From Candidatus Omnitrophota bacterium (lineage in GTDB: Bacteria; Omnitrophota; Gorgyraeia; Zapsychrales; JAHFFX01): a stretch of 39,443 nucleotides of DNA. The notes beneath the pieces are model-generated. The model had not been told where the DNA came from. It did not search any database and worked only from the letters and a program-made list of their open reading frames with translations. Below are positions 1-39,443 of this stretch, piece by piece. Position 1 is the first letter of the stretch, and each line of letters opens with the position of its first letter. The stretch lies in NCBI GenBank assembly GCA_023247725.1, contig JAHFFW010000023.1:1-39443 (forward strand). Direction: 5' to 3'. The translations under genes and the position numbers were made by a program.

Positions 1-133
1 CTTCAACAACTTTATCGCCAGATGTCTTCGCTTCGCTATCTCTTCTTGGCTTCCATTTGGTCTCATACATATTACGATATCCTACTAAATCAATCGTTGG
101 AAGAGAAAATTTCAATAACATAAGGAGAATCGT

Positions 134-1144
134 ATGGTTAGAAAAATACTGGGACTCACATTGTTGATTGGATTATGCTCAACGACCGCCTTCGCCGCAG
201 TCCTCATCAACGGCGCCGGAGCCACCTTCCCTTATCCAATCTACTCGAAGTGGTTTGATGTGTATCACAAAATGAATCCGGAGATTCAATTCAACTACCA
301 ATCCATTGGTTCTGGCGGCGGCATCAAGCAAATCACGGCTAAGACCGTTGATTTTGGCGCCAGCGACGGGCCCATGACGCAGGACCAGCTCAATGAAGCT
401 CCGGGAAGGATATATCACATCCCTATGGTGATGGGTGCTGTCGTGATTACTTACAACGTGGAGGGTCTCGACAAAAATCTTAAATTCACTCCCGATGTTG
501 TGGCCGATATTTTTTTGGATAAAATCACCAATTGGAATGATCCTCGGATCGCTGCCGCTAATCCTGGGGTCAGACTTCCTTCCGGTTCGATTCTGGTCGT
601 GCACCGCTCCGACGGCAGCGGGACCTCGTATATCTTCACCGACTATTTGAGTTCGATCAGCAGTGCCTGGAAGGCTAAGGTTGGAAAAGGAACGTCGGTC
701 AATTGGCCGGTTGGTTTGGGCGGGAAGGGAAACGAGGGTGTTGCCGGTCTTATTAAACAAACTCCGGGTAGCATCGGCTATGTCGAGCTTTCCTATGCGA
801 TTAAAAACGACCTTGATTATGCCGAATTGGAAAATAGTTCAGGCCATTTTATTAAACCTGACCTGGACAGTACGGCGAAGGCCGCGCAAGGCGTTAAGAT
901 CCCCGATGACTTCCGGGTATCGCTCGTCAACAGCTCTAATCCGGATGCCTATCCTATTTCCGGATTTACCTGGGTTTTGATCTATAAAGACATGGAAGAC
1001 CATGTGAAAGGCAAGGCGATTGTCGACTTCATTAAATGGGCCATTCACGACGGACAAGCTTACACCGAGGATCTGTTGTACGCGCCCCTTCCGGCAGAAG
1101 TTATCGAGATGATCGAAAAAAAGTTGGAACAGGTTAAATACTAA
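134..1144 (+). CDS. pstS: Phosphate ABC transporter, periplasmic phosphate-binding protein
   Basis: High-affinity phosphate-binding protein that delivers Pi to the PstCAB permease in the periplasm. The 336-residue product starts with a cleavable Sec signal (Lys/Arg, a hydrophobic core, then AFA at about 19-21) and has no lipobox Cys, so it should be soluble. The mature protein opens with GAGATFPYPIYSKWF, the hallmark of classical PstS. Further Pi-binding segments are visible: SIGSGGG, DFGASDGPM and RSDGSGTSYIF. A good AAGGAGA ribosome site lies just before the ATG. It is the first gene of pstSCAB. A second, lipidated PstS lies at 6152-7036. Family and role are secure. Confidence 0.96.
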   Translation: MVRKILGLTLLIGLCSTTAFAAVLINGAGATFPYPIYSKWFDVYHKMNPEIQFNYQSIGSGGGIKQITAKTVDFGASDGPMTQDQLNEAPGRIYHIPMVMGAVVITYNVEGLDKNLKFTPDVVADIFLDKITNWNDPRIAAANPGVRLPSGSILVVHRSDGSGTSYIFTDYLSSISSAWKAKVGKGTSVNWPVGLGGKGNEGVAGLIKQTPGSIGYVELSYAIKNDLDYAELENSSGHFIKPDLDSTAKAAQGVKIPDDFRVSLVNSSNPDAYPISGFTWVLIYKDMEDHVKGKAIVDFIKWAIHDGQAYTEDLLYAPLPAEVIEMIEKKLEQVKY

Positions 1145-1159
1145 AACGGATATTATTTT

Positions 1160-1186
1160 CGGGAAGGGAATATGGGTCCCTTCCCG
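1160..1186 (+). other. Perfect 10-bp hairpin between pstS and pstC
   Basis: CGGGAAGGGA (1160-1169) and TCCCTTCCCG (1177-1186) are perfect reverse complements around a 7-nt loop. There is no T-run after it, so it is not a classical terminator. It fits the intercistronic hairpins that protect an upstream mRNA end and let the binding protein outproduce the permease. The ATG at 1172 lies in the loop, which argues against that codon as the pstC start. Confidence 0.75.
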
Positions 1187-1198
1187 AGAAGTAAAAAT

Positions 1199-2140
1199 AT
1201 GGAAAAGTTTGGCCAACGAAAGGACGCCGTTGACATCGTCTTCCAGCGGACAATGCTGGTTTTTCCTTTGTTGGTTTTGCTCATTGTCGGTGGGATCTTC
1301 GTTCAACTCCTTCTCTCGTCCTGGATCTCCATCAAAGAATTCGGTCCCGCGTTTTTGGTTACTTCCACTTGGGATCCGGTCGCAGAAAAATTTGGGGCGT
1401 TGCCCTTTATTTTCGGGACCATTGTCTCTTCATTGGTGGCGTTATTGCTGGCCGTTCCTATCGGTCTGGGTACGGCGATTTATCTGGCCGAATATGCGCC
1501 CCAGTGGCCGCGGCGCATCATTTCCTCGCTCGTTGATCTTTTGGCTGCGATTCCCAGCGTCATTTATGGGCTGTGGGGCATATTCGTCCTTGTTCCGGTT
1601 ATGCGAAGTCATGTCCAACCTTTTCTCGGAAAGTATCTTGGCTTTCTTCCTTTTTTTCAAGGCCCCGCCTATGGCATCGGCATGTTTTCTGCGAGTGTCA
1701 TTCTGGCGATCATGATCATTCCGTTTATCATTTCGATATCAAGAGAAGTGATTCTGGCTGTCCCGCACGTTTATAAGGAAGCCGCTTACGCCATGGGCGC
1801 GACGCGTTGGGAAGCGATCTGCACGATTATCCTGAGTTACGGAAAGGCCGGGATTTTGGGCGGAATCATTTTGGCCATGGGCCGAGCGATCGGTGAAACC
1901 ATGGCGGTGACCATGGCCATCGGCAACAACGTCAAGATTTCAGCCTCGTTATTTTCTCCGGCTTATACCTTGGCCAGCGTCATTGCCAATGAATTTGCCG
2001 AGGCCACGAGCAAACTCTATTTGGCCTCACTGACTCATATAGGATTGGTTCTATTCCTCGTTTCTATTGTCGTCAATATTTTGGCGTGGCTTCTTTTGTG
2101 GCGAATCAATGAACGGCAGAAAATCTTTCAAGGACGATGA
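1199..2140 (+). CDS. pstC: Phosphate ABC transporter permease PstC
   Basis: Inner-membrane permease subunit that pairs with PstA to form the phosphate channel. It has about six hydrophobic segments. The cytoplasmic EAA loop that docks on the ATPase is clear (EAAYAMGATRW, near residue 195), followed by the PstC-typical GRAIGETMAV. I prefer the ATG at 1199 (MEKFGQRKD), with GAGAAG 7 nt upstream. The longer reading from 1172 would start inside the hairpin loop at 1160-1186. Length is about 313 residues, normal for PstC. The 3' end overlaps the possible early starts of pstA. Family secure; start moderately sure. Confidence 0.94.
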   Translation: MEKFGQRKDAVDIVFQRTMLVFPLLVLLIVGGIFVQLLLSSWISIKEFGPAFLVTSTWDPVAEKFGALPFIFGTIVSSLVALLLAVPIGLGTAIYLAEYAPQWPRRIISSLVDLLAAIPSVIYGLWGIFVLVPVMRSHVQPFLGKYLGFLPFFQGPAYGIGMFSASVILAIMIIPFIISISREVILAVPHVYKEAAYAMGATRWEAICTIILSYGKAGILGGIILAMGRAIGETMAVTMAIGNNVKISASLFSPAYTLASVIANEFAEATSKLYLASLTHIGLVLFLVSIVVNILAWLLLWRINERQKIFQGR

Positions 2141-2153
2141 ATTCTCCTTTGAT

Positions 2154-3080
2154 ATGAATACCATGACAGGCATTTCCAGCGCTTGGAGCGAAACAAAAAT
2201 CAAAGAACGGGTCTTGACGCAGTTTAATCAAACCCGCGCCCGACGCAATATCATCAATGCCACCGCCGTCTATGGCTTGTCTTTTTGCGCGATACTCGTC
2301 TTATTTTGCCTGTTCAATATCATTTTCCATTTGTTGGTTCAGGGTTTCTCCTCCTTGAATCGCGATTTTTTCCTGCAATTACCCAAACCCGTTGGAGAAC
2401 CAGGAGGAGGGACGGCCAATGCCATTGTTGGAACTTTGATCTTGCTGATTGTAGCCGTATTGGTTGGGGTGCCAATCGGATTGGGTGCGGGGATTTATTT
2501 AAGTGAATATGCCCACCAGAGATTTGCGCAGGCCGTCCGCTTTACAACGGATGTCATGAATGGCATTCCCTCGATTGTCTTTGGAATTTTTGCCTGGACG
2601 ATCCTGGTCGTGCCTTTCAAAAGCTTTTCCGCGCTTTCTGGCGGGATTGCCTTGGGGATCATGATGATTCCGATGATTACCCGCACGACGGAGGGATTCG
2701 TAAGAATGGTTCCGGTTCCTCTCCGGGAAGCAGGATTGGCCATCGGCACACCCAAATGGCGTGTGATCAAAGACATTGTAGTCCCATCGTCGTTGGGAGG
2801 AATCGTGACCGGAATCATGGTGTCGTTAGCGAGAGTGGCGGGAGAGACCGCTCCGTTATTGTTTACGGCCTTTGGTAATCATTTTTGGCATTCGTCGCTT
2901 TTGGCGCCAATTGCGGCTTTGCCTTTGCAGATTTTTTCCTATGCGATATCTCCCTTTGAAGACTGGCACCGGCAGGCCTGGGCCGGGGCTCTGGTGCTCA
3001 TTCTGATCGTCTTTGTGATCAATCTTTGTTCCAGTTATTTTGTCGGCCGGCAGAGACGGATGTTTTCTTCCCACAAATAA
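2154..3080 (+). CDS. pstA: Phosphate ABC transporter permease PstA
   Basis: Second permease subunit of the first Pst system. Six membrane spans are apparent, and the EAA-type loop [11 protein letters not shown] is followed by [13 protein letters not shown], the PstA counterpart of GRAIGETMAV in PstC. The frame is open upstream into pstC. Possible ATG starts are 2109 (overlapping pstC by 32 nt), 2154 and 2163, none with a good ribosome site. I chose 2154 because it lies just after the pstC stop and gives a 308-residue protein with a short charged N-terminus before the first span. Function secure, start uncertain. Confidence 0.93.
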
Positions 3081-3085
3081 CGGTG

Positions 3086-3976
3086 ATGAACCTGAATGAT
3101 CAAACAATTGGAAACGACATTCTTCCAGGAGATATCCGGCCTCATATCAATACGGAACTTCAAAATGGTAAGCCGCTTTTTGTCTCTCACCGTAAACCAT
3201 TGGAGGAATCTTTGGAGAACCCGATCCCGCAGATTATGGTGAAGGAATTAAATTTTTATTATGGCCGACAAAAGGCATTGAGCAAGGTGTCGCTGGGAAT
3301 TCCCGCTAAAAAGGCCACGGCCTTGATTGGCCCGTCGGGCTGTGGCAAATCGACCTTGTTACGAACCTTCAGCCGCATGAATGATTTGATCGCCAATGCA
3401 CGGATCGAGGGCACGGTTACGATCGACGGCCGCAACATCTATGACCGTGACACCGATGTGGTCGAATTACGACGAAGAGTGGGCATGGTTTTCCAGAAAT
3501 CGACGCCCTTCCCAAAATCCATTTATGACAACGTGGCTTATGGTTTGCGGATTGTGGGAATCCGCGATAAGAAAACGTTGGACCAGATCGTTGAAAAAAG
3601 CCTCCGGCAAGCGGTCCTTTGGGAGGAGGTCAAGGATAACTTGGGCAAATCAGCCCTGGCCTTGTCGGGCGGACAGCAGCAGCGGTTGTGCATTGCCCGC
3701 GCGCTGGCGGTTGGACCGGAAATCTTACTCATGGACGAGCCTTGTTCTGCGCTTGACCCGAATGCCACGGCCCGAATTGAGGAATTGATTTTCGAACTGA
3801 AAGACGACTATACCGTCGTCATTGTGACTCATAACATGCAACAGGCTGTCCGCGTTTCGGATTTCACCGCTTTTTTATATCTGGGAGAATTGATTGAATT
3901 TGGCAGCACGCAAAAAATCTTCACAGTTCCCAAAGACAGGCGCACCGAAGCCTATCTCACGGGAAAATTTGGATAA
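3086..3976 (+). CDS. pstB: Phosphate ABC transporter ATPase PstB (canonical copy)
   Basis: ATPase that powers Pst phosphate import, working as a homodimer in the known family. All catalytic motifs are intact: Walker [10 protein letters not shown] (about 82-90), Q-loop VFQKSTPFP, signature [16 protein letters not shown], Walker B LLMDEP, D-loop SALD and switch His in VTHNMQQA. From the ATG at 3086, five bases after the pstA stop, the protein has 297 residues. That is about 40 more than E. coli PstB, the excess being an unconserved N-terminal extension; an internal ATG at 3236 would give standard length. It is the intact reference for the two degenerate pstB genes at 8760-10273. Confidence 0.95.
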
Positions 3977-4026
3977 TCCTTCCCAGCCTTTGCGGGTTGC
4001 ATCAATCGAATAATTTTTCAGATTTG

Positions 4027-4035
4027 TGCTAAGAT
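4027..4035 (+). promoter_or_regulatory. Possible extended -10 promoter for phoBR
   Basis: TGCTAAGAT matches an extended -10 (TGn followed by a TATAAT-like hexamer), 38 nt before the phoB start in the 96-nt gap after pstB. No convincing -35 lies at the right distance, which would suit an activator-dependent promoter. Weak evidence. Confidence 0.3.
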
Positions 4036-4072
4036 ACTCGCATTCTTTTTAAGCCTCCCCCATCGGAAATCT

Positions 4073-4774
4073 ATGCCTAAGACCAAAATCCTCGTCGTCG
4101 AGGACGAGAAGGAAATTAGCGAGCTTCTCCAATACAACCTTGAGAAGGAAGGTTATCAGGTTGTTCAAGCCTACGACGGTCAGACCGCTTTAAAAAAGGC
4201 CGAACAGGAAAATCCCCATTTGATTGTCCTTGATCTTATGCTTCCAGAGATCGACGGCTTGGAACTTTGCAGATACCTCAAGCAAGCGGAGAAGACCCGA
4301 CGCATTCCCATCATTATGTTGACCGCCAAAAGCGAGGAAGCGGATGTCATCGTGGGTCTAAAACTGGGAGCGGATGATTATGTGACCAAGCCGTTCAGCC
4401 CCAAAATCCTTTTGGAACGGATCAAAACGGTTCTGCGAAGGATCGCGGAGAAGTCTTCCGCGGGTAAGATGAGGACTTTAAGCGGCCTGACGATTGATAC
4501 CGTCAAATACAAGGTGATTTATGGTGGAAAAGAAATCGTCTTGACCAATATTGAATTCTCTATCCTCGAATTCCTCTCCCGCCATCCTGGACGGGTTTAC
4601 TCGCGTGATCAAATCATGGACGGAGCCTGGAAAGAAGGAAAATTCATCGTTGACCGCGCGGTTGATGTCCATGTGCTGGCGTTGCGCAAAAAGTTAGGGA
4701 AGGCGGCTCACCTCATCGAAACGGTCCGCGGTATCGGTTACCGTTTCCACGATGTTGAATCCTCCGATGCATAA
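4073..4774 (+). CDS. phoB: Phosphate regulon response regulator PhoB (OmpR family)
   Basis: DNA-binding response regulator of 233 residues that would activate Pho genes when phosphorylated by PhoR. The receiver domain (about 1-120) has acidic residues at VVEDE, the phospho-acceptor Asp54 in VLDLMLPEIDG, and Lys106 in VTKPF. The C-terminal winged helix (about 135-230) has the OmpR/PhoB signature RVYSRDQIMDGAW, then VDVHVLALRKKLG and IETVRGIGYRF. It lies between two Pst systems and overlaps phoR, so the assignment as PhoB rather than another OmpR regulator is well supported by context. A Pho-box-like array lies at 6058-6107. Confidence 0.93.
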   Translation: MPKTKILVVEDEKEISELLQYNLEKEGYQVVQAYDGQTALKKAEQENPHLIVLDLMLPEIDGLELCRYLKQAEKTRRIPIIMLTAKSEEADVIVGLKLGADDYVTKPFSPKILLERIKTVLRRIAEKSSAGKMRTLSGLTIDTVKYKVIYGGKEIVLTNIEFSILEFLSRHPGRVYSRDQIMDGAWKEGKFIVDRAVDVHVLALRKKLGKAAHLIETVRGIGYRFHDVESSDA

Positions 4775-6050
4775 GATCCTCAATAAAATCTTTCTGGTCC
4801 ATTTCGGAATGATGGGGGCTGTTGTATTATTGGTAGGGCTGGGGTTTTCCCTTTCTAGTTTTCAATTGGCACAGCTGATGCTCGCCGGCCTTTTGGTTTC
4901 GCTGGTTTTTAACCGAATTTTCCGCAGAATTTTTTTAAAACCGATCCTGGAGATGCAAACGGCCGCCCGTCAGGTTGTGGAAAAAGAATTGGAAAGTAAA
5001 ATCACCGAAGTCAATCGGGACAAGATTGAATTGCAGGCGATTCTTTCGAGTATGGTGGAAGGAGTGATTGTCATTGGGCAGGATGAGAAGATCCTCATGA
5101 TGAACGCTCCCATCGATCGCATGTTCGACCTGCGGACCTTCGATGCCGTGGGCAAACCTTATTGGGAGGTCATCCGCCATGACACGATCAATTCCGCTTT
5201 GAAAGAATCCCTGGAGGAGAAGAAAACTCTTAAAAAGGAGATATCGCTCATTTCACCGACGGATAGCCATTTCCTGATGCAGATTTCGCCCGTCATCCTT
5301 TCCAACGGCCGCTTGACTGGTGTGGTGGCGGTATTCCATAACATCACGGAGCTCAAAAAACTTTCTCAGATGCGTTCGGAATTTGTCGCCAATGTCTCCC
5401 ACGAATTAAAAACGCCTTTGACGACGATCAAGGGTTTTGTGGAAACGCTCAAGGATGGGGCCATTCATGATCGGCAAAAAGCCGAACGGTTTCTTGAGAT
5501 CATCAAAAATCATACAGACCGCCTTGAACATTTGGTCAATGACCTGTTGACCCTGGCTTCCATCGAATCCCGGGAAAAACCTTTGAAAATGGAAGAGGTT
5601 CAGATTCCTTGCGTGATCGAAACGATCCTGCAATTATTGAAAGATCAAATCGAACATCAGGGCCTTCGTTGCGAAGTCGATATCAAGGCGAACTTGCCAA
5701 AAATTCAAGGGGATGCCATATCGCTTGAGCAACTTTTCCTGAATTTATTGGATAATGCCATCAAATACACGCCGACCGGAGGTTTGATCAAAATCACCTC
5801 TCGACCAGAGAACGGCTTTATTCGGACCGATGTTGAAGATACCGGCATGGGTATCGAGGCCGAGTCTCTGCCTAGGATCTTTGAACGATTCTATCGTGTG
5901 GACAAGGCCCGTTCCCGAGAGATGGGAGGAACGGGATTGGGACTCGCCATCGTCAAGCACATTGTCCAGATTCATGGAGGTCACATGAACGTTGTGAGCC
6001 AGCCTGGAAAAGGTTCGACGTTTTCCGTATATCTGCCGATCAACTCATAG
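4752..6050 (+). CDS. phoR: Phosphate regulon sensor histidine kinase PhoR
   Basis: Membrane histidine kinase and partner of PhoB. Two hydrophobic segments (about 13-33 and 38-60) have almost no loop between them, so there is no real periplasmic sensor. That fits PhoR, which takes its signal from the Pst complex and PhoU. A PAS-like domain follows (about 90-200), then HisKA with His217 in FVANVSHELKTPL, and an ATPase domain with the N box NLLDNAIKYTP (about 331-341), DTGMGI (363-368) and GTGLGLAIV (393-401). The reading from 4752 overlaps phoB by 23 nt; ATG 4767 is an alternative. Neither has a clear ribosome site, suggesting translational coupling. Confidence 0.93.
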   Translation: MLNPPMHKILNKIFLVHFGMMGAVVLLVGLGFSLSSFQLAQLMLAGLLVSLVFNRIFRRIFLKPILEMQTAARQVVEKELESKITEVNRDKIELQAILSSMVEGVIVIGQDEKILMMNAPIDRMFDLRTFDAVGKPYWEVIRHDTINSALKESLEEKKTLKKEISLISPTDSHFLMQISPVILSNGRLTGVVAVFHNITELKKLSQMRSEFVANVSHELKTPLTTIKGFVETLKDGAIHDRQKAERFLEIIKNHTDRLEHLVNDLLTLASIESREKPLKMEEVQIPCVIETILQLLKDQIEHQGLRCEVDIKANLPKIQGDAISLEQLFLNLLDNAIKYTPTGGLIKITSRPENGFIRTDVEDTGMGIEAESLPRIFERFYRVDKARSREMGGTGLGLAIVKHIVQIHGGHMNVVSQPGKGSTFSVYLPINS

Positions 6051-6057
6051 GATATTT

Positions 6058-6107
6058 CTTACCAAAGCTTTACTATTTCTTAACCAGATCTTAATAATTT
6101 CTGCTCA
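6058..6107 (+). promoter_or_regulatory. Pho-box-like direct repeat array upstream of pstS2
   Basis: Five related hexamers begin at 6058 (CTTACC), 6068 (CTTTAC), 6079 (CTTAAC), 6090 (CTTAAT) and 6101 (CTGCTC), spaced 10, 11, 11 and 11 bp. PhoB-type regulators bind direct repeats of about 7 bp with 11-bp periodicity, so this is a candidate PhoB site. A TTTAAT at 6122-6127 could be the -10, about 25 nt before the pstS2 start. The repeat unit differs from the E. coli consensus, so the call rests on spacing and position. Confidence 0.6.
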
Positions 6108-6151
6108 TAATCGGTTTCGACTTTAATCCTTTCGACCGATCCCGCATTTTT

Positions 6152-7036
6152 ATGATAATCCCTCATCCTCATCGGTTCCTTATCTGTCTCTTGATGATGT
6201 TCGTGTCCTTATCTTCTTGTTCCAGACCGACGGAAAATAAAAAAGGAGTCGATGGGACTACCATCCAAATCAAAGGTTCCGACACCATGGTCAATTTAGG
6301 CCAGGCCTGGGCTGAGGAATTTATGCGCCTGCACCCGCAGGCCTTTGTCTCGGTGACCGGAGGAGGATCTGGTACGGGAATCGCGGCCCTGATTTCAAAA
6401 ACGTGTGACATTGCCGAATCGTCGCGAAAAATGAAAGACAAAGAATACGAGGAAGCCAAAGCCAATGGAGTTGAAGCTGTGGAATTTAGGGTCGCCATGG
6501 ATGGCTTGGCCGTCGTTGTCCATCCGCAGAATCCCATCAATCAGCTCACCCTTGACCAACTGGCCAATATTTTTATGGGAAAGATAAAGAATTGGAAAGA
6601 AGTGGGGGGGCCGAATCTCCCCATTGTGCTTTTGTCGCGGGAAGTCAATTCCGGAACACACGTCTATTTTAAAGAACAAGTCCTGAGGCGAGGTGACTCC
6701 AAGCGCAAAGAAGAGTTTGACGAAGGAGCCCTGCTCATGCCGTCCTCACAAGCGATTGCTGACGAAATTGCCCAAAACCCCAACGCCATTGGTTATTATG
6801 GAATGGGCTATTCGAATCCGACTCAAAAACTCCTGGCCATTGCCAAGGATGACAAGAGTCCCTATTACCTGCCGATGGTGGAGAATGTGATGAGCGGTCA
6901 TTATGACATTTCCCGGCCGCTGTTGATGTACACGAACGGTCAGCCTCAAGGGGACGTTAAGGAATTTGTGGATTTTGTTCTTAGCGACGCCGGCCAGGCC
7001 GTTGTGAGGCAAATCGATTTTGTGCCATTGCGTTAA
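6152..7036 (+). CDS. pstS: Second phosphate-binding protein, lipoprotein type (PstS2)
   Basis: Phosphate-binding protein of the second Pst operon, 294 residues, of the shorter PBP-like-2 type common in Gram-positives and many environmental bacteria. A hydrophobic N-terminus ends in the lipobox LSSC (about 20-23), so it should be a membrane-anchored lipoprotein, unlike the soluble PstS at 134-1144. Likely ligand-binding segments are IKGSDTMVNL, VTGGGSGTGIAAL, DIAESSRKM and SREVNSGTH. The start has no good ribosome site. It sits just downstream of the Pho-box-like array and 9 nt before pstC2. Confidence 0.92.
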   Translation: MIIPHPHRFLICLLMMFVSLSSCSRPTENKKGVDGTTIQIKGSDTMVNLGQAWAEEFMRLHPQAFVSVTGGGSGTGIAALISKTCDIAESSRKMKDKEYEEAKANGVEAVEFRVAMDGLAVVVHPQNPINQLTLDQLANIFMGKIKNWKEVGGPNLPIVLLSREVNSGTHVYFKEQVLRRGDSKRKEEFDEGALLMPSSQAIADEIAQNPNAIGYYGMGYSNPTQKLLAIAKDDKSPYYLPMVENVMSGHYDISRPLLMYTNGQPQGDVKEFVDFVLSDAGQAVVRQIDFVPLR

Positions 7037-7045
7037 ATCAAAGTC

Positions 7046-7918
7046 ATGTCCCTAAAAAATTTTAAAGAAGCCCTGATTGAGAAAATCATTTTTTTGAGCG
7101 GCATTGCCTCGATTATTCTCGTTATCCTTATTTTTATTTTCCTCGCTAAAGAAGGGCTTTCTCTATTTAAAAGCGTTCATCTCGGCGATTTTCTTTTGGG
7201 CCGACGCTGGCATCCCATTTCCGAACCACCGCAATTCGGCGTCTTGCCGCTCATTCTGGGATCGCTGTTTGTCACTCTAGGAGCGGCGGTTATTTCCGTG
7301 CCGATGGGAATTGCCAGTGCCATTTATATTGCAGAAGTGGCTCCACCTCGAATGAAGGAAATTTTAAAATCCGGCATCGAATTGTTGGCGGCAATTCCCA
7401 GCGTGGTTTTGGGATTCATTGGCATGACGACCCTCGTTCCTTTTGTTAAACATCATTTGAATTTGCCGACGGGACTCACGGCCTTTTCCGGTTCGGTCAT
7501 GCTCGCCTTTATGGCCATGCCCACCATTGTGAGCATTGCGGAAGATGCCTTAACTGCGGTTCCGCAAAAATATAAAGAAGCGGCGCTAGCCTTGGGCGCG
7601 ACGCGTTGGCAGGCGATCCACCGGGTCATTTTGAGGGCGGCCTCATCGGGCATTGTGGCCGCCGTTATGCTCGGGATCGGCCGAGTCGTCGGCGAAACCA
7701 TGGCGGTCATGATGATCACCGGTAATGCCGTCCGGATGCCCACCTCATTGTTTCAACCCGTTCGAACTCTAACCGCGACCATTGCCGCCGAAATGGGCGA
7801 GACCGTTCGCGGAAGCGCCCACTATCACGCCCTCTTCGCTATTGGCATTGTCCTTTTTGTCATTACCTTTGTGATCAACTTGATTGCGGATTGGGCAGTC
7901 CATAGGAAATTGAAATGA
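7046..7918 (+). CDS. pstC: Phosphate permease PstC, second system
   Basis: Permease subunit of the second Pst system, 290 residues with about six membrane spans. The EAA docking loop is EAALALGATRW, followed by IGRVVGETMAVMM, which marks it as PstC rather than PstA. It starts 9 nt after pstS2 and overlaps pstA2 by 4 bp (ATGA), so the genes are probably translationally coupled. Its docking loop should contact one of the two different ATPases encoded downstream. Confidence 0.94.
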   Translation: MSLKNFKEALIEKIIFLSGIASIILVILIFIFLAKEGLSLFKSVHLGDFLLGRRWHPISEPPQFGVLPLILGSLFVTLGAAVISVPMGIASAIYIAEVAPPRMKEILKSGIELLAAIPSVVLGFIGMTTLVPFVKHHLNLPTGLTAFSGSVMLAFMAMPTIVSIAEDALTAVPQKYKEAALALGATRWQAIHRVILRAASSGIVAAVMLGIGRVVGETMAVMMITGNAVRMPTSLFQPVRTLTATIAAEMGETVRGSAHYHALFAIGIVLFVITFVINLIADWAVHRKLK

Positions 7919-8766
7919 AATACAATTCTTATCGCAGCGAAAAGATTGCATTCACGATTTTGTTTGCGGCAACCTTCTTGGTGGTATTGCCGGTCATTTT
8001 CATCATCCTCATGATCATTCAAAAAGGTTACAGCGTTATCTCCTGGGAATTTTTATTCACCATGCCGGCCAAAGGCATGCGTGAGGGAGGCATCTGGCCT
8101 GCCATCGTCGGAACTCTGTACCTGGTTTTGGGAACACTCATCTTCGCCCTGCCTTTAGGCGTTTTGTCAGCTATCTTCTTGACAGAGTATGCGAAAAATA
8201 ATGCCTTGACCCGGCTGGTCAAGTTGGCCATTATCAATCTGGCCGGAGTGCCTTCGGTGGTCTACGGATTATTTGGGTTAGGAATTTTTGTTATGTTTTT
8301 AAAATTCGGGGCTTCGATCCTGGCCGGTTCCCTCACCTTGGCCATCATGGTTTTGCCCATTATCATTACGACGACCAAAGAAGCTTTGGAAAGCGTGCCT
8401 CAGTCATTTCGAGAGGTGAGTCTTTCCCTGGGCACCAGCAAATGGGAGACCATCCGTTTTTCTGTCCTTCCGTATGCCTTGCCGGGAATCTTAACAGGAG
8501 TCATCTTGGCCGTGAGCCGGGCAGCCGGAGAAACCGCGCCCATCCTTTTTACCGTCGCGGCATTCTATCTGCCGAAATTGCCAGAATCAGTTTTCAATCA
8601 GGTCATGGCCTTGCCGTATCATCTGTATGTGCTTTCGACCCAAGTCCCCAATGTGGATATTAGGCTTCGTTATGGCACGGCGTTGGTTTTACTCATGCTT
8701 GTTCTCAGCTTGAATTTAATGGCTATTGTGGTTCGGGCCAAGTTTCGGAAAAAGAAAAAATGGTAG
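7915..8766 (+). CDS. pstA: Phosphate permease PstA, second system
   Basis: Permease subunit of 283 residues with six apparent spans and the PstA-type AVSRAAGETAPILF. The docking loop reads REVSLSLGTSKW, so the EAA triplet is EVS here, compared with EAG in the first-system PstA. It overlaps pstC2 by 4 bp and pstB2 by 7 bp. PstC and PstA already form an asymmetric pair, so a heterodimeric ATPase could be matched to them one to one. Confidence 0.94.
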   Translation: MKYNSYRSEKIAFTILFAATFLVVLPVIFIILMIIQKGYSVISWEFLFTMPAKGMREGGIWPAIVGTLYLVLGTLIFALPLGVLSAIFLTEYAKNNALTRLVKLAIINLAGVPSVVYGLFGLGIFVMFLKFGASILAGSLTLAIMVLPIIITTTKEALESVPQSFREVSLSLGTSKWETIRFSVLPYALPGILTGVILAVSRAAGETAPILFTVAAFYLPKLPESVFNQVMALPYHLYVLSTQVPNVDIRLRYGTALVLLMLVLSLNLMAIVVRAKFRKKKKW

Positions 8767-9521
8767 AAGGTCAAATAAAAATTGCGGCGAACAATCTGGA
8801 GATTTGGTTCGGCCAAATCCATGCGCTTAAATCATTATCCATCGCTATCCACGAAAAGGAAATCCTTGGCGTGATCGGTCCAGCCAATAGCGGAAAAAGC
8901 ACGTTTCTGCGGTCTCTCAATCGTTTTAACGACTTGGATCCTCATTTTCGATTTCAAGGTTCGCTCCGTTTAGGTGGGAAAAATATTTATAAGGATATTC
9001 CAGTTGGAGAATTGCGTAAACGGGTCGGAATGGTTTTTGCCTTACCGGTGCCTTTGCCTCTGAGCATTTTTGAGAATGTGGTGTATGGCCCGCGGCGCCA
9101 CGGCATCAAACAAAAGTCTGTTTTGGAAGGAATCGTCGAGAAAACCTTGCAAGAGGCTTATCTGTGGGAAGAGGTCAAAGATCGTCTGCATATTTCGGCA
9201 ATGAAATTGTCCGGCGGTCAACAGCAGCGACTCTGCCTGGCCCGGACGCTTGCGGTCGAACCGGAAGTTATTTTGTATGACGAGCCATGCTCCGGACTTG
9301 ATCCGATTTCCACCGCCAAAATCGAAGAGGCCATGCGGCGATTCCGAAAGCGATATACGCAGGTTTTGGTCACCAATAACACCAAACAAGCGGCGAGGGT
9401 CAGTGATCGCACCGCCTTTTTTTTGATGGGAGAGATGGTGGAGCTCGATCAAACCGGTAGGATCTTCACCTTTCCAAAGGATCAAAGAACCAATGATTAT
9501 ATTTCCGGGAGATTTGGATGA
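8760..9521 (+). CDS. PstB-like ATPase with lost Q-loop Gln and switch His (PstB2)
   Basis: PstB-family ABC ATPase, 253 residues, normal PstB length. Kept motifs are Walker A GPANSGKST (40-48, GxxxxGKST intact), signature LSGGQ (150-154) and Walker B LYDEP with catalytic Glu175. Lost are the Q-loop glutamine (VFALP where PstB has VFQxP; Ala94, codon GCC at 9039) and the switch histidine (VTNNT where PstB has VTHNM; Asn206, codon AAT at 9375). The D-loop is SGLD instead of SALD. The frame is open and overlaps both neighbours, so this is not decay by frameshift. It probably pairs with the next gene to supply the good signature motif. Confidence 0.9.
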   Translation: MVEGQIKIAANNLEIWFGQIHALKSLSIAIHEKEILGVIGPANSGKSTFLRSLNRFNDLDPHFRFQGSLRLGGKNIYKDIPVGELRKRVGMVFALPVPLPLSIFENVVYGPRRHGIKQKSVLEGIVEKTLQEAYLWEEVKDRLHISAMKLSGGQQQRLCLARTLAVEPEVILYDEPCSGLDPISTAKIEEAMRRFRKRYTQVLVTNNTKQAARVSDRTAFFLMGEMVELDQTGRIFTFPKDQRTNDYISGRFG

Positions 9522-10273
9522 AGGGTATTATCGAGACTCAGGATTTGAATTTGTTTTACGGAGAATTCCAGGCGCTTAAAAATATCAATCTGGCCGTACG
9601 TCGAAAGACCATTACAGCCTTTATCGGTCCGTCCGGCTGCGGCAAGTCGACGCTGTTGCGTTCGTTCAACCGGATGAATGATTTGATTGAAGGCGTCCGG
9701 ATGACGGGTCGGGTTTTGATTGATGGCAACGATATTCAAAACAGCCATACCGATCTGGTCACCTTGCGTAAAAAAGTCGGAATGGTTTTTCAACGTCCCA
9801 ACCCGTTTCCTTTATCGATCGCCGAAAATATTTTGTTTGGCCCCCAGATTCACCGCACCGCAAAAAAGGACGAGTACGAGCAAATAGTGGAAGAAAGCCT
9901 CAAATCAGTGTTATTATGGGATACCCTTAAAGATAAACTCGACCGCAATGCGCTCAATCTTTCCCTGGAGCAACAGCAGCGTCTATGCATTGCCCGGCTT
10001 TTGCCGGTCAAACCTGAGGTCCTGCTTATGGATGAACCCTGTTCCGCGCTTGACCCGGTTGCCACGGAACGGATCGAAGATTTGATGCGGGTTCTTAAAG
10101 AAAATTATACGATCGTCATTGTGACTCATAACATGCAGCAGGCCGCGAGGGTGTCGGATGATACAGGTTTCATGCTATTGGGAGAATTGATTGAATTTCA
10201 TCGAACCGAAATGATTTTTACCAATCCTGTGGACCAGAGAACGAGTGATTACATCACCGGTCGATTTGGATAA
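9518..10273 (+). CDS. PstB-like ATPase with degenerate signature motif (PstB3)
   Basis: PstB-family ATPase, 251 residues, overlapping the previous gene by ATGA. The catalytic side is complete: Walker [10 protein letters not shown] (37-45), Q-loop VFQRPNPFP with Gln92, Walker B LLMDEP with Glu173, D-loop SALD, and His204 in VTHNMQQAA. The signature motif is [13 protein letters not shown] where PstB has LSGGQ (Leu150-Glu151, codons CTG GAG at 9965-9970). A homodimer would have two poor signatures. With the upstream PstB2 it would form one consensus and one degenerate ATP site. Flanked by pstB2 and phoU. Confidence 0.9.
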   Translation: MKGIIETQDLNLFYGEFQALKNINLAVRRKTITAFIGPSGCGKSTLLRSFNRMNDLIEGVRMTGRVLIDGNDIQNSHTDLVTLRKKVGMVFQRPNPFPLSIAENILFGPQIHRTAKKDEYEQIVEESLKSVLLWDTLKDKLDRNALNLSLEQQQRLCIARLLPVKPEVLLMDEPCSALDPVATERIEDLMRVLKENYTIVIVTHNMQQAARVSDDTGFMLLGELIEFHRTEMIFTNPVDQRTSDYITGRFG

Positions 10274-10300
10274 AATGATTTTTAAAAACGGGGGAGGCTT

Positions 10301-10960
10301 ATGCAGCGACACTTCGATGAAGCTCTGCAAAAACTAAAGGAAAAGATTTTTCGCATGAGCGGATTAGTTGAGGAGAACATCGGGGCCTCAATTAAGGCGT
10401 TGATCGATCGTAACTCAGAGCTTGCTTATAAGGTCATCAAATCCGATGATGCGGTTAATATGCTGGAAATCGAGATTGATGACTGGTGCATGAAGCTCCT
10501 GGCTCTTTATCAGCCGGCCGCCGGGGACCTGCGCTTTATCACCTCGACCATGCGAATCACCAACGACCTTGAGCGCATTGGCGACCTAGGCGTCAACATC
10601 GCCGAAAGAACACTGGATTTGATTAAGGTGCCGCCTTTGAATCTCAAAATTGATATTCCCAAAATGGCCGCGGCCTCCCAGAGCATGCTCAAAGATAGCC
10701 TCAATGCCTTCGTCAATAAAGATTCCAAACTCGCCTACGAGGTCTGCAAACGGGATGACGAGGTCGATCAGCTTAACCACGATATCTTTATGGCGCTTTT
10801 CACCTGCAAACCGGAGGAGCAAAAACCGGTTGAAAGAGTGATTGATCTTATCCTCGTTGCCAAAAATCTGGAACGGATTGCGGATCATTCCACGAATATT
10901 TGCGAAGATGTCATTTATCTGGTGGATGGAAAAGTGATCAAACATCATATTACAGATTAA
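10301..10960 (+). CDS. phoU: Phosphate signalling protein PhoU
   Basis: Cytoplasmic regulator that links Pst activity to PhoR and limits phosphate uptake. The 219 residues form the usual duplicated three-helix repeat. Each half has the metal-binding E/DxxxD-type motif: TNDLERIGDLGVNIAER in the first and AKNLERIADHSTNICED in the second. A strong GGGGGAG ribosome site precedes the ATG. Its place at the end of pstS2C2A2B2B3 is the classical position for phoU, and only one copy serves both Pst systems in this window. Confidence 0.96.
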   Translation: MQRHFDEALQKLKEKIFRMSGLVEENIGASIKALIDRNSELAYKVIKSDDAVNMLEIEIDDWCMKLLALYQPAAGDLRFITSTMRITNDLERIGDLGVNIAERTLDLIKVPPLNLKIDIPKMAAASQSMLKDSLNAFVNKDSKLAYEVCKRDDEVDQLNHDIFMALFTCKPEEQKPVERVIDLILVAKNLERIADHSTNICEDVIYLVDGKVIKHHITD

Positions 10961-10962
10961 CG

Positions 10963-11301
10963 ATGTCGAATCCTGAAGAGTTGGAACAAATCGACGTGCA
11001 TAAGGCCAAGGCGCTCATCGAAGGCGGAAAGGTTCAGACGGTGGATATCCGCGATGCCATGGCTTTTCATGAGGCGCATATTTCCCATGCGATTTCGGTC
11101 AGCGATAATAATGTAGAAGATTTTATGGCCTCGGCTGATAAAGAAAAGCCTTTGATTTGCTATTGTTACCACGGCATCAGCAGTCAAGGGGCGGCTCAGT
11201 ATTTTAAGGAGCATGGATTTAAAGAAGTTTACAGCATTATCGGCGGCTTTGAAGAATTCCAAAAGTCTTACCCTGCCTTGATCCAGCCAGCTCGTGGATG
11301 A
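10963..11301 (+). CDS. glpE: GlpE-type single-domain rhodanese (thiosulfate sulfurtransferase)
   Basis: Single rhodanese domain of 112 residues from the ATG at 10963, two bases after the phoU stop. The active loop CYHGISSQGAAQYF (Cys68) is almost the same as E. coli GlpE (CYHGNSSKGAAQY), and VYSIIGGFEEF matches the GlpE C-terminus. It probably transfers sulfane sulfur from thiosulfate to cyanide or a thiol acceptor. Its place in the pho operon is unusual; glpE in E. coli is with glpG and glpR. The close spacing suggests co-transcription, but a link to phosphate control is not shown. Confidence 0.9.
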   Translation: MSNPEELEQIDVHKAKALIEGGKVQTVDIRDAMAFHEAHISHAISVSDNNVEDFMASADKEKPLICYCYHGISSQGAAQYFKEHGFKEVYSIIGGFEEFQKSYPALIQPARG

Positions 11302-11349
11302 ATCGTCAGATTTTTACCGAGCAGATTTTTCAATTCAATAATTTTTAGG

Positions 11350-12495
11350 ATGTTAAATTACGAGACGACTAAAGACAACAAGAATGGTTGCTATCCCTTC
11401 AATTATTATCCTTTTCTGGATGGTTTCAGAGGTGTTGCCATTCTCGCTGTGATGAGTGCGCATGCCCAGAATTTTTTTCATGCGAAGGATTTTTCTGGCC
11501 TACTTTTTAAATTTCTGGTCTTGGTCGGTCCTTTAGGTCATTTGGGGGTCGATATGTTTTTTGTCATCAGCGGTTTTTTGATAACGGGCATTTTAATTCG
11601 CAATTATAGGGATCCTATCGACGTTCGAAGGTTTTATGTCCGACGGATCTTTAAGATTATTCCGCCTTATGCCAGCCTGATTTTAATGACCATGCTGATG
11701 GTGCCATTCGATGAAGCGGGAAAATGGAACATCGGCCATTTAGGCCCTTATGTATTATTCACGCAAAATTATGCTCCTTATGTGGTCACGCCTCTGGCCC
11801 ATACTTGGTCGCTTTCGATCGAAGAACATTTTTATCTCATATTTCCCTTAATCGTGGCAGCCATATTTTGTTTAGCGAAAAGCGAGGACTCAAGAAGAAG
11901 GTGTATCCTGGGGCTGGGTTTGGCGATTATGGCCTTTACCATATTATTTCGTGATATTTTGCATGATACGCGTTTTTTTATTTTTTCGAATCTTGGCCCA
12001 GATTTTACTCAGACAACTTTATTTCGGGCTGATGCCCTCATGTTTGGATGTGTCCTGCGAGTGATGGAACCCTATTATGCTCATGGGATGGATAAGGTCT
12101 GGCGGGTTTTGTCCCCGGTTTTATTGCTGTGCGGATTGATTATTTATTATTACTTTTCGCAAAATTTGGATCAGAATGGTTTTATTATTTGCCGAGCAAA
12201 ATTTATTTTTTCCTATATTGCTCCGGGTCTTTTGTTATTAGGAATCTATCGGGGAGGGAGATGGCTAAGGCGAGTATTCGAAAATAATGTTTTGCGTTGG
12301 GTAGGAAAAAATTCTTATGGAATTTATCTTTGGCATTATGTTTTAATCACCTTACTTGCATCATCGCTCATGCTTTACCTCAGGCCCACCCTGGCTGTCG
12401 TTGCCTTTTATGTTCTTTCTATGATAGCGGGCTGGTTATCTACGATAACAGTTGAACGATATGCCTTGAAGTTGAGGCACAGGCTTTGTCCCTAA
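11350..12495 (+). CDS. Acyltransferase 3 family membrane protein (OafA/YrhL type)
   Basis: Integral membrane O-acyltransferase of 381 residues, with about ten hydrophobic segments. The N-terminal FLDGFRGVAILAVMSAH carries the conserved Arg (about 27) and catalytic His (about 38). DMFFVISGFLITG and TWSLSIEEHFYLIFPL are further family landmarks. Members acylate surface sugars such as O-antigen, peptidoglycan or exopolysaccharide; the substrate here cannot be told. The gene is visibly richer in AT than the pst genes, and no sugar-biosynthesis genes are adjacent. AGG lies close to the ATG. Confidence 0.9.
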   Translation: MLNYETTKDNKNGCYPFNYYPFLDGFRGVAILAVMSAHAQNFFHAKDFSGLLFKFLVLVGPLGHLGVDMFFVISGFLITGILIRNYRDPIDVRRFYVRRIFKIIPPYASLILMTMLMVPFDEAGKWNIGHLGPYVLFTQNYAPYVVTPLAHTWSLSIEEHFYLIFPLIVAAIFCLAKSEDSRRRCILGLGLAIMAFTILFRDILHDTRFFIFSNLGPDFTQTTLFRADALMFGCVLRVMEPYYAHGMDKVWRVLSPVLLLCGLIIYYYFSQNLDQNGFIICRAKFIFSYIAPGLLLLGIYRGGRWLRRVFENNVLRWVGKNSYGIYLWHYVLITLLASSLMLYLRPTLAVVAFYVLSMIAGWLSTITVERYALKLRHRLCP

Positions 12496-12521
12496 AGATT
12501 TCCTTCCTATCATTTAACAAT

Positions 12522-13196
12522 ATGTCCCGAATTCCTTTAACTGTAAAGGCGATTATTTTTGATATGGATGGTGTGATCACGAACACCATGCCTGACCACT
12601 ATAAGGCTTGGAAAAAGATTTTTGCGCAGCAGGGAGTCATAATGACCAAGGAAGATGTTTATTGTCGTGAGGGTCAGAAGGGCATTCAGAGTGTGACTGA
12701 AATTCTTTTTATTCATGGCAAAACAGTTCCTAGAAGTCAAGCTGAGGTTCTGCTTGAACAGAAAGAAAAAATTTTTAAAGAAATCGTCCGCCAGCGTTTT
12801 ATCTGTGGGGCCCGCCAATTCTTGAGAGATCTGCATCGGCGGAGTTTTCGTCTCGCCTTGGTTACGGGAACCTCTCGCCACGAATTATTACGAATTCTGC
12901 CGGAGTCATTATTGAATCTTTTCGAGGTTACGATTACCGGAAATGATGTCAGGCATGGGAAGCCGCATCCGGAGCCTTTTCAGAGGGCGCTTCAAAGATT
13001 GGGACTGAAGGCCCAGGAGGCGGTTGTCTTGGAAAATGCGCCTTTTGGGATTCAATCTGCCAAGGCCGCCGGATTGCGCACTTTGGCAATCGAAACATCC
13101 CTTCCTAAAAAATATCTTCATCAAGCCGACATGATTTTTCCCTCGATCAAAGAAATTAAAGAGCGAGTTGTGTTCCTGCTTGATGGTTCAGCATGA
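12522..13196 (+). CDS. HAD hydrolase, beta-phosphoglucomutase-like
   Basis: HAD-superfamily phosphatase or phosphomutase of 224 residues with a C1 cap. Motif I is IIFDMDGVITNT (nucleophile Asp14, acid Asp16), motif II VTGTSR, the motif III lysine is in GKPHPEPF, and motif IV is ENAPFGIQSAKAAG. Members include beta-phosphoglucomutase, sugar-phosphate phosphatases and phosphoglycolate phosphatase. The ENAP..G..A form of motif IV is typical of the PGM-like group, but substrate is undecided. A longer frame opens with TTG at 12486 and overlaps the acyltransferase; I prefer ATG 12522. Confidence 0.85.
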   Translation: MSRIPLTVKAIIFDMDGVITNTMPDHYKAWKKIFAQQGVIMTKEDVYCREGQKGIQSVTEILFIHGKTVPRSQAEVLLEQKEKIFKEIVRQRFICGARQFLRDLHRRSFRLALVTGTSRHELLRILPESLLNLFEVTITGNDVRHGKPHPEPFQRALQRLGLKAQEAVVLENAPFGIQSAKAAGLRTLAIETSLPKKYLHQADMIFPSIKEIKERVVFLLDGSA

Positions 13197-13247
13197 AAGA
13201 ATCCCTTGTTTCTGAGAGTTTAGGCTTTTTCCGGTTGTCTTTTTCAG

Positions 13248-13253
13248 TATAAT
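13248..13253 (+). promoter_or_regulatory. Consensus -10 (TATAAT) ahead of the NAD kinase gene
   Basis: A perfect TATAAT lies in the short gap between the HAD gene and the NAD kinase gene. The region 16-18 bp upstream is T-rich (CTTTTT) rather than a real TTGACA. The resulting leader would be about 20 nt. Confidence 0.4.
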
Positions 13254-13267
13254 GATTGAAAAACAAT

Positions 13268-13272
13268 GGAGG
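13268..13272 (+). promoter_or_regulatory. Shine-Dalgarno deciding a GTG start for NAD kinase
   Basis: GGAGG sits 5 nt before GTG 13278. The ATG at 13266 overlaps this same GGAGG and has no ribosome site of its own, so the GTG four codons later is the better start. Confidence 0.5.
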
Positions 13273-13277
13273 CAAAC

Positions 13278-14156
13278 GTGTTTCAGAGGGTGCTCGTCGT
13301 CTATAAAAAGAGCGCTTATAAAATTTATTTTTTGGAACGAAAGAGTTCCTTGTTTGGCAAACAAGCCCTTTTTAAGCCCGCGGAAATCCGCCGTTTTAAA
13401 TTGGCGCACGAAACCCATTATCGAACCTTGGCGTTTATTGAGGAAATTTTGAGGCGTTATAAAATCCGTTTTAGAAAACGCCGCCGCGGCCAACGCATCG
13501 ATGCCTCTGGCTACGACCTTATCATTACGGTAGGAGGTGATGGGACTTTTTTAGAGGCGGCTCGAAGTGCACTGACTCAACCGCTCTGGGGCGTGAATTC
13601 CGATCCGGCGCATAGCGTCGGAAGATTCTGTTCGACCCGGCCGGAGCATTTTGAAAGGGATTTAGTGAATTTACTCAAAGGAAATTTTCGAACCGTGTCT
13701 CTCCATCGCTTCCGACTGGAATTGCGCGCAGGCAAAAACAAGCGGATTGTCAATGTCCTCAACGATCTTTTGTTTTGCCACCAAAATCCCGCGGCCATGA
13801 GCCGATATTACTTAACGATTAATAAAATCCGGGAAGAACAACGGGGATCCGGGTTATGGGTATCAACCGCAGCTGGTTCGTCGGGAGCGATCCATTCAGC
13901 CGGAGGCCAGGTCATTCCTCGAGCAAGCAAACTCATCCAGTATAGGCCCAGAGAAATTTTTTCCGGATTTCATGCGAAATACAGGTTAACCGGCGGAATG
14001 CTTTTTTTGCATCATCCCATCTTGATCGAGTCGATCATGCGCAGTGGCAGGATTTACATCGATGGTGCGCATCTGAGTTTTTCGTTTGGACTCGGCAATA
14101 AGGCCATATTAACGAATTCGCTTTACCCCGCGAACGTCATCCAATTCAAGGCTTGA
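13278..14156 (+). CDS. nadK: NAD kinase, NADK2-like type
   Basis: Makes NADP from NAD and ATP (or polyphosphate). The 292-residue product has GGDGTFLEAAR (86-96), the ATP-NAD kinase hallmark. The next segment, GVNSDPAHSVGRFC (105-118), differs from the usual bacterial GIN.GxLGFL and resembles the GVNTDPERSEGHLC segment of mitochondrial NADK2. LNDLLF (Asn-Asp in place of Asn-Glu) and GSGLWVSTAAGSSGAIHSAGG also follow the NADK2 pattern. GTG 13278 is preferred on its ribosome site; ATG 13266 would add four residues. It overlaps nothing and is followed at once by the CbiX gene. Confidence 0.85.
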   Translation: MFQRVLVVYKKSAYKIYFLERKSSLFGKQALFKPAEIRRFKLAHETHYRTLAFIEEILRRYKIRFRKRRRGQRIDASGYDLIITVGGDGTFLEAARSALTQPLWGVNSDPAHSVGRFCSTRPEHFERDLVNLLKGNFRTVSLHRFRLELRAGKNKRIVNVLNDLLFCHQNPAAMSRYYLTINKIREEQRGSGLWVSTAAGSSGAIHSAGGQVIPRASKLIQYRPREIFSGFHAKYRLTGGMLFLHHPILIESIMRSGRIYIDGAHLSFSFGLGNKAILTNSLYPANVIQFKA

Positions 14157-14167
14157 TTCATGATCCT

Positions 14168-14539
14168 ATGAAAGCCGCTCTGGTTGTCTCTCACGGTAGC
14201 CGCTCGAAGAAAACCCGCCAGGAAGTCCTTCGTTTGGTTAAAAAGCTGCGACGCCAAAGTTCATTTCCAATTATTGAATATGCCTTCTTGGAAATTGAGC
14301 CTCCCGATATACCAACCGGGATTGAAATGTGCGCCAGGAAGGGAGCCAAGGAAATTTTGCTGTTATTGAATTTTTTAAATTCCGGGCGTCATGTGGACAT
14401 CGATATCCCGAAGATCGCTCAAGAGGCGCGAAAGAAATATCGGGGAATTCGAATTCATATATCGCAGCCGGTGGGCCAGCACCCCAAAATCTGTGAGCTT
14501 TTCTTGGATTTGTTGGATCGTTCAAAAATTCATCTATGA
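14168..14539 (+). CDS. Small CbiX/SirB-type sirohydrochlorin chelatase
   Basis: Single-domain class II chelatase of 123 residues. VVSHGSR (His9) and NSGRHVDIDIP (His75) provide the two metal-ligand histidines of the CbiX/SirB family. It resembles the small CbiXS proteins thought to act as homodimers, and could insert Co for cobalamin or Fe for siroheme. Siroheme is attractive because a sulfate-assimilation operon follows within 1.5 kb and sulfite reductase needs siroheme, but no siroheme or cobalamin gene is adjacent. The ATG at 14168 lies 11 nt after the NAD kinase stop; the 3' end overlaps mutY by ATGA. Confidence 0.78.
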   Translation: MKAALVVSHGSRSKKTRQEVLRLVKKLRRQSSFPIIEYAFLEIEPPDIPTGIEMCARKGAKEILLLLNFLNSGRHVDIDIPKIAQEARKKYRGIRIHISQPVGQHPKICELFLDLLDRSKIHL

Positions 14540-15594
14540 GTATGCCTTCTCGTCTGAGTAACAATATTATGCAGTGGTATAAAGCCAACGCGCGTGATCT
14601 GCCATGGCGTAAAACAGAAGACCCATACAAAATTTGGGTTTCCGAAATCATGCTGCAGCAGACGACCGTCAATGCCGTCATTCCTTTTTTTGAGCGATGG
14701 ATGAGTGAATATCCGACACTCCGGCATGTGGCTCAAGCCCCCATCCGCAAGATTTTGAAATCCTGGCAGGGATTAGGGTATTACCAGAGAGCCAAGAATC
14801 TGCATAAGGCTGCCAAAATTATTTGTAAGCAATTCAAAGGGTGTTTGCCAAATGAAGCCAGTAGGCTTAAGGACCTTCCCGGATTCGGATCGTATACGAC
14901 TGGTGCAGTTTTGAGTATTGCGTTTGATCAAAGGCATCCCATCATTGATGCCAACGTGCGTCGTGTCTTTATGCGTTTGCTGGCCTTGCCGGGACTGGCT
15001 GTTGCCTCGCAGGATAAGGCGATTATCGGATATCTTGAAAAAATTATGCCCAATAAAGGAGTGAAGATATTTAATCAGGCCTTGATGGAATTAGGAGCGT
15101 TGGTTTGCCGAAGCAGCGAACCCTTATGCATTGCCTGTCCAGTGAGAGAATATTGCCTGGCTTATGCAAAAGGACTGCAAGAGGTCATTCCCGAACGAAA
15201 GAAAAAATTCATTCAAGATGTGAAGGTTGTTATTGCGATCATTAAAAAAAATGATAAATTTTTTATTCAGAAGCGCCCTTCATCGGGTCTATTCGCGGAC
15301 CTGTGGGAATTCCCTGGTGGTAAAATTGAACCCAAGGAAAATGCCCGCCAAGCGCTGGCCCGAGAAATCCGGGAAGAGCTAAACGTTGAAGTAAAATACG
15401 CAAAACCATTGTTTGAATTAAAACAATTTTACACCCAATTCCGCGCCCATTTGAATGTTTGGAGCTGTGAGGTAAATCCTTTGCCAAAAGAAGATTCAAA
15501 TCATAAATGGGTCAAATTCCCTCAATTGCATCACTTCCCCATGCCCTCTGGCAGCGCGCGGATCATTGATTTATTGAGCGTTAAGAAAGAATAA
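14536..15594 (+). CDS. mutY: A/G-specific adenine glycosylase MutY with Nudix-type C-terminal domain
   Basis: Base-excision enzyme that removes A paired with 8-oxoG. In its 352 residues the HhH-GPD domain has catalytic Glu37 (SEIMLQQTTV), the hairpin LPGFGSYTTGAVLS and Asp138 (IIDANVRRV). The [4Fe-4S] loop is C191-x6-C198-x2-C201-x5-C207. The C-terminal domain (about 228-350) is unusual. Where MutY normally has a degenerate MutT-like fold, this one has a Nudix box G262-x5-E268-x7-R276-E-I-R-E280-E281, missing only the late Gly (Asn283), and WEFPGGK before it. It may also hydrolyse an oxidised nucleotide. It overlaps the chelatase gene by 4 bp. Confidence 0.93.
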   Translation: MSMPSRLSNNIMQWYKANARDLPWRKTEDPYKIWVSEIMLQQTTVNAVIPFFERWMSEYPTLRHVAQAPIRKILKSWQGLGYYQRAKNLHKAAKIICKQFKGCLPNEASRLKDLPGFGSYTTGAVLSIAFDQRHPIIDANVRRVFMRLLALPGLAVASQDKAIIGYLEKIMPNKGVKIFNQALMELGALVCRSSEPLCIACPVREYCLAYAKGLQEVIPERKKKFIQDVKVVIAIIKKNDKFFIQKRPSSGLFADLWEFPGGKIEPKENARQALAREIREELNVEVKYAKPLFELKQFYTQFRAHLNVWSCEVNPLPKEDSNHKWVKFPQLHHFPMPSGSARIIDLLSVKKE

Positions 15595-15595
15595 C

Positions 15596-15624
15596 TTGAC
15601 AAATAGGGAGGCATAAAATATCCT
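15596..15624 (+). promoter_or_regulatory. Promoter of the rrf2-cys operon
   Basis: TTGACA (15596-15601), a 17-bp spacer, then TATCCT (15619-15624), starting right after the mutY stop. The -35 is perfect. The -10 runs into the palindrome at 15622-15649, so binding there should block transcription. Confidence 0.65.
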
Positions 15625-15649
15625 TACTATGCTTATCAAATTAGTAAGG
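15622..15649 (+). promoter_or_regulatory. Perfect palindrome, probable Rrf2 operator
   Basis: CCTTACTA (15622-15629) and TAGTAAGG (15642-15649) are perfect inverted repeats separated by 12 bp, overlapping the -10 and ending 8 nt before the rrf2 start. Rrf2 proteins are dimeric winged-helix repressors that bind such palindromes, and the neighbouring gene encodes one. Autoregulation of the whole sulfur operon is the simplest reading. Confidence 0.65.
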
Positions 15650-15657
15650 TATAGAAA

Positions 15658-16083
15658 ATGAAGATCTGTGCAAAAACGGATTATGCTTGCCGGGCCCTGT
15701 TGGAATTGTCGTTGCATTGGCCCAATATAACACCTCTGCGTTTAAACGACATTGCCCATCGGCAACAGATCCCCTTGAAATTTTTGATCCATATTTTGAT
15801 CAGTTTAAAACAACTTGGCTATATTGAGAGCCTCCGGGGGAATAAGGGCGGTTATGTCCTAGCCAAATCCCCCAAAGAAATTCTGCTTAAAGATGTCATT
15901 GAACATTTTGAGCATCACCCGTTTTATCAAAGTGCCGGAACTAAAGCAAAAAAAGGAAATGTATTTGAAAAAATTTGGACACAGGTGAACAAGGCCGTTG
16001 TGGATCAAATCCTCGCGATCAATTATGAAGAAATTTGCAATCAGGAAAAAACCCACGATACAGTTCCCATGTATAACATCTAA
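15658..16083 (+). CDS. Rrf2-family transcriptional regulator of sulfur assimilation
   Basis: Winged-helix regulator of 141 residues. The Rrf2 N-terminus is clear (KTDYACRALLELSLHW), as are the recognition region IPLKFLIHILISLKQLGYIES and the wing RGNKGGYVLAKSP. It has Cys only at about 4, 11 and 129, not the three-Cys cluster near 92-104 that binds Fe-S in IscR, so it is more like cysteine-metabolism repressors such as CymR. It is the first gene of rrf2-cysH-cysD-cysNC, 14 nt before cysH. It probably senses a sulfur metabolite or works with a partner; which one is not visible. Confidence 0.88.
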   Translation: MKICAKTDYACRALLELSLHWPNITPLRLNDIAHRQQIPLKFLIHILISLKQLGYIESLRGNKGGYVLAKSPKEILLKDVIEHFEHHPFYQSAGTKAKKGNVFEKIWTQVNKAVVDQILAINYEEICNQEKTHDTVPMYNI

Positions 16084-16097
16084 TTTTCATCCCCGGC

Positions 16098-16835
16098 ATG
16101 AATAATAACATTCAAGATCGACTCAGCGAATTTAAAGGGAAGGTGAAAGACGCCGATGCCCAGGACGTGATCCGTCTGGCCTTTGAGCAATTTGGCTCTA
16201 GGGTGAGTTTTGCTTCCAGTCTGGGAGAAGAAGATCAGGTGATTACCGACATGATCGCCAAGGCCGCGCCGGGAATTGAAATTTTTACCCTAGACACCGG
16301 ACGCTTGCATCAGGAGACCTATGATCTTTTGGCCAAAAATCAGAAACGGTATCGGTTACGTTTCAAAACTTATTTTCCCGATCCCAAAGCCGTCGAAGAC
16401 ATGGTCGCAAAAAAAGGCATCAATCTTTTTTATGAAAGTATCGAGAACCGCAAACTCTGCTGCAGAATCCGAAAGGTGGAACCTCTAAGGAGAGCCTTGG
16501 CTGACATGGATGCATGGATGACCGGTTTGCGTCGAGCCCAATCGTCCGATCGCGGCCAGACGGACGTGGTCGAATGGGATGCCGATCATCAAAAGATCAA
16601 AGTCAATCCCTTGGCCTTCTGGTCGTTAGAAGATGTTCGTCGCTACATTGCCGAGAATAAAGTTGATATCAATGAATTGCATTCCAAAGGTTTTGTCAGC
16701 ATTGGTTGCGCTCCCTGCACCCGAGCCATCAAACCCGGCGAGGATATTCGCGCGGGCCGCTGGTGGTGGGAAGATGCCCAAAAGAAGGAATGCGGTTTGC
16801 ATAATAATCCTCATCGTCCGAAGGCGGGGTCATGA
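16098..16835 (+). CDS. cysH: Adenylyl-sulfate (APS) reductase CysH
   Basis: Reduces activated sulfate to sulfite using thioredoxin or a similar donor. The 245 residues contain the PP-loop-like [24 protein letters not shown], then CC (121-122) and CAPC (204-207). These four cysteines bind [4Fe-4S] in APS reductases and are missing in PAPS reductases. The C-terminal ECGLH (Cys232) is the catalytic cysteine. The motif set therefore indicates APS as substrate. The gene overlaps cysD by ATGA and is downstream of rrf2 in one operon. Confidence 0.93.
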
Positions 16836-17725
16836 ATAAGGCCATGGATCAATTGGATTATCTGGAAGCCCAAAGTGTTTTTATCTTAAGAGAGGCCTAC
16901 CGGGAATTTAAGAGTCTCGTCATGCTCTGGTCGATCGGAAAAGACAGCACCGTCCTATTATGGTTGGCTAAGAAAGCCTTCTTCGGTCACGTGCCTTTTC
17001 CATTAGTTCACATCGATACGAGCTTCAAAATTCCGGAAATGATTCAATATCGGGATGAATTGGCCAAAAAATGGAAACTCAATATGATCGTCGGGCAAAA
17101 TAAGAAGGCCCTCGAAGAGAAGCGGACTTTTCCTGCGGGCGCCCTTGACCGCATCGCCTGCTGCAAAGCGCTTAAAACCGATGCTTTAAAAAATACGCTT
17201 TCCGGGGCTTGGCCGCGTTATCGTTTGAACCATACAACGGGAAACTATGAATTGGATTCGAATACCGAACCCTATACCGGTGTGATCGTGGGAGCCCGAG
17301 CGGATGAAGAGGGAAGCCGTTCGAAAGAACGGTATTTTTCTCCGCGGGACCGTAACAGCGATTGGGATGTCGGCGACCAGCCGCCGGAATTATGGAATCA
17401 ATTCAAAACCGACTTCGCTCCGGGGACGCATCTGCGCATTCATCCGCTTTTGGATTGGACCGAGTTGAATATTTGGGAATACATCGAGCGGGAGAATATT
17501 CCCGTCACCAGATTGTATTTTGACCAAGGCAATGGGAAACGATATCGTTCCTTGGGCTGCTATCCGTGCACCTTTCCGGTTGACTCGACGGCCAAGGATG
17601 TTCACGACATCGTGGAAGAACTGCGGGCCGGAAAATTCAAAAACATCGCCGAGCGTTCTGGCCGGGCCCAGGATAAGGAAGATGGCGGCGGGTTAGAAAC
17701 ATTGCGCCGCGAAGGGTACATGTAA
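16832..17725 (+). CDS. cysD: Sulfate adenylyltransferase subunit 2, CysD
   Basis: Catalytic subunit of ATP sulfurylase, making APS from sulfate and ATP while CysN hydrolyses GTP. In its 297 residues the PP-loop is [14 protein letters not shown] (about 33-46), followed by [25 protein letters not shown] and the C-terminal [16 protein letters not shown], all characteristic of CysD. It begins within the cysH stop (ATGA) and its TAA overlaps the cysNC ATG (TAATG), so the three genes are tightly coupled. ATG 16844 is a less likely start. Confidence 0.96.
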
Positions 17726-19554
17726 TGAAGGCCACGCTCGAGAAAAAACCGCAAACCATCAACCGCGAGCAAATGAATGTTGTCATTGTCGGCCATGTGG
17801 ATCACGGTAAAAGCACTGTCATCGGCCGTCTCTTAGTTGACACGGGATCCTTACCATTAGGGAAATTAGAAGAAGTCAAAGCCCGGTGTGAGCGTAACGC
17901 CCGTCCGTTCGAATATGCCTTCCTTTTGGATGCCCTGAAAGATGAACAGGCTCAGGGCATCACGATCGATACGGCGCGCAGTTTTTTCAAATCCCAGAAA
18001 AGAGACTACATCATCATCGATGCCCCGGGACATATTGAGTTTTTGAAGAATATGATTACCGGTGCGGCGCGGGCCGAGGCCGCTTTGCTTGTCATCGATG
18101 CCCATGAAGGGATCAAAGAGAATTCCAAACGGCATGGCTATATGTTGTCCTTTCTTGGGATTAAGAATGTCGCCGTATTGATCAACAAGATGGATCTGGT
18201 TAGTTACAGGGAAGAAATTTTCCAGCAGATTAAAAAGGATTATCTTCAATTTCTGAAGGACGTCGGCATTGAACCCTCGCAAGTTATTCCCATTTCGGCT
18301 CGAGAAGGGGACAACTTGGTGCGGTTGTCCTCGAATATGCCTTGGTATAAAGGTATTCCAGTCTTGTCAGCCCTCGATGCCTTCCGAAAAGCCGCCGCGG
18401 CCTGGGAACAACCTTTTCGTATGCCGGTGCAGGACGTTTATAAATTTACCGAAGAAAGCGATGACCGTCGCATCGTGGCCGGCCGCGTTGAGACCGGGAC
18501 CATTTCCGCGGGCGAAGAGGTCGTCTTTTTGCCTTCCGGCAAGAAATCGAGAATTGCCTCAATCGAAAGTTTTCATACGGCGCCACAAAAAGATATTTTT
18601 GCCGGGCAAAGCACCGGAGTAACACTGGAGACTCAGATTTATATTCGTCCGGGTGAAGTCTTGTGCCGTCTTAAGGAAAAAAGTCCGCACGTGAGCACTA
18701 AATTCAAGGCCAACATCTTTTGGATGGGACGACAGCCATTGGTCAAAAATAAAACCTATAAACTTAAGATCACCACGCAGCATGTCCCGGCAATCCTTTC
18801 CAAAATTGTGGGCGTCATGAATGCCTCCGAGTTGTCGTCGTTGCAAAAGCCCCATGTGGACCGCCACGAAGTGGCCGAGTGCATTCTTGAGACCATGAAA
18901 CCAGTGGCTTTTGATGCCGTTGGAGATATCGCTCAAACGGGCCGATTTGTCATTGTGGATCATTATGAGATCGCAGGCGGTGGGATTATTTTAGCGCCGG
19001 TCTTCGATGAGCAATCTTTGCTTACCCAACAGATTAAGAAACGCGATTACGAATGGGAACGCAGCGGCATCACGCCGGACAAAAGAGCGCAAAAGTACGA
19101 TCATAAATCCGCTTTAATTGTCATCACCGGACAAATCGATACCGGCAAACAACGCATCGCCAAGGCGTTGGAGGAAGAATTATTCAATTTAGGGAAATTT
19201 ACCTATTTTCTGGGTGTGTCGAACCGTTTGACGGTTGTGTCCGGACAAAGCAAAGATAAAACCCTGGAAAAATTTGAACATTTACAGCAATTAGGTGAAC
19301 TTGCCCATATTTTGACTGATGCGGGCTTGATCTTAATTACGAGCATCACTGACATCGACGATTACGAGATGTCGATGCTTAAACATTTGAACCATCCGAA
19401 CAAAACCCTCGTCGTCAATGTCGGAGAAAACCGTTTCGGCGCCGGTCAGGTCGATTTAGAGCTGGTTGAAAATGAAGATAGCCAAATCGCCGTTGCCAAG
19501 ATCGTGGATCTCTTGATTAAGTCCGTTGTTCTTGATCCTGAATATTTTATTTAA
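17725..19554 (+). CDS. cysN: CysN GTPase fused to a degenerate APS-kinase-like domain
   Basis: 609 residues. The first part (about 1-440) is CysN, the GTPase subunit of ATP sulfurylase, with G1 GHVDHGKS (23-30), [11 protein letters not shown]3 DAPGH and G4 NKMD, then two beta-barrel domains. The C-terminal about 150 residues align with CysC, but key sites are gone. The P-loop is GQIDTGKQ (469-476), with Gln where Ser/Thr binds Mg-ATP. The DGDN motif reads GVSN in YFLGVSNRL. The arginine-rich substrate segment and KxLY region are not recognisable. The fold seems kept ([30 protein letters not shown]), but APS kinase activity is unlikely. APS reductase in the same operon makes PAPS unnecessary. 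Confidence 0.9.
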
Positions 19555-19597
19555 TCCTTCCCCTTTTTTTTCCAATTAAACGATTGAAAAAATCCTA

Positions 19598-19627
19598 TTG
19601 ACAATGAATGGCAGGGTTTGCTACGAT
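19598..19627 (+). promoter_or_regulatory. Promoter for the porin gene
   Basis: TTGACA (19598-19603), 18-bp spacer, TACGAT (19622-19627) with an extended -10 TGC at 19619-19621. It begins 43 nt after cysNC and would give a leader of about 230 nt before the porin start. Confidence 0.6.
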
Positions 19628-19865
19628 TTTCCGAAAATAAATTTAGAAGGAACGCAATTATTTGCTTGGATCATGCCTCAATTCCAAAGGAATAAAAAAT
19701 CGCTTTCCGAGTTCCTGATTTTTCCCCGAAGGAAATCCTTTCCTGGGAATTCGCGCATACCAATTCAAAGAGATTTTTAGAATGCATGCAAAGAAATTGA
19801 ATGGCAGTCTTTATTCCTAAATAAGTTTAAATATAACGGGATTCATTTCAGAAAAGGAGTTGTGA
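19628..19865 (+). other. Long 5' leader of the porin mRNA
   Basis: The 311-nt gap between cysNC and the porin gene holds the promoter above and this untranslated leader. It contains small hairpins: ATTCC-aaa-GGAAT (19681-19693) and AGGAAA-tcc-TTTCCT (19730-19744). TATAAC at 19832-19837 might be a second -10. A strong AAAAGGAG site lies at 19852-19859. The one open frame (19598-19780) has no ribosome site and looks non-coding. I recognise no riboswitch; a leader this long on a porin gene could be a small-RNA target or a translational control region. Confidence 0.4.
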
Positions 19866-21248
19866 ATGAAAAAGCTGCTGAAGGTTAGCCTCGGGACCAT
19901 ATTCTTGTGTCTCTTTTCTCTCCCCGCTCAGGCGGAGACTTTAGAGGAACTCAAAAGTATGATGCAACAGATGAAAACTGAGTACGAGGGAAGGATTAAT
20001 ACTCTGGAAAAGAAAATTGATGCCTTAGAAACTCAGCAGAAAAAAGATAGCGTAAGGGTTGAACAATTGAATAATCAGCAATCTGAAAAAGTTGCGGCCA
20101 TAGAAAGTAAGATTGAGGAAAAATCCCTCAACGTCGAATACGTCGGGCGATATAAGGCTCCGGAAGGTAACGGCGGCTTGCTTGTGCGCAATCCATTTGG
20201 ATTTGGCAGTGTTTCGGTTGGAGGTTATGCGGATTTGGAGTACGGAGATTTTGAAAACGATGGTGCTTACTTTTCTTCGCACCGCTGGATTATCAATGTG
20301 GGAGCGCAGCTGCACGATCGGATTGGATTCAATTCGGAATTAGAAATTGAGGAAGGAGGACCCAATTCGGCCAACGAAGACGGAGAGATCAAAGTCGAGC
20401 AGGCCTATATGGATTATAAAATTGCCAATTGGGTGAACGTGCGCGCCGGCGCCGTGTTAGTTCCTTTTGGCCGATACAATCTTTATCATGATTCTGATCT
20501 GCAGGATTTGACCGCCCGGCCGATTATGGCCAGAGATATTGTTCCGACAACCTGGACAGAGGCCGGGGGAGGGATTTTCGGTCAAATGAATCCAGACTTG
20601 GAATCATTGAAGAATTTGAGCTTAAGTTATGAGGTGTATGCGGTCAATGGTTTGGACCAGGGTTTTGACGATACGGGTTTGCAGGAGGCGCGACCAAGTC
20701 TCAAAATCGACAATAATGATGATAAGGCCATCGTAGGACGCCTCGCCATCAGCCCTACTTTAAACCAGGAACTTGGATTCAGTGGTTACTGGGGAGAATA
20801 TGATCCCTTAGGCAATGCCATCCAAGGTAGTGGAGTCGATTGGCATTCTACTGTTGGTTCATTTGAGTTGATTAGCGAGTATGCCTATTTTGATGTCGAA
20901 GAATCCGCCGCCGGAAGCTCGGATGTCGCTGATTTCTTTCAGGGTGCCTATGCGCAATTGAATTATCATTTCTGGTTCGATTGGCTCAATCAGACTTTTC
21001 TGGGCAAAGGTTTTGAAAATCCCCAATTCACTTTGGCCGGCCGATATGATTGGGCCTTGATCCATGATGATGGGGACGCTGACAATAGCGAAAATAATCG
21101 GGAAACTCGTTACACTTTAGGATTCAACTATCGTCCTATTGAAAATTTCATTTATAAATTTGAATACCAGTGGAACCAGGCGAATAATGAGACGTTGGAA
21201 CGGGGAGACAGTAACGGATTCTTGTCTTCGGTCGCAATTGGTTTCTGA
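19866..21248 (+). CDS. Outer-membrane porin with periplasmic coiled coil
   Basis: 460 residues. A Sec signal ends near residue 24 (LPAQAET). A predicted coiled coil of about 60 residues follows (EELKSMMQQMKTEYEG through VAAIESKIEEK), then a long stretch of alternating beta-strand sequence rich in Gly, Tyr and Asp. The chain ends in AIGF; a terminal Phe is the usual signal for BAM-dependent insertion. The coiled coil before a barrel resembles porins tethered to peptidoglycan or forming trimers. The repeated acidic and aromatic strand pattern fits a phosphate- or general-porin-like family, but solute specificity cannot be read. Confidence 0.85.
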   Translation: MKKLLKVSLGTIFLCLFSLPAQAETLEELKSMMQQMKTEYEGRINTLEKKIDALETQQKKDSVRVEQLNNQQSEKVAAIESKIEEKSLNVEYVGRYKAPEGNGGLLVRNPFGFGSVSVGGYADLEYGDFENDGAYFSSHRWIINVGAQLHDRIGFNSELEIEEGGPNSANEDGEIKVEQAYMDYKIANWVNVRAGAVLVPFGRYNLYHDSDLQDLTARPIMARDIVPTTWTEAGGGIFGQMNPDLESLKNLSLSYEVYAVNGLDQGFDDTGLQEARPSLKIDNNDDKAIVGRLAISPTLNQELGFSGYWGEYDPLGNAIQGSGVDWHSTVGSFELISEYAYFDVEESAAGSSDVADFFQGAYAQLNYHFWFDWLNQTFLGKGFENPQFTLAGRYDWALIHDDGDADNSENNRETRYTLGFNYRPIENFIYKFEYQWNQANNETLERGDSNGFLSSVAIGF

Positions 21249-21262
21249 TGATTGAGAGGCGC

Positions 21263-21301
21263 GGGGCCGTCGGCCCAGAATAAGGCGTCGCCGACGGCCC
21301 C
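21263..21301 (+). repeat. GC-rich palindrome between porin and FMN-binding gene
   Basis: GGGGCCGTCGGC (21263-21274) and GCCGACGGCCCC (21290-21301) form a perfect 12-bp stem with a 15-nt loop, just after the porin stop. No T-run follows, so it is an imperfect terminator at best. It may stabilise the porin mRNA end or be a dispersed palindromic element; compare the one at 37710-37746. Confidence 0.7.
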
Positions 21302-21317
21302 CGATCATCTAACGAGA

Positions 21318-21851
21318 ATGAAATCCTTTCTTCTTATTCTTCTCCTGGCCGTCTTTGTTGCCACGATCCGGGCCGAACAATTGACGACCTTCGAGGAAGC
21401 CCTGCACTCAACCTTCCCGGAGTCAGATTCAACCCAAACCCATGTGATTCATCTTTCCCCGGACCAAGTCAGTACCATTCAAGATAAAGCGAATCTCCCC
21501 AAGCCGCCTTTGTCGCAGTATCAAATCATTGTTGTGCAAAACCAAAATAAGACCATCGGTTATACTTTCGAAGACACGGTTGCAGGCAAATGGGGACCCA
21601 TTCATTATTTCCTGGGCCTGGACGCTTTCGGCAAAATCCTCGCTGTGAAGGTTCTGGCTTACCAGGAGCGAAGAGGAAGGCCGGTGGCGGAAAAAAGGTT
21701 TACCCAACAATTTGTGGGCAAGGACCAAAATAATCCGGTGCGGCTGCGCAAAGACATCCAGGGCATCACGGGCGCCACGATCTCTTCTCGAGGCCTCACC
21801 GATGGGGTGAGAAAATTGCTCTATATATTTGAAGAATACCAAAAGCTGTGA
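21318..21851 (+). CDS. Exported FMN-binding domain protein
   Basis: 177 residues from ATG 21318, with a Sec signal (MKSFLLILLLAVFVATIRA). The rest is an FMN_bind domain of the RnfG/NqrC type: GPIHYFLGLDAFGKILAVKVL, then QGITGATISSRGLTDGV (148-164). TGAT with Thr154 is the site where ApbE attaches FMN covalently. The aspartate that normally opens the ApbE site (DxxTGAT) is Gln148 here, so attachment is less certain. No rnf, nqr or apbE gene is in the window. It probably carries electrons in the periplasm, but its partner is unknown. The open frame extends to a TTG at 21252, but that would start within the palindrome region and spoil the signal peptide. Confidence 0.8.
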   Translation: MKSFLLILLLAVFVATIRAEQLTTFEEALHSTFPESDSTQTHVIHLSPDQVSTIQDKANLPKPPLSQYQIIVVQNQNKTIGYTFEDTVAGKWGPIHYFLGLDAFGKILAVKVLAYQERRGRPVAEKRFTQQFVGKDQNNPVRLRKDIQGITGATISSRGLTDGVRKLLYIFEEYQKL

Positions 21852-21865
21852 TAGGTTAAAGGGCA

Positions 21866-22636
21866 ATGCGCATCCTTTTAACCAATGACGATGGAATCTA
21901 TGCCGAAGGTATTTTTGCGGCATACCAACAATTAAAGAAAATCGCCAATGTCACGGTGGTTGCGCCCGATTCCGAGCGTAGCTCCGTCGGTCATGGCATC
22001 ACCCTCGCCCATCCCATTTACTGCGGGAAAATTAAACGCAAAGGCCAATTCTTTGGCTACAGCATCAGCGGCACTCCCGCCGACTGTATCAAATTTGGCA
22101 TTCATACCGTGATGAAAAGAAAACCCGATTTGGTCGTCTCAGGAATCAACCTGGGGCCGAATGATGGCTGCAGTGTCTTTTATTCGGGGACAGTCGCGGG
22201 GGCGAGGGAAGGCGCGTTGTTGGGGCTACCGTCGATGGCGGTTTCCTTGGCGACCTTTATGAACCCTTCGTTTACCTATGCCGCCAGAGTCACCGCTCTA
22301 TTGGCGAGAATTTTGCAAAGGCATAAGCTTAAAAAGGGGACCTTCCTCAACGTCAACGTACCGGCGGTCAACTCCGCCAAGATTCGAGGGTTGAAAATCA
22401 CCAGGCAAGGATTGATTCCGATCCACGGTGCATTTCACAAACGGCTTGATCCCAACCGGCGAGAGTATTACTGGATGACGGGAAGAGCGCCGCTGGATCA
22501 AGACGATGACACAATTGATACCTTTGCCCTGAATCGGAATTACGTCACGATCACGCCCATTCACTGTGACATGACGGATGAGAAAATGGTTGAATCCATG
22601 TTGCAGTGGAATTGGAAAGAGGGAAGACAAACTTAA
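21866..22636 (+). CDS. surE: 5'/3'-nucleotidase SurE
   Basis: Metal-dependent survival nucleotidase of 256 residues. The N-terminal MRILLTNDDGIYAEGI has the metal-binding Asp8-Asp9, PDSERSSVGHGITL is the conserved Ser/Asn loop, and SGINLGPNDGCSVFYSGTVAGAREG carries the remaining metal ligand and active-site residues. It dephosphorylates nucleoside monophosphates and sometimes exopolyphosphate, which would suit a phosphate-scavenging genome, though it is far from the pst genes. The ATG follows AAAGGG and lies 14 nt after the FMN-binding gene, so the two may be co-transcribed. Confidence 0.94.
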   Translation: MRILLTNDDGIYAEGIFAAYQQLKKIANVTVVAPDSERSSVGHGITLAHPIYCGKIKRKGQFFGYSISGTPADCIKFGIHTVMKRKPDLVVSGINLGPNDGCSVFYSGTVAGAREGALLGLPSMAVSLATFMNPSFTYAARVTALLARILQRHKLKKGTFLNVNVPAVNSAKIRGLKITRQGLIPIHGAFHKRLDPNRREYYWMTGRAPLDQDDDTIDTFALNRNYVTITPIHCDMTDEKMVESMLQWNWKEGRQT

Positions 22637-22647
22637 GGTCTTTCACC

Positions 22648-22676
22648 TTGAAAAGCCAGATGATTCATAATATAAT
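22648..22676 (+). promoter_or_regulatory. Strong sigma-70 promoter for citrate synthase
   Basis: TTGAAA (22648-22653), exactly 17 bp, then perfect TATAAT (22671-22676). It is the best housekeeping promoter in the window. A TTAAAA...TTTTAA palindrome lies just downstream in the leader, and GGAG at 22717-22720 precedes the gltA ATG. Confidence 0.8.
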
Positions 22677-22726
22677 ACGGCCACCTTAAAATTTTTTAAG
22701 CCAAAATCCCTTTCCTGGAGAATGAG

Positions 22727-24019
22727 ATGGAAGAAAAAGCCAAGCTGACGGTTGGCGACAAAACGATTGAACTTCCCATCATCACCGGCAGCGAAGAAGA
22801 AAAAGGCATTGACATCAGCAAACTCCGGTCGAGTTCCGGCTGCATCACCTACGATCCGGGATACGGCAATACCGGTGCCTGCAAAAGTTCTATCACTTTT
22901 CTGGACGGGGAAAAAGGCATCCTGCATTACCGCGGTTACCCCATTGAGCAAATAGCGGAAAACTGCAATTTTGTCGAAACTGCCTATCTCCTCATTTACG
23001 GCGAGCTTCCCAACCGAGACCAGCTGGAAAATTTTTCCAATTCTTTTACCGAACACGCGACGATCCATGAAGACATGAAGAATTTTTTTTATGGATATCC
23101 GCCGTACGGGCATCCCATGGGGATCTTATCGGCCATGGTCTGTTCGTTGTCCGCTTACTATCCGGAGCTGGCCAAAGCTGAACCGACGAAAGAAGAGATC
23201 GACCGCATTGCGGTTCAACTCCTTTCTAAAATCCGGACGATCTGCGCTTTTTCTTACAAAAAATCCATTGGAGAACCATTTGTTTACCCGCGGCCGGAGC
23301 TAAAGTATATCCCTAATTTCCTGAACATGATGTTCTCCTCGCCGTCCCGAGCTTACGAAATTGATGAGGATGAAGTCAACGCCATGCGCGTTCTATTCAT
23401 TTTGCATGCCGATCATGAGCAGAATTGCAGCACCTCGACGGTTCGAATCGTGGGAAGTTCCCGCGCCAACTTGTTTGCCTCCGTCGCTGCCGGGATTTGT
23501 GCCTTATGGGGGCCTTTGCACGGCGGCGCCAACCAAGAAGTGATCGAGATGTTAGCAATGATTTATAAAGATGGTTGCAATGTCAAAAAATATGTGGACC
23601 TTGCGAAAGAGTCTCATGGAGAATTTCGGCTGATGGGTTTCGGCCATCGGGTCTATAAAAATTTTGATCCCCGAGCCAAAATCATCAAGCAAAAGACCGA
23701 TGCCTTGTTGAGAAAAAAGGGAATCCATGACCCGCTTTTGGATGTCGCCGTCAAGCTCGAAGAGGTCGCCCTCAAAGATCCTTACTTCATTGAGCGCAAA
23801 CTTTATCCTAACGTGGATTTTTATAGCGGTATTATCTATCGCGCTATCGGCATTCCACTCAACATGTTTCCGGTCATGTTCGCGATCGGCCGTTTGCCCG
23901 GCTGGATCGCTCATTGGAAAGAAATGATTGAAGATCCCGCCACCAAGATCGGCCGGCCCCGTCAGATCTACACCGGATGCACCCGACGTGATTTTGTTCC
24001 CATTGAAAAACGCGGATAG
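22727..24019 (+). CDS. gltA: Citrate synthase
   Basis: Condenses acetyl-CoA and oxaloacetate, the entry to the TCA cycle. At 430 residues it matches the large Gram-negative form. Active-site segments are LHADHEQNCSTSTVR (His230), WGPLHGGANQEV (His265), MGFGHRVYKNFDPRA (His307) and NVDFYSGII (Asp364). The N-terminal domain (about 1-60) with SSSGCITYDPGYGNTGAC is the extra beta region of NADH-sensitive hexameric enzymes. It has its own strong promoter and a good ribosome site. Together with fumarase at 27858 it supports an oxidative TCA cycle. Confidence 0.97.
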   Translation: MEEKAKLTVGDKTIELPIITGSEEEKGIDISKLRSSSGCITYDPGYGNTGACKSSITFLDGEKGILHYRGYPIEQIAENCNFVETAYLLIYGELPNRDQLENFSNSFTEHATIHEDMKNFFYGYPPYGHPMGILSAMVCSLSAYYPELAKAEPTKEEIDRIAVQLLSKIRTICAFSYKKSIGEPFVYPRPELKYIPNFLNMMFSSPSRAYEIDEDEVNAMRVLFILHADHEQNCSTSTVRIVGSSRANLFASVAAGICALWGPLHGGANQEVIEMLAMIYKDGCNVKKYVDLAKESHGEFRLMGFGHRVYKNFDPRAKIIKQKTDALLRKKGIHDPLLDVAVKLEEVALKDPYFIERKLYPNVDFYSGIIYRAIGIPLNMFPVMFAIGRLPGWIAHWKEMIEDPATKIGRPRQIYTGCTRRDFVPIEKRG

Positions 24020-24062
24020 TTTAGATTCAAACACTTCCAAAAAAGAAGGGAAATGCCGTCTC

Positions 24063-25520
24063 ATGAATTTTCAACCCAAGGCAAAGTTTGATAAAGAAGC
24101 CACTCTGATATTGGTAGAAAAATCCTCGTTATCGGCCCGGGGCTCTGGGTTCATTCCTTCCGATTTGCGATCTCAAATCCAGGAACTGGTTAAGAGCGGT
24201 CATTTTAAAGCCGAAAAAGGGGAACTATTTCCTTTCGTTAAGAATAAAAAGCTTTTTTTGTTGGCGGGGTTGGGCAACATCAAAGAATTATCATTGACCG
24301 ATCTGCGGATCAACGTCAGAAAGGCCCTCACCTCTCCCTATTTGCATCCGGTTAAGGATGCGGAAATCATTCCCCATACCGACGAGGAAAACGCCTTGAT
24401 CGCCATGATTGAATCCGTCTTGATCGGCGGCTATGTATGGAAAAAATATCGGTCAGAACCGGAAGAGGAGACAATCCCGGAATCAAAAGAGTTTATTCTC
24501 ATTACCGTTAAGAAGAAAATTTTAGAAGAGGCGGTGCGAGTTTGCGAGGGAGTGAATCTGGCCCGGGATTTGGTGAATGACAATGCGGATGTGGCCACCT
24601 CCGAATTTATCGAAAAAACCATCAAAGACCTGATCAAGGGCCAGGAGAATATGACGATCGAGGTCCTCAACCGAAAGGAAATGGCGGCAAAAGGTCTAAA
24701 CCTTATCCTCGCTGTAAATCAGGGGAGTCCTAAAGAACCTAAGTTGATTATTGTAAAATATCAAGGAGGCCAGACAAAAGATAAGTACGTTGGCTTGGTC
24801 GGAAAGGGCATTACGTTTGACACCGGAGGGTTGAATCTCAAGCCCACGGGGCATATTGAAACCATGAGGGCGGATATGAGCGGTACGGCCGCCGTCGTCG
24901 GGACTTTAAAAAATACATTGGCCTTGGGGATTCGACGCAATATTTTGTTTGTTTTTGCCCTGGCGGAGAATGCGATTGGTTCCCAAAGTTTCAAACCGGG
25001 AGATGTCTTTCGTAGTTTTTCCGGGAAAACCGTTGAAATCGCCAATACCGACGCGGAGGGCCGTTTGGTTCTGGCCGACGCCATCGCCTATGTCGTCAAA
25101 CATTATCGACCGCAAAGAATTGTTGATCTGGCCACACTGACGGGCGCCTGCGTGGTGGCCCTGGGTCATGATTATGCCGGGCTCATGAGTACGGATGATC
25201 AGCTTGCCGAAGAACTTCTCAATTCCGCTCAAAGGACCGATGATCGTCTCTGGCGTTTGCCGATCTATCCAGAGGTCAAGGAATCGGTCAAATCACTGAT
25301 CGCCGATATCAAAAATACCGGCTTCCCCAAAGGAGCGGCTGGGGCCATTACCGGAGCGGAATTCCTCAGACAATTTACCGATGACACCCCCTGGGCTCAT
25401 CTGGATATCGCCGGCACCGCTTATGTCGATGGACCGGGCCGATGGTATTATGGGCAGGGTGCAACCGGATTTGGTGTGCGTCTTCTGACGGATTTTTTAA
25501 AAAATTCTAAAAGGGTATAA
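24063..25520 (+). CDS. pepA: Leucyl aminopeptidase PepA (M17)
   Basis: Two-metal cytosolic aminopeptidase of 485 residues that removes N-terminal residues from peptides. The N-terminal domain (about 1-150) is variable. The catalytic domain has GKGITFDTGGLNLKP (Lys248, Asp253, Lys260), MRADMSGTAAV (Asp271) and NTDAEGRLVLADAI (Asp330, Glu332, Arg334), the complete M17 set. I place the start at ATG 24063; the frame remains open into the gltA 3' end, but those residues do not look like PepA. It lies 43 nt after gltA and may be co-transcribed. In some bacteria PepA also binds DNA; no evidence for that here. Confidence 0.95.
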   Translation: MNFQPKAKFDKEATLILVEKSSLSARGSGFIPSDLRSQIQELVKSGHFKAEKGELFPFVKNKKLFLLAGLGNIKELSLTDLRINVRKALTSPYLHPVKDAEIIPHTDEENALIAMIESVLIGGYVWKKYRSEPEEETIPESKEFILITVKKKILEEAVRVCEGVNLARDLVNDNADVATSEFIEKTIKDLIKGQENMTIEVLNRKEMAAKGLNLILAVNQGSPKEPKLIIVKYQGGQTKDKYVGLVGKGITFDTGGLNLKPTGHIETMRADMSGTAAVVGTLKNTLALGIRRNILFVFALAENAIGSQSFKPGDVFRSFSGKTVEIANTDAEGRLVLADAIAYVVKHYRPQRIVDLATLTGACVVALGHDYAGLMSTDDQLAEELLNSAQRTDDRLWRLPIYPEVKESVKSLIADIKNTGFPKGAAGAITGAEFLRQFTDDTPWAHLDIAGTAYVDGPGRWYYGQGATGFGVRLLTDFLKNSKRV

Positions 25521-25540
25521 TTTTTTTCCAGAAAGCACCG

Positions 25541-27079
25541 ATGATCCCAATTCCGTATAGAAAGTGTGCATTACCAACTTTATGTTCGATTGCATTCTGC
25601 TTGATCCTACCTTGGGCAATGAAAGCTCAAGAGGAGCGTCCCCATCGCGCCTTTGTTCTACAGCTGGATGACGACACGATTAATCCCATCACGGCCGAAT
25701 ATATTTCCAGAGCCATTGATCAGGCTGAAGAAGAGGCCGAGTTCGTCATCCTTAAGCTGGATACCCCCGGCGGACTTTTAACCTCGACACGAACCATTGT
25801 TAAAAAAATTCTTTCATCCGCGGTTCCGGTGGTTGTTTACATCTATCCCAGCGGTTCGCGTGCCGGCTCCGCCGGAGTCTTTATTACCTACGCCAGCCAT
25901 GTGGCTGCCATGGCTCCGTCCACCAATATTGGCGCGGCTCATCCCGTTGAAATTGGGGAGGGAAAAAAGGGAAAAGAACACACCAATCGCGGGATGGAGG
26001 AAATTAATAAAAAACTTCAGCAATTGCTTAATCAAAATCAAAAAAAGGATAAAAGAAATTCCCGGAACCAAGATTCAGAAATGAAAGGCCAGACTTCCGA
26101 GGATGAAACCCACCGTGGGCACAATCCTTCAGTGGAAAATACCAATCCAGAGAAGCCGGAAGGTTTAGAAGAAGGTGAAAAGGATTCGGAAGATCCTATG
26201 GCTGACAAAATTCTTAATGATACGGTGGCCTTTATCCGGGGGATGGCCGAATTGCGGCATCGCAATGTCGAATGGGCGATAGAGAGTGTGACGCAAAGCG
26301 CCTCCATCACCGAGACCGAGGCCTTACAAAAGGGTGTAGTCGAAATCATTGCCAAAAATGACCAGGACCTCCTGGCCCAGCTGAATGGACGCAGCGTTAA
26401 AATCAAAGGACGCGATGTCACGATCAGCACGACGGATATTCAGCTGGTGGATCTTCCCATGAGCGCCCGGCAAAGATTTTTTAACGTCCTCGCCAATCCG
26501 AATCTTGCTTATATTTTTATGATCCTGGGATTTTATGGACTTTTGTATGAAATCACCCATCCGGGAATCGCCCTGCCCGGAATTTTAGGAGCGGTGCTTT
26601 TGATCCTCGCGTTTTACAGTTTCCAGGCCCTGCCGACGAATTATGCGGCGCTGGCCCTGATTTTACTGGCTTTAATCCTTTTCGTTTTGGAAGCCACGAC
26701 TCCCGGATTTGGGATTCTGGCATTAACCGGGGTTGGATGCATGGTCCTTGGATCCTTGCTTTTATTCGACACTTCCATTCCCAACGTGAGTCTGTCCCTG
26801 TCGATCATTTTGAGTTTCACCTTGACGACGGCAGGCCTGACGCTTTTTCTTGTTCATCGCGTCCTTTCTGCCCATAAACTGAAAAAACGCACCGGGACCG
26901 AAGGCATGATCGGAGAGGTGGGATATGCCTTCACCGATTTATGGAAGGGAAAGGTGGGAAAGGTGTTTGTGCACGGAGAGATTTGGAATGCCCTGGCTCA
27001 TGAAGACATTGTCAAGAATGAAGACATCCGTGTCTTAAAGATCGAGGGCATGACGCTGACAGTGAAAAAGAAAACTTAA
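25541..27079 (+). CDS. Long-form NfeD, membrane-bound ClpP-class serine protease
   Basis: 512 residues: a signal peptide (about 1-29), a ClpP-like protease domain, several membrane spans (about 320-440) and a C-terminal OB-fold domain (about 445-510). The catalytic pair of this family is visible: Ser110 in [13 protein letters not shown] and Lys223 in [13 protein letters not shown]. Between them, residues about 141-220 form a highly charged low-complexity linker rich in Lys, Glu, Asn and Gln, longer than usual. Partner of the slipin encoded 13 nt downstream; such pairs act in membrane quality control, where the protease cuts stomatin C-termini. Confidence 0.9.
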
Positions 27080-27092
27080 AAAGGAGGAAGCC

Positions 27093-27830
27093 ATGTTTCC
27101 TGTATCCGGTCTGGTAATTTTTGCCATTTGGTTATTTAGCAGTTTACGGATCATTCGCGAATATGAACGCGCGGTGATTTTTCGGTTGGGCCGCGTCCTG
27201 CCTCAACCGAAAGGCCCCGGATTCGTCTTCGTCTTGTGGCCGATTGATCAGGCCGTCATCATGAGTCTCCGGCTGATCACCTTGGATGTTCCGCCCCAGG
27301 ACATCATCACCAAAGATAACGTGTCGGCCAAGGTCAATGCCGTGGCTTATTTTCGCGTGATGGATCCCATCAAGGCGATGATCGAGGTTCAGGATTTTAA
27401 TTATGCCACGTCCCAGATGGCTCAAACCACATTAAGAAGCGTCCTCGGTGAAATGGATCTGGATGATCTATTATCGCAACGAGAGAAAATCAATACCCAG
27501 TTGCAATCGATCCTGGACCGGCAAACCGATCCCTGGGGGATTAAAGTCACCGCGGTCGAAATGAAACACGTCGATTTATCCGACGAACTTCGCCGGGCCA
27601 TGGCCCGCCAGGCCGAGGCGGAACGGGAACGCCGTGCCAAGATCATTGCCGCCGAGGGCGAATTCCAGGCCGCAGAAAAGATCACCCAGGCAGCGGAGTT
27701 AATGCAGCGCCAACCAGCCGCGCTCCAATTAAGATATTTACAAACTCTCGTGGAGATTGGAAAAGAAAATAATACCACGACCATTTTCCCTTTGCCCATT
27801 GATCTGATCAAAAATTGGCTGGAGAAATAA
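27093..27830 (+). CDS. Slipin / stomatin-like SPFH protein
   Basis: SPFH-domain membrane scaffold of 245 residues. A single N-terminal hydrophobic segment ([17 protein letters not shown]) is followed by [16 protein letters not shown], the standard slipin opening. Then come the SPFH core ([20 protein letters not shown] and [20 protein letters not shown]) and the Ala/Glu-rich helix [22 protein letters not shown] that oligomerises. It has a very good AAAGGAGGAAG ribosome site. Adjacent to long-form NfeD, the conserved operon partner. No long C-terminal extension is present. Confidence 0.94.
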
Positions 27831-27857
27831 TTTTGGTTTTGTAAGGAAAGGACCGCT

Positions 27858-29249
27858 ATGGCGTACCGCATGGAGTCTGACAGTCTTGGCCAGGTGCAGG
27901 TGCCGCAAGAAAAATATTACGGCGCGCAAACCCAGCGGTCTTTACAAAATTTTAATATTGGCACCGAACGTTTTCCCCGCGAATTCATTCGGGCCTTCGG
28001 AATTCTCAAGAAGGCCGCCGCGATGGTCAATAAAGAATTAGGTTTACTCGATGGGGAAAAAGCAAATCTCATTATTCAAGCGGCTGATGAAGTCATCGAA
28101 GGTAAGCTGGATGAACACTTCCCTCTGGTTATTTGGCAGACCGGTAGCGGCACTCAAACGAATATGAATGTGAATGAAGTCATTTCCAATCGGGCCATTG
28201 AATTGTCGAAAGGAATTTTGGGAAGTAAGAAACCGATCCACCCCAATGATGATGTCAACAAATCCCAGTCCTCCAATGATACATTTCCGACGGCCATGCA
28301 TATGGCCGTGGTGGAGGAAGTTCATGGTCGACTAATTCTTTCTCTGGATCATCTCAGAAAAATTTTGGACCAAAAGGCGAAGGAATTTAAAGACATTATC
28401 AAGATTGGCCGCACGCATTTGATGGATGCGACCCCGCTCACGCTAGGTCAGGAATTTTCCGGATATGTTCAGGCCTTGACCGATGACACAGAAAGAGTGC
28501 AGGCGAGCCTGCGATATCTCCATGAATTGGCCATCGGAGGGACGGCCGTCGGTACGGGGTTGAACACACACCCTCAGTTCGCGGCGCGCGTTGCCAAAAG
28601 CATTGCCGATTTGACGGGAAAACCATTTGTCAGCGCGCCCAACAAATTTTCTGCATTGGCCACGCATGATGCCATCGTTGCCTTTCATGGAACTCTTAAA
28701 ACACTGGCCGCTTCTCTTTTCAAAATTGCCAATGACATCCGCTGGCTTGGCTCTGGACCGCGCTGCGGCATCCACGAAATTATTCTGCCCGAAAATGAGC
28801 CGGGGAGTTCCATTATGCCGGGGAAAGTGAATCCCACGCAAGCCGAAGCCATGACCATGGTCTGCGCGCAGGTCTTTGGTAATGACACCACGATCAATGT
28901 GGCTGGGGCCAGCGGCAATTTTGAATTGAATGTTTATAAACCGGTCATTATCTTTAATGCGCTGCAATCGATTCGCTTGTTGTCCGATGTTTGCCAAAGC
29001 TTTGCCGATCATTGCGTCGTCGGAATAAAACCAGACCTGGGCACGATCGAAAAACACCTGCAGAATTCCTTAATGCTCGTCACCGCCCTCAATAATAAAA
29101 TCGGCTATGATCAATCGGCTAAGGTTGCTCAGAAAGCATACCAAGAAAACAAAACTCTCAAAGAAGCGGCCATCGAGCTGGGTTTTTTGACGCCGCAGCA
29201 GTTCGATGAATGGGTCAAACCGCAGGAAATGACAAAGCCTTCTTTATAG
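27858..29249 (+). CDS. fumC: Class II fumarate hydratase
   Basis: Iron-independent fumarase converting fumarate to malate. At 463 residues it is standard. The signature [15 protein letters not shown] (317-331, catalytic Ser318), [15 protein letters not shown] (96-109), [11 protein letters not shown] and [10 protein letters not shown] (His187) are all present, which separates it from aspartase (GSSIMPAKVNP) and argininosuccinate lyase. It has a strong AAGGAAAGG ribosome site, lies 27 nt after the slipin gene and is followed 7 nt later by the NHLRC2-like gene. Confidence 0.96.
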
Positions 29250-29256
29250 CACCTCT

Positions 29257-31287
29257 ATGACCATAGGCCAACGATGGGGTTTGCTTTTTTTTAGCCTCTG
29301 TACTGTACTGACCGTGGCCACGCGTCCTGTTTATCCAGAGAGTCATTCTCCCTCCACCGAAGTTCACCAAAAGCTAGCCTTGCCTTTGCGTGAAGACCTT
29401 CCTTGGTTAAATGTAGACCACCCCATCAAACTGTCAGCATTAAAAGGCAAATTTGTCTTGCTGGATTTTTGGACTTACTGCTGCATCAACTGCATGCATA
29501 TCATTCCAGATCTCAAAAAGCTCGAGGAAAAATATTCCCACGAACTGGTTGTCATCGGTGTCCATTCCGCCAAGTTTCGCACGGAACGAGAAACCGATAA
29601 CATCAAAGAGGCCATCTTGCGTTATGGGATAGAACACCCGGTTGTTAATGATTATCAAATGGAGATCTGGCATGATTACGGGGTGAAGGCCTGGCCTACG
29701 GTTGTGCTCATCGACCCCGAAGGACGCCTGATGAAAAAGATTTCTGGCGAGAACATCTTTGAATCGGTGGATTCGATATTAACGAAAAACATTCCGGTTT
29801 TTAGCGAGCAACTGAATCGGGCTCCTTTGGAACTGACTTTAGAAAAAGATGAGGTTCCCACGACATTTTTAAACTTTCCTGGTAAAGTCGTCGTTGATGC
29901 TCCATCAAAAAGGCTTTTTATCGCCGATTCTGGCCACCATCAAATTGTCATCAGCAATTTGGAGGGAGACATTTTGGATACGATCGGCAGCGGACAAAAA
30001 GGGAATCAAGATGGAACCTTTGAGGCCGCTCAATTCTTTCATCCGCAAGGATTGGCTGTGAAAGGAGAAACGCTGTTCATTGCGGACACGGACAATCACT
30101 TGATCCGGACAGCCGATTTGTTGGAACGTCAGGTGAAGACCTTGGCAGGCACAGGCCAGAAAGGCCAGGAAAAACCATTTGGTGATGCTGCCATGAGCAG
30201 TTTAAATTCTCCCTGGGATCTAGCGATCGTAGATGACATTCTCTACATCGCCATGGCCGGAGCGCAGCAAATTTGGAAAATCAATCTCAAAGATCATCAG
30301 ATCAGTCTGCATGCCGGTTCGGGAATGGAAGAGTTAACCGATGCGCCATTGGGCTTTAGTGCATTTGCCCAACCAAGCGGAATCACTCACGATGGAGACA
30401 GGCTTTATGTCGCTGACAGCGAATCCAGTAGTGTGCGCAGCGTGTCCCTCGATCCCAAAGGAGAGGTTATGACTTTAATTGGAAAGGGGCTCTTCGAATA
30501 TGGGGACCGTGACGGCCGCTCTGATTTCGCGCGGTTGCAGCATTGTTTGGGTTTATATTTCTTACGTGGACAAATTTACGTGGTGGATACTTACAATAAT
30601 AAAATCAAGCAAATCGATGTTAAACGAAAGATTTGCCGCACATTTGCAGGAAACGGAAAGGCCGGAAGTCAGGATGGTTCACTTTTGGAAGCGACATTTA
30701 ACGAGCCCGCCGGAATCAGTTATGGGGATAAAAAATTTTATATCGCGGATACCAATAACCATTTGATCCGCGTGATCGATCTGGTCCACCAAAGCGTTTC
30801 TACGCTTGCTTTGGGAGAATTATCCAATCAACCAGATCAAAAATTGGATAACCCACCGGTATTTCATAATGAAAACAATAAAGACCTTCAAGAAGAGAGT
30901 CATCGAAAGGAGAATCTAAAAGATTTTATCGGTGACCGTATTATCTTAGCAGAACCTCAGCCAAGTCAAATTGAAGGCCTGAACATTGATATAAAATTGC
31001 CAACGGATCATAAATTTTTAGCGAGCGCTCCATCTTCGGTCATACTGTTTAACCAGAATTCCGAACTGTTGGAAAAATATGAGCTCAAAAGTCTCAAGGA
31101 TACTCTCCCTGTTTATCGAGAAATTGAGGAAGATCGATTTTTTGTAGAGGTTTCCCTATATTACTGCCGGGAGGGGAAGGAGGCCCTGTGCTTGTTTAGA
31201 AATATCTTATTTGAGGTTCCCATCAATCACGTCAGAGAACCCGCATCTCTTAGCTTATTCTACAAGGTCCCGGATAAACCTTTTTAA
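29257..31287 (+). CDS. Exported NHLRC2-like protein: thioredoxin domain plus NHL propeller
   Basis: 676 residues. An N-terminal signal peptide is likely (hydrophobic 8-21). The thioredoxin-like domain (about 40-175) has LLDFWTYCCINCMH with a C76-x-x-C79 active pair, then VVIGVHSAKFRTERE. Both are very close to human NHLRC2 (FTYCCINC and GVHSAKF). A propeller of NHL repeats follows (about 195-530), each with a LFIADSGHHQIV or FYIADTNNHLIR type strand. The C-terminal 130 residues are a beta-rich domain. Probably a periplasmic thiol-redox or protein-folding factor; function unproven in bacteria. Its spacing to fumC indicates co-transcription. Confidence 0.88.
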   Translation: MTIGQRWGLLFFSLCTVLTVATRPVYPESHSPSTEVHQKLALPLREDLPWLNVDHPIKLSALKGKFVLLDFWTYCCINCMHIIPDLKKLEEKYSHELVVIGVHSAKFRTERETDNIKEAILRYGIEHPVVNDYQMEIWHDYGVKAWPTVVLIDPEGRLMKKISGENIFESVDSILTKNIPVFSEQLNRAPLELTLEKDEVPTTFLNFPGKVVVDAPSKRLFIADSGHHQIVISNLEGDILDTIGSGQKGNQDGTFEAAQFFHPQGLAVKGETLFIADTDNHLIRTADLLERQVKTLAGTGQKGQEKPFGDAAMSSLNSPWDLAIVDDILYIAMAGAQQIWKINLKDHQISLHAGSGMEELTDAPLGFSAFAQPSGITHDGDRLYVADSESSSVRSVSLDPKGEVMTLIGKGLFEYGDRDGRSDFARLQHCLGLYFLRGQIYVVDTYNNKIKQIDVKRKICRTFAGNGKAGSQDGSLLEATFNEPAGISYGDKKFYIADTNNHLIRVIDLVHQSVSTLALGELSNQPDQKLDNPPVFHNENNKDLQEESHRKENLKDFIGDRIILAEPQPSQIEGLNIDIKLPTDHKFLASAPSSVILFNQNSELLEKYELKSLKDTLPVYREIEEDRFFVEVSLYYCREGKEALCLFRNILFEVPINHVREPASLSLFYKVPDKPF

Positions 31288-31298
31288 AGGACGCACTC

Positions 31299-32411
31299 AT
31301 GATTATTGGAATCCCTAAGGAAATTAAAAACAATGAATTTCGCGTTGGAATTTTACCGGTTGGAGTTGAGTTGCTTACGGTTAAAGGTCATGAGGTTTTA
31401 ATTGAAAAGAATGCTGGGATTGGAAGTGGAATAAGCGATCAAGAATATCGTCACGCTGGGGCAAAGATCATTGCCTCTGGCCGAGAGGTTTATAGAAGGG
31501 CAGACCTGATAGTGAAAATCAAGGAACCTTTACCGCCTGAGTACAAGTTGTTGAGGGAAGGTCAAATCGTATTTACCTATTTTCATTTTGCTGCCAGCCG
31601 CCAATTGACCATGGCCATGCTCGAACGCAAGATTGTTGCCTTTGCCTATGAAACCTTACAAACAGAAAATGGCGAATTGCCTTGCCTGACTCCCATGAGC
31701 GAGGTAGCCGGCCGCATGGCTGTGCATGAAGGGGCTAAGTATTTAGAAGAACCAATGAAAGGTCGTGGAATTCTCTTAGGTGGCGTTCCCGGGGTTAGTC
31801 CAGCCGAGGTTATCATTATTGGGGCAGGGGTTGTGGGTTCCAACGCCTGTAAAATGGCAGCAGGACTTGGTGCCAATGTCACAGTTTTGGACATTAATCT
31901 CAACCGACTTCGCTATTTGGATGAAATCATGCCGGCCAATGTTCATACCCTCATGAGTAATTCTCATACGATTCGTGACTCTGTTCTTAAGGCCGATCTT
32001 GTGATCAGCACGGTTCTTAAACGAGGCTCAAAAGCCCCTCGGGTAGTTGATCGTAGGACAGTTTCCAAAATGAAAAAGGGCTCCGTTGTAGTGGACGTAG
32101 CAATTGATCAGGGTGGTTCATTTGAGACCAGCCGCCCCACCACCCACGATCATCCCACTTATGTGGTCAATGGTGTTGTCCATTACTGTGTGACCAACAT
32201 GCCAGGCGCGGTTGCAAGAACTTCAACTTATGCCTTGACTAATGCTACTCTTCCATATATCCTAATTTTAACTGAAAAAGGGTGGGAAAAGGGTGCGAAT
32301 AAAGTTTTCGCTTTGAATCGGGCCCTCAATATGGTGAAGGGCGAACTTGTTATTCAAGAGGTCGCTGAAACCTTTAAACTACCCTACAAACAATTTAAAC
32401 TAGGGGTTTAA
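31299..32411 (+). CDS. ald: Alanine dehydrogenase
   Basis: NAD-dependent interconversion of L-alanine with pyruvate and ammonia. The 370 residues match the family length. The opening MIIGIPKEIKNNEFRVGI, the substrate-binding Arg/Lys (KIKEPLPPEY) and catalytic His (FTYFHFAAS), and the Rossmann loop IIGAGVVGSNACKMAAGLGA are diagnostic; MPGAVARTSTYALTNAT is typical of the C-terminal part. AAAGGA precedes the ATG. Ald is related to the pntAA product on the other strand (34627-35760), but the MPGAVARTST segment and one-chain length exclude transhydrogenase. Confidence 0.96.
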   Translation: MIIGIPKEIKNNEFRVGILPVGVELLTVKGHEVLIEKNAGIGSGISDQEYRHAGAKIIASGREVYRRADLIVKIKEPLPPEYKLLREGQIVFTYFHFAASRQLTMAMLERKIVAFAYETLQTENGELPCLTPMSEVAGRMAVHEGAKYLEEPMKGRGILLGGVPGVSPAEVIIIGAGVVGSNACKMAAGLGANVTVLDINLNRLRYLDEIMPANVHTLMSNSHTIRDSVLKADLVISTVLKRGSKAPRVVDRRTVSKMKKGSVVVDVAIDQGGSFETSRPTTHDHPTYVVNGVVHYCVTNMPGAVARTSTYALTNATLPYILILTEKGWEKGANKVFALNRALNMVKGELVIQEVAETFKLPYKQFKLGV

Positions 32412-32412
32412 T

Positions 32413-32802
32413 ATGGTCAAGTCAATGGTCGAGGAAAGACGCCAATTTGTTCGCGCCAAGCGGATTCTTAGCGTTCGTCATCGCCTTCATCAGCGCAAAG
32501 GCAAGCAAATGCATGAGTTTTGGTATTTGTCCACCACAGAAGATATGAGCCTCAATGGCTTACTATTCACCTCCGCAATGCCCTACCAAAGAGGGGATAT
32601 TATCGAAATCGAAATCGTTATGTCGGGAGTTTTGGACATTTTTCGTGGATACGGGAAGGTGGTCAGGGTTACCAAAAAGGAATCTGGCGCCTTTTTTAAA
32701 GTAGCAGTTCAGTACGTTGATATCAAAGGAAAGCCGAAGACAAATGAAAGTTTCCCTCGAAGAAAAAGTTTCGGACTGAAAAAGGCGGTTAAACGAAAAT
32801 AG
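32413..32802 (+). CDS. PilZ-domain protein, possible c-di-GMP receptor
   Basis: 129 residues forming a single PilZ domain. The c-di-GMP motifs are present: an arginine-rich start ERRQFVRAKR for RxxxR, and DMSLNGLLF for (D/N)xSxxG. The rest is beta-barrel sequence ending in a basic tail rich in Lys and Arg. One base separates it from the ald stop, so it is co-transcribed with ald, an unusual pairing. The target process is unknown, and no GGDEF or EAL gene is in the window. The operon ends at the terminator just downstream. Confidence 0.85.
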   Translation: MVKSMVEERRQFVRAKRILSVRHRLHQRKGKQMHEFWYLSTTEDMSLNGLLFTSAMPYQRGDIIEIEIVMSGVLDIFRGYGKVVRVTKKESGAFFKVAVQYVDIKGKPKTNESFPRRKSFGLKKAVKRK

Positions 32803-32820
32803 CATTTATAAATAAAAATA

Positions 32821-32854
32821 AAAAACCCTCTGAAAGATTTTTCAGGGGGTTTTT
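32821..32854. terminator. Bidirectional rho-independent terminator
   Basis: Stem CCCTCTGAAA (32825-32834) with TTTCAGGGGG (32839-32848, one G-U pair), 4-nt loop, flanked by an A-run on the left and a T-run on the right (32849-32854). It works in both directions, ending ald-pilZ on the + strand and pntB on the minus strand. Confidence 0.9.
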
Positions 32855-32892
32855 TATTGGCCGAAAATCAGGTGAAGGCCAGTTAATCAGCG

Positions 32893-34275
32893 TTAAGTTT
32901 TGGCTGCTTGTTTGAATTCCGCAACTAAGGTTTGGATGGTGGCCTTCGCATCGCCGAAGATCATGCGAGTATTTTCATAATAGAATAATTCATTTTCAAT
33001 ACCGGCAAAACCAGTGGCCATGGAACGTTTTAGGATGAAAACAGTCTTGGCCTTATCGGCGTTGATAATTGGCATTCCATAGATGGGGGATGATTGGTCA
33101 TGCCGAGCTGCCGGGTTAACGACGTCATTAGCTCCAATGACCATGCAAACATCCACGGTTTCCATAAGCGGGTTAATGCTATCCATTTCTACGAGCTGTT
33201 CATAAGGAACGTTTGCCTCTGCTAAAAGCACATTCATATGGCCCGGCATTCGGCCGGCCACCGGATGAATGGCATAGCGAACCTCCGCCCCATTTTTTTC
33301 CAAAAAATCACCAAGCTCTCTCAAGACGTGTTGAGCTTGAGCTACCGCCAGCCCATAACCAGGGACAAAAACCACGGAGCGGGCTGCCTCCAAAATAAGA
33401 TAGGCATCTTCGGGTTTGATGGGTTTGGCTTCGCCTTTAATTTCAGTCCCCTTTTTTACTATCCTTTTACCGAAACCGCTGAAAAGGACATTGGCCAGGG
33501 AACGGTTCATGGCCTTGCACATGATTTGAGTGAGAATGATGCCGCTAGCTCCCACCAACGATCCGGCAACAATGAGCATGCTGTTTAACAGAACAAAGCC
33601 TGTTGCGGTCCCAGCCATTCCGGAATAGCTATTTAATAGGGAAATGACAACCGGCATATCGGCTCCACCAATGGGGATCACCACCATAACCCCAAAAATT
33701 AATGACAGAACCATTATTAAAACGAATAGGGAATAATTCTGTGCTGGATGCAGACTAAAGATGATGCCACCGAGAATGAGAACAAGCAAAATGAGAGAAT
33801 TGAGCACATTTTGCCCGGGAAAAATAATAGGTTTGCCCGAGACCCCACGCTCTTCCAGTTTTGCCCATGCCATGACGCTTCCCGTGAAGGTCACGCCCCC
33901 AATAAAAACCGCAAGGAAGGTGCTGATGGTGGTCAGAAGCGAAGCGGTGGGTTGATAGTGATAAGAAGACCATCCCACAAGAAAGCTCGCCAGCCCTCCG
34001 GAGCCATTGAGTAATGCCACCATCTGGGGCATGGCGGTCATGGCGACCCTCAGAGCCGCAATAATTCCCAAAATTGTTCCCAGGATGAATCCAACGACAA
34101 TCCAGCGGAATTCCAGTCCGGCCGTCATAAGCGTAGCCACGACTGCCAACAGCATTCCAAAAGCGGACATGAGATTGGCATTACGGGCGGTTACAGGAGA
34201 GCTCATCCGCTTTAGTCCAAGAATGAAAAGCACAGATGCGACGATGTAAATAATATTGATGAGGACAAGATTCAT
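32893..34275 (-). CDS. pntB: NAD(P) transhydrogenase subunit beta, PntB
   Basis: Membrane and NADP(H)-binding subunit (domain III) of the proton-translocating transhydrogenase, 460 residues. The first half has about nine membrane spans (LMSAFGMLLAVVATL and ISLLNSYSGMAGTATGF). The soluble NADP domain contains VPGYGLAVAQAQHVLREL, HPVAGRMPGHMNVLLAEA, VMVIGANDVVNPAA and VFILKRSMATGFAGIENELF, all typical of PntB. It overlaps pntAB by 4 bp. It would make NADPH from NADH at the cost of the proton gradient. Confidence 0.96.
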   Translation of the reverse strand: MNLVLINIIYIVASVLFILGLKRMSSPVTARNANLMSAFGMLLAVVATLMTAGLEFRWIVVGFILGTILGIIAALRVAMTAMPQMVALLNGSGGLASFLVGWSSYHYQPTASLLTTISTFLAVFIGGVTFTGSVMAWAKLEERGVSGKPIIFPGQNVLNSLILLVLILGGIIFSLHPAQNYSLFVLIMVLSLIFGVMVVIPIGGADMPVVISLLNSYSGMAGTATGFVLLNSMLIVAGSLVGASGIILTQIMCKAMNRSLANVLFSGFGKRIVKKGTEIKGEAKPIKPEDAYLILEAARSVVFVPGYGLAVAQAQHVLRELGDFLEKNGAEVRYAIHPVAGRMPGHMNVLLAEANVPYEQLVEMDSINPLMETVDVCMVIGANDVVNPAARHDQSSPIYGMPIINADKAKTVFILKRSMATGFAGIENELFYYENTRMIFGDAKATIQTLVAEFKQAAKT

Positions 34276-34616
34276 TTTTGCTTTCCTGCCGAAGGTTGCG
34301 CTCGTGGCGAAGAGGGGAGTTTGCTTTTGAACATGCGCAGCATTCGGTCCGTTACCAAATAGCCACCGACCACGTTGATGGTGGCGCAGGTCATAGCCAA
34401 AACACCCAGAACAGTGCAGAAATTGCTTCCCGGGGTTAAGCCCGTGGCAAGGATAGCGCCAACGATCGTGATCCCGGAAATGGCATTGGAGCCCGACATG
34501 AGCGGTGTATGCAAAATAGAAGGAACCTTGGAAATGAGTTCAACCCCTAAAAATATGGAAATGACAAATAAGAAGATGAGATCAATCAAGGCCGCGGCAT
34601 CCAATTGAGTTTCCAT
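34272..34616 (-). CDS. pntAB: NAD(P) transhydrogenase subunit alpha part 2, PntAB
   Basis: Short membrane subunit of 114 residues with about three spans. ISKVPSILHTPLMSGSNAISG is the characteristic loop of transhydrogenase domain II. In E. coli this region is the C-terminus of PntA; here it is a separate gene, as in Rhodospirillum rubrum. A good AAGGAA ribosome site precedes the start. It lies 10 nt after pntAA and overlaps pntB. Confidence 0.94.
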   Translation of the reverse strand: METQLDAAALIDLIFLFVISIFLGVELISKVPSILHTPLMSGSNAISGITIVGAILATGLTPGSNFCTVLGVLAMTCATINVVGGYLVTDRMLRMFKSKLPSSPRAQPSAGKQK

Positions 34617-34626
34617 AGATTGTTCC

Positions 34627-35760
34627 TTAACTCTTTAGGTTTTTGATTTGTTCGTTGACAATTTGACCCTGGTGAGTCAGAAGACAACCTTTGATAATCT
34701 CGTCATCCAGCTTAAGGCGAAACGCGCGAGCGTCCTTATCCCAATATTCTTCAATAAAATTATGCAAATTGCTTGAGTACATTTGGCTGGCGTGCACGGC
34801 GACTCGACCGGGAAGATTCCCCAGACCAATCACACGAACGCCATTGAGCTCAATTTCTTCGTTGAGTTTTGATCCCTCCACATTGCCACCGGATTCGACC
34901 GCCATGTCGATGACGATCGTGCCTGGGCGCATTTGTGCAAGCATGGATTGGGTCAGAAGAAGAGGAGCCTTGCGTCCGAATAATTGAGCCGTTGTAATCA
35001 CGACATCCGATTGAGCGCAAACTTTGGCCATCCCCAAACGTTGCTTCTCCAATTGTTCGGCGGTCAACGCCTTGGCATACCCTTGCTGGGTTTGACCAGT
35101 TTCACCCAAATCAATTTTGACAAATTTGGCCCCGAGGGACAGGACTTGTTCCTCTACGGCGGGACGTGTGTCGAAGGCCTCAACGCGTGCGCCCAATCGT
35201 CGGGCCGTGGCAATGGCCTGTAAACCGGCCACGCCTACTCCTATAATAAAAACGCGTGCCGGGGTCAGGGTTCCGGCGGGGGTGATGAGCATTGGGAAAA
35301 TTTTGGGTAATCGTTCCGCTGCCAAGATGACCGATACGTACCCGGCCAGATTAGCCTGCGAGCTTAAAGCGTCCATTTTTTGCGCTCGAGTTGTGCGAGG
35401 GATCATTTCCATACTGATGGCGCTGACCTGATGGGTAACGAAGCTTTCGATTAAAAATCGTTCGCCGAAAGGATCTAAAAAACTGATGTGGATGGAGCCT
35501 TTTTTAATGAGAGGAATTTCTTCAATGGGAGGTTTGCGTAAACGAAGGATTAGATCGGCGTTTTGGAAAAGCGCTCCGCGATTGTTTTCTATAGCCGCCC
35601 CGACTTTTCGGTAATCATCGTCAGGAATTCCAATGGAAGAACCAAGTCCAGCTTCGATCGTCACTTGAGCCCCGTTCTTGAGGAGTCGATCGACCGATGC
35701 CGGGATTAAAGCGACCCGCTTTTCTCCGGGATGAATTTCTTTGGGGACGGCGATGAGCAT
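34627..35760 (-). CDS. pntAA: NAD(P) transhydrogenase subunit alpha part 1, PntAA
   Basis: Soluble NAD(H)-binding subunit (domain I), 377 residues from ATG 35760. MLIAVPKEIHPGEKRVALIPASV is the standard opening shared with alanine dehydrogenase. SSQANLAGYVSVILAAE, GVGVAGLQAIATARRLGARVEAFD (Rossmann) and IDMAVESGGNVEGS are transhydrogenase-specific. An upstream TTG would extend it, but that lies before the promoter at 35799-35826. It is first of pntAA-pntAB-pntB, a three-gene split form. No clear ribosome site; the leader should be about 30 nt. Confidence 0.95.
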   Translation of the reverse strand: MLIAVPKEIHPGEKRVALIPASVDRLLKNGAQVTIEAGLGSSIGIPDDDYRKVGAAIENNRGALFQNADLILRLRKPPIEEIPLIKKGSIHISFLDPFGERFLIESFVTHQVSAISMEMIPRTTRAQKMDALSSQANLAGYVSVILAAERLPKIFPMLITPAGTLTPARVFIIGVGVAGLQAIATARRLGARVEAFDTRPAVEEQVLSLGAKFVKIDLGETGQTQQGYAKALTAEQLEKQRLGMAKVCAQSDVVITTAQLFGRKAPLLLTQSMLAQMRPGTIVIDMAVESGGNVEGSKLNEEIELNGVRVIGLGNLPGRVAVHASQMYSSNLHNFIEEYWDKDARAFRLKLDDEIIKGCLLTHQGQIVNEQIKNLKS

Positions 35761-35798
35761 GAAATTGAATTTATTTAGGATTTTAAATTGCAGCTTTA

Positions 35799-35826
35799 AC
35801 AATAGCAAAAGACTTTCCAAAGTCAA
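35799..35826 (-). promoter_or_regulatory. Promoter of the pnt operon
   Basis: Read on the minus strand: TTGACT (35826-35821), 16-bp spacer, TATTGT (35804-35799) with an extended TGC just before it. It is about 40 bp from the pntAA ATG. It diverges from the promoter at 35902-35930. Confidence 0.6.
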
Positions 35827-35901
35827 GAAACAATCCGGGATAATGAGAATGGTCCATCGGTCAATGAAAGTTAGGATTTCATGAGGTTTTTATTTTTGAA
35901 C

Positions 35902-35930
35902 TTGTGTTCACTATGGACATTCGCTAAAAT
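35902..35930 (+). promoter_or_regulatory. Promoter for the GYD-domain gene
   Basis: TTGTGT (35902-35907), 17-bp spacer, TAAAAT (35925-35930), 40 bp before the start. With the divergent pnt promoter it forms a 210-bp regulatory region. Confidence 0.5.
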
Positions 35931-35970
35931 AACCCCCGGAGTCATAACTGAGTGTGCAAAGGAGGCTACC

Positions 35971-36258
35971 ATGGCAACATTTTTTATGTTCGGCAAGTAT
36001 TCCCACGAGGCTTTAAAGAAAATCAGTCCGGAAAGGACTCGTAAGGCAATTAATACCGTGCAGAAATTTGGCGGGCGGGTTAAATCCGTTTATGCCATGC
36101 TCGGTGGCAATGATCTGGTTTTTATTGTAACCTTACCGGGCGCTGCCCAAGCCACAATGGTCTCCATTGCCTTGACTCGGCTGACGGGAATTTCATTCAC
36201 CACCTCCGAGGCCATTCCTGTCGATCAATTCGATAAGTTGGCCAAAGACATGCATTAA
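35971..36258 (+). CDS. GYD-domain protein
   Basis: 95 residues from ATG 35971, directly after an excellent AAAGGAGG ribosome site. The whole protein is one GYD domain (MATFFMFGKYSHEALKKIS, FGGRVKSVYAMLGGNDLVF, LTGISFTTSEAIPVDQF), a small ferredoxin-like alpha/beta fold. Members are widespread, often near stress or photosynthetic genes, with unknown biochemical role. The longer frame upstream to 35881 is not supported because it would begin before the promoter. Confidence 0.9.
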   Translation: MATFFMFGKYSHEALKKISPERTRKAINTVQKFGGRVKSVYAMLGGNDLVFIVTLPGAAQATMVSIALTRLTGISFTTSEAIPVDQFDKLAKDMH

Positions 36259-36279
36259 TTTTTCAGAAAGGAATCCGGT

Positions 36280-36417
36280 ATGAAAAGATCACTGTATGCC
36301 CTGATCGGTTGTTTTTTGTTTCTCATTGTGTTAGGTTGTGAAACCACCCGCGGCTTTGGCAAAGATGTTGAAAAAACCGGGAAGAATATCCAGAAAACCG
36401 TTGATAAAAACGATTAA
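36280..36417 (+). CDS. Entericidin-like small lipoprotein
   Basis: A 45-residue product found by reading the gap. Its signal peptide ends in a lipobox LGC (about 18-20), followed by ETTRGFGKDVEKTGKNIQK, the amphipathic entericidin-type segment (GxGxDxxxxGxxI). AAAGGA lies 9 nt before the ATG. Entericidin A/B are toxin-antidote lipoproteins in E. coli, but related single genes are common and often stress-induced. Here it lies between the GYD gene and msrB with short gaps (21 and 6 nt), so one stress-response operon is likely. Confidence 0.85.
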   Translation: MKRSLYALIGCFLFLIVLGCETTRGFGKDVEKTGKNIQKTVDKND

Positions 36418-36423
36418 AGCCAG

Positions 36424-36987
36424 ATGACAAGGAAAGAAATCGGGAGGACGGGGATCTTTTTTTGCGTTATTGCGTTTTGTTTATTTTTTATTCTTAAGAT
36501 TCAAGGGGAACCAATGGAAAAGAAAGCCTCCACGAGCCAAACCATCAAGATCTTTGATGCTCAAGAAGGATCCTGGAAAGAAGTGGAACCCATCATAAAA
36601 TCCGATGAAAACTGGAAAAAGGTTCTCACTCCGGAACAATTCCGCGTGACCCGAAAGCATGGAACTGAACCTGCCTTTAGCGGTGAATACTGGAATTCGA
36701 AAAAAAAAGGGATCTATCGTTGTGTTGCCTGCGGCACGGATCTTTTTGATTCGGAAACCAAATTTGATTCTGGCACCGGATGGCCCAGTTTTTGGCAACC
36801 GATTGCTCCGGGAAATGTCGGTTTCCATACCGATAAAAGTTTTTTTATGGAGCGTACCGAAGTTCACTGCCCTCGCTGCGGGGCCCATTTAGGACATGTT
36901 TTTGATGATGGCCCGCCTCCCACGGGGAAACGCTACTGCATCAATTCCGCTGCCCTTAAGTTTCAGTCGAAGGAATCCTCTCCATAA
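36424..36987 (+). CDS. msrB: Peptide-methionine (R)-S-oxide reductase MsrB, membrane-anchored
   Basis: Repairs methionine-R-sulfoxide in proteins. The MsrB domain covers about 55-182. Zinc is held by CVAC (100-103) and CPRC (149-152), the catalytic Cys172 is in RYCINSAAL, and the hallmarks SGTGWPSFW and [16 protein letters not shown] are present. From 36424 the 187-residue protein starts with a hydrophobic anchor ([17 protein letters not shown]), placing the enzyme in the periplasm. An internal ATG at 36514 has a better ribosome site (AAGGGG) and would give a cytosolic form. The operon with GYD and entericidin genes suggests oxidative-stress defence. Confidence 0.94.
36503..36508 (+). promoter_or_regulatory. 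Strong internal ribosome site within msrB
   Basis: AAGGGG is 5 nt before the in-frame ATG 36514, better placed than anything before the upstream ATG 36424. It may allow a second, cytosolic MsrB without the membrane anchor. Confidence 0.45.
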
Positions 36988-37214
36988 ATCTTCCAGGCTT
37001 GTAAGACCTGCCTAAGCCCGTTTAAGTTTTGGCTTTCGCTGGAGTTGTTCTCTCCATTCGCCATTAATTGCCATTCCTTTTGATGAAATCCATATCGCCG
37101 CGCAAAAGATAAGAAATTTTTAATTTTAATCTCATCTTCTTTTAATTCTGGTTCTGCTAGATTGCCTGCGTTTGAAAGAAGCCATGGCACACTAGGACAG
37201 TCGGAGTAGCGCAT
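36963..37214 (-). CDS. Possible small hypothetical protein on the minus strand
   Basis: An 83-residue frame from ATG 37214, overlapping the msrB 3' end by 25 nt and filling the otherwise empty 249-nt gap before the next lipoprotein gene. The product is soluble and amphipathic ([33 protein letters not shown]) and looks more protein-like than most antisense frames. It has no recognised domain, no ribosome site and no clear promoter. May be spurious. Confidence 0.28.
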
Positions 37215-37236
37215 GAACGCCAAATGCGGGCAAGGC

Positions 37237-37593
37237 ATGACGAATAGAGGGTTCTTATGGGTCTTTATCGCCATCATAGCGATCATCTTAACGGGTTGTG
37301 CGCACCGGACCAAAATAACCAAAATAGAAACAACGACAGTCAATCATGATATTGACAATGGCGGTTATGTCTATAAGACACGAACTAATGATGCGACAAC
37401 CGTGACCGAAAAAACTGTTACCACGACAACAACCTCAACTGATACTGGCCATGAAGCCAAACCCGAATCCACCACAACCACACAAGAAACTAAACCCCAA
37501 AGGGGGATCTTGAGTTCCACGGTTCACGCCATTGGATATGTGATTGCGTTACCGTTTCGCATTGTCGCCGGAATTTTCCGTTTTATTTTTTAA
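37237..37593 (+). CDS. Threonine-rich lipoprotein
   Basis: 118 residues from ATG 37237 (an upstream ATG 37213 would add eight). A hydrophobic signal ends in the lipobox LTGC, so the product should be lipidated. The mature part is very rich in Thr (TEKTVTTTTTSTDTG and ESTTTTQET), probably a flexible linker. It ends in a hydrophobic segment (SSTVHAIGYVIALPFRIVAGIFRFIF region) that could insert into or lie on a membrane. No known family. Lipid at one end and hydrophobic helix at the other suggest a bridge or envelope anchor; that is inference. Confidence 0.75.
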   Translation: MTNRGFLWVFIAIIAIILTGCAHRTKITKIETTTVNHDIDNGGYVYKTRTNDATTVTEKTVTTTTTSTDTGHEAKPESTTTTQETKPQRGILSSTVHAIGYVIALPFRIVAGIFRFIF

Positions 37594-37709
37594 AGAAAGG
37601 CAAGGTGATTGAAGAGTCAAAATAAGACGAAATAAAATTTTTAAAGACTTCTTATCAGTAAATCTTCCATAATCTTCCCTGAATTCTTCCTTCATTTGAT
37701 CCCACACCC

Positions 37710-37746
37710 CGCGTGGCCCTGAAAAATGCCCGTCAAGGGCCACGCG
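37710..37746 (+). repeat. GC-rich palindrome in the gap 37594-37822
   Basis: CGCGTGGCCCT (37710-37720) and AGGGCCACGCG (37736-37746) are a perfect 11-bp inverted repeat with a 15-nt loop and no T-run. Size and geometry match the palindrome at 21263-21301 (12-bp stem, 15-nt loop), and both loops end with CGTC or CGTCA. The rest of the 229-nt gap shows no gene. Confidence 0.7.
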
Positions 37747-37822
37747 CCCTCCAAATTCCTGGGAAAAACCCTGGTAAAAAATGGCGCCGTCATGTAGCAT
37801 AACAATGGTCTTCGGAGGTTTT

Positions 37823-38116
37823 ATGCGTCTTACTTTTATCACCTTCTTGATTTTCTTGTTGATGAGTTCGGTCGAAGGACTTAATCTAAAGGTTTTTGCG
37901 GATGGCTATGTGGATCTTAAAAGAGGTGAATACCGCCAGGAAGTCTACGAGCCTCCCGAGGCGGTCAATCAACCCAAAGAATCAAAACCTTCGACGGATC
38001 CGCAAGACCCGGGATCTTACAACGTGCCCGCCGATGAAATGAACGTTGAACCGGATGAAGTCCAGACGCGTCCAAAATCCAACCAAGAGAGACCGAAAAA
38101 GGTCTACGCTCGATGA
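37823..38116 (+). CDS. Small secreted protein of unknown function
   Basis: 97 residues from ATG 37823, chosen because GGAGG precedes it at close range. A Sec signal (RLTFITFLIFLLMSSVEG) is followed by LNLKVFADGYVDLKRGEYRQEVYEPPE, then a Pro-, Glu- and Lys-rich hydrophilic tail that looks disordered. I recognise no domain. Eighteen bases separate it from the next gene, so they may share a transcript. Confidence 0.7.
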   Translation: MRLTFITFLIFLLMSSVEGLNLKVFADGYVDLKRGEYRQEVYEPPEAVNQPKESKPSTDPQDPGSYNVPADEMNVEPDEVQTRPKSNQERPKKVYAR

Positions 38117-38134
38117 ACCTACAGGGGTTCAGGA

Positions 38135-38587
38135 ATGGATTCTAGCCTGATTCTGCAGTATCGGAATCGCCGCAACGCACCGGTCATTTTTGATTTGAGC
38201 CAGAGGCGGGTCAAAATTTATTCCGATGTTTTTCAGAAAATTCCGCAGTTCGACATCGCTTTTACCGACATTTTATTGCAGGTGATGGCCGTCCAAAGCA
38301 AGGAAGGGCCGCTTCGAACCGGTTGGGCCGCACAGATCGTTAGGTCTTTCCCTCACCAAGACAATTTATTCGCCCAGCCCGAGGTCTTATCAGATTTTTT
38401 CTTTTCGGAAAATGAAGACATCGTGAAGAAGGAGGCGGAAAAAGTCGCACAGAAGATTGGTTGCCGGATCCTTGCTGAAACTGTGGCTGTGCCGGAAAGA
38501 AAAAAGCAATCTGTCTTCCTCGGCATGGTGACATTATTAATCGGCATTCTTATCATCTTGATCCTTTGGCTAACCCTCAACCGGTAG
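38135..38587 (+). CDS. C-terminally membrane-anchored protein of unknown function
   Basis: 150 residues, ATG 38135 with AGGGG and AGGA upstream. The first 120 residues are soluble, mixed alpha/beta, with no recognised motif (RRNAPVIFDLSQRRVKIYS, EKVAQKIGCRILAETVAVPE). A single hydrophobic segment (about 127-147, FLGMVTLLIGILIILILWLTL) ends the chain, making it a tail-anchored or single-span membrane protein. The rhomboid protease gene follows after an inverted repeat. A role as rhomboid substrate is possible but rests only on proximity. Confidence 0.7.
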   Translation: MDSSLILQYRNRRNAPVIFDLSQRRVKIYSDVFQKIPQFDIAFTDILLQVMAVQSKEGPLRTGWAAQIVRSFPHQDNLFAQPEVLSDFFFSENEDIVKKEAEKVAQKIGCRILAETVAVPERKKQSVFLGMVTLLIGILIILILWLTLNR

Positions 38588-38612
38588 CCATTCGAGGACT
38601 TTCTCATCTGAA

Positions 38613-38655
38613 TTATTCTGCTTCGCCTCACCCACGGCGGGGCGCAGCAGAATAA
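38613..38655 (+). repeat. Inverted repeat upstream of the rhomboid gene
   Basis: TTATTCTGC (38613-38621) and GCAGAATAA (38647-38655) form a perfect 9-bp arm; the interior (TTCGCC ... GGCG) pairs imperfectly, giving a long hairpin. It ends 12 nt before the rhomboid start and has no T-run. It could affect translation of the rhomboid gene or be a dispersed palindromic element. Confidence 0.6.
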
Positions 38656-38667
38656 AATCAATTTTTC

Positions 38668-39321
38668 ATGTTCCCTTATCGTGATGATAATCCTGCCGAA
38701 AGTTTTCCTCTGGTTGCGATCCTTTTGATTGTGGTCAATGCAGCCATTTTCTTGTTTTTAAGCCCCTCAGCCCATTACGAAGAGATTATCCGACAATTTG
38801 GTTTTATTCCCGATCGAGGGGAACCTCTCACATTCCTTACCAGTCTATTTTTGCATGCCAATTTATTGCATCTGGTCTTTAATATGTGGTATTTATGGTT
38901 GTTCGGCGATAACCTCGAGGATCGGTTTGGAAAATTGAATTTTTTGTTCTTTTATCTTCTGGGAGGAGCCTTCTCCTTATTGCTGCATGCATGGACCGTG
39001 GGACCCCAGATGAAAGAGATCCCTTGCATTGGGGCGAGCGGCGCCATTAGCGCGGTGATGGGGGGCTATGTGACACTTTTTCCTCGAGCTAACATCCAAG
39101 TTTTGTTTTTATTTTTTTTTACGATTCAGACCTTCAAAATCAGCGCTCTATTTTTTTTGGGATTTTGGTTCCTGCAACAGCTATTGTTGACGGCCGGAAG
39201 TACAAATAGCGAGATGGTGGCGCCCGTAGCCTATGGGGCGCACATTGGAGGATTTGTTTTTGGAGTCGTCTTTGCCTCAGTGATCAAACACTTATTTCCA
39301 CAAAAGGGTAATATCATATAA
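38668..39321 (+). CDS. Rhomboid-family intramembrane serine protease
   Basis: 217 residues with six hydrophobic spans. The catalytic dyad is Ser124 in IGASGAISAVMGGY and His192 in AHIGGFVFGV. The loop and helix HANLLHLVFNMWYLWLFGDNLED is the family's conserved HxxxN region with WLFG. It cleaves single-span membrane proteins within the lipid bilayer. Active-site residues are intact, so it is likely a functional protease rather than an inactive pseudoprotease. Its substrate is unknown; the anchored protein just upstream is one candidate. Confidence 0.92.
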   Translation: MFPYRDDNPAESFPLVAILLIVVNAAIFLFLSPSAHYEEIIRQFGFIPDRGEPLTFLTSLFLHANLLHLVFNMWYLWLFGDNLEDRFGKLNFLFFYLLGGAFSLLLHAWTVGPQMKEIPCIGASGAISAVMGGYVTLFPRANIQVLFLFFFTIQTFKISALFFLGFWFLQQLLLTAGSTNSEMVAPVAYGAHIGGFVFGVVFASVIKHLFPQKGNII

Positions 39322-39443
39322 AAGGGTTCCTGTAAGTTTTAAATGGGTAAGTAATGGTTATTGAGCTGAGCGAAATCCAGTCGTCCTGTTATCAAGAACA
39401 CAACAGTTCTAAAGTATCGAAACGTGCTGAAGCCCCGGGCCTT
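39322..39443 (+). other. Non-coding end of the window
   Basis: The last 122 bases after the rhomboid stop hold no supported gene. A small inverted repeat AGAAC...GTTCT lies near 39397-39413. The window ends before any following gene could be judged. Confidence 0.4.

Follow-up and report, generated by a model that had tools for sequence, protein, structure and literature searches.

A predicted non-catalytic APS-kinase domain kept on the CysN subunit of ATP sulfurylase in Candidatus Omnitrophota and in relatives from about 20 bacterial phyla

The analysed stretch of DNA, hereafter the window, comprises 39,443 nucleotides of contig JAHFFW010000023.1 from a Candidatus Omnitrophota bacterium. It contains an apparent sulfate operon of four genes (Table 1), the last of which encodes a fusion protein designated here as CysN'. 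The CysH protein scored 263.9 bits against the APS-reductase model TIGR02055 and passed its cut-off of 235.3 bits. Its iron-sulfur ligands read CCR...CAPC, so that the earlier note was right in assigning it to the APS reductases by a CC...CxxC pattern. The ORF of CysN' is intact, and an EF-1A/CysN-like GTPase core with its G motifs and the adjoining cysD identify the protein as a CysN. In a structural fold match, the core was 33% identical to the CysN of P. syringae (1zun_B), and in the predicted model of the full-length protein it matched both EF-1A and P. syringae CysN. The score of CysN' against TIGR02034 was just below the cut-off (334.0 versus 336.1 bits), and its score against NF004035, the model of bifunctional CysN/CysC proteins, was 422 with a cut-off of 715.

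Table 1. Features of the sulfate operon in the window and of the CysN' protein
Feature	Position in the window	Strand	Basis or remark
Apparent operon rrf2-cysH-cysD-cysN	15658–19554	+	
Rrf2-family regulator, at the start of the apparent operon	15658–16083	+	PF02082, E 7.5e-24
cysH, APS-reductase type, CC...CxxC, 245 aa	16098–16835	+	TIGR02055
cysD, catalytic subunit of ATP sulfurylase, 297 aa	16832–17725	+	PRK05253, 354 bits, cut-off 195
cysN', encoding a GTPase core followed by a pseudo-APS-kinase domain, 609 aa	17725–19554	+	ORF, Pfam, NCBIfam
CysN GTPase core, residues 1–437	17725–19035	+	G motifs including NKMD
Pseudo-APS-kinase domain, residues 438–609 (172 residues)	19036–19551	+	Without catalytic residues
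Dead Walker A GQIDTGKQ, residues 469–476	19129–19152	+	S/T replaced by Q
GVSN in place of DGDN, residues 497–500	19213–19224	+	
Helix, residues 512–532	19258–19320	+	Counterpart of the conserved CysC ENIRRxxE helix
C-terminal tail VLDPEYFI	19528–19551	+	Conserved across the window's branch

Several other genes lie near the operon. Close upstream, a CbiX-family gene (PF01903, 94 bits) was found at 14153–14539, which possibly serves siroheme metal insertion for sulfite reductase. A NAD-kinase-like protein of 296 aa, which matches only the N-terminal NAD_kinase model (33 bits), is encoded at 13266–14156. Directly downstream of the operon, a Porin O/P-family gene and then a gene for an FMN_bind-domain protein are located at 19866–21851.

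The C-terminal domain of CysN' was aligned with 52 intact CysC proteins as the reference for catalytic residues. It was found that the Walker serine is replaced by Q476, DGD by GVS, and the arginine of DGDNxR by L502. In the intact proteins, the loop is conserved with frequencies of 1.00 (D), 0.96 (G) and 0.94 (D), and the following R is invariant (1.00). In addition, the SPYRxxR motif has gone from the window domain and is changed in all aligned members, and the whole lid (KGLY...FTG..YE.PPE) is deleted here and absent from all aligned members. In the CysC of M. tuberculosis, the phosphosulfate of APS is held by Arg483 and Arg497, and the lid closes over the nucleotide (PMC4373884). Judged by motif, Arg483 would correspond to L502, while Arg497, via the conserved DR.EN motif, would correspond to K516, which is a conservative change and no loss. 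The earlier note had claimed a P-loop without Ser/Thr after GK, GVSN in place of DGDN and the loss of the substrate arginines; the first two were borne out, and the third stands for one arginine but not for the second. The domain that it had pointed out is real, and begins a little earlier than was noted, near nt 19036.

Profile searches and modeling of the domain were in line with the alignment. The Pfam APS_kinase match (29–32 bits) covers residues 462–541 only, that is, the first half of the domain, and the score against the NCBIfam model apsK (TIGR00455) was about 42 bits (42.4), with a cut-off of 138.7. Thus, the CysN core in the window protein is not followed by an intact kinase domain. 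Structure prediction, for which sequences from plasmid records were left out of the inputs, led to a model of the domain with a pLDDT of 87 and a pTM of 0.84, in which the region of the former DGDN loop has low confidence. Its best matches in the PDB were APS kinases, with E-values down to 6.9e-9, in agreement with the previously noted CysC-like pattern. On the evidence of its residues, the domain is predicted to be non-catalytic, with an APS-kinase fold and no catalytic site.

The same CysN' protein is carried by relatives in the window's order. To follow it further, a genome collection was scanned with an alignment whose search patterns, N[AS][KR]PFEYA and YII[IL]DAPG, fell in the core. The relatives revealed by the scan numbered at least 560, and 80 of them, from 18 named phyla, were kept for analysis; together with the window's own phylum, the clade is spread over about 20 bacterial phyla. 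As the kept matches span almost the full query, the scan says little on domainless relatives outside the phylum. The full-length clade members first examined numbered 102, and 125 after more of the window's phylum had been added. The degenerate domain was present in all of them (125/125) and a Walker A motif in none (0/125); the sole exception with Walker A in the first set was a classical CysNC control. Since no full-length relative in the clade departs from the pattern, it is not a product of chance. Loss of the domain inside the clade was considered for two loci (L203 and L207) and rejected, as both sequences end at contig ends.

A whole-genome search within the window's phylum with an outgroup protein also found CysN proteins that have no such domain (L199, L200, L201 and L202). 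They are encoded beside cysD and an APS-reductase-like cysH and branch outside the dead-domain clade. APS reduction as such therefore does not need the domain.

The phylogeny of the CysN core was evaluated with two quick trees without bootstrap. In both, the domain-bearing proteins formed one clade (SH-aLRT 93 and 99), and a deep split divides the cores of this clade from CysN of the E. coli type and from classical CysNC. On the same deep side, outside the clade, are two CysN–CysC fusions with intact kinases. One of them, L165 from the window's phylum (190–2067 of its locus, minus strand), has intact kinase motifs and the core of the second CysN lineage. The other, L209 (3450–5354, plus strand), likewise with intact kinase motifs, is encoded on a plasmid of Skermanella mucosa near a sulfotransferase gene. 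In the tree with the support of 93, L165 was sister to the clade on long branches; the tree with 99 gave no resolved order among L165, L209 and the domainless groups. The distribution suggests that a fused kinase, once active, decayed a single time long ago; this is the simplest reading of these sequences and no proof. The ancestral CysN of the second lineage would then have carried an active fused APS kinase, as L165 and the Skermanella protein suggest. In the ancestor of the clade, this kinase would have lost the Mg-binding Ser/Thr, the DGDN loop, an APS arginine and the lid, and during the decay PAPS, where needed, may have been supplied by a separate CysC.

The gene neighbourhood of the dead-domain cysN differs between the branches. 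Among 37 rows of the window's branch, CysC was found in none of the fetched stretches and CysH in 26; in the 72 rows of the rest of the clade, CysC was found in 52 and CysH in 3. Flank lengths differed between the two sets, in that some loci from the window's order were fetched with about 1.5 kb and those of the other set with up to 7 kb, so the absences of CysC in the window's branch are weak alone. They are backed by a whole-genome search in the window's order: of the 35 genomes with CysN', 27 lack an intact APS kinase, and the remaining 8 have one, either adjacent or elsewhere. Elsewhere in the clade, the genes for dead-domain CysN and for a separate, intact CysC lie close together, for example in L023 (cysQ-cysD-cysN'-cysC) and in Gemmatirosa (L033). 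In Ilyobacter (L032), the order is cysC-aprA-aprB-cysD-cysN', and aprA-aprB (for the APS-reducing AprAB), cysD, the dead-domain cysN and a separate cysC were noted together in this and seven further loci of Ilyobacter, Clostridium and Halanaerobium (L035, L038, L039, L043, L045, L046 and L056). In three other loci (L152, L157 and L159), inspection by eye placed cysD-cysN' beside biotin-synthesis-like (BioF, BioA, BioD) and ketoacyl-synthase-like genes, with no cysC adjoining.

These contexts bear on the reading in the earlier note of a dead domain paired with an APS reductase, so that assimilation does not need PAPS. The dead domain is ancestral to the clade and an intact CysC adjoins dead-domain CysN outside the window's branch, so the domain is no consequence of APS reductase, which was rejected as the cause of the decay. 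With a separate CysC in 52 of those 72 members, the decay could go along with a lasting demand for PAPS. It is the window's branch that is marked by the loss of CysC and the pairing with an APS reductase.

In the window genome, which is 91% complete, no other APS-kinase homologue was found besides the CysN' domain, and there was no Sat-type ATP sulfurylase and no match to Sulfotransfer_1 or Sulfotransfer_3. Genes of the sulfite/nitrite-reductase family are present. The natural reading of this gene content, given the 91% completeness, would be a route from sulfate through APS to sulfite without PAPS. The same lack of an APS kinase was observed in 26 further genomes of the order. Across the order, an intact APS kinase accompanies Sulfotransfer_3 genes (13/17 versus 5/64 genomes, Fisher p 4e-8, uncorrected for relatedness), as expected if PAPS serves sulfation there.

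Selection on the domain was estimated from dN/dS in close pairs only, most distant pairs being saturated or distorted by base composition. In the window's branch, the values for the domain and the core were 0.064 and 0.157 in one pair (L007/L008) and 0.047 and 0.091 in another (L011/L016); in other close pairs, the domain mostly showed about 0.02–0.12. Values of 0.05–0.06 in the window's branch indicate that the domain is under purifying selection. In the long term, it has changed 1.6–2 times faster than the core, whereas in active CysNC fusions this ratio is about 1. The domain is under constraint, though a weaker one than a working kinase.

Residue conservation also divides the clade. Outside the window's branch, a Lys or Arg at the old Walker S/T position (72/72), W565 (72/72) and Y503 (69/72) are fixed, and the helix equivalent to the CysC dimer helix keeps E518, R521, R522 and E525. 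The window's sub-branch has lost the KK, the RR and a YGVDAD stretch and keeps R440, W444, R454, Y494 and G567. Further pocket residues have thus been lost in the window's branch beyond the clade-wide losses.

Because at least 125 relatives of about 20 phyla have kept the dead domain, it almost certainly has some non-catalytic job. Most likely, it serves CysDN as a module for assembly or regulation, loosely resembling the dead APS-kinase domain of fungal ATP sulfurylase; its exact role is inferred. We consider it fairly probable that the dead APS kinase has become a fixed non-catalytic module of CysDN, acting on assembly or geometry via dimerisation, or on coupling to the GTPase or to APS release. 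The domain would stay because it is useful to the CysD–CysN ATP sulfurylase itself. APS-kinase-type dimerisation would assemble CysDN or set the geometry of the complex; alternatively, the domain would couple assembly to the GTPase or to APS-release behaviour. Dimerisation is the preferred mechanism, and would proceed through the retained helix, since by fold position this is the counterpart of a dimer-forming helix of CysC; in M. tuberculosis, the CysC dimer is formed by helices alpha2 and alpha3 (PMC4373884). In the window's branch, APS would pass straight to the APS reductase, with CysC usually absent, and the domain would keep mainly its fold. The dead site, the kept fold and the purifying selection support the idea, already put forward in the earlier note, that the domain was retained by ATP sulfurylase for a purpose other than catalysis. 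Against a module of this kind speak the replacement of the RR of the putative dimer helix by QQ in the window's branch, the faster evolution of the domain than of the core, unlike in active fusions, and the CysN proteins of the same phylum that adjoin CysH and have no C-terminal domain.

The main rival, which is possible and rather unlikely, is an allosteric role of the domain in sensing a sulfonucleotide or nucleotide such as APS, PAPS, PAP or ADP. A precedent exists in fungal ATP sulfurylase, whose dead APS-kinase domain binds the inhibitor PAPS (PMC3734648, PMC3779200) and in which the Walker serine is replaced too (GKD). Outside the window's branch, the basic residue at the Walker S/T position in 72/72 proteins, together with RR, could hold a phosphate without Mg, and a sensor is more plausible there. 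However, DGDN, the arginine of DGDNxR and the lid are gone throughout the clade. For the window protein, APS or nucleotide sensing is weakened further, as the two substrate sites have gone along with the lid and the basic KK and RR; the former DGDN-loop region is also modelled with low confidence, and an intact APS kinase for making PAPS was not found in the window genome.

It is improbable that the domain docks a separate active CysC in a pseudo-kinase/kinase heterodimer that channels APS, with a remnant in the window's branch. The distribution of CysC (52/72 outside this branch, 0/37 inside) and the dimer-helix residues, which are strongest outside it, would fit, but the contrast between the branches is one phylogenetic event. 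Specific co-evolution was not detected: the partial distance correlation with the neighbouring CysC was 0.10, a value reached in 58 of 500 permutations, and that with CysD was 0.19. Moreover, purifying selection persists in the window's branch, most genomes of which lack CysC. A decaying relic without function would explain the faster evolution than in the core and the additional pocket residues lost in the window's branch; it is very improbable in view of the presence of the domain in every full-length sampled member of the clade across about 20 phyla, the low dN/dS in the window's branch and the newly fixed residues. That the domain still phosphorylates APS by some unusual chemistry is hardly credible. 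For all the retained P-loop Lys and APS-kinase fold, it is missing the Mg ligand, the catalytic Asp, the arginine of DGDNxR and the lid; a separate CysC is kept by most relatives outside the window's branch, and the window genome gave no match to Sulfotransfer_1 or Sulfotransfer_3.

A comparison with known systems indicated where the non-catalytic CysDN module preferred here is similar and where it departs. Bifunctional CysN/CysC proteins (CysNC, NodQ; M. tuberculosis, Sinorhizobium) have the same domain order and an adjoining cysD; in CysN', the kinase has lost all catalytic motifs and the lid, the domain is about 25 residues shorter and the core falls in another deep branch. The CysN of P. 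syringae and E. coli shares the GTPase core fold and motifs (1zun_B) and the CysD partner, whereas CysN' comes from a different deep lineage and an APS-kinase-like domain is absent from the E. coli protein. With the APS kinase CysC, the domain shares the fold and a family-level similarity (Pfam, 32 bits), without the catalytic residues and the lid. Fungal ATP sulfurylase (Penicillium, 1i2d/1m8p) likewise ends in a kinase-inactive domain of APS-kinase fold with the Walker Ser changed (GKD), but its catalytic part is of the unrelated Sat type, while CysN' belongs to CysDN; the fungal domain keeps LGDTVRH and PYEESR, and PAPS binding is known for it only. The two-domain APS kinase of Thiobacillus denitrificans, as cited in PMC3734648, is also a fused sulfate-activating protein with one inactive domain; going by that citation, the inactive part is the ATP sulfurylase, unlike in CysN'.

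No published description of the dead domain or of this CysN lineage was found in the open-access literature. The feature is real and conserved, and what is apparently new to description is a dead domain kept on CysDN. The regulation of CysDN by GTP is known from few enzymes, mainly proteobacterial and mycobacterial ones. A broader reading, which we put forward tentatively and with some doubt, is that the fused APS kinase was converted to a role in regulation or assembly in a second deep lineage of GTP-driven ATP sulfurylase, found in about 20 phyla. The converted domain would control APS output in organisms with either APS reductase or a separate CysC, and would parallel that of the fungal Sat-type ATP sulfurylase, an unrelated enzyme. 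CysN' may be annotated as CysN, as a "GTP-binding protein" or via an APS-kinase model, and genomes can then be credited with an APS kinase that is absent (27/35 in the window's order). The family also offers a testable case of an enzyme domain outliving its catalysis, with natural contrasts in the relatives with an active kinase, the domainless relatives, and the branches with and without CysC.
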